The translations under genes were made by a program, and so were the position numbers. From positions 1 through 36,964 of the forward strand of contig JACPYI010000009.1 of the NCBI GenBank assembly GCA_016196115.1: a DNA stretch of 36,964 nucleotides. The letters run 5' to 3'. The notes under the pieces were generated by a model, which saw only the letters and a program-made list of their open reading frames with translations, was not told where the DNA came from and did not search any database. Numbering within the stretch: position 1 is the first letter of the stretch; each line of letters starts with the position of its first letter. Below are positions 1-36,964 of this stretch, one piece after another. This stretch comes from Candidatus Sungiibacteriota bacterium. GTDB lineage: Bacteria > Patescibacteriota > Minisyncoccia > Sungbacterales > HO2-52-23.

Positions 1-1
1 A

Positions 2-73
2 CGAACCATCTTGAGCGAGCATTCGGCTGATTTCTTCCCGCTCATCCAACCCCAATCTTTTATACTTTTTCAT
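2..73 (-). CDS. IS30-family transposase, N-terminal fragment cut by window edge
   Basis: Only the first 24 codons lie in the window; the ATG is at 73-71 and the frame is open to the edge. The visible residues (MKKYKRLGLDEREEISRML then AQDGS) match the opening helix of IS30-type transposases, which begin with a K-Y-x-x-L-x-x-x-E-R-x-x-I pattern leading into a helix-turn-helix. The DDE catalytic domain would lie outside the window. A good promoter precedes it at 110-137. Whether the element is intact cannot be told from here. The family call rests on this short match. Confidence 0.65.
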   Translation of the reverse strand, partial: MKKYKRLGLDEREEISRMLAQDGS

Positions 74-109
74 AGAATCAAACGCTATCACTTTTGGCGC
101 GGCGCGCCA

Positions 110-137
110 ATTATATTGCGTTAGATTCTGGAATCAA
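110..137 (-). promoter_or_regulatory. Sigma-70-type promoter for the IS30 transposase gene
   Basis: On the minus strand TTGATT (137-132) and a perfect TATAAT (115-110) are separated by 16 nt. The predicted start of transcription falls near 103, inside the palindrome TTGGCGC-GGC-GCGCCAA at 94-110. That palindrome could be an operator or part of a terminal repeat of the insertion sequence. Confidence 0.5.
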
Positions 138-240
138 ACTTATATCTATCTGTCCAATATTTTTGCCGCCTAAAATTGCTTCTTTGTGCAAATCCCCTAC
201 TCCAAAATTGCTTGCACCCTTCCTCTTGGCATAGTAGCAT

Positions 241-1563
241 ATGTATATGGAACGGACTCGTATCGGCGATCTCAAACAGCATATCGGCGGGCAGGTGACG
301 ATTGCCGGTTTCGTACAGGTGATCCGAGATCAGGGCAGCATCCAATTTTTGCTCGTACGCGATATTTCCGGCATTGTGCAGGTCGTCATTACCAAAGATA
401 AGACGGAAGCAAGGCAGACCGTTGATTCGCTCAATCTTGAATCGGTAGTGGAGATCTCAGGGCTTGCAAAAGAGGAACAACAGGCCCCGGGCGGGTTCGA
501 GGTTGCCGCGGAGCAGATACGCGTACTTTCTCTTGCCGCGTCGGAACTGCCCATCCCTATTGTTGAGAAAGGAAGCGATGAAGAAGCGGATCAATCCATC
601 CGGCTTGACTGGCGGTGGCTTGATCTGCGTAAACCAAAGCACGCGTTGGTTTTCAAAGTATGGACACTCATGGAGGCCGCGTTCAGGGAATACTGGGTGA
701 GCCACGGCTATATTGAAATACACTCCCCCAAACTCATCGCGACTCCGAGCGAATCAGGATCGGAAGTATTCGAGGTGAAATATTTCGAACGCACGGCGTA
801 CCTTGCCCAGTCCCCGCAATTTTACAAGCAGATGGCGATGGCCGCCGGATTCGAGAAAGTATTCGAGGTGGGGCCGGTATTCCGGGCCGAGCCCTCTTTT
901 ACGTCGCGCCACGCGACCGAGTTCACCGGATACGATTCGGAGATTTCCTATATCCAGTCGCATTACGAGGTCACATCAGAACAGGAAAAACTTCTCGCCT
1001 TCGTTTTGCAAAAAACCAAGGAGCGATATGGAGAAGACATCAAAAAATTATTCGGTCGTGAGGTGATTGTGCCGACTCTGCCGTTTCCCAAGATTTCCAT
1101 GCAGGAAGCAAAAACTGTTCTTGCGACGATGGGCGTGCCCAGCGAAAAAGACAGCGACATATCGCCGGAAGAAGAGCGAAAAATTTCAGAGTATGTGCGC
1201 GAGAAGCACGGGCATGAATTCGTGTTCATCACGGAGTATCCCGTGAGCGTGCGACCCTTCTATCATATGCATGATGAAAAAGACCCTAAACTTACTAAGA
1301 GTTATGATTTATTGTGGAACGGCATTGAAATAGCCACCGGCGCGCAGCGTGAGCATCGCTACGACGCGCTGGTCTCGCAGGCCAAAGAAAAAGGCATGAG
1401 CATCGAGCCGATCCAGTTCTACCTCAATTTTTTCAAATACGGCTGTCCCCCGCACGGCGGATTTGGCATGGGCCCCAACCGGATGATCATGAAGCTGCTC
1501 AACATCGAAAACGTCCGCGAGGCATCGTTCCTCTACCGCGGCGTCAGACGTCTGGAACCGTAA
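241..1563 (+). CDS. aspS: Aspartyl-tRNA synthetase, archaeal-type (probably non-discriminating)
   Basis: Charges tRNA with aspartate in the cytoplasm. At 440 aa it has the length of the archaeal/eukaryal-type enzyme and lacks the GAD insertion of the roughly 590-aa bacterial type. An N-terminal OB-fold anticodon-binding domain (about residues 1-110) precedes the class II catalytic core. Motif 2 is FRAEPSFTSRHATEF near residue 215 and motif 3 is GFGMGPNRM near residue 415. Enzymes of this type often also charge tRNA-Asn, which GatCAB then amidates; gatB at 28468-30027 fits that. An internal ATG at 247 could be the true start, since no clear Shine-Dalgarno precedes either. It converges with the histidine kinase gene. 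Substrate breadth is inferred. Confidence 0.92.
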   Translation: MYMERTRIGDLKQHIGGQVTIAGFVQVIRDQGSIQFLLVRDISGIVQVVITKDKTEARQTVDSLNLESVVEISGLAKEEQQAPGGFEVAAEQIRVLSLAASELPIPIVEKGSDEEADQSIRLDWRWLDLRKPKHALVFKVWTLMEAAFREYWVSHGYIEIHSPKLIATPSESGSEVFEVKYFERTAYLAQSPQFYKQMAMAAGFEKVFEVGPVFRAEPSFTSRHATEFTGYDSEISYIQSHYEVTSEQEKLLAFVLQKTKERYGEDIKKLFGREVIVPTLPFPKISMQEAKTVLATMGVPSEKDSDISPEEERKISEYVREKHGHEFVFITEYPVSVRPFYHMHDEKDPKLTKSYDLLWNGIEIATGAQREHRYDALVSQAKEKGMSIEPIQFYLNFFKYGCPPHGGFGMGPNRMIMKLLNIENVREASFLYRGVRRLEP

Positions 1564-1594
1564 TCTTCTTTCTATTTTTGAATCTAAACAATCA

Positions 1595-1609
1595 TGTGAC
1601 GATCGTCAG
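1595..1609. repeat. Perfect dyad TGTGACGATCGTCAG, first of two related copies
   Basis: A 15-nt block in the short space between aspS and the convergent kinase gene contains the palindrome TGACGATCGTCA. A near-identical block, TGTGACGGCCGTCAG, occurs at 28420-28434 just upstream of the Cys-rich protein gene. It could be a protein-binding site. No T-tract follows it, so it is not an obvious terminator. Confidence 0.4.
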
Positions 1610-1633
1610 GAGTTTGTTAAGAATCAAATCCCG

Positions 1634-3319
1634 TTATCTTCTCCGTATCGGCAGTTCGATCCAAAACGTGCTCCCCTTGCCAAGACCCAGGGACTCCACG
1701 CCTATGCGGCCGCCATGATCTTCTACGATGCGTTTGGCAAAGTAGAGGCCGATGCCGGTGCCGGTTGCCACTCTATTGCGCGCTTCGGGAAGCCGGCTGA
1801 ATTTCACGAAAAGCTGTGGAATATCTTCTTTTTTAATTCCCAGCCCCTGATCTTTCACGCTGAAACGAAGCATCTGGTTTTCATTTTTATTGACCAGCCC
1901 GATGCTTACGATAATCTCCCCTGTGTGCGAGTATTTCATAGCATTGTCAATAATATTGACGACCACCTCGCGCATCTTGTCCGTATCAAACAGAAACGGC
2001 GCCAAGGCCTTCGCATCATTTTTCAATACTAATTTCAATTTCTTTTTCTCGGCAGCTGGCGCATACTCTTGTATAATACGCTCGGCCATTTTTACAAAGT
2101 CGGATTCTTTGGATTCGTAGTGGATTTTCCCGGATTCGATCCGCGACAGATCAAGCAGGTCGGACACCAGTTTGACCAGCTGGTCGGTTGAATTCGCCAC
2201 GATGGCGAGCGCATTCTGGAGTTTTTTGTTTTTTCTTGGTGCGCCGAATTCCCCTTCCTGTACCAGCGAGACATATCCTTTGATGATGGTGAGCGGCGTC
2301 CGCAACTGATGCCCCGCGATCGAAACGAATTCGGATTTCTGCTGGTCCAGTTCCTTCAAATGTTCGTTCGCCTCCTCCAACTGTCTCGACAACGTGCGCA
2401 GCTTGACGGTAGTTCGCACAATCACGAGGAAAATAGTAATGGCGAGCAGAAACGTAACAATGGCGAGCGTGATGGTTTGCCGTTGTCCGGCAAATGCCTG
2501 ACCGCGCGGCTGTTCTACAAAAACGCCCCACTTCACAACCAGGGTTGGCATGCCGACGGTAAACGTATCTTCTCCGTCTTCGTTGACATACCGGTCATCC
2601 GGCGCAAGGCCATTGGCCGTACTGCCATTCACCAGAACTTTTTTGGCTATAGGGCGGGAGCCGAAATTCCGATGCTCACCGATTTTGGCAAGATCAGGAT
2701 GCAGGATTTGAACTCCGTCGCGGTCAAGAACATACACGTGTCCTTGGCCGATTTTTGGAGAGCGGATAATGGAAAGCAGATTTTGGATATTGAGTTCTGC
2801 AATGATGATTTTATCTATAAACTCTCCTTCCTTAGGGACGGGTACGGCAAGGGTCATATGGAACTCGCCATTGGGTGAGATTATCGGTAAGCTAAATTTC
2901 GACGTACCTTGGAGCGCTAAATACAACGAGGAGTTTCTTGATTGGTCAATGAATCTTTCCGGCGGAAGTAGTCCGGATGAATCAATGCGCACAAGCTCTT
3001 TTCCGCTCCGGTCGACCAGCGCGACACTCGTGAAAATGGGGTGATACTGCAGGAGATTGCGAAAGGTGACCACGGTTCGCTGGGGCTCCGCAGCAAGTTT
3101 TGCCGAAACTTCTATGGTATTGTCCAGGGCGTTTGCCAGCGAGCCGTTGATCTCCGACTGAATGCGTTCGGCAACGGTGAGCGCAAACACTGATGCGGTA
3201 GCGCGCGTACTCTGCAAGGTCGGGATAACCCATACCGCATTGATGATGGCAAGTCCAAGCACCATCAATACGGAAAAGATTCCTTGGCGAGCGAGGATTG
3301 TTCGTCGAATGTACTGCAT
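1634..3319 (-). CDS. Membrane sensor histidine kinase with extracytoplasmic Cache-like domain
   Basis: A 561-aa sensor kinase. One membrane helix (about 14-33) leads into an extracytoplasmic segment of about 245 residues with Cache-like sequence (FTSVALVDRSGKELVRID; GHVYVLDRDGVQILHP). A second helix lies at about 282-302, followed by a short coiled linker and the kinase core. The H-box is SIAGHQLRTPL with His337; the N-box is NIIDNAMKYS near 454; G1 is DQGLGI near 489; G2 is GTGIGLYF near 519. It is the second gene of a leftward pair with a substrate-binding protein, 25 nt apart. That suggests the lipoprotein-like partner presents a ligand to the sensor. No response regulator is in the window, so its output is unknown. 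Confidence 0.9.
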   Translation of the reverse strand: MQYIRRTILARQGIFSVLMVLGLAIINAVWVIPTLQSTRATASVFALTVAERIQSEINGSLANALDNTIEVSAKLAAEPQRTVVTFRNLLQYHPIFTSVALVDRSGKELVRIDSSGLLPPERFIDQSRNSSLYLALQGTSKFSLPIISPNGEFHMTLAVPVPKEGEFIDKIIIAELNIQNLLSIIRSPKIGQGHVYVLDRDGVQILHPDLAKIGEHRNFGSRPIAKKVLVNGSTANGLAPDDRYVNEDGEDTFTVGMPTLVVKWGVFVEQPRGQAFAGQRQTITLAIVTFLLAITIFLVIVRTTVKLRTLSRQLEEANEHLKELDQQKSEFVSIAGHQLRTPLTIIKGYVSLVQEGEFGAPRKNKKLQNALAIVANSTDQLVKLVSDLLDLSRIESGKIHYESKESDFVKMAERIIQEYAPAAEKKKLKLVLKNDAKALAPFLFDTDKMREVVVNIIDNAMKYSHTGEIIVSIGLVNKNENQMLRFSVKDQGLGIKKEDIPQLFVKFSRLPEARNRVATGTGIGLYFAKRIVEDHGGRIGVESLGLGKGSTFWIELPIRRR

Positions 3320-3344
3320 AATAAACGTATGTCCGCTATGCTTC

Positions 3345-4367
3345 TCACTGTCCGATCAACACATCAGCTTCTTTCAATAGTTGCGGGTCAAGCGTGATAC
3401 CAATGGCACGGGCAGTATCAAGATTGATCGTAAGAATAAGTTTAGCGGGTATCTCAACCGGAATGTCTTCCGGCTTCTTACCTTGTAAGATCTTGTGAGA
3501 AATCTCAGCAATTTGTCGTCCCATAACAGTGTAGTCGGCGCCGAATCCGATGAGCGCCCCACTCTCCACTTGGTTAATGCTAAAAACGCTGAACGGGATT
3601 TTCTCTTTGATTGCCTGTTTGACGTAGCTGTCAAGACCACCCCAGACGAGCGAGTCGCCTCCCACGATCATACCCTGCACCTTTTGTGCGGTAATACTCT
3701 CCGCGCTTGATGCGATTTCTTCTTTTGTGCGCACCGGGAAGAACACGAGCTCAATACCCAACTCTTTAGCTGTTTTTTGGGCAATGGCTACCGAATTATT
3801 GACGGCAATATCATTCAATTCCACTGCGCTCCGCGGCATGGCGACTTTTTTAATGCCGGGAATGATGCGGGTAAGTAACTCAATTCGTTTTGCCGTGAGT
3901 TCGGTCGAAAGACTGATGACCCCAGTGACGTTAGTACCCGGCTGCTCCACACTTTTAATAAATCCGCTGGCGACAGGATAATTGAGTGAGCCGAAGATAA
4001 TCGGAATTGGATTTGACATCTTCTGCGTTGCCTTATACGCGGGGTGAGTCGCCGGAGTAGAGTATGTAATTATAAGATCAACGGGCTTGTTCACAAAATC
4101 TTGGACGGCCCGCTCAAGCTCGTCAGCAGTCGAGAGATAGCGCACATCGTACACCACATTTTGTCCCTCAAGATATCCAAGCTCCCGCATCTGCTCCAGA
4201 AATCCTTTAATAGCGACCTCGTAGGAGCCACGACCGCGCGACAAGATGCCGATGTGATAGATTCGCGGTTGAGAAGATACGGTGACCGAACGATATCGTG
4301 TCCAAGCGATTGCCAAAATACCTGCTGCAAGGAGCAACAACACTGCGCCCAATACGATCTTTTTCAT
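3345..4367 (-). CDS. ABC-type substrate-binding protein (COG2984 / ABC_sub_bind family)
   Basis: A 340-aa periplasmic-type binding protein. An uncleaved or signal-anchor hydrophobic N-terminus (about residues 4-23, no lipobox Cys) precedes two Rossmann-like lobes. Family hallmarks are the opening YHIGILSRG, DLIITYSTPAT near 135, PIIFGSLNYPVASG near 160, and the C-terminal A-K-L-I-L-T-I-N-L-D-T-A-R-A-I-G block, all typical of COG2984 proteins. No permease or ATPase gene is adjacent. The next gene is a sensor kinase, so it may act as a ligand receptor for signalling rather than transport. Homologues near other transporters handle amino acids or unknown solutes. The ligand cannot be read from sequence. 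Confidence 0.85.
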   Translation of the reverse strand: MKKIVLGAVLLLLAAGILAIAWTRYRSVTVSSQPRIYHIGILSRGRGSYEVAIKGFLEQMRELGYLEGQNVVYDVRYLSTADELERAVQDFVNKPVDLIITYSTPATHPAYKATQKMSNPIPIIFGSLNYPVASGFIKSVEQPGTNVTGVISLSTELTAKRIELLTRIIPGIKKVAMPRSAVELNDIAVNNSVAIAQKTAKELGIELVFFPVRTKEEIASSAESITAQKVQGMIVGGDSLVWGGLDSYVKQAIKEKIPFSVFSINQVESGALIGFGADYTVMGRQIAEISHKILQGKKPEDIPVEIPAKLILTINLDTARAIGITLDPQLLKEADVLIGQ

Positions 4368-4470
4368 AAGATATATTTCCTGTCTCGATCATTCTCCTTA
4401 GACCATAAGAAAGAAGTGGAAAGGACGTGAAATTTTAATAAAATAAGTGAACAGCTGCCTGAACGTATTT

Positions 4471-4476
4471 ATTATA
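4471..4476 (-). promoter_or_regulatory. Likely -10 box for the binding-protein/kinase operon
   Basis: The minus strand carries a perfect TATAAT at 4476-4471, about 100 nt upstream of the binding-protein ATG. The -35 region is weak (TTTTCA about 19 nt upstream). A Shine-Dalgarno-like AGGA lies roughly 10 nt before the start codon. The 4368-4508 gap otherwise shows nothing recognisable. Confidence 0.4.
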
Positions 4477-4508
4477 AACCATTGTAAAGGTTTTTGAAAA
4501 GTTATATT

Positions 4509-5414
4509 TCAAGAAACTACGTGCTCTCTACGGGTTCGAAAAGAGAAGATGCCACGGATCAGTTGTCGGAAGCCCGTGCTGATGTCGTGGAGCGTCTTGC
4601 CCGCAGCGATTATGAGCAGAATGCCGAATAAGCTCTGGAAATACTCGGGAGAAACTTGATATGACAGCCATACGCCCACTGGCGTCCCTATGGTTGCCGG
4701 CAGCCAAACGTGACGCAGATCTTTGATTTCAAGTCGTCCGGCTCTATGAAAAAGCCATGCCCCGAAGAGCACCAAGAATCCTGTTACGATCAAGGACATG
4801 AGTATTGCCTCGTCGCGGGAAAAACCGATGCCAAGAAATGCTGGTATGAGAAAAAATCCTCCGCCCGCGCCAAGCAAGGGCGTGCCTATTCCTGCAACTA
4901 AACTCCATAAGGCGGTTGCGGTTCGTGCATCAACGGGCAAAGAAGAAAATAATTGCGCAGGGATAAAGCCAAGCAATTTGAAGCTGGTGAGAAGAAGGAT
5001 GCCAATAAACATCTGGCGCAGATGCGCTTCTTTGAGTCGCTTCTCATAGAGTTTCCCAAAGATAACTCCTATCACTCCGAACGCGACGGCGATGAGAAGA
5101 ATCTGTACTTTATGCCAATCGGCGCGGATAATCTGAATCGGCCAAAAAATCCGTATCACAATACCTATAGCCACAGTGACGGAGATAGCGAGAAGCGATA
5201 AGCCGTTGGCGCGCTTCATGTCGCGCCCAAGCCACCACTGCACCATCCAGTTGAAAAAGAGGGCGCCTGCGGTGCCGAAAAACCCGCTCAATGCGCTTGC
5301 GGCCAAGCTGGTGATCTCGAGCTTTTTCTTATCGCTTAGACCGGGCTGATAGGATTGAGTGGTCATAGACGCCGAGAAAAAAATAAAAGCCCAAATGAAT
5401 GGACTTTTGTGCAT
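4509..5414 (-). CDS. TauE/SafE-family membrane permease
   Basis: A 301-aa integral membrane protein with about eight hydrophobic helices in two halves. Each half carries a Gly-rich loop typical of TauE/SafE permeases: ASALSGFFGTAGALFFNW in the first and AGIGTPLLGAGGGFFLIPAF in the second. Members export sulfite, sulfoacetate or other organic acids. The substrate here is unknown. Its ATG overlaps the stop codon of the short ORF upstream (shared TAATG at 5416-5412), suggesting translational coupling. The N-terminal 25 residues contain an extra helix that could be a signal anchor. Confidence 0.85.
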   Translation of the reverse strand: MHKSPFIWAFIFFSASMTTQSYQPGLSDKKKLEITSLAASALSGFFGTAGALFFNWMVQWWLGRDMKRANGLSLLAISVTVAIGIVIRIFWPIQIIRADWHKVQILLIAVAFGVIGVIFGKLYEKRLKEAHLRQMFIGILLLTSFKLLGFIPAQLFSSLPVDARTATALWSLVAGIGTPLLGAGGGFFLIPAFLGIGFSRDEAILMSLIVTGFLVLFGAWLFHRAGRLEIKDLRHVWLPATIGTPVGVWLSYQVSPEYFQSLFGILLIIAAGKTLHDISTGFRQLIRGIFSFRTRREHVVS

Positions 5415-5647
5415 TACGCACTGGAATAATTTTCAAAAAATAATGACGGCTCGTGGGGCATAAGCGCTTTTCCCCCGCCGCCAGACCAACTCGGACACTG
5501 CCACCCGCCAAACATAAACAGACCGTCGCCGCGCATCCCGCCCAGCATATGTATAAGCAGCCAGTTCGATATTTGTGCCATATGGGCAGGATACCAGAGT
5601 GTCCCAAAAAAGTCAAGCGCGAGTCTTATCCAATACAACATGAGCAT
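5414..5647 (-). CDS. Small ORF coupled to the TauE/SafE gene, unknown
   Basis: A 77-aa frame whose TAA overlaps the permease ATG. A second Met at 5581 would give a 55-aa product starting MAQISNWLLIH. The protein has a hydrophobic start and a Gly/Trp-rich C-terminal half (GGWQCPSWSGGGG). I recognise no family. The overlap with the next gene is the main reason to list it; it may be a fragment or chance frame. Confidence 0.35.
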   Translation of the reverse strand: MLMLYWIRLALDFFGTLWYPAHMAQISNWLLIHMLGGMRGDGLFMFGGWQCPSWSGGGGKALMPHEPSLFFENYSSA

Positions 5648-5676
5648 GGAAAGAAAACATATGATTTAATTTAATT

Positions 5677-6831
5677 CTATCTCTTCCTTTTTGTGTTGTG
5701 AAGACCTATAATGACTTCGAGTATATTTTCCGCAGTAACCGACTGAAATGCGGCTTTCGGATATGCCTTTGAAAACTGCACCGGTATCGAGACACTATCT
5801 TTCCATTTGCATTCAAATGCAGAAATTTGAGGGCCGCTTTTCTCTATGACATCAATCTCGGCTCCGGTACGCGACCTCCAAAACATTATTTCCGGCGGGA
5901 ATATCTCAAGAGCGCCGCTCTTCATGCGCTCGCCGACGAAATAATTTTCAAAGATCGCGCCCCTGTCCGTGCGCGTTTCCATGGGAGACGATATGTCCAC
6001 CAGCGCGTTGCGGACTCCGGTGTCAAGAAAAAAAACTTTAAACCCTTTTTTCATTTCATTGCGCGGGTTGTTTGAAAACGAATAGATACGTTTGACGATG
6101 AGCGATTGCTCCAGCAGCGTGAGATAGCGGCTGATCGTCGCCCGCATCACGCCGAGACTTTGCGCCAGTTCGTTGACGGACACGATCGAGCCGACTTGAA
6201 GCGCAAGCATTTTGAGCAGATCCTCGAACACTTTGGGGCTGCGGATGGACTCGAATACGAAAATATCTTTATACAGATAGTTGGTGGCGATATTTTTGAT
6301 CGCGAAAAGTTTTTCCTCCGGTGATTCCGACGCGACAACCGCAGGATACGAACCGAACTGCATCATTGGCAGAATATCGGACGCGCGAAGGCCGGGATAC
6401 GCCAAACTCACCTCATGCAGCGAAAGCGGCAGGAGCAAAAATTCATACGCCCGGCCGGTCATCGGCTCTTTGATTTTATTTGCAAGATCAAATAAAGAAG
6501 ATCCGGTAGCGATAATCTGAACCTCCGGATACGTATCGTAGTACGCCTTGAGAATACTGCCGATATTTTGTATGGTCTGCGCTTCATCAAACACGACGAT
6601 TTTTTTATTTCCGGTAAGCGGAAGCAGCCGATCCGGTTCGCCCATTACGAAGTGAGCGCGAACATCCGCCAATTGGCAATCATAATACGCCCCATCAGTA
6701 CCAAAAGCAGCAATGATTTTCTTGGTAAGCGTTGTTTTCCCCGACTGCCGCGGCCCCAAAATGACAACCATCTTGCCTTTGAAAAGAACAGGCACGATTT
6801 TTGCCTCAAGATCCCGTTGAAAAATCTTCAT
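5677..6831 (-). CDS. P-loop ATPase with DUF4143-type C-terminal domain
   Basis: A 384-aa protein of the AAA_14/DUF4143 group. Walker A is GPRQSGKTT near residue 27 and Walker B is KKIVVFDEAQ near 80. A GTGSS-like sensor follows (IIATGSSLFDLANK). A winged-helix-like segment (SVNELAQSLGVMRATISRYL) sits near 225. The C-terminal DUF4143 nuclease-like domain has the E...FWRSRTGAEIDVI...FECKWK pattern of PD-(D/E)xK folds. Such genes are abundant, often mobile and of unclear function. The start is set at the second Met (MKIFQRDLE), where homology begins, rather than the Met nine codons earlier. Monocistronic, leftward. Confidence 0.88.
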   Translation of the reverse strand: MKIFQRDLEAKIVPVLFKGKMVVILGPRQSGKTTLTKKIIAAFGTDGAYYDCQLADVRAHFVMGEPDRLLPLTGNKKIVVFDEAQTIQNIGSILKAYYDTYPEVQIIATGSSLFDLANKIKEPMTGRAYEFLLLPLSLHEVSLAYPGLRASDILPMMQFGSYPAVVASESPEEKLFAIKNIATNYLYKDIFVFESIRSPKVFEDLLKMLALQVGSIVSVNELAQSLGVMRATISRYLTLLEQSLIVKRIYSFSNNPRNEMKKGFKVFFLDTGVRNALVDISSPMETRTDRGAIFENYFVGERMKSGALEIFPPEIMFWRSRTGAEIDVIEKSGPQISAFECKWKDSVSIPVQFSKAYPKAAFQSVTAENILEVIIGLHNTKRKR

Positions 6832-6881
6832 GTTTCCATCATAACAAATTGCCACCAAACAAGCAAATTGTAAAAAACAAC

Positions 6882-6907
6882 AAAAAACCCCATAAACAAG
6901 GGGTTTT
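6882..6907 (-). terminator. Rho-independent terminator facing left
   Basis: AAAACCCC (6884-6891) pairs with GGGGTTTT (6900-6907) around an 8-nt loop. Read leftward the stem is followed by a run of T with single G interruptions. It ends whatever leftward transcript crosses the 6926-7048 small ORF. Confidence 0.7.
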
Positions 6908-6925
6908 AGGCTGTAATTAATATTG

Positions 6926-7048
6926 CTACCACATCAAACTCACCGGCATCTCTTCGGGTGCAAGGTCTGCAATTAGGGAGGCGGCAGCTTCTCTGCACAC
7001 CTCGCGCGACGCGCGGCCGAACAGGCATTCGTGTTGGCTAACCAGCAT
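6926..7048 (-). CDS. 40-aa ORF with its own terminator, unknown (possible gene remnant)
   Basis: An ATG at 7048-7046 opens a 40-codon frame ending in TAG at 6928-6926. The product (MLVSQHECLFGRASREVC, then an Ala-rich helix, ending MPVSLMW) is compositionally protein-like. The frame is already open for ten codons before the ATG. The strong terminator 19 nt after the stop supports a real leftward transcript. It could be a small protein or the 3' end of a gene destroyed when the tRNA-Lys island formed. Too short for the usual gene callers. Confidence 0.35.
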   Translation of the reverse strand: MLVSQHECLFGRASREVCREAAASLIADLAPEEMPVSLMW

Positions 7049-7056
7049 ATCTGCAC

Positions 7057-7085
7057 TTGTCTCGTGGGCATTTTTGCGCTATACT
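7057..7085 (+). promoter_or_regulatory. Strong promoter of the tRNA-Lys / GIY-YIG locus
   Basis: TTGTCT (7057-7062), a 17-nt spacer and TATACT (7080-7085) form a near-consensus promoter. Transcription would start near 7092, about 15 nt before the first tRNA-Lys-like segment at 7107. This is the spacing expected of a tRNA gene promoter, so it was probably the original promoter of tRNA-Lys. It now drives the broken tRNA segment, the GIY-YIG gene and the intact tRNA as one transcript. Confidence 0.65.
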
Positions 7086-7106
7086 GCTCTTGTTATTTTT
7101 TACATA

Positions 7107-7162
7107 GCCTCCATAGCTTAATGGTAAATCCGTCAGCCGACGGACTTTTAAGCAGATGACCT
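7107..7162 (+). pseudogene. Broken tRNA-Lys 5' portion carrying a palindrome
   Basis: Positions 7107-7128 match the acceptor and D-arm of the intact tRNA-Lys at 7413 with one change. Then TCCGTCAGCCGACGGA (7129-7144) replaces the bases GCAGTTGC that form the end of the D-stem and the 5' anticodon stem. CTTTTAAGCA follows, and similarity ends at TGACCT (7157-7162). The GIY-YIG start codon is formed inside this tail. It cannot fold as a tRNA. Confidence 0.8.
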
Positions 7163-7422
7163 TCTACGTATACGCAATTTACAATAATAAAGGGAAAGTC
7201 TATATTGGTTATACTGTCGATATAGAAAAACGTTTGGCTCGGCATAATAACCTATCGCCACATAAAAAGTCATCATTTACTTATAAACAAGGGCAAAACT
7301 GGCAACTGGTATATTCTGAAGAGCATTCCACACGGGAAGAAGCCAGAAGACGCGAACAACAGTTAAAAAGTTCCCGAGGAAGAAATTTTATCAGGCAGAT
7401 GATAGAAAAGTTGCCCCCATAG
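7156..7422 (+). CDS. GIY-YIG nuclease-domain protein nested between tRNA-Lys sequences
   Basis: An 88-aa single-domain GIY-YIG protein (UPF0213/YhbQ type). The signature reads YVYAIYNNKGKVYIGYT at residues 4-20, with the conserved Arg in EKRLARHNN near 26 and the metal-binding Glu in TREEARRREQQLK near 70. Its ATG and second codon come from tRNA-Lys-like sequence. Its last four codons and TAG stop (7411-7422) come from the acceptor of the intact tRNA-Lys, overlapping that gene by 10 nt. Free-standing GIY-YIG domains include mobile homing nucleases and repair enzymes. The position here suggests a mobile gene that inserted at the tRNA and regenerated a full copy downstream; that is inference. 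Confidence 0.9.
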   Translation: MTFYVYAIYNNKGKVYIGYTVDIEKRLARHNNLSPHKKSSFTYKQGQNWQLVYSEEHSTREEARRREQQLKSSRGRNFIRQMIEKLPP

Positions 7423-7483
7423 CTTAATGGTAAAGCAGTTGCCTTTTAAGCAATTGACCTAGGTTCGATTCCTAGTGGGGGCA
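7413..7483 (+). tRNA. tRNA-Lys (TTT)
   Basis: Folds as a full cloverleaf: acceptor GCCCCCA/TGGGGGC, D-stem GCTT/AAGC, anticodon stem GTTGC/GCAAT with loop CTTTTAA (anticodon TTT), T-stem CTAGG/CCTAG with loop TTCGATT, discriminator A. CCA is not encoded. Its first ten bases are shared with the end of the GIY-YIG gene. Confidence 0.95.
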
Positions 7484-7674
7484 TATCGACGGACCATAGC
7501 TTAATGGTAAATCCGTCAGCCGACGGACTTTTAAGCAATTGACCTAGGTTCTCCGTCAGCCGACGGACTAGTGGGGGCATATCGACGGACCATAGCTTAA
7601 TGGTAAATCCGTCAGCCGACGGACTTTTAAGCAATTGACCTAGGTTCTCCGTCAGCCGACGGACTAGTGGGGCA
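7484..7674 (+). repeat. Two 96-bp tandem tRNA-Lys-derived units broken by 16-nt palindromes
   Basis: The units run 7484-7579 and 7580-7674 and are nearly identical. Each keeps the tRNA-Lys blocks CCATAGCTTAATGGTAAA, CTTTTAAGCAATTGACC plus TAGGTTC, and CTAGTGGGG. Between the blocks tRNA bases are replaced by TCCGTCAGCCGACGGA, at 7512-7527 and 7552-7567 in the first unit and 7608-7623 and 7648-7663 in the second. The 5' acceptor half is replaced by the half-element CGACGGA (7487-7493 and 7583-7589). Neither unit can form a tRNA. The replacement, rather than simple insertion, is unusual. Confidence 0.9.
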
Positions 7675-7916
7675 CCACGTTGGAAAAGTCAAAGAGTTTT
7701 GGTTCGCCTCGCTTTGACCGATTCTGTCCACTACACTGATCCAACCGGACAAAATCGCTTTTTAAACTGGAAAGCACCTCAAAGACCCTTTCCGGTCTGC
7801 GTTTCTGTAATGATACAAAAGTGTATTATTTCGGAAACGCCGTCTTTTTTGCGCCAAGTCGTAATTCAAATGCTCTTATTGCAACTTTCCGGCCTAGCTC
7901 GTAATAAGCGCCGGGC
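7675..7916. other. Intergenic stretch without a recognisable gene
   Basis: About 240 bases between the tRNA-derived repeats and the fic promoter. One rightward frame is open (7699-7920, 73 codons), but its translation shows no recognisable pattern, has no ribosome site and runs into the fic promoter. A weak CCGGC/GCCGG stem near 7890-7915 has no T-tract. I see nothing supportable here; it may be degraded remnants of an older gene. Confidence 0.5.
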
Positions 7917-7945
7917 TTGATTTATTCGTTACAATCCGCTATAGT
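7917..7945 (+). promoter_or_regulatory. Promoter of fic
   Basis: TTGATT (7917-7922) and TATAGT (7940-7945) are separated by exactly 17 nt. The predicted transcript begins near 7952, only about 14 nt before the ATG at 7966. This rules out the upstream TTG at 7945 as the start codon. Confidence 0.65.
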
Positions 7946-7965
7946 TGATATATCGGATTAAACAT

Positions 7966-9060
7966 ATGGCAAATAACAACAAATTAGACCGCCGACTGGA
8001 ACAGTTACCCGCTGAAGTCTGGTCAAAAATAGCGAGAATTGATGAGTTAAAGGGGCAATGGATCGCCGGAGCGCAACTCTCGCCTCAAGTATTAGGTCGT
8101 CTCAAACGATCTGTTTTGATTACTTCAACCGGAGCATCAACTCGTATCGAAGGGGCGAGGCTTTCCGATGAAGACGTGGAAAAACTCATGCGAGGCATTG
8201 ATATCCAAAAATTTACTGACCGTGACAAGCAGGAAGTCAAAGGATATTACGAGTTGCTTGAGAATGTGTTCAATTCTTGGAAAAGTTTGAAATTCAGTGA
8301 AAGCACTATCCAACACTTCCACAAAGAACTCCTGAAATATGTAAAGAAGGACGAAGACCATCGAGGCGATTACAAAAAAAGAGAAAATCAGGTGCAGATG
8401 ATAAACGCCGCAGGCGAATCGGTTGGCGTGTTTTTTGATACTACACCGGCATATCTTGCGTCCAAAGAAACACAGGAACTGGTTGAGTGGACAGAGCAGG
8501 CTCTCGCGGATAAGAAGCATCATCCGCTTCTTATCGTGGGCGACTTCCTTGTGGAGTTTTTGCAGATCCATCCATTTCAGGATGGTAACGGCCGTCTGAG
8601 CCGTGTGCTCACCAATCTTCTTTTATTGAAAGAGGGTTATTTGTACATGCCCTACGTCTCCCATGAGAAGATAGTTGAAGATAATAAGCCGGAGTATTAT
8701 CTCGCGCTTCACCAGAGTCAAAAAACATTTTCCGCCAAAGGCGGATCCGCCTCAGGCGGAAAGACCACCCCGGACGAAACCATCATCCCGTGGCTGGATT
8801 TTTTCTTGACTATTTTCTTGAAACAATCGAAAATGGCCATCGATCTTTTGTCCAAAGAAAACATTCAACGACTGCTTACGCAAAAACAGCTCGCTGTTTG
8901 GAATTATCTCCAAAAAGTTGACAGTTCCACACCGCGCGAGATTTCCGAACAGACAAAAGTCGCTTATCCGACCGTTAGGCAAGGGATCGATAAACTGATG
9001 CGGCTCAAAAAGATTGAGCGCACCGGCCAAGGCCGTTCAACGAGCTATAGAAAGTTATAA
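7966..9060 (+). CDS. Fic-family AMP transferase with C-terminal winged helix
   Basis: A 364-aa Fic protein. Fic enzymes transfer AMP (or related groups) from nucleotides to target hydroxyls. The active-site motif HPFQDGNGR is at residues 202-210. The inhibitory motif S-x-x-x-E-G is S58-E62-G63, located N-terminal to the core, so this is a class II self-inhibited Fic. Residues 300-364 form a winged-helix DNA-binding domain (TPREISEQTKVAYPTVRQGI), as in Fic/DOC-wHTH regulators. Residues 256-265 (SAKGGSASGG) are encoded by two tandem 15-nt palindromes at 8731-8760 inserted in frame. The gene lies in the accessory island between tRNA-Lys and tRNA-Ala. The target is unknown; no separate antitoxin is needed for class II. 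Confidence 0.93.
   Translation: MANNNKLDRRLEQLPAEVWSKIARIDELKGQWIAGAQLSPQVLGRLKRSVLITSTGASTRIEGARLSDEDVEKLMRGIDIQKFTDRDKQEVKGYYELLENVFNSWKSLKFSESTIQHFHKELLKYVKKDEDHRGDYKKRENQVQMINAAGESVGVFFDTTPAYLASKETQELVEWTEQALADKKHHPLLIVGDFLVEFLQIHPFQDGNGRLSRVLTNLLLLKEGYLYMPYVSHEKIVEDNKPEYYLALHQSQKTFSAKGGSASGGKTTPDETIIPWLDFFLTIFLKQSKMAIDLLSKENIQRLLTQKQLAVWNYLQKVDSSTPREISEQTKVAYPTVRQGIDKLMRLKKIERTGQGRSTSYRKL
8731..8760. repeat. Two tandem 15-nt palindromes in frame inside fic
   Basis: TCCGCCAAAGGCGGA (8731-8745) and TCCGCCTCAGGCGGA (8746-8760) lie head to tail and total 30 nt, so the fic frame is preserved. They encode the low-complexity peptide SAKGGSASGG. They share the TCCGYC...GRCGGA pattern with the palindromes in the tRNA-Lys locus and at 30376-30390. 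Confidence 0.85.
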
Positions 9061-9095
9061 GAGGCGTGCCTGAAGATTAAAAAGAAACCGAATTT

Positions 9096-9944
9096 ATGAA
9101 AAAGCAATCAAAAAATAAAGCGATAGCAATTTTTGAAGGCCAAAAAATCCGCCGTTACTGGGACGAAGAAAAAGAGCTTTGGTATTTTTCTGTAGTTGAT
9201 GTCGTGGGAGCATTAAGCGCAAGCGACAACCCGAGAAATTACTGGAAAGTGCTAAAAAGCCGCCTAAAACAGGAAGGCAGCGAGGTGGTTACAAAATGTA
9301 ACCAACTGAAAATGCGGGCTCCGGACGGCAAGTATTACCTGACTGACGCGGCGGACACCGAGGTTATACTCCGACTCATCCAATCCATCCCGTCCCCCAA
9401 TGCCGAGCCGTTCAAGCTATGGCTGGCGCGCGTGGGGTACGAGCGGCTGGAGGAGACGGCCGACCCGGAACTCGCCATTAATCGCGCCTTAAAAACCTAC
9501 TTGCAGAAAGGATACAGTCCAGAGTGGGTAAATCAAAGGTTAAAGAGCATAGAAATTCGCAAGGCGCTCACCGATGAATGGGAAAAGCGCGGCGCGAAAG
9601 AGGGACTGGAGTTTGCCATTCTTACCGATGAAATATCCAAGGCGTGGGCAGGGCTCTCGACAAAGGAGTATAAAAATCTTAAAGGGCTGAAGAAAGAAAA
9701 TCTGCGGGACAACATGACGAATCTGGATCTGGTTTTAAATATGCTGGCCGAAACCGCGACTACGGAGATTTCGCAAAAACGCGAACCGGGAGATTTCGAG
9801 CAAAATAAGCAAGTTGCCCGAGAAGGCGGGACCGTGGCGGGCAACGCCCGCAAAGAAATTGAATCCAAAACCGGCAACAAAGCTATTACCGGCAAAAATG
9901 CCAAAAGTCTGCATAGTAAGAATGAGCCCAAAAAATTGAAATAA
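9096..9944 (+). CDS. Bro-N domain protein (phage-antirepressor type)
   Basis: A 282-aa protein with an N-terminal Bro-N domain: AIAIFEGQKIRRYWDEEKE and WYFSVVDVVGALSASDNPRN near residues 9-50, then YLTDAADTEVILRLIQSIPS near 87-106. Bro-N domains bind DNA and occur in phage antirepressors and in baculovirus BRO proteins. The C-terminal half (AEPFKLWLARVGYERLEE, then a Lys-rich helical tail) resembles the DinD/antirepressor arrangement seen in bacterial homologues. A small broken ORF begins 1 nt after its stop, as in an operon. Chromosomal copies in CPR genomes are common and of unknown role. The location between tRNA genes fits a mobile or prophage-derived origin. Confidence 0.85.
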   Translation: MKKQSKNKAIAIFEGQKIRRYWDEEKELWYFSVVDVVGALSASDNPRNYWKVLKSRLKQEGSEVVTKCNQLKMRAPDGKYYLTDAADTEVILRLIQSIPSPNAEPFKLWLARVGYERLEETADPELAINRALKTYLQKGYSPEWVNQRLKSIEIRKALTDEWEKRGAKEGLEFAILTDEISKAWAGLSTKEYKNLKGLKKENLRDNMTNLDLVLNMLAETATTEISQKREPGDFEQNKQVAREGGTVAGNARKEIESKTGNKAITGKNAKSLHSKNEPKKLK

Positions 9945-9945
9945 T

Positions 9946-10154
9946 ATGCCAAAGGAAATCGCCAACGCCAACAAAACCAAAGAATTTTACCCCGTAGGGT
10001 CGCGAACGAGTCCCTCGGGGAGACTTACCCCATTAGAGAGCCCCTAGCCTCTAACGGGGCGAGCTGCACCTGCAAGAAAATTTGGGTTGATAGTTGCGAG
10101 GACTACATCCGAATTGGTGGCAAAGAAGAAGACCGTAAGGTGATCACAAAATAA
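9946..10154 (+). pseudogene. Small ORF interrupted by a double-hairpin insertion
   Basis: An ATG at 9946 opens MPKEIANANKTKEFYP, then the frame runs into hairpin DNA and stops at TAG near 10045. After the hairpins, a different frame reads CTCKKIWVDSC then EDYIRIGGKEEDRKVITK to a TAA at 10152-10154. The two halves look like one small gene, originally co-transcribed with the Bro-N gene, that was split and shifted by the insertion. The family is not recognised. Confidence 0.45.
9990..10059. repeat. Compact two-hairpin insertion element
   Basis: Two imperfect hairpins lie side by side: CCCCGTAGGG (9990-9999) with CCCTCGGGG (10012-10020), and CCCCATTAGAG (10028-10038) with CTCTAACGGGG (10049-10059). 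Neither has a T-tract. The block is unlike its surroundings and sits inside a small ORF, so it looks like a non-autonomous, MITE-like insertion. Confidence 0.6.
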
Positions 10155-10160
10155 ATAAGT

Positions 10161-10421
10161 ATGAAAATTAAAGATTTACCACAAGTTGATAGACCGCGAG
10201 AGAAACTCGAAAAATATGGACCCGAGCGGCTCTCTGATTCGGAACTTTTGGCTATTCTTTTACGGACTGGCAGCAAGGGCATCAATGTCGTGGAATTGTC
10301 CAGCAAGATTTTGAGGAAATTTAGCGGTGTTGGTTTGGCCAAGGCGTCGGTTAAGGACCTCTCGCTCAAAAAAAATATGTGTGAACATACATCTTGTTTC
10401 TCGTTCGGGCCTATAGCTTAG
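10161..10421 (+). pseudogene. radC: Truncated radC (N-terminal third only)
   Basis: The first 70 codons match the start of RadC/UPF0758: MKIKDLPQVDRPREKLEKYG, then LSDSELLAILLRTGSKGINV and an incomplete helix-hairpin-helix (ILRKFSGVGLAKASVKDL). Similarity stops near 10370. The JAB/MPN metalloprotease-like domain of the roughly 225-aa family is missing. The frame then runs 15 codons into tRNA-Ala. It looks like a deletion remnant whose right edge is the tRNA gene. Confidence 0.8.
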
Positions 10422-10477
10422 TGGTAGAGCGCCCGCCTTGCACGCGGGATATGGGAGTTCGATTCTCCCTAGGTCCA
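10407..10477 (+). tRNA. tRNA-Ala (TGC)
   Basis: Cloverleaf: acceptor GGGCCTA/TAGGTCC with one G-T pair, D-stem GCTT/GAGC, anticodon stem CCCGC/GCGGG with loop CTTGCAC (anticodon TGC), T-stem GGGAG/CTCCC, discriminator A. The next bases are CCG, so CCA is not fully encoded. The opposite strand is translated as the C-terminus of the PAP2 gene. Confidence 0.95.
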
Positions 10478-10971
10478 CCGATAATATATCGTACCGCATA
10501 CGCGCACGCGATGCCGATGAGTATGCCGCCGAGGATGTCCGATGGGTAGTGGACGCCCGCGATGACGCGGGCGATGGTCATGAGGATGGCGGCGAGGAAA
10601 AGGACTGTCCCCCATTTTTTGTTATAAAAATAAAGTCCGGCGGCAAGGGCAAAGAAAAACGTGGCGTGGCCCGAGGGAAACGACCATGTGGTGTCGGAAA
10701 GAAGTGGGTGTATGGGGTAGACCATGAATGGACGGGGGCGGTGGTAGAAGAAACGGATCAGCTCGGTGATGCCGAGACGTGCGATAAGGGCGGAGATGAT
10801 CGGTATCCAAAAAACGGCAGTGTGGTTGCGTGCTTGGTACGCCGCTATCAGAAAAACAACGGCTACACCATAGGCAAGATATTGCGCGGAGAAAATTATC
10901 AGGAGATCAAGGGTATGCGACCGGCCTGCCAGGTTGTTGAGAGTAAAAAAAAGCGAGGTGTCGAGGGTCAT
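10411..10971 (-). CDS. PAP2-family membrane phosphatase (undecaprenyl-diphosphatase-like)
   Basis: A 186-aa PAP2 superfamily membrane protein, likely removing phosphate from a polyprenyl or lipid diphosphate at the cytoplasmic membrane. Motif 1 is FFYHRPRP, motif 2 is SFPSGH, and motif 3 is ARVIAGVHYPSD; five or six hydrophobic helices surround them. It follows uppS (41 nt apart), which makes undecaprenyl diphosphate, so a role in recycling this carrier fits. The last 22 residues (after RYIIG) are the antisense translation of tRNA-Ala, with the TAG stop inside the tRNA acceptor region. The functional protein probably ends near residue 165. Confidence 0.88.
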   Translation of the reverse strand: MTLDTSLFFTLNNLAGRSHTLDLLIIFSAQYLAYGVAVVFLIAAYQARNHTAVFWIPIISALIARLGITELIRFFYHRPRPFMVYPIHPLLSDTTWSFPSGHATFFFALAAGLYFYNKKWGTVLFLAAILMTIARVIAGVHYPSDILGGILIGIACAYAVRYIIGGPRENRTPISRVQGGRSTTKL

Positions 10972-11012
10972 AGTATAGACAACGTATTCCCATTATACCA
11001 GAGTTCGCCGTA

Positions 11013-11729
11013 TTACGTACCCCTCGTCTGTCTGCGTTTTTGATAGCCGGCCAGGACACGGCCGAGCTCGTCTTCAGAGAAATCCGGCCAGAAGGTTTTG
11101 GTAAAGTAAAATTCAGCATTGGCCGTGTCCCACATCATGAATCCCGAACTCCAGTGAGTCCAGTCAGTATCTTCTTCTGCGGTTCTGATAACCAGATCAA
11201 CGGGTGGAAGATCACGCGTCCACAAGTGATTTTTTATGTCCTGATATTTGATTGTGGATACATGTGCCTGGGAGATTTTCTGCATGGCATCAACCATCTC
11301 TTGCCTGCCATCATATCCGAAAAGGATAGTGAGATTACGTGCGGTATGCGAACTTGTTGCGGTTTCAAGATCCATGATTGCCCGATCAAGTGCGCGGCTC
11401 TGTACGATTTCTCTGCCGCGGCCATATACGCGAAAGCGAGCATGGTCTTCGCGCAAGTTCTCAAGAGATTCTTTGTCTCGGAGGTACTGGGTAAAAATTT
11501 TTACGAGTGCCGCGATCTCCATCATATGACGTTTACGCAGGTTATCTTCAGATGCGGCCCACAGGGTCAGAGAAGAGATGCCACTCTTGAACACGGCTCG
11601 TGCCATAGTCCTAAACTGCTCCGCACCTTTTTGATGGCCTTCCCAGGGAAGCAGGCCGTGCTGTTTTGCCCATCGGCGGTTTCCATCCGGAATAATGGCG
11701 AGGTGCGTTGGTATTTTTAAATCAGACAT
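11013..11729 (-). CDS. uppS: Isoprenyl transferase (undecaprenyl diphosphate synthase family)
   Basis: A 238-aa cis-prenyltransferase that builds the polyprenyl carrier for cell-wall synthesis from isopentenyl diphosphate. The family signature HLAIIPDGNRRWA is at residues 9-21 with catalytic Asp15. GHQKGAEQF and SLTLWAASEDNLRKR follow the usual order. The C-terminal motif reads DLVIRTAEEDTDW then THWSSGFMMWDTANAEFYF. The usual R-T-x-G-E-x-R spacing is altered: the second Arg is not where expected and the loop is a few residues longer. The conserved Glu (NAEFYF) and WPDF are kept. It lies between folC and pap2 in one leftward operon. Confidence 0.93.
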   Translation of the reverse strand: MSDLKIPTHLAIIPDGNRRWAKQHGLLPWEGHQKGAEQFRTMARAVFKSGISSLTLWAASEDNLRKRHMMEIAALVKIFTQYLRDKESLENLREDHARFRVYGRGREIVQSRALDRAIMDLETATSSHTARNLTILFGYDGRQEMVDAMQKISQAHVSTIKYQDIKNHLWTRDLPPVDLVIRTAEEDTDWTHWSSGFMMWDTANAEFYFTKTFWPDFSEDELGRVLAGYQKRRQTRGT

Positions 11730-11762
11730 AGGTAGTAGAACGACTCGGAAAGGTCTTTGGTT

Positions 11763-13034
11763 TCACCCCATCCTTTTTCGCAGGACATGTTCTTCCGGTA
11801 TCCAGTTTTTTCTAAGCTCGCCGGCAAGAAAAAATGAACCGACCACAAGAATCAGATCTTTTGCATGGGCCTGTTTCAGCGCGTGGCCAAGGGCTTGTTC
11901 CGGATCAAGGAGCATGGCTATGCGCGCTCCCCTTTTCAAATATTTTTTGGAGAGTAGCGCCAGTTCTTTTGGATGCGCGCACTTCCGGTCCTTGATTTGA
12001 AAGCGCGTAAACAAAATATGATCTGCACGGGGCACGATCTGCGCAAGCATGGATGCCTTGTCTTTGTTGTCTGCGGTGCCGATGATGAGTAGGAGCTTTT
12101 GAAAATCAAGCTGGTTGAGATTCTCGATCGTACTTCTGATTTTGGCGCGGTTGTGTGCCCCATCAAGCACGACCAGCGGATGCCTCTGCACGATCTCAAA
12201 GCGGCATTGCAGGCGGATGCGTTGTATGCCTTGGGTGATATGCTTTTCGTCTATGCCCAGACCTCTGGTGATGGCAGCAGCCAGGGCTTTATTATATTCC
12301 TGATAACTTTTTTCACGGGGAATGTGGTGCAACGCCACCCTTTTTTCATCGCATATTTTTTGAAACATACGAAGCAGCGCAGGACGCTGTTCCGCAGTAA
12401 AGAAGACCGATCCCTTTTTGATAATACCTGCTTTGTCCCGCCCGATCTGTTTGAGAGTTTTACCCAGCACCTCGGTGTGATCATAATCAATATTGGTGAT
12501 GGCGGTAACGCGGGGCTTTTCAATTACGTTGGTCGCATCATATCTACCGCCAAGGCCGACTTCGAGCACCACCCATTCGCACTGCTGCCTTTGGAAATAG
12601 ACACATGCAATCGCAAGGAACAATTCAAAGTACGAAGGCCTGCCGTACGGTCCATACGCATACGCGCGGTCAATGTGCGGCTTGAGATATTCAACAATAT
12701 CCGCAAGCTCGTCGGGCGCGATGTATTGTTCTCCCACCCTGATCTTCTCAATGGACGTAGTTACAAAGGGCGACGTAAACGAACCTACGTTCTTCCCCGA
12801 GGTCTGCAGTATTTCATGCACCATGGTCGTGACCGTTCCCTTCCCTGCGGTGCCGGTAATGTGGATAAACTTGAAATGCCGGTCCGGATTGTGAATCAAC
12901 CCGAGAAAATACCGCATCCGTTTCAGATATAAAGACGGCTCGTTCCGGTCCCGCATGTACTCCTTCTCTTGGGGTATATTGGAGAGCCCCTCGAGAAAAT
13001 CAATGGCTTGTTGATAACGCTGGAATGCATACAT
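11763..13034 (-). CDS. folC: Folylpolyglutamate / dihydrofolate synthase (Mur ligase family)
   Basis: A 423-aa ATP-dependent ligase adding glutamate to folates. The ATP-binding loop is HITGTAGKGTVTTMV near residues 58-72. EVGLGGRYDATNV near 158 and TNIDYDHTEVLGKTL near 180 are strong FolC signatures. VVLDGAHNRAKI near 300 opens the C-terminal Mur-ligase domain, and LVVGSFFLAGELR closes it. It starts the leftward operon with uppS, 33 nt downstream. Homologues in reduced CPR genomes may have shifted substrate, since full folate synthesis is often absent; this cannot be judged here. Confidence 0.93.
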   Translation of the reverse strand: MYAFQRYQQAIDFLEGLSNIPQEKEYMRDRNEPSLYLKRMRYFLGLIHNPDRHFKFIHITGTAGKGTVTTMVHEILQTSGKNVGSFTSPFVTTSIEKIRVGEQYIAPDELADIVEYLKPHIDRAYAYGPYGRPSYFELFLAIACVYFQRQQCEWVVLEVGLGGRYDATNVIEKPRVTAITNIDYDHTEVLGKTLKQIGRDKAGIIKKGSVFFTAEQRPALLRMFQKICDEKRVALHHIPREKSYQEYNKALAAAITRGLGIDEKHITQGIQRIRLQCRFEIVQRHPLVVLDGAHNRAKIRSTIENLNQLDFQKLLLIIGTADNKDKASMLAQIVPRADHILFTRFQIKDRKCAHPKELALLSKKYLKRGARIAMLLDPEQALGHALKQAHAKDLILVVGSFFLAGELRKNWIPEEHVLRKRMG

Positions 13035-13084
13035 AATTCCTGCATTATAATGGCGAACCTTGAAAAAATGAATAATGGTTTTGA

Positions 13085-13240
13085 TTACGACTTTTTGAAA
13101 TATACCTCGGCAGGTGTCCGGTACTCACGTGATTGATGCCTGCGTTCGGTGTTGTAGAAAGTAAAGTATTCAGTGAGACCGGAGCGTGCCTCTTCCGGAT
13201 TCCGGTACGATTTCAGGAGAATATCTTCATTTCCCGCGCA
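13085..13240 (-). pseudogene. Transposase C-terminal remnant (IS3/IS481-like, DDE integrase core)
   Basis: The minus strand from 13240 to the TAA at 13087-13085 reads EDILLKSYRNPEEARSGL, then TEYFTFYNTERRHQSREY and RTPAEVYFKKS. FYNTxRxHQ...YxTPAEVY is the conserved end of IS3/IS481-type transposases. The upstream part of the gene is absent and is replaced by a GC-rich hairpin and unrelated sequence. It was not listed by length-based ORF calling because no start remains. Confidence 0.85.
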
Positions 13241-13241
13241 A

Positions 13242-13260
13242 GCGGCGGCTTCGCCGCCGC
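13242..13260. repeat. GC hairpin at the break of the transposase remnant
   Basis: GCGGCGGC (13242-13249) and GCCGCCGC (13253-13260) form a perfect 8-bp stem with a TTC loop. The same stem-TTC-stem design recurs in the inverted repeats around the serine recombinase (34953-34971). It marks the exact point where transposase homology ends. Confidence 0.6.
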
Positions 13261-13436
13261 CAAAGCGAACCCTCTCATTTGAAAATTTTGAGTTCGTATC
13301 GTAAAAAGCTGCTGCGGGTACTGGACGAAGTTAGAACCCTTTTACTGCAAGGGAGATCGGCTTTTGCGTTCAGTTTTGGGGTATGAATCTTCTTTTGTTG
13401 TCATCAATTCAAGGGAGTTATTCTGTCTGTACGCTG
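13261..13436. other. Intergenic stretch, nothing recognised
   Basis: Between the transposase remnant and the small ORF behind the restriction operon. No coding frame with recognisable composition, RNA fold or promoter was found on either strand. Confidence 0.4.
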
Positions 13437-13547
13437 CTATTGAAACGGATTCTCCATATCAAAAACCAACTTGTCCAATGTATTGATTGCATCAGGAGCA
13501 ATCTTATATTTCATTTCATAACTTTTACTATAGTAGAGTATCTCCAT
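13437..13547 (-). CDS. 36-aa ORF trailing the restriction operon, unknown
   Basis: ATG at 13547-13545, TAG at 13439-13437. The product opens MEILYYSKSYEMKYKIAP and ends KLVFDMENPFQ, a plausible protein sequence. It begins 9 nt after the stop of the preceding small membrane-protein gene on the same strand. It could be a small protein or the shifted C-terminus of that gene. Confidence 0.35.
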   Translation of the reverse strand: MEILYYSKSYEMKYKIAPDAINTLDKLVFDMENPFQ

Positions 13548-13556
13548 CGTCTTATC

Positions 13557-13919
13557 TTACAGAGACTCAGGGAACATCTCAGGAAAAAATTTACTGCATG
13601 TGCTTGTGTTACCATCAGAAAGAGGGAATGACCAATTAGGATCCGACCGAGAACAAATTTCTTTATATTTGATTCTGCTCCTTGAACTTTCATCAAGAAT
13701 GGGTTGGGTTTGAATTGATGCGTAATATACAGTTATCATAACTCCAAAAAGGCTAACTAACAATGTTAGAGTGCCAATAATGATTGTGAGCTTACTGTAA
13801 AAGGCAGAGGATTGATTGAGTTTTTTCAATTCCCCAAGTTGCTCCCTGATTGATTTATTATCTGGGCTCTCCGGCGGCCCATAGTGTACGACCATATTCA
13901 AAGTTGTAGTTGTTTCCAA
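13557..13919 (-). CDS. Small single-helix membrane protein behind res, unknown
   Basis: A 120-aa protein. After a polar N-terminus with a predicted coiled helix (SIREQLGELKKLNQ) comes one strong membrane helix (about residues 43-68, LTIIIGTLTLLVSLFGVMI) and a polar C-terminal tail with two Cys. Its start overlaps the end of res by 22 nt, so it belongs to the mod-res transcript. No family is recognised. Restriction operons sometimes carry accessory membrane genes, but a role is not supported by sequence. Confidence 0.6.
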   Translation of the reverse strand: METTTTLNMVVHYGPPESPDNKSIREQLGELKKLNQSSAFYSKLTIIIGTLTLLVSLFGVMITVYYASIQTQPILDESSRSRIKYKEICSRSDPNWSFPLSDGNTSTCSKFFPEMFPESL

Positions 13920-16147
13920 TTATCCCAATCGCCCTCTCGCGCACCCTTTCCACTGCCATCATAGACCATCCATTGGCCGGTGTAAGTGCGTGGGTCTGTG
14001 TTTGCTACGATGCCGCCGGATACTTTCCGGCCTTTCTTTTTTAATCCTGCAATATATGCTTGCAAGCCGTCTGATTTTGCCGCAAAGTCGGTCAAATGAC
14101 TGCTGTGCGGATCAAACAAACCGATGCTTCCGTCTTTCATCATAACCACAAAATCAACATAGAACGGCGACCAATCATCGCCATCCTTATACGGCACGGC
14201 AAAGAAAGTCGCGTCTCGGTCTCCGTTTTTGAACCACAGCAATACATTATTTCGTGGCTTCTCCAAGAAATCAATAAACGCTTTCTCTGATTGCCAGTGT
14301 TCGTTTGAGAAAAACGGCTCCATCACGGATTTCTTCGCATCCGTCTCAACATATCCCTCCCCAAAAGCAAGACGCTCTGGCACTTCCCAAACATCTCCTA
14401 CAAGCTCTTTTTCTTGCTTTTCCGTTGCCGCAATATAGGCGCGTTTGGCGCTGTCTATCACTGCCTCAAAGTGAGGCCGATTCTCTTCGCTCAAGGTGAT
14501 GTTTATGATGTCGTGGAAATGATCTGCGAGCGTCATACCGAGGCGTTTATCAAAAAACTTATAGATTGACTTTTTCAGGCGGCCCACGGATCGGTCTTCA
14601 GGATAGAACGGCGAAAGATTTTTGCGGACAAAATAATCAAACAGGCGCTGTAAGTCGGTGTCGGTAATGTAGTGCGCTTTCTGATCCGCCACGATATGAG
14701 CGTCTTTCAGCTCGTCAATGTTTTCGCTTTTCCAGTCTGATATAAAATACTGCGCCACTCTTTGGCCTTTCAGTTTTATAGCTTTTTCAAGACCTTTTTT
14801 ATCCTTGCTTGTATATTTTTGCGCTTCCTCAAGAAACAAGGCAGTAAATATCGGATTCAAGCGCGTCTGTTCGCGGTGTCGCTTGCGATGCACCGAGGGC
14901 AGATGAACCAGTTTGTATTTTGCACTTCGCTTGCTGGTGTGTATCACCACATACCCGCCGCCAATGTCCTCTTTGATTTCAATATCGTCAATGTTCGTAT
15001 AGACATAAGCAAAATTGAGGATGTCATTATCATAATATCCACGCTCCGGCTCCGACACTCTCATAATCCGGCCGAGGGTTTGAATTGAGAACACCGGGCT
15101 GTGCCATTCACGAAAGAGTACAAGTATATGCGCCCGCGGGCAATCCCAGCCGAGCGCGATGGCTTGCTTGAATATCAAGACATCCACTTCATTGTCGTTC
15201 ATGGTGAGATTCTCCAAGTTCTCTTTATTTTCAGAAAGATAGATTGCGAGTTTGCCATTCTCAACGCTAATGCCGTGCTTGTCTTTGAGTGCCCGCGCAA
15301 TCATTGCTTCCCGGTCCTCATCTGCCTGGCCGCGCCGATCCGGCAATTGGATAAGAAGCAATGGATTTACAACAACGCCAGCCGCTTTATACGCTCGGAC
15401 AAGCTCCTCGCGCTTTTTCAGTGCTTCCCGCAAAACAATTTCATCCGTGCTACCGGCAAGTTCGCTTTTTATAGTTTCAGTGCGGCCGCGGTGGACCACG
15501 CTTTTGAAATCCTCATTGAGTATCACGGCTTTCTTTATCATTTGCTCGGCTTTTACATCCTCAATATCAGCGCTTACAATCCTATCGGGATTTTGCATTA
15601 CTGGCGTTGCAGAAACCTCAATCGTAAGATTTGGAGAAATTGCGACAATAAGGTTTTGCGAGGTTTCGGCTTGCGCGTGGAAATGGCTCTCGTCAATTAC
15701 AAGAACGATTGCCCGCCCTGCCTTACGGGTGCGCTCAACGATATTTGAGAGATTGTTTTCCTGCTCATTTTCGCGGATATAGATATTATTCTCTTGCCGG
15801 ATACTCTCCCAGTTGAAAAACAGGATTTCGTTTTCACCGATTTGCCGGTCATCCAAATCCTCAAAAAACGAACAATCCATTGCTCGTGTGTTTTCAAAAT
15901 AAAGCTCCAATTTTCTCTTGCTCTGTTCGTGAAGCTGGCGCGGCGCGGCCCAGATAAACGCGCAAGGCGGGTGGTCGTGGTCATCTACAAACCGAGCCAA
16001 AAACTCGGCCATCATTATGGTCTTGCCGGAGCCGGTCGGGGCCTTGAATACAAGTTTCTTGTTGCCCGTTTGGCGCAAGAGCCGTTTCGCGTCTTGCAAG
16101 AGCTCGCGGGCCGATTCATGTTGATATTTTGTCAGTTGAAAAGCCAT
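13898..16147 (-). CDS. res: Type III restriction enzyme, Res subunit (SF2 helicase-nuclease)
   Basis: A 749-aa ATP-dependent translocase and nuclease subunit that with Mod cleaves unmethylated DNA. Helicase motifs: Walker A KAPTGSGKT near residue 37, Walker B VLVIDESH near 155, motif III VSATP near 180, and motif VI SIQTLGRIMR near 370. A C-terminal nuclease-like domain reads FYVDFVVMMKDGSIGLFDP near residue 675. The usual E-x-K of the PD-(D/E)xK fold is D-P-H here. The start is set at MAFQLTKYQHE, one base after the mod stop, and not at the Met 19 codons earlier that would overlap mod. Cleavage activity is therefore less certain than the family call. Confidence 0.9.
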   Translation of the reverse strand: MAFQLTKYQHESARELLQDAKRLLRQTGNKKLVFKAPTGSGKTIMMAEFLARFVDDHDHPPCAFIWAAPRQLHEQSKRKLELYFENTRAMDCSFFEDLDDRQIGENEILFFNWESIRQENNIYIRENEQENNLSNIVERTRKAGRAIVLVIDESHFHAQAETSQNLIVAISPNLTIEVSATPVMQNPDRIVSADIEDVKAEQMIKKAVILNEDFKSVVHRGRTETIKSELAGSTDEIVLREALKKREELVRAYKAAGVVVNPLLLIQLPDRRGQADEDREAMIARALKDKHGISVENGKLAIYLSENKENLENLTMNDNEVDVLIFKQAIALGWDCPRAHILVLFREWHSPVFSIQTLGRIMRVSEPERGYYDNDILNFAYVYTNIDDIEIKEDIGGGYVVIHTSKRSAKYKLVHLPSVHRKRHREQTRLNPIFTALFLEEAQKYTSKDKKGLEKAIKLKGQRVAQYFISDWKSENIDELKDAHIVADQKAHYITDTDLQRLFDYFVRKNLSPFYPEDRSVGRLKKSIYKFFDKRLGMTLADHFHDIINITLSEENRPHFEAVIDSAKRAYIAATEKQEKELVGDVWEVPERLAFGEGYVETDAKKSVMEPFFSNEHWQSEKAFIDFLEKPRNNVLLWFKNGDRDATFFAVPYKDGDDWSPFYVDFVVMMKDGSIGLFDPHSSHLTDFAAKSDGLQAYIAGLKKKGRKVSGGIVANTDPRTYTGQWMVYDGSGKGAREGDWDNWKQLQL

Positions 16148-16148
16148 A

Positions 16149-17795
16149 TTATACTTTGAATAAACGCCGATAGACCCGCAAAATCGCTTCGGGTATCGGC
16201 GCAACAGTTATCTTTTGCTTCATCTCCCCAAACTCGTCCTCAAAAGTATCATCACCGAGAGAGAAGATATACACGCTCCACACGCCGCCAATCTTGGCGA
16301 TTTCTTTCTTGAACGCAGGAATAGCATCCTCGTCAAAAACAATGCCGGTGTGCTGATTTGAGTTTTTGAAAATCTTTACCGTTTCTGTATCTTTTACCGG
16401 CTCAAAAGTATCTTCGCGCATACAGAGCATCTCCGTTGCCTGCTTGGTCAATGCTTCTTTGTTTTTATCATTCGACTCCGCGCCGACAAACGCCGTGCGG
16501 AAGTATTTGAAATTGCCGCCGAGACCAGCAACGCTTTTGCCTTTTGCATCCTTGTATCCCTCAATAACTTTCGCTACACGAGGATAGCAAATATCAACAG
16601 CGATTTTAGTACCACTTCCATTATTGTCTTGATCATCGGTGCAAAGAATAAACCGGCGATTGCCGCCATCCTCTTTATTTAATTCAAGAACGGCGTGTCC
16701 GGTGGTACCGGAACCAGCAAAGAAGTCAAGAACAACGGAGTGTTTAGCGGAGCTTACTTGAAGAACCTTTTTTATTAACTTGGTGGGTTTCGGATTATCA
16801 AACATTGTGTCGTGAAGTATATTTTTTAGCTCCTGTCGTGCCTCCTGATTATGGCCGGCTTCTGTATATCTCCAGATCGTAAGAGGCACTATGCCTTCTT
16901 TTACTTCTGAAAGAAAAATCTTCACACGTGGCACATTACCACCGCTCTCACCAAACCATATTCTGTTTTCTTTCACTAATTCATCAACTCTTTCTCTTGG
17001 CATAGCCCAACATCGTCCCTTTGTTGGGTTCACCACTCTCCCGCTCGGTGTTTTTATTGGGTAATCGTACTTCGCGCTATATGTCTTAACAGTCATATCC
17101 GCAGATGTCCAATCACCTCTCGGGTCATTATCTGGATTAGAATAACGGGAGTTAGCTACTTCTGTGCGCGGCAGAAGGTTTGGCCTCCAACTTTCTTTGT
17201 TCTTTGCGTAGACGAGTAGATAGTCGTGATTATCCGAAAACCACTTTACATCATTCTGTGGCGAAAACTTTTTCTCCCAGATTATAGTTGCAATAAAACC
17301 CCCTTTGAAAATATCGTCTGCTAGTAACTTTAATTGGGCGCTCTCGTTATCATCAATACTCATAAAAATCACACCAGTCCTTTTTAATAAGTTTTTTGCC
17401 AGCTTCAATCGCTTCTCCATAAACGAGAGCCATTTCGTGTGTCGGTATGGGTCTTCTGCATCTACAAAATTGTCATTGTAAATAAAATCCTTATTACCGG
17501 TGTTATACGGCGGGTCAATGTAGATAACATCAATTTTGCCTTTGTGGGTGTAATTGAGGACCGAGAGGGCGTGATAGTTGTCTCCCTCAATGAGAATGTT
17601 CACGGGGCCGTTTTTGTCTTTCGCAATCGCTTTATTTTTCACTTCTTTGAGCACCGGCAATTCCGTCTTGCATTGCTCAACAACATCTTCCGGCTTATCT
17701 TCCCAGACAAGGCCGTATTTTTTGCGCTTGCGAAGCCGCGCAACTTCATCAACGAGTTGCTCTTTTGTCCAGTTATTGTAGTTATTTTTCGCCAT
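16149..17795 (-). CDS. mod: Type III DNA methyltransferase, Mod subunit (N6-adenine, beta class)
   Basis: A 548-aa site-specific methyltransferase that recognises DNA and modifies adenine. The catalytic motif DVIYIDPPYNTGNKDF is near residue 90 and the AdoMet motif VVLDFFAGSGTTGHAV near 355. The catalytic motif comes first, which defines the beta class used by type III systems. The central 150-residue region between them would be the target-recognition domain. The N-terminal ELPVLKEVKNKAIAKDKNG and GDNYHALSVLNYTHKGKID are typical of Mod. It is first in the leftward mod-res operon. The recognition site cannot be read from sequence. Confidence 0.93.
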   Translation of the reverse strand: MAKNNYNNWTKEQLVDEVARLRKRKKYGLVWEDKPEDVVEQCKTELPVLKEVKNKAIAKDKNGPVNILIEGDNYHALSVLNYTHKGKIDVIYIDPPYNTGNKDFIYNDNFVDAEDPYRHTKWLSFMEKRLKLAKNLLKRTGVIFMSIDDNESAQLKLLADDIFKGGFIATIIWEKKFSPQNDVKWFSDNHDYLLVYAKNKESWRPNLLPRTEVANSRYSNPDNDPRGDWTSADMTVKTYSAKYDYPIKTPSGRVVNPTKGRCWAMPRERVDELVKENRIWFGESGGNVPRVKIFLSEVKEGIVPLTIWRYTEAGHNQEARQELKNILHDTMFDNPKPTKLIKKVLQVSSAKHSVVLDFFAGSGTTGHAVLELNKEDGGNRRFILCTDDQDNNGSGTKIAVDICYPRVAKVIEGYKDAKGKSVAGLGGNFKYFRTAFVGAESNDKNKEALTKQATEMLCMREDTFEPVKDTETVKIFKNSNQHTGIVFDEDAIPAFKKEIAKIGGVWSVYIFSLGDDTFEDEFGEMKQKITVAPIPEAILRVYRRLFKV

Positions 17796-17909
17796 AGTAA
17801 GGGGAAGAGGTTTTTATTTTTTCTATTGAATACCAAACTATCGCAAGGAGTGTTGCTAAGAGGATCAAATCACCGGAGTTAATATTTGTAACAAAACTAA
17901 ACATGGAAT

Positions 17910-17980
17910 CTGCGGGACTTGGATTCGAACCAAGATAGCATGCTTCAGAGGCATGAGTCCTGCCGTTAGACGATCCCGCA
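17910..17980 (-). tRNA. tRNA-Gln (CTG)
   Basis: Cloverleaf on the minus strand: acceptor TGCGGGA/TCCCGCA with the U1-A72 pair typical of tRNA-Gln, anticodon stem CATGC/GCATG with loop CTCTGAA (anticodon CTG), T-stem CTTGG/CCAAG with loop TTCGAAT, discriminator G. CCA is not encoded. Glutaminyl-tRNA could be formed via GatCAB, given gatB in this window. Confidence 0.95.
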
Positions 17981-18014
17981 ATGAAATATCGAAAACCAAC
18001 ACTACCATTGCTCG

Positions 18015-18038
18015 AAAAAGAACATTCGTGTTCTTTTT
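18015..18038. terminator. Hairpin with UUCG loop, A/T flanked
   Basis: AAAAAGAACA (18015-18024) and TGTTCTTTTT (18029-18038) form a perfect 10-bp stem closed by a TTCG tetraloop. The A and T ends make it work in either direction. It separates tRNA-Gln from the hepT transcript. Confidence 0.75.
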
Positions 18039-18056
18039 ACTCGCTTGCTAGGTAAT

Positions 18057-18081
18057 AAAATCGCCTTTATGAGGCGATTTT
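18057..18081 (-). terminator. Terminator of the ftsX-mntA-hepT transcript
   Basis: AAAATCGCCT (18057-18066) pairs perfectly with AGGCGATTTT (18072-18081) around a 5-nt loop. Read leftward it follows the hepT stop by 40 nt and ends in TTTTATT. Confidence 0.75.
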
Positions 18082-18120
18082 ATGGTAGCATATTCTTTTA
18101 AAAAAACCAAGAAAAGACCG

Positions 18121-18465
18121 TTACTTTTGTAGCGCCGAAAGAATATCTTCTACGTGCGCTTTAAACGTCGGAAGGTCTTTTTCAAGGGTATTCCATACTA
18201 TTTCCGTATCAACACCGAAATATTCATGGATGAGCATATCACGCATTCCGGCAATGTTATCCCATGGGATTTGCGCGTACTTCTCGCGCAGCTCGTTTGG
18301 TAAATTCTTCGTTGCCTCACCGATCACGGCAAGCCGTCTCATTACCGCATCTTGGATTTGCGGGGTCACGAGAAACTGTTCTTTGGAAACACCATGCGTG
18401 TACGTCCCTATCTGCACGATACTTTCTAGTATGTGTTTGAGAAATAGTTTCGGGTCTTTATCCAT
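18121..18465 (-). CDS. hepT: HepT-like toxin (DUF86 ribonuclease)
   Basis: A 114-aa HEPN-domain protein. The HEPN active motif R-x4-H-x-Y is RDMLIHEY near residue 76, preceded by the conserved RLAVIGEATKNLP. In characterised pairs HepT is an RNase whose Tyr in this motif is AMPylated by MntA. The start is set at MDKDPKLFLKHIL, which overlaps the mntA stop by 8 nt; the longer frame would only add antisense of mntA. Second gene of the toxin-antitoxin pair. Confidence 0.88.
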   Translation of the reverse strand: MDKDPKLFLKHILESIVQIGTYTHGVSKEQFLVTPQIQDAVMRRLAVIGEATKNLPNELREKYAQIPWDNIAGMRDMLIHEYFGVDTEIVWNTLEKDLPTFKAHVEDILSALQK

Positions 18466-18745
18466 AGAGAGAAATCTGCTCCCGTAAAATAGAATCTCGG
18501 AGCAATGGTGAAAGCGACTGATAGGTGACCAGATCAACGTTCAGGCCGAGAGTTTGTTCCAACTGCATTTTGAGCGCGGAGAGATCAAGGAGCGTTTTTT
18601 GTCCTTCAAACTCAACCAGCAGATCAATGTCGCTTTTCTTGTTGGCTTCACCCCGTGCGAATGAACCAAAAATGGCAGCACGTTTAACGCCCGCTTGACG
18701 GAGAATGACATCAGATTTTTCTTTTATCTCTTCAAAGCTGGACAT
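18458..18745 (-). CDS. mntA: MntA-like antitoxin nucleotidyltransferase
   Basis: A 95-aa minimal nucleotidyltransferase. The G-S-x10-D-x-D signature is GSFARGEANKKSDIDLLVEF from Gly27, with metal-binding Asp39 and Asp41. MntA proteins transfer AMP to HepT and so neutralise it. The gene starts 23 nt after ftsX on the same strand and overlaps hepT, so the pair seems to ride on the prfB-ftsE-ftsX transcript. Confidence 0.88.
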   Translation of the reverse strand: MSSFEEIKEKSDVILRQAGVKRAAIFGSFARGEANKKSDIDLLVEFEGQKTLLDLSALKMQLEQTLGLNVDLVTYQSLSPLLRDSILREQISLYG

Positions 18746-18768
18746 GGTCTTATTTTACCATGCAATGC

Positions 18769-19677
18769 TCACACATGCAAATACCTGCGCACCGCGATGA
18801 AGCTGGAGAGGATGCCCAGGGTGATGCCGAAGGTGAACATGATAAGGGAGAACTCTACCAAGTGGAGCAGGAAGTAGCTGAAGAGGTTGAATTCGGGAAC
18901 GAGAAAGGCGAGCTTGGGCGAGGCATACCAGGTGAGCGGGAAAAAGATAACGGTAGTGACAAGCGCGGCGAAAAAACCGTAGAGGGCGCCCGATACGAGA
19001 AACGGGCCGCGGATGAACCAGCCGGTGCCGCCGACCAGGCGCATGATGCCGATCTCCTCGCGCATGGTGTAGATGACCAGGCGGAGCGTGTTGAATGCCA
19101 CCAGCATCGCAATCACGGCGAGCACGAGCGCCAGCACCGCGCCGGACGCGCGCACGGCGGTGAGGATGGAGCCGAGGCGCTCGACCACGCGCTCATTTTC
19201 GGAAAAGTTGATCTTGTCCACGATGGAATAGTTTTTCTGTTCCAAAAAGCTTGAGATCGCGGCGAATCGCGAGGAGTCCTTTGCCTTCACGTTGATGCTC
19301 GCCTCAAGCGGATTGTCGCCAAGCTCGGCAAGCGCGCCGGTGATGAGCTGGTTGTCTTTATGGCGGTCCCGGAACGCGGCAAGCGCGGCATCGCGCGAGG
19401 TGTAGGCGACATCAGCAACATCGGCATGCGATTCAAGATCGTGCTTGACGCTAAAAATATCCCGCTCGGATGCGTTTGGCTGGAAATAGATACTCACGTC
19501 AATACGCGATTCGAGTTGCGCCAGAACCGTGTTTGCAAACGCGCCAAGAAATATAAGATTGCCTATCACGAAAAGGGCCAGCGCCATGACCATGATAGTG
19601 GCCAGAGACAGCCAGGCGTTTCGCCTAAAGCTCACGTATCCCGCAGACAGAACTCGTTTCAATGTGGTGAGTGCCAT
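18769..19677 (-). CDS. ftsX: Cell-division protein FtsX
   Basis: A 302-aa membrane partner of FtsE. FtsEX activates peptidoglycan hydrolases at the division site. One N-terminal helix (about 22-48) is followed by an extracellular domain (IDVSIYFQPNASERDI; DNPLEASINVKAKD) and three C-terminal helices starting near 175, the standard FtsX topology. The signature VAFNTLRLVIYTMREEIGIM near 193 and LVGGTGWFIRGPF near 215 are typical. It lies 20 nt after ftsE. Confidence 0.95.
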   Translation of the reverse strand: MALTTLKRVLSAGYVSFRRNAWLSLATIMVMALALFVIGNLIFLGAFANTVLAQLESRIDVSIYFQPNASERDIFSVKHDLESHADVADVAYTSRDAALAAFRDRHKDNQLITGALAELGDNPLEASINVKAKDSSRFAAISSFLEQKNYSIVDKINFSENERVVERLGSILTAVRASGAVLALVLAVIAMLVAFNTLRLVIYTMREEIGIMRLVGGTGWFIRGPFLVSGALYGFFAALVTTVIFFPLTWYASPKLAFLVPEFNLFSYFLLHLVEFSLIMFTFGITLGILSSFIAVRRYLHV

Positions 19678-19697
19678 AAAATTTCAAATTAAACGCT

Positions 19698-20399
19698 TTA
19701 TATTTTTTCTTCTCCGACATCGGGCATATAGGTTCCGTGTTCCTCGTCGCTTACGATACGACCGGCATCAAAGGTGATCACGCGCCGCCCAAGATCATTG
19801 ATTACTTTGCTGTCGTGCGTAGCAAGGAGCACCGTGGTGCCAAGTCCGTTTACCTTGAGGAGTAATTTGACGATCTCGGCGGTGTTGACCGGATCAAGAT
19901 TACCCGAGGGCTCGTCCGCAAGCAGCACGTCCGGACGGTTGATAAGGGCGCGCGCAATCGCAATACGCTGTTTCTCTCCTCCCGAGAGCTGATGCGGAAA
20001 ATTATTTTCCTTGCCGGTCAGTCCCACCAGCTGGATCGCCTGCGGCACGTCTTCCGCAATCTCTTCGGGTGCGCGCCCCGCAACCTCCATGGCAAACGCC
20101 ACATTCTCGTACGCCGTTTTCATAGGCAGCAGCTTATAATCCTGAAATACGGTGCCGATTCTCCTCCGGATCCGGTGCAGATCACGCCGCCGCACATCGG
20201 TAATATCAAACCCGTCAAGCAAAATCCGCCCAGATGTCGGCTCCTCCTCCCGTAGCAGCAGCCGTAACAGCGTGGTCTTGCCCGCGCCCGAAGTCCCTAC
20301 GATCGAGACAAATTCTTTCGGCTCAATGCGCAAGGTTACGTCCCGCAACGCAACCGAGTGGCTGTTGTAAATCTTCGATACGTTGTCAAAAAAAATCAT
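19698..20399 (-). CDS. ftsE: Cell-division ATP-binding protein FtsE
   Basis: A 233-aa ABC ATPase driving FtsX at the division site. Walker A is GTSGAGKTT at residues 35-43, the Q-loop is GTVFQDYKLLP near 85, the signature LSGGEKQRIAIARAL near 140, and Walker B VLLADEPSG near 160, followed by the H-loop LLATHD. The early FFDNVSKIYNSHSVALRDV is typical of FtsE. Gene order prfB-ftsE-ftsX with 17- and 20-nt gaps is widely conserved. Confidence 0.96.
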   Translation of the reverse strand: MIFFDNVSKIYNSHSVALRDVTLRIEPKEFVSIVGTSGAGKTTLLRLLLREEEPTSGRILLDGFDITDVRRRDLHRIRRRIGTVFQDYKLLPMKTAYENVAFAMEVAGRAPEEIAEDVPQAIQLVGLTGKENNFPHQLSGGEKQRIAIARALINRPDVLLADEPSGNLDPVNTAEIVKLLLKVNGLGTTVLLATHDSKVINDLGRRVITFDAGRIVSDEEHGTYMPDVGEEKI

Positions 20400-20416
20400 G
20401 ACTCTTCTGTTTGCGA

Positions 20417-21512
20417 TTACGCTTTAATCTCGACCTCTATAAATTCACCCAAGTCCCCGTCCAGCACCTTGTCGATCTGCGACGTCTCAACTCCGGTGCG
20501 GTGGTCTTTGACCATCTGATACGGGTGCATCACATAGGAGCGGATTTGATTGCCCCACTCGATCTTTACCTTTTCACTCCGCACGCCGCGGCGTTCCTGC
20601 TCTCGCTGTTCAACCCGCAGCTTATACAGTTTTGCGCGAAGCAGACCCATGGCCATCTCGCGATTCTGATCCTGTGAACGCTCGTTTTGCGACGCCGCCT
20701 GCAATCCCGTCGGCACATGCGTAATGCGCACGGCGGTCTCGCGCTTGTTTACATTCTGACCGCCGGGACCGGATGACCGGAAAAAATCTATAGTCAAATC
20801 GTCCGGCTTCAGCTCCACTTCCTCGGGCGCCACTATTTCGGGCATCACATCCACCAAGGCAAATGAGGTATGGCGCAAGGACTGCGACGAGAACGGCGAG
20901 ATGCGCACGAGCCGGTGCACCCCTCCTTCTTTTTTCAGATAGCCGTACGCGTACGGGACTTCCACCAGGATCGTTGCGTTCTTGATGCCCCACCCGGCGG
21001 GGCCGCTCCCCTCTCCCCAGTGTTCATGGATGATCTTGGTGTTCCAACCGCGGTTTTCAAAAAACCTCTGGTACATGCGGTAGAGAAGCGCTGCCCAATC
21101 CTCGGCATCGCGCCCGCCCGCACCCGCATAGATCGAGAGCGCCGCATTGCCCTTATCGTACTTTCCGGAGAAAAAAAGCTGGATCTCCGTCTGTCTCACC
21201 TCCTTTTCAAGGACACGCACTCTGGACTCGATCTCCTGCAGCAATTTTTCATCCCCGCCAGCCATGGCCGCGATCTCCTGCAAGGTTTTCATCTCATCCG
21301 CAATCCGATCCTGCTGCTCGGTTTCCCGTTTCAACTGCGCGAGTTCCTTGCTCGCTGCGGAGGCACGCTCGCGGTTATCCCAGAATCCGGACTGCTGCAT
21401 CTCACGTTCGATTTTCAAGATCTCTTCCCGTTTCTTGGCTACGTCAAAGCCGGTCCGCGAACCCGCGGATTTTACCGTCTGTTTCGTTCAACCGTTGCAA
21501 TATATCTTCCAT
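20417..21512 (-). CDS. prfB: Peptide chain release factor 2, with programmed +1 frameshift
   Basis: Terminates translation at TGA and TAA. The first frame starts at ATG 21512 and reads 22 codons (MEDILQRLNETDGKIR then GFADRL) to CTT-TGA at 21449-21444. Shifting +1 on CTT-TGAC continues as DVAKKREEIL into the main frame, giving 364 aa, the normal RF2 length. The SPF anticodon-recognition tripeptide is in VRISPFSS, and the catalytic GGQ is in SSGPGGQNVNK. The internal TGA lets RF2 autoregulate its level. The Shine-Dalgarno-like stimulator before the slip site is weak (GCGGACCGG). Calling the start at the TTG at 21418 would miss the first 31 or so residues. Confidence 0.95.
21444..21449 (-). promoter_or_regulatory. 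prfB +1 frameshift site CTT-TGA
   Basis: Read leftward the sequence is CGG-CTT-TGA-C, the canonical RF2 slip site. When RF2 is scarce the ribosome pauses at TGA and slips one base to read GAC. Confidence 0.92.
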
Positions 21513-21557
21513 AAAACACAGTATACCACATTTCAGAAAAAAGAAAAAGGGGGATTA

Positions 21558-21630
21558 AGCCACCTCCCGGGATCGAACCGGGGACCTACGCGTTACGAGT
21601 GCGTCGCTCTGCCAACTGAGCTAAGGTGGC
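21558..21630 (-). tRNA. tRNA-Thr (CGT)
   Basis: Minus-strand cloverleaf: acceptor GCCACCT/AGGTGGC, D-stem GCTC/GAGC, anticodon loop CTCGTAA (anticodon CGT), T-stem CCCGG/CCGGG with loop TTCGATC, discriminator U. The base pair closing the anticodon loop is an A-C mismatch. CCA is not encoded. Confidence 0.93.
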
Positions 21631-21679
21631 GCGCGTTCGTGGTGAGCGTACCTGAAATTCACGTAATTTTCAACAGACG

Positions 21680-22291
21680 TCAGATCACCTCCTTCTCAAT
21701 CAAAAAATCGCGTACGGCGTGAAAGATTTTGTCGTGGCCCTGCTTGTTCGGATGCAGTCCGTCTTCCAGATCTTCGGGCCGGAGCGCGGCAAGAAGATCC
21801 AGGTGCGGGACGTTATAGTCGGCGCATATTTCTTTGACAACCACGTCGTACGCACCGATACGTTCGTTGGAAAAATATGTGGTCTCGAACGGCGTGGTGC
21901 GTTTCTCGTCAACACCGGTCAGGCCGATCCAGATAACCGCGCGCGTATGGTGCTTTGCCATATCGATCAGCGCGCGGACATTTTCTTCGAATCTTTCCGG
22001 TGAGACGCGTGGCGTGTCTGGATTGTCGCGACATCCCGAATCGTTGGTACCGACCGCAAAAATGATAATGTGCGGCTCCCGCGCCTCGGCCTCGACTTGA
22101 AACCGCTTGAGCACACCTTCGGTCGTATTGCCGGGAATGCTCAAATTGTACAGGAAATAGTACTGGGTGAATTTTGACTCAAGCGTATTTTGCTGCAGCG
22201 TATTCTGCAGCTGATCCGCCCACCCCAGATGGTGCGTCCACTCCCCATACGCAATACTGTCCCCGAATATGCAGATGTTTTTGGTTGACAT
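21680..22291 (-). CDS. SGNH/GDSL-family hydrolase
   Basis: A 203-aa esterase/lipase-fold hydrolase. Block I is CIFGDSIAYGEW with the nucleophile Ser near residue 12, block III is FAVGTNDSGCRDN near 79, and block V is DGLHPNKQGH near 177, which supplies the Asp-His pair. No signal peptide is visible, so it is probably cytoplasmic. It starts 5 nt after the glycosidase gene stop. Substrates of this fold range from acyl esters to polysaccharide acetyl groups; the partner glycosidase hints at glycan de-esterification, as inference. Confidence 0.9.
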   Translation of the reverse strand: MSTKNICIFGDSIAYGEWTHHLGWADQLQNTLQQNTLESKFTQYYFLYNLSIPGNTTEGVLKRFQVEAEAREPHIIIFAVGTNDSGCRDNPDTPRVSPERFEENVRALIDMAKHHTRAVIWIGLTGVDEKRTTPFETTYFSNERIGAYDVVVKEICADYNVPHLDLLAALRPEDLEDGLHPNKQGHDKIFHAVRDFLIEKEVI

Positions 22292-22296
22292 GGATT

Positions 22297-23625
22297 CTAA
22301 TTTTCTTTTCTCAATGCTCCCTCACTGTACACGTTTGAGGCGTTCCAAAGCAGCCATCCGTGCTGCTCAACGCGCTCGGCCGCGGCGATTTGCATCTTGA
22401 CTTTCTCAACGCCGTATGGCCGATGCCCGAGCCGATCTTGTTCGTGAAAAAAATCTTCAAGCCACGGGCGCAGCCGTACCTGCGAGCGTGCAATTGCAGT
22501 GGAAGATGCTGCCGCACGAGTGCTGGTCCCGATGCCGTCCAAAAAATCACGCGCCGCCTGCAGCGAGCGACCAACCGTGATGTCGGGACGCGCCCGCACT
22601 CTTTTGTTATCAAGCGCAACCGGCGGCAATTTACGAATGGGATCGACAGGCATATACAACCCGCCATAGTAGTGCGACGGGTAGACCATGAAGGAAATAT
22701 AGTCAAAACTCTCGCCAATATCTTGCAATCGCTGACCAATGCCCACATCGCCGTACTGCAATGCCGCATAACCAAACAGATCCGCGGACAGGATAATATC
22801 CGGTTTGTACGCGCGCAACTGCTCGCCCAGAAGTGAAAAGAAACTTTTCATCACCGCATATTTTTGAGTTTTATGATTCCATGCCGGGTAGATCGCCACA
22901 TTTACGTCGCCATCGGACGGGAAACGCATATAATCAAACTGCAGCTCGTCAAAACCGAGATCAATCATCCGCTTTGCAAACGAAGCAATGTACTCCCGCG
23001 CGCCCGGCGATGCCGGATCAAGCCAATAGCCGCCTTTGTTGTCCTGCCACAAGATAGAGGATGGGGGCTGGAGAACGGAGGATGGAGAACGGAGATATTT
23101 CCTGTTCGCGCACTGGTCTGCTATCGTTTTCGGCGATGCCCGCTTGAGGTACCACTCCGAGTGCGCATAAATCTGCGCCGCATCTTTGAAAACCACGATT
23201 CGCGCAATCGCCCAAATATGATTTTGATGCAAAGTGTCCAGAAGCACCTTCAGGTACGTAGGGACATAATCCGGTCCGCACACCTCTTTCACATCGATCA
23301 CGATACCGTTGATCTCGGTGGTCTTTGCAAGTCCGATGATGTGATTGCGCAGCCGGGTGGCGCCCGCGCCTTGATCATTGGCCACATCGGCCGTCATGTA
23401 TAATCCCTTGACATCGCTCGATCGTCTCAACGCTTCATGGTACAGCTCTTCTGGAGATTTTTCCTGCGCTTCCGGCTGTAATAAATCCCCTGCCTGCAGG
23501 AGCGTCCCCATCATTCTCTTTACTCCCGAAGATTTTTCGGCGCCCCGGGATGTGAAAGTCAACAAACTGGCCGCGACCATTCCGGTGATCACCACTCCAA
23601 AGAATCCTTTGAGAAAAGATCTCAT
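22297..23625 (-). CDS. Exported putative glycoside hydrolase (DUF4015 / GHL-type)
   Basis: A 442-aa protein with an N-terminal signal or anchor helix (about residues 7-26). The TIM-barrel body matches DUF4015: VKGLYMTADVAN near 73, INGIVIDVKE near 105, NHIWAIARIVVFKD near 135, GYWLDPASPGAREYI near 203, and LGFDELQFDYMRFPSDG near 227 with likely catalytic Asp/Glu. ILSADLFGYAAL and FDYISFMVYPSHY follow. Probable role is cleavage of an extracellular polysaccharide; activity is unproven for the family. Residues RSPSSVLQPPSSIL are encoded by a short direct repeat at 23056-23096 and look like an in-frame insertion. The gene is translationally close to the EF-Tu-like ORF upstream (2 nt) and the SGNH gene downstream (5 nt). 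Confidence 0.88.
   Translation of the reverse strand: MRSFLKGFFGVVITGMVAASLLTFTSRGAEKSSGVKRMMGTLLQAGDLLQPEAQEKSPEELYHEALRRSSDVKGLYMTADVANDQGAGATRLRNHIIGLAKTTEINGIVIDVKEVCGPDYVPTYLKVLLDTLHQNHIWAIARIVVFKDAAQIYAHSEWYLKRASPKTIADQCANRKYLRSPSSVLQPPSSILWQDNKGGYWLDPASPGAREYIASFAKRMIDLGFDELQFDYMRFPSDGDVNVAIYPAWNHKTQKYAVMKSFFSLLGEQLRAYKPDIILSADLFGYAALQYGDVGIGQRLQDIGESFDYISFMVYPSHYYGGLYMPVDPIRKLPPVALDNKRVRARPDITVGRSLQAARDFLDGIGTSTRAAASSTAIARSQVRLRPWLEDFFHEQDRLGHRPYGVEKVKMQIAAAERVEQHGWLLWNASNVYSEGALRKEN
23056..23096. repeat. Short direct repeat inserted in frame in the glycosidase gene
   Basis: TGGAGAACGGA occurs at 23069-23079 and again at 23083-23093, flanked by GAGGATGG-type sequence. Translated leftward it yields a Pro/Ser-rich stretch (SPSSVLQPPSSIL) that breaks an otherwise conserved region between the barrel strands. 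Confidence 0.6.
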
Positions 23626-23627
23626 GC

Positions 23628-23891
23628 TTAATCAAACACAAGCGTTGAAGCGATGACGTCGCCCTTTTCAAGGCCATGCAGCAACACGCTGACGTTGTCT
23701 CCGACTGTATCGAAAACCTCGGGCACCTCGTCCCGATACTCGATCAGCCGCACTTCGCCGACCTTGCCGTTGGTCATGGTCTTCATCTTAATCCTGATCG
23801 CGCCCTCCAGCAGCACCCCCACCACGACCAACCCCTTTCCGATCATCGGAAACGAATCCCGCACCTGCAATTTTCCCCCGTGTTTTCGCAT
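23628..23891 (-). CDS. Stand-alone EF-Tu domain-2-like beta-barrel protein
   Basis: An 87-aa protein. The pattern FPMIGKGLVVVGVLLEGAI, then GEVRLIEYRDEVPEVFDT and GDNVSVLLHGLEKGDV, parallels domain 2 of EF-Tu/translational GTPases (V-x-G-R-G-x-V-x-x-G...A-x-A-G-D-N-V-G-x-x-L-R-G). No GTPase domain is present in or near it. It is co-directional with and 2 nt upstream of the glycosidase gene. Function unknown; RNA or protein binding would fit the fold. Confidence 0.7.
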   Translation of the reverse strand: MRKHGGKLQVRDSFPMIGKGLVVVGVLLEGAIRIKMKTMTNGKVGEVRLIEYRDEVPEVFDTVGDNVSVLLHGLEKGDVIASTLVFD

Positions 23892-23904
23892 AAACTTTTT
23901 TTAA

Positions 23905-23975
23905 TGCGGCCAGCGAGAATCGGACTCGCGCCTACTGCTTGGGAAGCAGTCGTCCTGCCACTAAACCATGGCCGC
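23905..23975 (-). tRNA. tRNA-Gly (CCC)
   Basis: Minus-strand cloverleaf: acceptor GCGGCCA/TGGCCGC, anticodon stem ACTGC/GCAGT with loop TTCCCAA (anticodon CCC), T-stem GCGAG/CTCGC with loop TCCGATT, discriminator A. CCA is not encoded. It is 13 nt upstream of the EF-Tu-like ORF. Confidence 0.95.
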
Positions 23976-24025
23976 GCGCCATAACCGCAACTTTTTCATC
24001 ATACCTTATTCGCAGGAAGAATCAA

Positions 24026-25540
24026 TCACCGATACTTGGGCGTGACCCAGAAGCCGAGGCGGAATTTGTGGCCGAGCATAACACGGGTTTGGGCCTCGAG
24101 CGCCGGGAACGCGCCGAAGACGATCATGGTGATCGGCATGAGAATCCATTGGAAGAAATACAAAATATGGTGGCGCTTGCGAAACCATTTTGGTTTTGGC
24201 GGCAGGAGGATGATGGCAAAAAACGCCGAGGAGACAATGCCGATCATGGCAAAGCTCATGATAAAGCGCGTGATGCGCGGCAGATTATAGGAGAGCACCG
24301 AGACGCTGAATTCGGAACCGCCGATCAGGACCGGGAGCCAACCAAGCGCGAAGATGATGATCGAGTTGGTCGCCCACGAGTGAAAGCCCTCGATATAATG
24401 GAACGCCCGGTAGAGTTTTTTTCCGAAAGGCATCTTCGGATGACGCCGAAATCCTTCAAGCATATAGGGTATGTTTTCACACCCGCCCCATGCCCAGCGG
24501 CGCTGCTGCTTGTAGAGATTTTTCGCAGTTTGCCAGAACGTCGGTGCCACATTGGCGTCCATCGAGACCGGGTACAGGATCGGCACAACGCGCCAGTTGC
24601 CGTCGTAGTGGAGAAAGCACTGCCAAAAAATCTGCGAGTCCTCGGACACGATACCGGTATTCCAGAATCCGATTTCGACGAGCGCTTTGAAGGGCATCGC
24701 GTGTGACGAGAACGTGGCCATGCGCTCCGGCCGCGACTGCTGGATCATGTGCCAAAATGACGAGGAAAATGCGATCACGCGGCCAAGCGCCGGCGCCTGG
24801 TAGATATTGTTGGTAAAGAGCGGAACCGGCTGATAGCTTGAGCGCTGCGGATGCGGACACGTGAGAAACTCATACGTGAGAATGCCGAAATACTCCGGGA
24901 ATACCTGCGTGTCCACATCGAAAACCGATACCACGACTTTCTCGTACGGAATTCCGAGCGGATCAATGATTTTTTCCTTCACCTGCTTTCCCGCCCACGT
25001 CTCATTTGACCCTTTGCCTGGAATTTCTTCCGGCAGATCGGCAGGATGCACGGTCGTGAGCAGCCGAAAGAATTTGCCTCCGAATTCCTCTTGGATGCGT
25101 TGCGCCGTCTCCTCCCCTTCCGGCGCGCGCCCTTCGGTTCCAAGCACCACGATCATGCGATCCGCCGGGTAGTTTGCGGCAAGCAGAGAGTTGAACGTCT
25201 CGGCTACCAATTCGTACGGTTCTTGGTACATCGGAAAGATAACCAGATGATATACATCCTGCCACGGCAGATTTTTTTGCACGAGCCGCTCCTGCCAGTT
25301 GACCCGCATGTTCGCCCGCATCCGCTTGAATGACGCGCGCAAATGCACCGAGAAGAATATAGTTTTCAAAAACCAATACGTGTCAAAGATAATAATGAAA
25401 AGGCTTGTCCACACCGGCAAAATCCCGGAAAATACAATTGCCCCGATCAAAGTTCCCCATGCCAGCACCCCGGGCAGGAATTCAAAGAGGCGGAACCATG
25501 CAGAAGAGTATTTTTGTTTTTGAGAAATACCGGTATTCAT
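24026..25540 (-). CDS. Membrane processive glycosyltransferase, GT2 family
   Basis: A 504-aa cellulose-synthase-like GT2 enzyme, probably polymerising a cell-surface glycan from nucleotide sugars. Two N-terminal helices (about 22-65) precede the cytoplasmic domain. The conserved motifs are FPMYQEPYE near 102, SVFDVDTQ (D-x-D) near 205, VSEDSQIFW near 300, and the processive signature YKQQRRWAWGG near 345. Three or four further helices follow. The start is set at MNTGISQKQ, four codons after the first Met. It lies 8 nt after the chimeric ORF. The product is unknown. Confidence 0.88.
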   Translation of the reverse strand: MNTGISQKQKYSSAWFRLFEFLPGVLAWGTLIGAIVFSGILPVWTSLFIIIFDTYWFLKTIFFSVHLRASFKRMRANMRVNWQERLVQKNLPWQDVYHLVIFPMYQEPYELVAETFNSLLAANYPADRMIVVLGTEGRAPEGEETAQRIQEEFGGKFFRLLTTVHPADLPEEIPGKGSNETWAGKQVKEKIIDPLGIPYEKVVVSVFDVDTQVFPEYFGILTYEFLTCPHPQRSSYQPVPLFTNNIYQAPALGRVIAFSSSFWHMIQQSRPERMATFSSHAMPFKALVEIGFWNTGIVSEDSQIFWQCFLHYDGNWRVVPILYPVSMDANVAPTFWQTAKNLYKQQRRWAWGGCENIPYMLEGFRRHPKMPFGKKLYRAFHYIEGFHSWATNSIIIFALGWLPVLIGGSEFSVSVLSYNLPRITRFIMSFAMIGIVSSAFFAIILLPPKPKWFRKRHHILYFFQWILMPITMIVFGAFPALEAQTRVMLGHKFRLGFWVTPKYR

Positions 25541-25548
25541 AATGTGTA

Positions 25549-25926
25549 TCAATGAACCCGTAAAACCAAGTCAGCAACTTTTTCTGGCTTGTATTGTTGA
25601 ATATATCTTTGTAGGGCGATAGTAACCTGACGGAAGTAGGAATCGGGGTGGGTTTCGGGGAAGTAATCGCTACCCCATTTCTCTTGTTCCCGTTTAATCC
25701 GCCGTGCATCAATCTTATCAATATCTCCCGTAAGATAGATCTGCTTATCCCACAGATCATTCAAGAGCTGCGGATGAAACATGAATACGCCCTCAATAAC
25801 CATAATTCTTTTTGAGAGATCAAATGTTCTGGAAATTCTCAAGGTCTTAAAAACAAAAGCAAAATCCTCCGGTTCGATAGTGAAGCCGGCTTTGCAGTTT
25901 TGGCAGGTTTTGGTTTCGGGGTTCAT
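25549..25926 (-). CDS. Chimeric ORF: zinc-ribbon start fused to nucleoside-kinase-like end
   Basis: A 125-aa frame of two unrelated parts. Residues 1-24 (MNPETKTCQNCKAGFTIEPE then DFAF) are almost identical to the start of the 585-aa Cys-rich protein at 28395, at the DNA level too. From residue 25 the sequence changes to a kinase C-terminus: KRIMVIEGVFMFHPQLL, then WDKQIYLTGDIDKID and ARRIKREQEKWGSDYF, similar to uridine kinase-type P-loop enzymes but lacking the P-loop. Its ATG overlaps the PIN-gene stop (ATGA). It is probably a recombination product between two genes and may not be functional. Confidence 0.75.
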   Translation of the reverse strand: MNPETKTCQNCKAGFTIEPEDFAFVFKTLRISRTFDLSKRIMVIEGVFMFHPQLLNDLWDKQIYLTGDIDKIDARRIKREQEKWGSDYFPETHPDSYFRQVTIALQRYIQQYKPEKVADLVLRVH

Positions 25927-26360
25927 GAAAAACGTTTTTGCAGAAAGTCGCCGGGCGTTATAATCGGTATCGGAATACCGATCTTCAATAATTTTTCATT
26001 TTCAAGAAAATGTTTTCGATCAAGCGTAATGAGGGCTTCAGCGCCGCTTACTAATGCGCCAGCAAGAATCGGTATATCTTTTTCCGGCATAACGGTCGCC
26101 AGTTTGGATGCAAAGATAAAGGGAATCTTCACAACGGATTGAATGATGGGTCTTGCCGCAAGCAAGTTTTCATAATGGGCATGGAGCGCGCCCTCGCCTA
26201 TTTTTTCCTCAATATTCCGCTCTGCCTCAACAAGTGCATACGCTACAGTTACAATTCGAATGTGGCCTTGTTTTGCGAGTTCCATAATAAAATACGACCC
26301 GCCGGTCGAGGATCGTACTGCTGCAAAAAAGATGTTGGCATCCAAAAAAACCTTCGGCAT
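25923..26360 (-). CDS. PIN-domain ribonuclease (VapC-like toxin)
   Basis: A 145-aa PIN-domain protein, a metal-dependent RNase of toxin-antitoxin type. The first acidic residue is in KVFLDANIFFAAV (Asp7). Further acidic positions are in EAERNIEEK, EKDIPILAGAL (typical D of PIN motif) and ALITLDRKHFLE near residue 115. It follows a small basic antitoxin-like ORF by 3 nt. It overlaps the chimeric ORF and could be the gene whose insertion rearranged the zinc-ribbon neighbourhood. Confidence 0.87.
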   Translation of the reverse strand: MPKVFLDANIFFAAVRSSTGGSYFIMELAKQGHIRIVTVAYALVEAERNIEEKIGEGALHAHYENLLAARPIIQSVVKIPFIFASKLATVMPEKDIPILAGALVSGAEALITLDRKHFLENEKLLKIGIPIPIITPGDFLQKRFS

Positions 26361-26363
26361 AAA

Positions 26364-26570
26364 CTATATGCGCATCTTAAGAATTCGTTTGAGCCGCGCT
26401 GCGGTTTTCAGATCCAGTTGATCATTATCCATAAATTCACGGATCCGGTCTGAAGTATACTCCTCGATGCCCCATTTCCGTCGCGATAACGAACGCAGCA
26501 TCACCTGATAAAGGGAAGAGCGCTTCTTCAACAACTCATATTGGGTTTTGGGTACTGTGATCATTATCAT
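26364..26570 (-). CDS. Antitoxin-like small protein paired with the PIN gene
   Basis: A 68-aa protein opening ITVPKTQYELLKKRSSLYQ, the pattern of small DNA-binding antitoxin proteins, then a basic C-terminal helix (LKTAARLKRILKMRI). It lies 3 nt upstream of the PIN-domain gene in the same operon. The family cannot be assigned exactly; the call rests on size, order and N-terminal pattern. Confidence 0.65.
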   Translation of the reverse strand: MIMITVPKTQYELLKKRSSLYQVMLRSLSRRKWGIEEYTSDRIREFMDNDQLDLKTAARLKRILKMRI

Positions 26571-26637
26571 ATTCTGATGATATGCCCATCTGTTTGCATA
26601 GTCAATAGTTCATTACGCATCATACCCAAAAACAAAA

Positions 26638-28395
26638 TCATACAATCTCGCTCTGATAACATTCTTCGCAATACACGATCTCTTTTCGATCCGGTGCGTA
26701 TGATGTCTCGAACTCGTTGGAACAGTGATCGGTGGCGTGAACGTGTGAGGTTTGGTTTTGGTAGATACCGTTTTCCGACTTTGTTCCCGCGCACTGGCAT
26801 GTTCGCGAGTAAAATTTCGGCTGGTTGCGGTATTTGGTGCGTTCGATAAAGCGGCAGTTGTGGCAGACACGCGGCAACGGAAGCGTCATACGGCGGTAAA
26901 ACTCCAGCTCCATGGAAATCAGGCGAAACGCCTTGGCGCATGATGCGCATTTGATGACTTCTTTCAAAATATCATCGCCGACGTCTTTGATATGATCGGG
27001 CAGATTTTGCGCGTCCACCGTGGTCTGGAATTCGCGCGTCTCGGGATCGCGCCAAACATACCCTTTGTTTACGGCTTCCTCTTTGGTCAGCGGGAAAAAG
27101 TCGTTTGCAAGCGTCTCGTTGTACGCGAACGGAGAGAACTCCGGCGGGAAGAATTCGCCGTAGCGATACACTCTCCCCTCTGTATCGGTAAACGGCGTCT
27201 CGTTCATGTGCCGGATGATTTTCTCGCGAAGCGCAAAATAATCCTCTTTCGAGTACTGCTTGTTGAAAATGCAGTATGACTTCTTCCGCAGGCCCACGCA
27301 GCCGAAGAGATTGTTCGACGACATACATTTGAACGAATACTCTATGTCGTGATTGGCAGGCCAACTATCCATCGTAAACTTTACATTACTGCAACCGTCT
27401 CCTGAAACGAGCACTTCGTACATAAGCTCGCTGTGCTGGCCCCAGACCGTAAAGTCATACGAGTCCTTGACTCCCATCGCGAGACTCTGGGAATACCTCA
27501 CGTTTTCTCCGTCGGTAATGTTATAACTCTCATGCACATTTTTGCCGGAAGCGATAATATCGCCGGATACGTTGATATTATGGGTGCCGGACATAAATTT
27601 GTGCGGCAGAGACAGCGAAAACTGCCGCACCTGCTTTTTGATTTCTTCAAGTGATTGGTGCGAGCCGAGGCCGAATTGCTCAAGTGTGGCAAAATAATCC
27701 TCGCGGGAATATGGCCGGTTAAAGATGTAGTACTGCCTGCTGCGGAGATTTGCGCACCCGAAGCAATTTGAACACCCCACGCAATCGCGAGAAAACCAGA
27801 CATCATGGCATTTCTCGCACCGGTGGGAAAAACGCGCCTGGTACGAATCAATCGTATTCGTGCATTCGTAGCAAAATTCATCGCGGTCAAGCGTGGTGCA
27901 ATCCACGGAATCTTTCATGTTATTCGCATCGCTCACGTACGCGCAGCGTTCGCAGTTGCCCATGTTAAAGCACAGATAACAATCTTTAAGATTGCTCGCC
28001 CCATGCACATAATCCGAATTTACGAGATTTCTTGCGCTGCGGCTCACCCACGGCACGTCATACATGAGTTCACGAAACTGCTCGAAAAATGGGCGAGAGA
28101 AATCATAGTCCCGTCCGTAGTCAATCGGGTCCCATGCATCCGACTGCCAATATTCATCATTATAAATTTTTGCCCGTACCTGCGGGGGAAACTCCGAAAA
28201 TATATCTTTTCCTGTGGTCTCATCTTTATGCCGAAACAGCTGCCGTTCATTTTCAAAGAGCATCCTGCGAATCATTCGGCACTCCGGACACCACGTCGGC
28301 GGTAGCACCTTGATTTTTTCGTAAAACGCAAAATCCTCCGGCTCGATGGTGAAGCCGGTCTTGCAGTTTTGGCAGGTTTTGGTTTCTTGGTTCAT
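26638..28395 (-). CDS. Large Cys-rich multi-zinc-ribbon protein, function unknown
   Basis: A 585-aa protein with paired Cys at both ends and through the middle. It opens KTCQNCKTGFTIEPEDFAFY and PTWCPECRMIRR (zinc ribbon), and closes KCASCAKAF, PRVCHNCRFIER and VYCEECYQSEIV. The middle holds repeated short C-x2-C or C-x-C turns (DCYLCFNMGNCERCAYV; CEKCHDVWFSRDCVGCSNC) and two copies of an IFN-(R/K)-x-Y-S-(R/K)-E-D-Y-F-A block near residues 230 and 395. The repeating layout suggests a solenoid or beta-helix stitched by metal sites. I know similar proteins only as uncharacterised CPR genes. Its first 24 residues recur in the chimeric ORF 25549-25926. Confidence 0.8.
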   Translation of the reverse strand: MNQETKTCQNCKTGFTIEPEDFAFYEKIKVLPPTWCPECRMIRRMLFENERQLFRHKDETTGKDIFSEFPPQVRAKIYNDEYWQSDAWDPIDYGRDYDFSRPFFEQFRELMYDVPWVSRSARNLVNSDYVHGASNLKDCYLCFNMGNCERCAYVSDANNMKDSVDCTTLDRDEFCYECTNTIDSYQARFSHRCEKCHDVWFSRDCVGCSNCFGCANLRSRQYYIFNRPYSREDYFATLEQFGLGSHQSLEEIKKQVRQFSLSLPHKFMSGTHNINVSGDIIASGKNVHESYNITDGENVRYSQSLAMGVKDSYDFTVWGQHSELMYEVLVSGDGCSNVKFTMDSWPANHDIEYSFKCMSSNNLFGCVGLRKKSYCIFNKQYSKEDYFALREKIIRHMNETPFTDTEGRVYRYGEFFPPEFSPFAYNETLANDFFPLTKEEAVNKGYVWRDPETREFQTTVDAQNLPDHIKDVGDDILKEVIKCASCAKAFRLISMELEFYRRMTLPLPRVCHNCRFIERTKYRNQPKFYSRTCQCAGTKSENGIYQNQTSHVHATDHCSNEFETSYAPDRKEIVYCEECYQSEIV

Positions 28396-28419
28396 TGACT
28401 TGTTTGATCACTAAGCACT

Positions 28420-28434
28420 TGTGACGGCCGTCAG
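28420..28434. repeat. Dyad TGTGACGGCCGTCAG upstream of the Cys-rich gene
   Basis: A 15-nt dyad 13 of 15 identical to that at 1595-1609. It is located 25 nt before the Cys-rich protein start, in the space after gatB. A TATACT box lies just upstream on the minus strand (rightward at 28446-28451), so the dyad would be in the leader, near the start of transcription. Could be an operator. Confidence 0.4.
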
Positions 28435-28467
28435 ATTAGCTTAGTAGTATAGTATCGTTTCCAGAAA

Positions 28468-30027
28468 CTATTGAAGCAACTTTTTTATGATGTCAACTAC
28501 GAGGGCGGGGTTGGCTTTGCCGCGGGTCTCGGCCATGACCTGGCCGACGAGGAATTGGAGCACGGCGGTTTTGCCGGCGCGGTAGTCGGCGGCGACTGTT
28601 GGATTCTCTCCGATGATATGGGCTGCGATGGTTTCGAGATCGCCGGCATCGGACATTTGCCAGAGTCCTTTTTCGCTAATGATGTCGGTGGGGTTGGCGC
28701 TAGTGCGGAATGATTCTTCGAATACTTCTTTGGCGGTCGTGTTTGAGATTTTGTTTTCCGACAGCAAAACAACGATTTCGGCAAAGTTTTCCGGAGTGAG
28801 CAAAACCTCTCCTGCGGGAACGCCGGTCTCTTTGAGCAAGCGCATGAAGTCGCCGACCAGAAACGCAGTAACGGTTTTTACAAGATTCTTTTTCAACTGC
28901 TGCGGAACTTTCTGGCTGTCGTCCGCGCCTGCCGACGGGAGAGCGGACAGATCTTTATCATGCTGTGCGGTTTCGCTGATCGTCTCTTCGAAATAATCGG
29001 CAATTGCTTTTTCGCGCGCGATGATCTCGGCTTGCGTCGGTTCAATGCCGTACTCTTTGACAAACCGTTCCTGTTTGGCCGCGGGCAACTCCGGCAGATG
29101 GATGCGGATCTCCTCCACGTATGCGGCGGACAAACGGAGCGGCGGCAAATCCGGCTCCGGGAAATAACGGTAGTTGTGCGCCTCCTCTTTGGAACGCTGG
29201 GAAACGGAAATGCCCTTGTGTTCATTCCAACCGCGGGTTTCCTGCGCGATCTTTTCTCCCCGTTCCAGCACCTCGAATTGTCGCTTCATCTCGTACGCGG
29301 CGGCATCGGCGGCGTATTTGAACGAGTTGATGTTTTTCACTTCGACTTTGGTGCCAAACTCCTTTTGGCCGATCGGGCGCATGGAAATATTCACCTCCAC
29401 GCGCATCTGTCCCTTTTCCATATTTGCGTCGGACGCGCCCACGTAGCGCACGATCTGCTGCAAAACCTCGCCAAATTGCCGCACTTCTTCGCCCGTGCGG
29501 AAATCCGGCTCGGTCACGAGCTCCATCAACGGCACACCCGCGCGGTTGAAATCTACGAGCGAGGTTTTGCCGTCTTTGGCGTGCATGAGCCGTCCCGTAT
29601 CTTCCTCAAGATGAATTCTGGTTATTCGGATTCTTTTTGTCGGTTTTGATTCATTGGAGCTTGGGGTTTCATTTGACATTAGAAATTTGACATTAGAAAT
29701 TTCTATATCAAGGTATCCCCCGCTCACGATCGGATATTTGTACTGGGAGATCTGGTATCCCTTGGGCAGATCGGGGTAAAAATAATTTTTCCGGTCGAAC
29801 CGCGAAAATTCGCCGATTGAGCCGTTGAGCGCAAGGCCGACCGCGATCACTTTTTTTACCGCGTCCTCGTTGATATACGGCAGCGTGCCCGGATGCCCCA
29901 TGCAGATGGGGCAGACATTGGTATTGGGATGCCGCTCGTCCGGGTCGTTGAGTGAGTAGCAGAACATTTTGGTCTTTGTATTGAGCTCGGCATGGATCTC
30001 CAGACCGATCACGGCTTCGTAGTTCAT
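28468..30027 (-). CDS. gatB: Aspartyl/glutamyl-tRNA amidotransferase subunit B
   Basis: A 519-aa subunit of GatCAB, which converts Glu-tRNA-Gln and Asp-tRNA-Asn to the amidated forms. Family blocks: YEAVIGLEIHAELNTKTKMF at the start, CPICMGHPGTLP near 40 (zinc-binding Cys kept), FDRKNYFYPDLPKGYQIS near 75, RIHLEEDTGRLMH near 140, FNRAGVPLMELVTEPDFR near 160, and the YqeY-like tail. The start is set at MNYEAV; the longer upstream frame lacks homology. Residues near 105-125 (SNVKFLMSNETPSSNESKPT) come from a tandem 14-nt repeat and are absent from the usual alignment. GatA and GatC are not in the window. Confidence 0.95.
   Translation of the reverse strand: MNYEAVIGLEIHAELNTKTKMFCYSLNDPDERHPNTNVCPICMGHPGTLPYINEDAVKKVIAVGLALNGSIGEFSRFDRKNYFYPDLPKGYQISQYKYPIVSGGYLDIEISNVKFLMSNETPSSNESKPTKRIRITRIHLEEDTGRLMHAKDGKTSLVDFNRAGVPLMELVTEPDFRTGEEVRQFGEVLQQIVRYVGASDANMEKGQMRVEVNISMRPIGQKEFGTKVEVKNINSFKYAADAAAYEMKRQFEVLERGEKIAQETRGWNEHKGISVSQRSKEEAHNYRYFPEPDLPPLRLSAAYVEEIRIHLPELPAAKQERFVKEYGIEPTQAEIIAREKAIADYFEETISETAQHDKDLSALPSAGADDSQKVPQQLKKNLVKTVTAFLVGDFMRLLKETGVPAGEVLLTPENFAEIVVLLSENKISNTTAKEVFEESFRTSANPTDIISEKGLWQMSDAGDLETIAAHIIGENPTVAADYRAGKTAVLQFLVGQVMAETRGKANPALVVDIIKKLLQ
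29644..29703. repeat. Tandem 14-nt repeat forming an in-frame insertion in gatB
   Basis: ATTTGACATTAGAA occurs at 29671-29684 and immediately again at 29685-29698, followed to the left by the compositionally odd stretch around 29644-29670. On the coding strand the block reads SNVKFLMSNETPSSNESKPT between the strand YLDIE and the conserved RIHLEEDTG region. About 60 nt, frame preserved. Confidence 0.7.
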
Positions 30028-30247
30028 GCTGCAATGGTAGCAAAAAAAATGCCGAAAGAAAAGGTTGCGCAATTCGCGTTTTTGTGGCACCATTGTCTTA
30101 TCGTACATTTCCAGTGAAACAGCATAAGGAGAGCACGATGAGGCGAATCTCTGGATTTTAACACCGATGTGGCAGACAAAACAGAAATCTAGATCAAGAC
30201 CCGTGAATGAGCGCGCCTCGTCCGCAGGATTTTTTGCTAAAATTCAA
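30028..30247. other. Space between divergent gatB and tRNA-Glu promoter
   Basis: About 220 bases. A weak minus-strand -10-like TGCTACCAT sits immediately before the gatB ATG, which would give a nearly leaderless mRNA. Nothing else with coding or structural character is seen. Confidence 0.35.
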
Positions 30248-30275
30248 TTGCATTTTCGGCTATTTTTGCTATGAT
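30248..30275 (+). promoter_or_regulatory. Promoter of the tRNA-Glu-Val-Val cluster
   Basis: TTGCAT (30248-30253), a 16-nt spacer and extended -10 TGCTATGAT (box 30270-30275). Transcription would start about 6 nt before tRNA-Glu. It may also feed the oxidoreductase operon, as no terminator follows the tRNAs. Confidence 0.65.
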
Positions 30276-30288
30276 ACGGGGAGAAGTT

Positions 30289-30363
30289 GACCCCATCGTC
30301 TAGCCTGGCCCAGGACGTATCCCTTTCACGGATAAAACGCGGGTTCGAATCCCGCTGGGGTCA
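30289..30363 (+). tRNA. tRNA-Glu (TTC)
   Basis: Acceptor GACCCCA/TGGGGTC, long D-loop, anticodon stem TATCC/GGATA with loop CTTTCAC (anticodon TTC), T-stem GCGGG/CCCGC with loop TTCGAAT, discriminator A. CCA is not encoded. Confidence 0.94.
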
Positions 30364-30375
30364 AGGGTGAGCTTT

Positions 30376-30390
30376 TCCGCCGGAGGCGGA
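30376..30390. repeat. TCCGCCGGAGGCGGA palindrome between tRNA genes
   Basis: A perfect 15-nt palindrome-type hairpin (TCCGCC/GGCGGA, GGA loop) in the 57-nt gap between tRNA-Glu and tRNA-Val. Same family as in fic (8731-8760) and the tRNA-Lys repeats. No T-tract follows on the plus strand, so it is not a normal terminator. Confidence 0.8.
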
Positions 30391-30420
30391 CAATTCTCAG
30401 TGGAACCGTAGGAGATTTAC

Positions 30421-30492
30421 GCGCCCGTAGCTCAGTGGTAGAGCGTTCCCTTGACATGGGAAAGGCCCGAAGTCCGATCCTTCGCGGGCGCA
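30421..30492 (+). tRNA. tRNA-Val (GAC)
   Basis: Acceptor GCGCCCG/CGGGCGC, D-stem GCTC/GAGC, anticodon stem TTCCC/GGGAA with loop TTGACAT (anticodon GAC), T-stem CGAAG/CTTCG with loop TCCGATC, discriminator A. Confidence 0.93.
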
Positions 30493-30501
30493 TAAAAATA
30501 A

Positions 30502-30573
30502 GGGCGCTTAGCTCAGTGGTAGAGCGCTGCTTTTACACAGCAGAGGCCCAAGGTCCGATCCCTTGAGCGCCCA
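30502..30573 (+). tRNA. tRNA-Val (TAC)
   Basis: Acceptor GGGCGCT/AGCGCCC, D-stem GCTC/GAGC, anticodon stem CTGCT/AGCAG with loop TTTACAC (anticodon TAC), T-stem CAAGG/CCTTG with loop TCCGATC, discriminator A. It lies 9 nt after tRNA-Val(GAC). Confidence 0.94.
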
Positions 30574-30598
30574 TCGTTCGACTGGCTCATGATATACC

Positions 30599-31888
30599 AT
30601 GGATTCTTACCAGTATCTTATTATCGGCGGGGGTATTGCCGGAGTTACGGCGGCCGAGACCATCCGCGAGCAGGATCCGGACGCGACGATCGGCATTGTC
30701 TCGCACGAGGCGTACCCGCTGTATTCCCGCGTGCTGCTGCCGTCGCATCTGAAGCGCAAGATTCCGCGGGAAAAATTATTTTTGCGCACGGGTGATGATT
30801 TTATCGCCAACCGCATTGAACTGCGGCTGCAGGAAACCGTAACCGCGATCGACGCAAAGCGGCGCGAGGTGACGCTGCGTAACGGCGCGACGCTTGGATA
30901 CGCGAAACTTTTGATCGCGAGCGGTGGGCGCGTGAAACCGTGGGGCAGACCCGAAGACGAGTCCGTAATCTACCGGCTGCAGACGCTCGATGACGCGGAC
31001 CGTTTGTTTGATGCGCTCGGCTCGATCAAAAATCCTCTGGTGATCGGATCGTCGTTTATCTCGCTCGAGTTCCTCGAGATATTTCTGCTCAACGGCCTGA
31101 CGCCCGGCCTGCTCATGCGCGACGAACACTTTTTCGCGTCGTATCTTGAAAAAATCGGCGGCGAACTCATGCGCGCTCATTTTCAGCGGCATCACATTAC
31201 GCTGTATGAGCATGATGAGGTCGCACAGGTACGGCGTGCCGCGCCGGGGTCCAGCCAAATCGGGACGCAGGAGGGCCGTGCCCGGATAGACCTTACCGTT
31301 TTGACGAAAAAACAGCAGGTCATACCCTGCGATGCGCTCGCGGTTGGCGTGGGCATTGAGCGAAATCTCGCATTTATAGACCGCTCGAATATTCTGCGCG
31401 GCAATGTCGGCATACGCGTCAATGAGTTTTTAGAAACCGGTCAGGAAAGCATATATGCTGCCGGAGACGTTGCCGAAGTATTGGATCCGGTTACGGGAAC
31501 GTATCGGGCGACCGGCAACTGGACAAGCGCGTTTTTGGAGGGCAAGCATGCCGGACTCAATATGTCCGGCATGCGGGTGCCATTTACAAACATCCCGTCA
31601 TACTCGATCACCAATCTCGGCATGCAGATCACGGTAGTCGGCGAATGTCTGCCTACGGCAGATCTCCCGAAGGGAGACGCTGATACGATCGTACGCGTGG
31701 ACACGGATAAAAACGAGTATGAGCGCCTGTTTCTCGTTGAAGGATCGCTTCGAGGCGCCGTACTCATCAACCGCTTCAAAGACAGAGCGCACCTCATACG
31801 GCTTATCGAAACGCATCAAAAACTCGACGCGTATCAAGACCGCCTCTCTTCTTTCCAGTTTGACATCACAACCATTCCGGTGATATAA
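30599..31888 (+). CDS. FAD-dependent pyridine-nucleotide-disulfide-type oxidoreductase
   Basis: A 429-aa flavoprotein of the rubredoxin/ferredoxin reductase-like group. The FAD-binding GxGxxG is YLIIGGGIAGVTAAE at residues 6-20. PLYSRVLLPSHL near 41 and KLLIASGGRVKPWG near 103 match the family, and SIYAAGDVAEVLD near 283 is the second FAD motif. The inner NAD-binding loop, normally G-x-G-x-x-G, reads VIGSSFISLEF near 141, with Ser replacing two Gly. Electron donor and acceptor are therefore uncertain. First gene of a rightward run; a DsbA-like thiol oxidoreductase follows 8 nt later, so redox cooperation is possible. Confidence 0.87.
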   Translation: MDSYQYLIIGGGIAGVTAAETIREQDPDATIGIVSHEAYPLYSRVLLPSHLKRKIPREKLFLRTGDDFIANRIELRLQETVTAIDAKRREVTLRNGATLGYAKLLIASGGRVKPWGRPEDESVIYRLQTLDDADRLFDALGSIKNPLVIGSSFISLEFLEIFLLNGLTPGLLMRDEHFFASYLEKIGGELMRAHFQRHHITLYEHDEVAQVRRAAPGSSQIGTQEGRARIDLTVLTKKQQVIPCDALAVGVGIERNLAFIDRSNILRGNVGIRVNEFLETGQESIYAAGDVAEVLDPVTGTYRATGNWTSAFLEGKHAGLNMSGMRVPFTNIPSYSITNLGMQITVVGECLPTADLPKGDADTIVRVDTDKNEYERLFLVEGSLRGAVLINRFKDRAHLIRLIETHQKLDAYQDRLSSFQFDITTIPVI

Positions 31889-31896
31889 TCTTTATT

Positions 31897-32592
31897 ATGG
31901 AGACACAACCAACATCAAACCCATTTCTTATTCCCGTATCAATCATTATCGCCGGAGCGCTGATCGGCGGATCGGTGCTTTACTCCAATCTGGGCGGGCG
32001 CGCGGCGCCCCAACTTAGCGCGGTCAATGCCGGAAAAGCCGTGGACAACGCAGCTCTGCTCAAACAAGCGCAAAACGATCCGCGCGCGCTCGGCAATCCC
32101 AATGCGCCGGTCACGTTCGTCGAGTTTGGTGACTTTCAGTGCCCGTTTTGCGGAAGATTTTTCCAAGAGAGCGAACGGAAGATCGTAGAGCAGTATGTGA
32201 AGACCGGAAAGGTGCGCTTTGTGTATCGCGACTTTGCATTTCTCGGGGCAGAGTCCGTAGCGGCTGCCGAGGCAAGCCGCTGCGCCCAGGATCAAAACGC
32301 TTTTTGGCAATATCATGATTATCTCTTTACTCACCAACGAGGCGAGAATCAGGGAGCATTTTCCAAAGACCGCCTCAAAGAATTTGCGGCCGCGCTCAAA
32401 CTTGATAGCATGAAATTCAACGCGTGCCTTGATGAGGGCACCCATCGCGATGCGGTGCAGAAAGACCTTGATCTTGGTCGTTCGCTCGGCGTTGACGGCA
32501 CGCCGTCGAGCTTCGTCAACGACAAGTTTTTCAACGGAGCTCTTCCGTTCGACCAGTTCAAAGCCGCGATTGACACGGCGCTTGCCAAGTAG
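31897..32592 (+). CDS. Membrane-anchored DsbA-like thiol-disulfide oxidoreductase
   Basis: A 231-aa protein with an N-terminal membrane anchor (about residues 9-30), then a thioredoxin-fold domain facing outside. The active site is FGDFQCPFCGRFF (CPFC) near residue 78, and the cis-Pro loop is GVDGTPSSFVNDKFFNG near 195. Helical insertion residues 120-185 fit DsbA (PF13462-type). It likely forms disulfides in exported proteins. It is co-directional with the oxidoreductase upstream (8 nt). Confidence 0.92.
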   Translation: METQPTSNPFLIPVSIIIAGALIGGSVLYSNLGGRAAPQLSAVNAGKAVDNAALLKQAQNDPRALGNPNAPVTFVEFGDFQCPFCGRFFQESERKIVEQYVKTGKVRFVYRDFAFLGAESVAAAEASRCAQDQNAFWQYHDYLFTHQRGENQGAFSKDRLKEFAAALKLDSMKFNACLDEGTHRDAVQKDLDLGRSLGVDGTPSSFVNDKFFNGALPFDQFKAAIDTALAK

Positions 32593-32652
32593 CACCGCGT
32601 GGAATGACAAAAATCGCTGCGCCTGCGTTCTATCGGGCATACGCATATCCCC

Positions 32653-33243
32653 ATGAAGAAGTCATATCTGGATGAAGCCGAAGAGCAAAAAGATCCCGAC
32701 GATCTGAAAGATGAGGAGATATTACGGGTAGCGCAGGATGAGCCCGCTGTTTTCGAAATGCTGGTGGAGCGGTATCGGCAGCCACTTATGCGCGCCGCAC
32801 TTCGCGTGGTCAAGGGCAGGGAGGAGGCCGAGGACATCGTGCAGGAAACGTTCGTAAAAATTTACAAGAACGCCCACCAGTTCCAGAAGCTCGAGGGGAT
32901 TGAATTCAAATCGTGGGCATACAAGGTAGCGATCAATACCGCAATCACCCACTATCGAAAGCTCAAGCGCGGAGAATTTTTAAGCGAAGACCCGAGTGTG
33001 TTTGAAAAACCGTCCGAGGAACAGTTTGATGTGTATATGCATGAACGGGCCGACGCAAAAAGCGCGATAGCCGAAACCATGGCACACGTGCCGCAACACC
33101 TGCGAAGCGCGCTGGAAGCGTATTATTTTGAAGACAAGTCATATCAGACAATCGCGCATGAGCACGATATCTCGATTCCGACCCTCAAGATGCGCCTATT
33201 TCGCGCAAAAAGAATTTTTAAAAAATTAAGCGACGCATCATGA
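32653..33243 (+). CDS. ECF-type RNA polymerase sigma factor
   Basis: A 196-aa sigma-70 family protein. Region 2 covers about residues 30-100: FEMLVERYRQPLMRAALRV, EEAEDIVQETFVKIYKN and FKSWAYKVAINTAITHYRK. Region 4 covers about 135-190: VPQHLRSALEAYYFEDKSYQ and AHEHDISIPTLKMRLFRAKR, a helix-turn-helix for the -35 box. No region 1.1 or 3, as in ECF sigmas. No recognisable anti-sigma gene is adjacent, though the next ORF is a small membrane protein. Confidence 0.93.
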   Translation: MKKSYLDEAEEQKDPDDLKDEEILRVAQDEPAVFEMLVERYRQPLMRAALRVVKGREEAEDIVQETFVKIYKNAHQFQKLEGIEFKSWAYKVAINTAITHYRKLKRGEFLSEDPSVFEKPSEEQFDVYMHERADAKSAIAETMAHVPQHLRSALEAYYFEDKSYQTIAHEHDISIPTLKMRLFRAKRIFKKLSDAS

Positions 33244-33250
33244 TAAAATT

Positions 33251-33601
33251 ATGAATACATACAACGGACAGATTTTGCAAAGCGTGTACCGGGTGTGGCT
33301 CTTCCGCAAACTCCTGCCTGTGCTCATTGGCGAGACCACTCTCCTTTCTCTCGTGCTCTACGGCATTGGCCGGCTTGTCTTTATTGAGCGCGTGATTGAC
33401 AACGGCCTCAATGTATTTTTCCTGCACCCCGCAGGCATCTTTTCGTTCGGCTTTGAGGCATTTGTGCACGCGACCGGCCTGACCAAGCTGCTTACCGTCA
33501 TCATTGTTATTCTGGCAGCGCTTGTTATCCGCCATATCACCCAAGGCATGCTCCGCCTGATTCTCGTGCGCCAGAATTATTTCGGCACAATCCGGAAATG
33601 A
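33251..33601 (+). CDS. Small two-helix membrane protein, unknown
   Basis: A 116-aa protein with hydrophobic segments at about residues 20-48 (LLPVLIGETTLLSLVLYGIG) and 77-102. It starts 7 nt after the sigma factor and its stop overlaps the pseudouridine synthase start (ATGA). I recognise no family. A role as membrane regulator of the sigma factor is possible from position only; the usual zinc-binding anti-sigma motif is absent. Confidence 0.75.
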   Translation: MNTYNGQILQSVYRVWLFRKLLPVLIGETTLLSLVLYGIGRLVFIERVIDNGLNVFFLHPAGIFSFGFEAFVHATGLTKLLTVIIVILAALVIRHITQGMLRLILVRQNYFGTIRK

Positions 33602-34329
33602 TTCCTCTTGAGGTCATCTACGAGGATCACGACATGATCGTGATCAACAAGCCGGCGGGTATTGCCGTGCACGGAGGAATTTCTGTCTCGGGCAAAACAT
33701 TGGTGGATATGCTGCTTGAAAAATTTCCCGAGATCCGCGCGGTCGGCGACGACCCGGCCACCCGCCCGGGCATTGTGCACCGGCTCGATAAAGACACATC
33801 CGGGGTCATGGTGGTTGCGCGCACGCAAGAGAGTTTTGAGTTGCTCAAGAATCTTTTCAAAACCAGACAAGTTGAAAAAATATATCTTGCCATTGTCTGC
33901 GGCACCCCAAAACAAAAAATCGGCGCGATTACATTTCCCATCGGACGGCTTGTGAAAAATCCTTTGAAGCGCGGCGTTGAGATCCCCTCCCGAATCGTGC
34001 GGCCCGACGGACATCCGAGCGTGATTCGCGGCAGCCGCGAAGCGCATACCGAATACCGAGTACTCAAATCCGGACAAACATATTCCCTGCTAGAACTCAA
34101 ACCAAAAACCGGCCGCATGCACCAACTCCGCGTGCACTTGAAAGCCCTCGGCTCTCCCATTGCCTGCGACCGTGTCTACGGCGGCAAACATATCTGCTGT
34201 CCCTTCCCCAACGGCCGCCAGCTCCTCCACGCCCAGTCCCTTGCCTTCACCTTCCCGGGCATGGGCCGTCTGCTTTTCGAAGCCGACCCGTCAGAGGATT
34301 TTACCCTTGCACAAGAGCTCATGACATGA
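33598..34329 (+). CDS. RluA/RluD-family pseudouridine synthase
   Basis: A 243-aa enzyme isomerising uridine to pseudouridine in rRNA or tRNA. The catalytic Asp is in [18 protein letters not shown] near residue 61. [20 protein letters not shown] near 8 and [20 protein letters not shown] near 167 are family blocks. It lacks the N-terminal S4 domain of RluD, making it shorter than the typical 300-330 aa, so the exact target (RluA, RluC or TruC-like) is open. Confidence 0.92.
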
Positions 34330-34342
34330 TATACATGGAGCC

Positions 34343-34759
34343 ATGATCACAACTATTGAACGAACTTATGTGCGTACGAATCTGCCCGAGGTGCGGCCCG
34401 GGGATTTGGTGCGCGTGCATCAGAAAATAAAAGAGGGCGATAAAGAACGCATCAGCGCGTTTGAGGGGCTCGTGATTGCGGCAAAACACGGGACAGGGAT
34501 CTCCGGCACTATTACCGTGCGCAAAGTGGTGGACGGTATCGGCGTTGAGCGCGTGTTTCCGATCCACTCCCCCCGGATAGATAAGATCGAAGTCGTGCGC
34601 CGCTCGAAAGTGGGGCGCGCAAAACTCTACTACATCCGCGACAAGGCCGCGCGCGAAGTGCGGCGCAAGATGCGGACGCTCCGGCAGGAAACCCCCGTAA
34701 CCGCGGCAGAAGAACAGAAAACAAACGAAGAAGTTGAGGCCACCGCGCCGACCGAATAA
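34343..34759 (+). CDS. rplS: 50S ribosomal protein L19
   Basis: A 138-aa ribosomal protein at the 30S-50S interface. Conserved blocks are [60 protein letters not shown] and [18 protein letters not shown]-terminal extension of about 30 residues ([16 protein letters not shown]) is acidic and probably disordered. Starts 13 nt after the pseudouridine synthase. Confidence 0.96.
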
Positions 34760-34772
34760 GTTGGCGCTCCGC

Positions 34773-34860
34773 GCGCGGGTGGTGAAATCCGGTAAACACG
34801 CCAGCTTGAGGGGCTGGTGCCCGCAAGGGCTTGGAGGTTCAAATCCTCTCCCGCGCACCA
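34773..34860 (+). tRNA. tRNA-Leu (GAG), CCA encoded
   Basis: Class II tRNA: acceptor GCGCGGG/CCCGCGC, anticodon stem CCAGC/GCTGG with loop TTGAGGG (anticodon GAG), long variable arm (TGCCCGCAAGGGCTT), T-stem GGAGG/CCTCT with loop TTCAAAT (one G-T pair), discriminator A, and CCA in the gene. It is the only tRNA here with encoded CCA, and the left inverted repeat begins within its last five bases. Confidence 0.94.
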
Positions 34861-35002
34861 AAACAGAACTTAACGGTTTTTCAGAGACCGAATTGTGGGC
34901 GGCGCAAAGCGCCGCCCACTGATTTCCCCCCATTTTTCCAAACGAATTCGGAGCGTCGCCTTCGGCGACGCGCACTGTTTTTCCGGCGAGGAGGAGGTGC
35001 GA
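34856..35002 (+). repeat. Left arm of a ~150-bp inverted repeat around the serine recombinase
   Basis: It starts with CACCAAAACAGAACTTAACG, whose first five bases are the 3' end of tRNA-Leu, and ends near 35002. It contains two hairpins: GTGGGCGGCGC/GCGCCGCCCAC (34895-34905/34909-34919, AAA loop) and GCGTCGCC/GGCGACGC (34953-34960/34964-34971, TTC loop). The same sequence occurs reversed at 36462-36622. Confidence 0.92.
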
Positions 35003-36296
35003 GCCAATCATTCTGCTTGTGTGAGAAAGTAGAGATTTCTTCTTCGAGCGATTTCTTGGAAAGTAGTAATTTTGATTTTTCAGAACGATAATCTTGCTCG
35101 TCAATAACTTGGTCAAGATAACCAGTAAGAAGTCGCTCTAGCTTTTTCGATAAAGAAGAAATCTTCTCCTCTTTCTCTTTCGCACAAGCAGTCAAAGACT
35201 GGGCGGAGTTTCCTTGCTCCTCTAACGCCATGCGATTTAATTCCTCCGCCCAGTCTTTGGGCAAAGAAACTTTTTTGATTAAGGATGATAACTGCTCATC
35301 CAGTTTTTCAGAACGAAGCGACATTTCAGGACACTTAAAATCTTTTCTCTTTTTCGTGCAACGATAATATACATAGTGGTGAACATTGCCATTTTTCTGT
35401 CGCTTCGTTTTGTTTTCAGCAGTTATCATCATTCCGCATGAAGCGCAGGAAATGAGTCCGCAATATGGTTGAGGTTCGTTCTGTGGTTTTCGTTCAGGTT
35501 GTCCACGAAGTTTCAACATTTCCTGTGCTTCATCAAAAAGTTTCTTTGAAATGATTGGCTCGTGTTTACCTTCATGGATTTCACCACCATATTTGAACAA
35601 ACCAATGTAAAACGGATTTGAAAGGATAAAAGACGCTTTGGTTTTGGAGATTCTCTTTCCGGTTCTGGTAGTAACGCCGGACTTCGCCAAAAAAACAGAT
35701 ACATCTTCTAATCGCATATTACCTTTAACATATTTCTCAAAAGCCAAGCGCACAATACGAGACTTTTTCTTTTCAACGATTATCGTCTTTGTCCTACTGT
35801 CATTCAAATATCCAACAGGCGCTTGGCTTGGGAATATACCCATTCTCACTTTTTGGCGAAGTCCGCGTTTCGTATTTTCGGAAAGAGAATCTACATAGTA
35901 TTTGCTTTGCCCGAAAGCCATATTGAGCATAAATTTACCTTGACCAGTGTTATCGCACCAAAAGGTTGGAAATTTAATGCTCGCAAGTTTCCCTGTGTCG
36001 AGGAGATAAATAATCTGTCCGCCGTCCACCGAATTGCGGGCGAGCCGATCGGGATTCCATGCGAGGATGTTTCCGCCGAAAGTTTCAATTTCTTTCATCA
36101 TCTTGTTAAACAACGGACGACCTGGAACTTTTGCGGATTGTTTTTCTACGATTTCGGCGGAAATAGTTATACCTTCGCGAATAGCATACTCCCGCAATTC
36201 GGTGAGTTGAGCATCAATACTCAAAACTTGCTTATCCTCGACATCAGTTGACTTGCGAGCATACAAAAAGAATTTTTGTGGAGATATATTGTTCAT
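34881..36296 (-). CDS. Large serine recombinase (site-specific integrase)
   Basis: A 471-aa recombinase. Catalytic Ser16 is in FFLYARKSTDVEDKQ, with the conserved Arg motif NPDRLARNSVDGG near 80. The resolvase domain covers about 1-150. The recombinase domain spans about 160-260 (GYLNDSRTKTIIVEKKKS; ASFILSNPFYIGLFKYGGE). A zinc ribbon follows (LISCASCGMM...YRCTKKRKDFKCPEMS, about 285-335), then a coiled coil near 375-425. The last 40 codons (after KQNDW) are read from the left inverted repeat and are Arg-rich and unlike the family, so the native C-terminus was probably replaced. Such enzymes integrate phages and conjugative or plasmid-like elements. It lies directly beside tRNA-Leu. Confidence 0.9.
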   Translation of the reverse strand: MNNISPQKFFLYARKSTDVEDKQVLSIDAQLTELREYAIREGITISAEIVEKQSAKVPGRPLFNKMMKEIETFGGNILAWNPDRLARNSVDGGQIIYLLDTGKLASIKFPTFWCDNTGQGKFMLNMAFGQSKYYVDSLSENTKRGLRQKVRMGIFPSQAPVGYLNDSRTKTIIVEKKKSRIVRLAFEKYVKGNMRLEDVSVFLAKSGVTTRTGKRISKTKASFILSNPFYIGLFKYGGEIHEGKHEPIISKKLFDEAQEMLKLRGQPERKPQNEPQPYCGLISCASCGMMITAENKTKRQKNGNVHHYVYYRCTKKRKDFKCPEMSLRSEKLDEQLSSLIKKVSLPKDWAEELNRMALEEQGNSAQSLTACAKEKEEKISSLSKKLERLLTGYLDQVIDEQDYRSEKSKLLLSKKSLEEEISTFSHKQNDWLAPPPRRKNSARRRRRRSEFVWKNGGKSVGGALRRPQFGL

Positions 36297-36313
36297 AAAT
36301 TTTTGAATACTTA

Positions 36314-36397
36314 AATGGCCGCCCTAGTTGTACTCAACTCGATTGCTCAAATTGACTAAGACGGCCATTAAAATAAGCAATCGGTCAGTTGAGTACA
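36314..36397. promoter_or_regulatory. Nested inverted repeats in the recombinase leader
   Basis: One long dyad pairs TGTACTCAACT (36329-36339) with AGTTGAGTACA (36387-36397) and CGATTGCT (36340-36347) with AGCAATCG (36376-36383), a 19-bp stem with a 3-nt bulge. A second dyad, AATGGCCG (36314-36321) and CGGCCATT (36362-36369), interleaves with it, so the two cannot form together. The region lies between the recombinase promoter and ATG. It could be the recombinase binding or attachment site, or a leader RNA switch. Confidence 0.6.
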
Positions 36398-36402
36398 CTT
36401 AT

Positions 36403-36429
36403 AGTATAGCAAAAATTTTTTGTATTCAA
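36403..36429 (-). promoter_or_regulatory. Promoter of the serine recombinase
   Basis: On the minus strand TTGAAT (36429-36424) and the extended -10 TGCTATACT (box 36408-36403) are spaced 15 nt apart. Transcription would start near 36396, at the edge of the nested inverted repeats, giving a leader of about 100 nt. Confidence 0.55.
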
Positions 36430-36461
36430 AGCAAATACTATGAGTCAAAATTGCTTCTGAT

Positions 36462-36622
36462 TCGCACCTCCTCCTCCTCGCCGGAAAAACAGTGCGCGTC
36501 GCCGAAGGCGACGCTCCGAATTCGTTTGGAAAAATGGGGGGAAATCAGTGGGCGGCGCTTTGCGCCGCCCACAATTCGGTCTCTGAAAAATCTCTGAAAA
36601 ACCGTTAAGTTCTGTTTTGGTG
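36462..36622 (-). repeat. Right arm of the inverted repeat around the serine recombinase
   Basis: Reverse complement of 34856-35002. It differs by an 11-nt internal duplication (TTTTTCAGAGA twice on the complementary strand) and one extra GAG triplet (GAGGAGGAGGAGG), explaining its 161 versus 147 nt. The rest, including both hairpins, is essentially identical, so the two copies diverged recently. Confidence 0.92.
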
Positions 36623-36964
36623 TCTCTATTTTACCAAGCTCGCACCTATTTTCAAAATCGCTGACAATGTGCCACGCGCGGAGCGCGTGGTGAAGCGAAA
36701 CTAAATCGTACACTCTCCGCCCCGCCTCCCGCCTCCGCTAACGCTACGGCGGCAACCTCGCAGAAATTTTCCCTTACAATTTTTCTTTTGCGCGCGCCCC
36801 CTGAAAAAAATTCAAAAAAGGAAAGGGAAATTTCTGCTCGGTTCCGCCCTCCAAGTTTTCGGGCGGAGCGGCGGGGCTACGCTCGGGCGCGGTGGAATTC
36901 CCCCCTTGAACACCCCTTCCGCCGCGCCCTCGCTTCGGCTGGCAGATTTTTTTGGCGGGCTTAA
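36623..36964. other. Structured non-coding stretch to window end
   Basis: No coding frame is supportable. Several inverted repeats stand out: CCACGCGC/GCGCGTGG (near 36672-36690), GCAGAAATTTTCCCTT (36760-36775) with AAGGGAAATTTCTGC (36822-36836), and CCGCCC/GGGCGG near 36845-36865. Base composition swings between A/T-rich and very G/C-rich blocks. It could be the non-coding end of the integrated element, an origin-like region or a large structured RNA; the sequence alone does not decide. Confidence 0.4.

Follow-up and report, generated by a model that had tools for sequence, protein, structure and literature searches.

Small free-standing GIY-YIG nucleases encoded beside tRNA genes are known from SegB of T4 and T6, which spreads the tRNA region (PMC13096335, PMC2988022). 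As a homing endonuclease, the T4-type SegB cuts within tRNA genes and drives their amplification in tandem (PMC13096335), and cutting at a distance from the insertion site has been described for GIY-YIG homing enzymes (PMC13096335, PMC2988022). In fungal mitochondria, endonuclease elements bring a substitute for the gene end that they displace, while the native end stays on; in the mobile ORFs of Allomyces and Glomus, one case of which is GIY-YIG, the gene is broken, a working part is supplied and a native remnant persists (PMC3630166). GIY-YIG insertions have also been found in rRNA genes of the CPR, that is, again in structured-RNA genes, where they are not intron-like and often lie at stem-loops, and the paper that reported them placed GIY-YIG outside homing (PMC11270868). 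Finally, dispersed short perfect hairpins, sometimes in RNA genes, are known as mitochondrial double-hairpin elements and RHEs (PMC2800124) and as bacterial REP-like palindromes.

The locus described here, found in a genome of Candidatus Sungiibacteriota (contig JACPYI010000009.1; the whole stretch of 36,964 nucleotides that was analysed is referred to as the window), has something in common with each of these systems and differs from each. SegB is a phage gene, and the arrangement in which each tRNA has its own nuclease and a regenerated copy is not seen with it; nor have hairpin-interrupted tRNA remnants been described for it. The fungal mobile ORFs are mitochondrial and concern protein genes and their C-termini, with no junction hairpin described (PMC3630166), whereas the cassette presented here supplies a whole tRNA. 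The mitochondrial hairpins and the REP-like palindromes are bound neither to a single tRNA position nor to a neighboring nuclease gene. The CPR insertions are in rRNA rather than tRNA, and the paper mentions neither tRNA nor palindromes (PMC11270868). We found no published description in the literature on GIY-YIG with Patescibacteria or CPR tRNA genes, and this phylum-wide type of cassette is apparently unreported.

A broken and an intact tRNA-Lys around a GIY-YIG gene

The features of the locus are collected in Table 1. The gene for a small GIY-YIG nuclease (P0001) is located between a broken and an intact copy of tRNA-Lys, with its ATG inside the left remnant and its stop, the TAG of CCATAGC, inside the intact tRNA. 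This gene was absent from the preliminary description of the locus, as were the recurrence across Patescibacteria and the variation of the hairpin site with tRNA and nuclease clade, all of which are dealt with below. What that description had concentrated on, the two 96-bp units (7472-7663), was confirmed letter for letter: they are 100% identical to each other and keep three tRNA-Lys blocks (CCATAGCTTAATGGTAAA, CTTTTAAGCAATTGACCTAGGTTC and CTAGTGGGG), together with four full copies of TCCGTCAGCCGACGGA and two half copies CGACGGA. The bases of the intact gene displaced by the 16-mers are GCAGTTGC (7435-7442) and GATTC (7467-7471). The left remnant (7107-7161) has only the first of these swaps, 16 bases for 8, and we could confirm that it is the same swap at the same tRNA position (7129-7144). 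The 96-bp tandem also supports the proposal of one event that was then duplicated. The term "16-nt palindrome" has to be amended, in that the stem is perfect and the sequence is not fully symmetric: the 16-mer forms a hairpin whose stem has 6 bp and whose loop is AGCC.

Table 1. Features of the tRNA-Lys locus (positions in the window)
Feature	Coordinates	Strand	Basis
Putative promoter of sigma-70-like type (TTGTCT-17-TATACT) preceding the broken tRNA copy	7057..7085	+	consensus scan only
Left tRNA-Lys remnant: positions 1-23, hairpin, anticodon loop plus ~10 nt	7107..7161	+	alignment to intact copy
Hairpin TCCGTCAGCCGACGGA in place of tRNA positions ~24-31, left remnant	7129..7144	+	
GIY-YIG nuclease ORF P0001, 88 aa	7156..7422	+	Pfam PF01541, E=1.4e-16
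Intact tRNA-Lys (TTT)	7413..7483	+	ARAGORN; Rfam 78.2 bits
96-bp repeat unit 1, beginning within the 3' end of the intact tRNA	7472..7567	+	
Half hairpin CGACGGA replacing the 5' acceptor strand, unit 1	7487..7493	+	
Hairpin replacing positions ~24-31, unit 1	7512..7527	+	
Hairpin replacing positions ~57-61 (T-loop/stem), unit 1	7552..7567	+	
96-bp repeat unit 2, identical to unit 1	7568..7663	+	
Half hairpin CGACGGA replacing the 5' acceptor strand, unit 2	7583..7589	+	
Hairpin replacing positions ~24-31, unit 2	7608..7623	+	
Hairpin replacing positions ~57-61, unit 2	7648..7663	+	
Last 3' tRNA fragment CTAGTGGGGCA, end of cassette	7664..7674	+	

The five copies of TCCGTCAGCCGACGGA in the window (starting at 7129, 7512, 7552, 7608 and 7648) are all on the forward strand, and the exact sequence is absent elsewhere in the 842-kb, 39-contig genome. 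Allowing up to two mismatches, the window contained 10 matches against a mean of 0.02 in dinucleotide shuffles. The sole tRNA is that at 7413-7483. ARAGORN and Rfam (even at E<=10) called none in the modified copies, and a functional tRNA containing the hairpin was rejected on these grounds. A CRISPR-like or guide-RNA array was also rejected, as the units within one genome are identical and there are no variable spacers. Judged from its sequence, the putative promoter in front of the broken copy is probably the one that originally belonged to the tRNA-Lys.

The nuclease gene is under purifying selection (dN/dS 0.19 against the copy in a genome of the same genus), and the catalytic residues are kept, with Y6, Y16, G18, R26, H30 and E67 invariant in ten diverse cassettes. 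The protein matches a PHROG homing endonuclease (E=2e-7), and PADLOC gave a weak homing-endonuclease match and nothing else. It lacks a separate DNA-binding domain, which counts against the homing reading given below. Its nearest PDB sequences are the UPF0213 proteins 1zg2 and 1ywl (E=6e-5), which likewise consist of a single small GIY-YIG domain and which, to our knowledge, have not been described as tRNA-linked mobile genes. No self-splicing intron was found around the ORF, tRNAs being the only Rfam matches in the window, and a group I intron with its endonuclease was therefore rejected for the window. So was a tRNA-integrating element of the tyrosine-recombinase type, the GIY-YIG gene being the only ORF found between the copies; the left-hand duplication, moreover, involves the 5' half of the tRNA, whereas the 3' end would be expected for an att site. 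A type III toxin-antitoxin system was discarded as well, given that the protein is GIY-YIG and not of the ToxN family and that most loci have a single remnant.

Some further observations concern the edges of the cassette. The stop codon of the nuclease is often inside the intact tRNA, in the window (7413-7422) and in many other cassettes, so that RNase P processing should leave a non-stop nuclease mRNA, possibly a built-in limit to expression. Just past the cassette, GGGGCACCACGTTGGAAAAGTCAAAGAGTTTT (window 7669-7700) has high-identity copies in other families, one of which (in G080) sits directly behind a tRNA match, and it is perhaps another tRNA-linked repeat. Genes with Fic and BRO-N domains follow directly downstream (window 7945-9060 and 9096-9944).

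Recurrence at tRNA-Lys and an element-free allele

We searched 85k genomes for a D-arm followed by a TCCG-hairpin and then an anticodon loop. The 43 loci retrieved were 42 from Patescibacteria (Parcubacteria and Microgenomates) and one spurious match in Nitrospira. In the 42 loci the hairpin replaces the same tRNA positions, and all are remnants of tRNA-Lys except L055, which is tRNA-Glu-like (L085, first taken as "Glu", is a tRNA-Lys with a mutated anticodon). The hairpin stems are perfect, of 6-9 bp; 17 spellings were counted, to which the spurious match contributed one. When any 10-26 nt were allowed at the place of the hairpin, in 380 genomes, this letter-free pattern again gave hairpins, including a different one, TCAGGCTTAGCCTGA, two unrelated matches aside. 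Viral contigs gave no match to the exact junction or to the general pattern, and we have rejected a phage origin on this basis.

A GIY-YIG ORF was found at 200 nt or less in 33 of the 42 loci, always on the same strand; ca. nine of the 42 tRNA-Lys loci had no such gene nearby, which counts against the selfish cassette proposed below. Left remnants were present in 36 loci and right remnants in 14, and several genomes have tandem units (L053, L062, L066, L079, L085). G001, a genome of the same genus as that of the window (its contig matches JACQRW010000015.1, Candidatus Sungiibacteriota), shares the layout of the window, left remnant included, at 89% identity; its broken copy carries TCCGTCGGCTGACGGA, and it has a single unit where the window has two. 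The presence of this layout in a diverged genome indicates that the structure is older than the split and is no product of the assembly.

An element-free cognate allele exists at the same place in another pair of genomes of one genus. In G209 the tRNA is accompanied by five hairpin units and a GIY-YIG gene, and the flank upstream of this tRNA is conserved in G232, where the tRNA-Lys is whole (GGTAGA-GCAACGGC-CTTTTAAGCCGATGGTCGGGG-GTTCG). The matching place in G209 reads GGTAGA-TCCGCCAACTGGCGGA-CTTTCAAGCCGATGGTCGGGG-ATCAG, followed by the ORF. In other words, GCAACGGC has become TCCGCCAACTGGCGGA with both flanks kept, an exact replacement of 8 bases by 16 seen in one pair and at the left junction only, because the contig of G209 ends within the array. 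The exchange had been proposed to be a replacement and not a simple insertion, and this is what the empty site displays.

Two further features were noticed at or beside these tRNAs. In L013 (1390-1450) a tRNA-Lys remnant has a 28-nt palindrome in the D-loop, GTTAAAAGCAAACAATTTTGCTTTTAAC, and no adjacent GIY-YIG gene was seen. In L110 and L035 the 3' half of a tRNA, located downstream of the intact one, is followed by an inverted copy of its T-arm (GTGAGGGACTCGAA / GTCAGGACTCGAA), a second rearrangement that recurs beside these tRNAs.

Cassettes at other tRNAs and the position of the hairpin

Protein searches that were blind to the hairpin retrieved GIY-YIG cassettes at many tRNA types. The window protein (55 genomes) and a Tyr-type protein (238) gave tRNA-Val, Met, Gln, Asn, Tyr, Ser, Lys, Thr and others, among which the Tyr-type search accounted for Tyr, Ser, Lys, Gln, Thr and others; a closer homologue, from the clade of P0001 (380), gave Asn, Lys, Ile, Met and Gln. 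The restriction to a single tRNA type (Lys/Glu only) that the first pattern suggested is thus rejected. The design is shared, with a hairpin-interrupted tRNA remnant, the GIY-YIG gene, an intact tRNA and often a second hairpin-interrupted remnant. In its full form the left part runs from tRNA position 1 through the hairpin site X to ~45-55 and is followed by the ORF, and the right part consists of the intact tRNA, a linker and a tRNA from ~8-14 through the same hairpin at X to the 3' end, although the order of the parts can be permuted. The closer homologue was positive in 28 of the 380 genomes, and by our own reading of the printed flanks about 28 of 30 loci were linked to a tRNA (15 Asn, 7 Lys, 3 Ile, 2 Met and 1 Gln), nearly all of them with a hairpin in a tRNA remnant. 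Hairpins upstream of the ORFs were stronger when a tRNA followed than when none did (Mann-Whitney p=0.005).

The hairpin is not at the same place in all of them. In the Tyr cassettes it is at the anticodon arm in five of five genomes, again as we read the flanks of the Tyr-type search, with CCAGACTGTAAATCTGG turned into CCCCGCTATAAGCGGGG; a typical Asn remnant reads TAGCTC[TCCGCCAGCTGGCGGA]GGTAGAGC, or has the entire D-arm swapped, and the Ser cassettes typically have double hairpins in the anticodon loop. The earlier suggestion that the palindrome targets tRNA stem positions holds roughly for tRNA-Lys, Val and Thr (~24-31), but elsewhere the D-arm, the anticodon arm or the anticodon loop is affected.

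The hairpin site follows the nuclease clade, a relation that is partly confounded with tRNA type. On the nuclease tree, in which few forks are well supported and whose tRNA-Lys part was gathered with a pattern that itself fixed the hairpin site, the site needs 9 changes; shuffles needed 21.6, and none of 200 came as low. A single tRNA-Lys, that of L080, contains two nucleases of two clades with two different hairpin sites, the distant one behind a D-loop hairpin and the P0001-like one behind a 24-31 hairpin. The remnants are interrupted at a fixed site and the adjacent intact tRNA is uninterrupted. A recoded rescue tRNA was rejected as a general rule, since around the site the intact tRNA mostly has the same bases as the remnant; recoding is clear in some loci only (e.g., L092).

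The tRNA-Asn of three cassettes also carries a group I intron (L174:1772-2030, L197:1761-2022 and L185:1176-1451, the last on the reverse strand). This intron is a separate element, and there are then two kinds of mobile element in one gene. A related GIY-YIG ORF was seen after a tmRNA gene in L118 (917-1327).

Possible explanations

The anatomy, its recurrence, the exact swap at the empty site, the relation of hairpin site to nuclease clade and the purifying selection on the nuclease are observations; how they came about can be explained in more than one way. We favor, with belief and doubt in about equal measure, a selfish nuclease cassette that targets a tRNA gene and brings a working tRNA, with the hairpins marking the target site. 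A free-standing GIY-YIG endonuclease gene would have entered a tRNA-Lys gene, leaving the original as remnants with the hairpin at the endonuclease target site (~24-31 for the clade of P0001), and the cassette would carry, or would have regenerated, one complete and functional tRNA immediately after the nuclease gene. The protein would cut uninterrupted tRNA genes, repair would copy the cassette into the cut gene, that is, homing, and the hairpin would keep the remnants, as homing arms, from being cut. The two 96-bp units may have arisen from the right-hand remnant by local tandem duplication. The letters of the hairpin probably stem from a dispersed and possibly mobile palindrome family of Patescibacteria. 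The cutting of tRNA genes by SegB and the replacement of gene parts in fungi make a homing-type cassette the most economical reading. In its favor are the recurrence of the swap, the outcome of the hairpin-blind searches, the clustering of hairpin sites on the nuclease tree, the empty site, the hairpins in left as well as right remnants, and the selection on the nuclease with its catalytic residues. However, the intact tRNA usually keeps an uninterrupted site, so that the homing model leaves self-cutting unexplained. A much broader version can be offered tentatively, in which a phylum-wide cut-and-rescue family exists, each clade attacking one site of an essential tRNA, installing a hairpin and supplying a working tRNA, with hairpin and nuclease forming one mobile system that would also be present elsewhere in the genome as ORF-less palindromes.

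If the targeting cassette is real, a widespread selfish element of Patescibacteria, organisms with tiny genomes and lean tRNA sets, targets essential tRNA genes and is hard to lose, since it holds the working copy. This would account for many hairpin-broken tRNA pseudogenes in the phylum, give a function to part of its abundant small GIY-YIG genes and provide a natural parallel to engineered home-and-rescue drives, besides being a clue to how short palindromes move in bacteria.

The best surviving alternative, which we nevertheless consider rather unlikely, is that the hairpins are independent mobile palindromes (REP- or MITE-like, comparable to the fungal double-hairpin elements and GC clusters) that land in dispensable tRNA remnants, the GIY-YIG gene being a neighbor or a mobilising factor. 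It draws strength from where the hairpin letters are found. The notion that the palindrome is confined to the locus holds for the exact 16-mer only; its family, TCCGYCNNNNGRCGGA, is scattered through the same genome and its relatives. Members lie in terminator loops and in REP-like repeats, in the latter apparently in place of GCGAAGC. The tRNA hairpin of G498 is in that genome's own dialect, TCCGGCNNNGCCGGA, other GIY-YIG ORFs are flanked by perfect inverted repeats CCCGTTAGAGAT, and short palindromes with the same ends (CCGTTAGAG) and no ORF occur in 31 of 384 genomes of the same class, with no match in the controls. These observations are a hint, and no proof, that small GIY-YIG genes and palindromes travel together. 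Yet random landing fails to explain one fixed position in 42 tRNA-Lys loci, the fixed positions per tRNA type and nuclease clade, or a hairpin in essentially every remnant.

A role of the hairpin in the leader of the nuclease mRNA, either tuning translation or stopping the tRNA-derived leader from folding as a tRNA, appears distinctly unlikely to us. The distances would suit it: in most tRNA-Lys loci 10-34 nt (median 24) separate the end of the hairpin from the start codon, and in other tRNA types the two are near each other as well. The D, anticodon or T arm is always broken, and RNA hairpins are known to control the translation of T4-type GIY-YIG genes (PMC2988022). Nevertheless, the position of the hairpin is constant with respect to the tRNA more than to the start codon, and right remnants contain it too, as do loci that have no downstream ORF.

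The broken copies could also be functional RNAs, e.g., decoys or antitoxins for a tRNA-attacking nuclease in the manner of type III tandem-repeat antitoxins, a possibility that we hold to be very improbable. Identical tandem units of 65-96 bp do lie beside a small nuclease gene (L066, L079, L085 and the window), and perfect stems are kept, with compensating changes between genomes, but most loci have a single remnant, the remnants vary in length and order, the nuclease is missing from some loci, and the RNA of the 96-nt unit folds just modestly better than shuffles (z -1.9). An artefact of assembly or binning, the worry of the preliminary description and one that a 39-contig genome with short tandem repeats might raise, is practically negligible against a diverged same-genus genome with other hairpin letters and dozens of independent assemblies, those with the 42 Patescibacteria loci included.

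Apart from these questions, the dispersed repeats have some features of their own. In the genome of the window, repeats of ca. 90 bp (L045-L050, position 1501) have the form GTCATTCTGA...GATCCTTC...CAGGATGAC, and in them GCGAAGC has apparently been swapped for TCCGCCAGTTGGCGGA, an exchange like that in the remnants but outside tRNA genes. Intergenic GIY-YIG mini-elements are bounded by the inverted repeats CCCGTTAGAGAT/ATCTCTAACGGG in L121, L127, L129 and L135 (about 1450-1760), and by different ones in L125 (CCCTGTGAAATA) and L124 (CTACTTCAAA). The palindromes with no ORF are 22-46 nt long, include a conserved 46-nt form and are MITE-like (e.g., G001:C15:4298-4322).

Follow-up and report, generated by a model that had tools for sequence, protein, structure and literature searches.

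Here, we have analysed a 36,964-base stretch of DNA (the window) and found at its right-hand end what is very probably the tRNA-proximal half of an integrative element, one that is mobile, carries two inverted attP sites and uses the 3′ end of a tRNA gene as its attB. The element is apparently widespread in Patescibacteria and undescribed: our search of open-access papers found no description of it. The window is the whole of one contig (C23) of an 842-kb Patescibacteria assembly (G000). The contig ends 342 nt beyond the right arm of the element, so that the unit is cut off inside A2, the first arm of its second module. The features of the window that matter here are the following.

34773 to 34860, plus strand: tRNA-Leu(GAG), found with ARAGORN; the integration target and putative attB half-site B
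34856 to 35002, plus strand: arm A1, 147 nt, forming with the tRNA the attL-like site S1 (tRNA-A1 junction); its outer end lies at the crossover core in the CCA end of the tRNA
34953 to 34971, plus strand: terminator-like hairpin GCGTCGCC-TTC-GGCGACGC, then GCACTGTTTTT; a T-run follows the hairpin
34992 to 36296, minus strand: large serine recombinase (LSR), 434 aa conserved, identified with Pfam
36462 to 36622, minus strand: arm A1′, 161 nt, an inverted duplicate of the recombinase 3′ end that lies upstream of the recombinase
36620 to 36964, plus strand: arm A2, the start of the missing cargo module, recognised by homology to A2 of other loci; it ends with the contig
36620 to 36664, plus strand: VSLFYQARTYFQNR-stop, the conserved recombinase tail with which A2 begins; together with A1′ it makes the spare putative attP (S2)
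36628 to 36655, minus strand: extended -10 promoter-like sequence TTGAAA-N16-TAAAAT, directed toward the recombinase and overlapping the putative attP half-site motif GTGCGA (36640-36645)

A first-pass annotation of this DNA had described a serine recombinase enclosed by two inverted arms of 147 and 161 nt, each with two hairpins, the left arm starting at CACCA at the end of tRNA-Leu. Our analysis bears out this description. The sequence CACCA is the last five bases of tRNA-Leu(GAG) as delimited by ARAGORN, and the minus-strand open reading frame between the arms matches the Resolvase catalytic, Recombinase and zinc-ribbon domains (PF00239, PF07508 and PF13408) above cut-off. Comparison of the arms confirmed their lengths and showed 100% complementarity once two extras of the right arm, an 11-nt duplication (TTTTTCAGAGA) and a GGA triplet, are set aside; the ungapped match between them is 121 nt, far above chance. 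The two hairpins are present at 34895-34919 and 34953-34971. The window arm has no other copy across the 842-kb assembly, whereas many solo copies would have marked it as a dispersed repeat; related copies occur in many related genomes. That the arms belong to an unusual mobile unit, as had been suggested, is supported by the recurrence of similar arms around homologous recombinases across the class. The other suggestion, that two copies of a small element flank the recombinase, did not hold: one arm is the 3′ terminus of the recombinase gene, the second its inverted duplicate, and they end at the crossover point. Nor is the right arm the far edge of the unit, since a second, inverted-repeat-bounded cargo module lies directly beyond it. 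The GC content of the recombinase is about 0.37-0.46 and differs from that of the flanks.

To define the anatomy of the element we compared 158 distinct recombinase loci from Patescibacteria, which are not independent of each other. Scanning GTDB yielded 80 named loci, with flanks of up to 10 kb, and these include loci from Nomura-, Taylor-, Yanofsky-, Moran-, Kaiser-, Zambryski-, Uhr-, Magasanik- and Doudnabacteria. Unbroken loci have the order tRNA, A1-recombinase-A1′, A2-cargo-A2′, downstream DNA, where A1/A1′ and A2/A2′ are separate inverted repeats, each about 99% identical. An A1/A1′ pair was found in 61 of the 71 loci with sufficient flank (median 126 nt, 99% identity), and arms homologous to A1′ in 120/158 loci. 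Where an A1 pair was accompanied by at least 6 kb on that side, A2 was present in 38 of 44 loci and was not detected in the other 6. The A2/A2′ pair differs in sequence from A1/A1′ and is usually longer (median 199 nt, range 70-486 nt, 99% identity). The second module directly adjoins the first with an overlap of a few bases, and has a total length of 1.0-7.3 kb. In the window, the first 50-100 nt of A2 match A2 of five other loci (L126, L127, L138, L110 and L078) at 84-98%, and the incomplete arm contains an imperfect inverted repeat of 30 nt, the halves of which are separated by a 30-nt spacer (36754-36843). At L086 (2062-12687), two recombinase-plus-cargo units follow one tRNA-Ser in tandem and the first recombinase is degraded. 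The unit of L088 (5127-11107), of 5.9 kb, is a variant: its one inverted repeat, of 185 nt, reaches about 14-19 nt into the tRNA, and the tRNA end is found again at the far side of the unit.

That the element inserts precisely at the 3′ end of tRNA genes came from empty sites in relatives. In G257, a 6.2-kb unit of recombinase and cargo lies between tRNA-Glu and the genes that directly follow the same tRNA in its congener G316, the next gene being 457 nt from tRNA-Glu in G316 and 446 nt from S3 in G257. Likewise, G285 and G072 are empty for the element that G274 carries at tRNA-Gln. These empty sites were found by protein synteny; searches of DNA with joined flanks gave none, because the species representatives are too diverged between genes. 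For the window itself, the empty site that the first-pass annotation had proposed to look for was obtained on the tRNA side, where the congener G006 has the order rplS-tRNA-Leu(GAG)-terminator and no element. The far flank could not be placed, since G000 lacks the gene that follows tRNA-Leu in G006. In several loci, the DNA past S3 starts with a terminator-like hairpin or with the next tRNA. A scar at tRNA-Leu(GAG) of G184 (L078, 1413-1529) consists of 28 nt of A1, a hairpin made of A2, and then downstream DNA; the first 71 nt of its A2 part are 97% identical to the start of A2 in the window, and the scar is that of an internal deletion. In another genus, a solo A1 arm follows tRNA-Arg(CCT) (L005 1526-1690, in G004) with the rest of the element gone, the recombinase being joined to the arm as if by a deletion similar to that in G184.

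The geometry of the junctions follows the rules of serine integrases. At S1, the motif GTTCRA lies 18-19 nt from the start of the arm (in the window, GTTCAA at 34837-34842 lies 19 nt from it), and on the A2 side of S2 the same motif lies 22-23 nt from the same point. Comparison of 72 loci shows that the motif is closer to the core on the tRNA side, by 4 nt in 34 loci and by 5 nt in 19. In serine integrases of known structure, the zinc-ribbon motif is 5 bp nearer to the centre in attB than in attP (PMC3783163), and the 4-5 bp shift observed here agrees with this rule. The shared core is 3-5 bases long and varies with the acceptor end of the tRNA; at most loci measured, the arm reaches 3-5 nt into the tRNA. 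Across loci, 39 tRNA types are used, and almost any tRNA gene appears to be open to insertion behind it. Read most simply, the T-loop, which is common to all tRNAs, would act as the attB recognition element, and this would explain the wide target range. Such a range is unusual for serine integrases; in Mycobacterium abscessus, the reported tRNA sites belong to tyrosine systems (PMC10654092).

Read in the direction of the recombinase, A1 is the last ~45 codons of the gene. The integrated gene continues into tRNA-antisense sequence and has ends such as GIEPMT (about 102/146 by pattern). At the inner junction, by contrast, 67 of the 94 loci have an open frame that crosses from A1′ into A2 and finishes in a conserved tail (...RTYF..N-stop), for example ILV followed across the junction by CLYDFARTYFIKNS-stop, or VLV followed by SLLYQVRTYFQNK-stop, and this tail was found at the recombinase's own 3′ end in none of 146 cases. 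Since the tail is in frame across the inner junction and absent from the gene's own 3′ ends, the crossover point, and with it the putative attP, is placed by these reading frames within the recombinase gene, and a second, inverted copy of the putative attP is kept at the inner junction. In the window, A2 opens with SLFYQARTYFQNR-stop (36620-36664) and the 11-nt duplication breaks the frame into the tail. Of the differences between A1 and A1′, 60/127 are synonymous against 29.5% expected (p = 2e-5), with 0 stops. This excess supports exchange between the two copies without proving it, as one arm of each pair is coding in any case.

On the basis of these observations, we propose how the element may move. 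Recombination between S1 and S3 would release a circle in which the A2′-A1 junction occurs twice, in inverted orientation, as two identical attP sites separating the recombinase from the cargo. The LSR would then join one attP to the attB at the 3′ end of a tRNA gene, with its zinc-ribbon domain reading the near-universal T-loop (GTTCRA) and the bases beside CCA being matched as the core. If the attP in the gene's own 3′ end is used, integration would swap the last ~14 residues of the recombinase for tRNA-antisense sequence, and the spare attP (S2) would stay in the integrated element. Loss of the tail would probably weaken or silence the enzyme and stabilise the insertion, so that the element would be self-locking. 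The role of the duplicate attP is the weakest step of this proposal. A terminal-overlap test detected no circular contigs, nor was an excision product seen.

The cargo, as judged by Pfam matches, is ordinary accessory DNA. It includes a reverse transcriptase with an Lcl_C protein (diversity-generating-retroelement-like), tryptophanyl-tRNA synthetase, DNA methylases and an ArsP permease, and also a glycosyltransferase, an HD hydrolase, an enzyme of the DHDPS family and a nitroreductase. At L150 (2592-9793) and L166 (3197-8388), the reverse transcriptases together with candidate variable proteins of the Lcl_C type make up cassettes that resemble diversity-generating retroelements. The second cargo of L086 encodes a fusion of an Eco57I-like methylase with an S24 peptidase domain. 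Tryptophanyl-tRNA synthetase, an odd passenger for an element that targets tRNA genes, is carried at L085 (4025-5924) and L113 (4066-9769), and in the latter two adjacent open reading frames resemble halves of the enzyme.

Could these loci be ordinary LSR islands at tRNA genes, whose inverted duplication arose as a by-product when DNA was replicated or genes were converted, and plays no part in mobility? The 3′ ends of tRNA genes are classic targets of islands (PMC12884075), the cargo consists of varied accessory genes, and S1 × S3 alone would be enough for excision. We consider this possible but unlikely, as a by-product does not readily account for two near-perfect repeats that meet at the crossover point and are kept across the class despite their different sequences (median 99% identity), nor for a spare copy that retains the tail of the recombinase in frame.

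The first-pass annotation had raised the possibility that the recombinase segment flips. The orientation of the modules bears on this, and on the wider explanation of an invertible switch for phase variation, in which the integrated recombinase would turn over either its own segment or the cargo between the inverted arms. Near-identical inverted sites do surround both modules, their arms stay ~99% identical, and in four loci (L129, L132, L153 and L156) the tRNA and the start of an arm are on the 5′ side of the recombinase module. The bias in orientation makes such flipping improbable. Of the 144 loci with at least 700 nt past the recombinase 3′ end, 131 have a tRNA there on the opposite strand, at most 7 being reversed, and cargo orientation stood at 30:7:5, the ratio of 30:7 again departing from what free flipping would give. 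Moreover, LSRs normally need an additional factor to recombine attP with attP, or attL or attR with attP. At two of the reversed loci (L129 and L132), tRNA or tRNA-antisense sequence is found at both ends of the module, which fits recombination with another tRNA and suggests that S2 may have recombined with a tRNA within the chromosome, with inversion.

For the twin-attP element, little sign of free flipping is expected if attP × attP is not a substrate. The orientation bias of ~95% needs an added assumption, either selection or locking, because the rules of attP × attB recombination predict that either attP can be used. Silencing through the attP in the gene's own end would explain why the 3′ end of the recombinase is at the tRNA in nearly all copies.

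The long inverted repeats that enclose the recombinase, and their presence in multiple copies across genomes, might also recall a transposon-like insertion sequence with a serine transposase and terminal inverted repeats of ~150 bp, ending at the right arm. We regard this as very improbable, as the arms end at the tRNA on one side and at A2 on the opposite one, target duplication is absent beyond the core of 3-5 nt, A1 and A2′, at the outer ends, differ in sequence, and the empty sites cover both recombinase and cargo. Hardly credible is an inverted chimera formed at a contig end during assembly or amplification: although the window contig stops 342 nt past the right arm and breaks within 700 nt are more frequent on the A1′/A2 side (75/158 loci) than on the tRNA side (14), the same anatomy is found inside long contigs and in single-contig genomes (G257, and G284 with two tandem copies), in many habitats and projects, and with empty sites at the same places. 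Our sources are metagenome-assembled genomes, for whose assemblers repeats of arm length are hard, and long repeats are probably behind the frequent contig breaks on the A2 side, including that of the window.

The window copy of the twin-attP element is itself probably dead. A 104-nt deletion between copies of TTGGCTCGCACCT beside the arm, revealed by alignment with L106 and L110, shifts the frame of the recombinase, which is probably inactive as a result; together with the differences between the arms, the deletion suggests that the copy is decaying. Among 285 genomes of the class, homologs of the recombinase have up to 80% identity at full length, and 91% in the case of one fragment; several of them are bordered on both sides by arm-like DNA. 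The window genome has at least four further loci with related recombinases or fragments, on contigs C27, C7, C15 and C29. On C29, a second and more distant LSR (L207, 4694-6388) lies beside a module bounded by inverted repeats (6359-8993).

The arms may also have roles in transcription. The hairpin at 34953-34971 could terminate the tRNA transcript once the original terminator has been displaced, and both hairpins of A1 may terminate tRNA transcription. Against mononucleotide shuffles, A1 arms have the more stable fold (median z -2.5); the count of terminator-like hairpins is not above chance (3 found, 3.4 expected). Both window hairpins, at 34895-34919 and 34953-34971, fall within codons of the recombinase (WAALCAAH and VAEGDA). 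On the A2 side, promoter-like sequence matching at 9/12 or more positions is present in 19 of 94 P half-sites, where 2.5 would be expected, mostly in the subfamily of the window. As the putative attP half-site overlaps an extended -10 promoter aimed at the recombinase, the spare attP copy may act in this subfamily as promoter or operator of the recombinase.

Taken in its fullest form, our proposal is of a new class of self-limiting element, which would use the universal T-loop of tRNAs as attB and so have nearly every tRNA gene as a target, would carry one attP in the 3′ end of its own recombinase gene and an inverted spare, would switch itself off by swapping its tail, and would employ the spare as operator or promoter and as a site of capture or rearrangement. 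We hold the case for this full form to be evenly balanced.

Comparison with known systems shows both likenesses and differences. The element shares with the LSRs of A118/LI, phiC31 and Bxb1 the Resolvase, Recombinase and zinc-ribbon domains and the attB/attP motif shift of 4-5 bp, and its recombinase can be aligned with the structure of the C-terminal domain of LI integrase (4kis). It differs from them in targeting the T-loop and acceptor end of at least 39 tRNA types rather than one locus, and in having an attP inside the 3′ end of the integrase gene and two inverted attP copies. Like tRNA-associated islands, most of which use tyrosine integrases, it inserts at tRNA 3′ ends, leaves the tRNA intact and carries accessory cargo; unlike them, it has a serine recombinase, a size of about 3-9 kb, inverted instead of direct repeats, and paired modules. 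The nearest curated models for the recombinase are CcrB, XisF and CcrA. SCC elements resemble it in having an LSR that brings cargo to the 3′ end of a gene; its terminal structure is different; membership of the SCC/Ccr family was rejected on a score of 117.7 bits against a cut-off of 900 and on the target, a tRNA and not rlmH. A known phage was also ruled out, as the arm sequence had no match in the viral collection and a scan of viral contigs with the recombinase gave a single distant match. Plasmids and phages yielded no close relatives, with identity below 32% among the matches listed.

Two further systems resemble parts of the proposal. In the yeast 2-micron plasmid, two recombination sites within inverted repeats divide two unique regions and are acted on by a tyrosine recombinase. 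The circle that we propose would likewise have two inverted sites dividing two regions, but the element has a serine recombinase and integrates; no replication gene was recognised in the cargo sampled. In archaeal elements of the SSV type, attP lies within the integrase gene, which integration splits. Integration of our element would likewise alter the 3′ part of the recombinase gene, the difference being that it is of the serine family, would exchange only the ~14 last codons, and would keep a full spare site.

If this explanation is true, it would account for many of the broken contigs in Patescibacteria genomes, and for the odd annotations of recombinases with tRNA-antisense tails. It would also provide serine integrases for which nearly every tRNA gene may be a target, and a natural example of an integrase edited by its own integration, which bears on the open question of how integration becomes one-way. 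For Patescibacteria, about whose ways of acquiring genes little is known, the element would be a compact system for shuttling genes.
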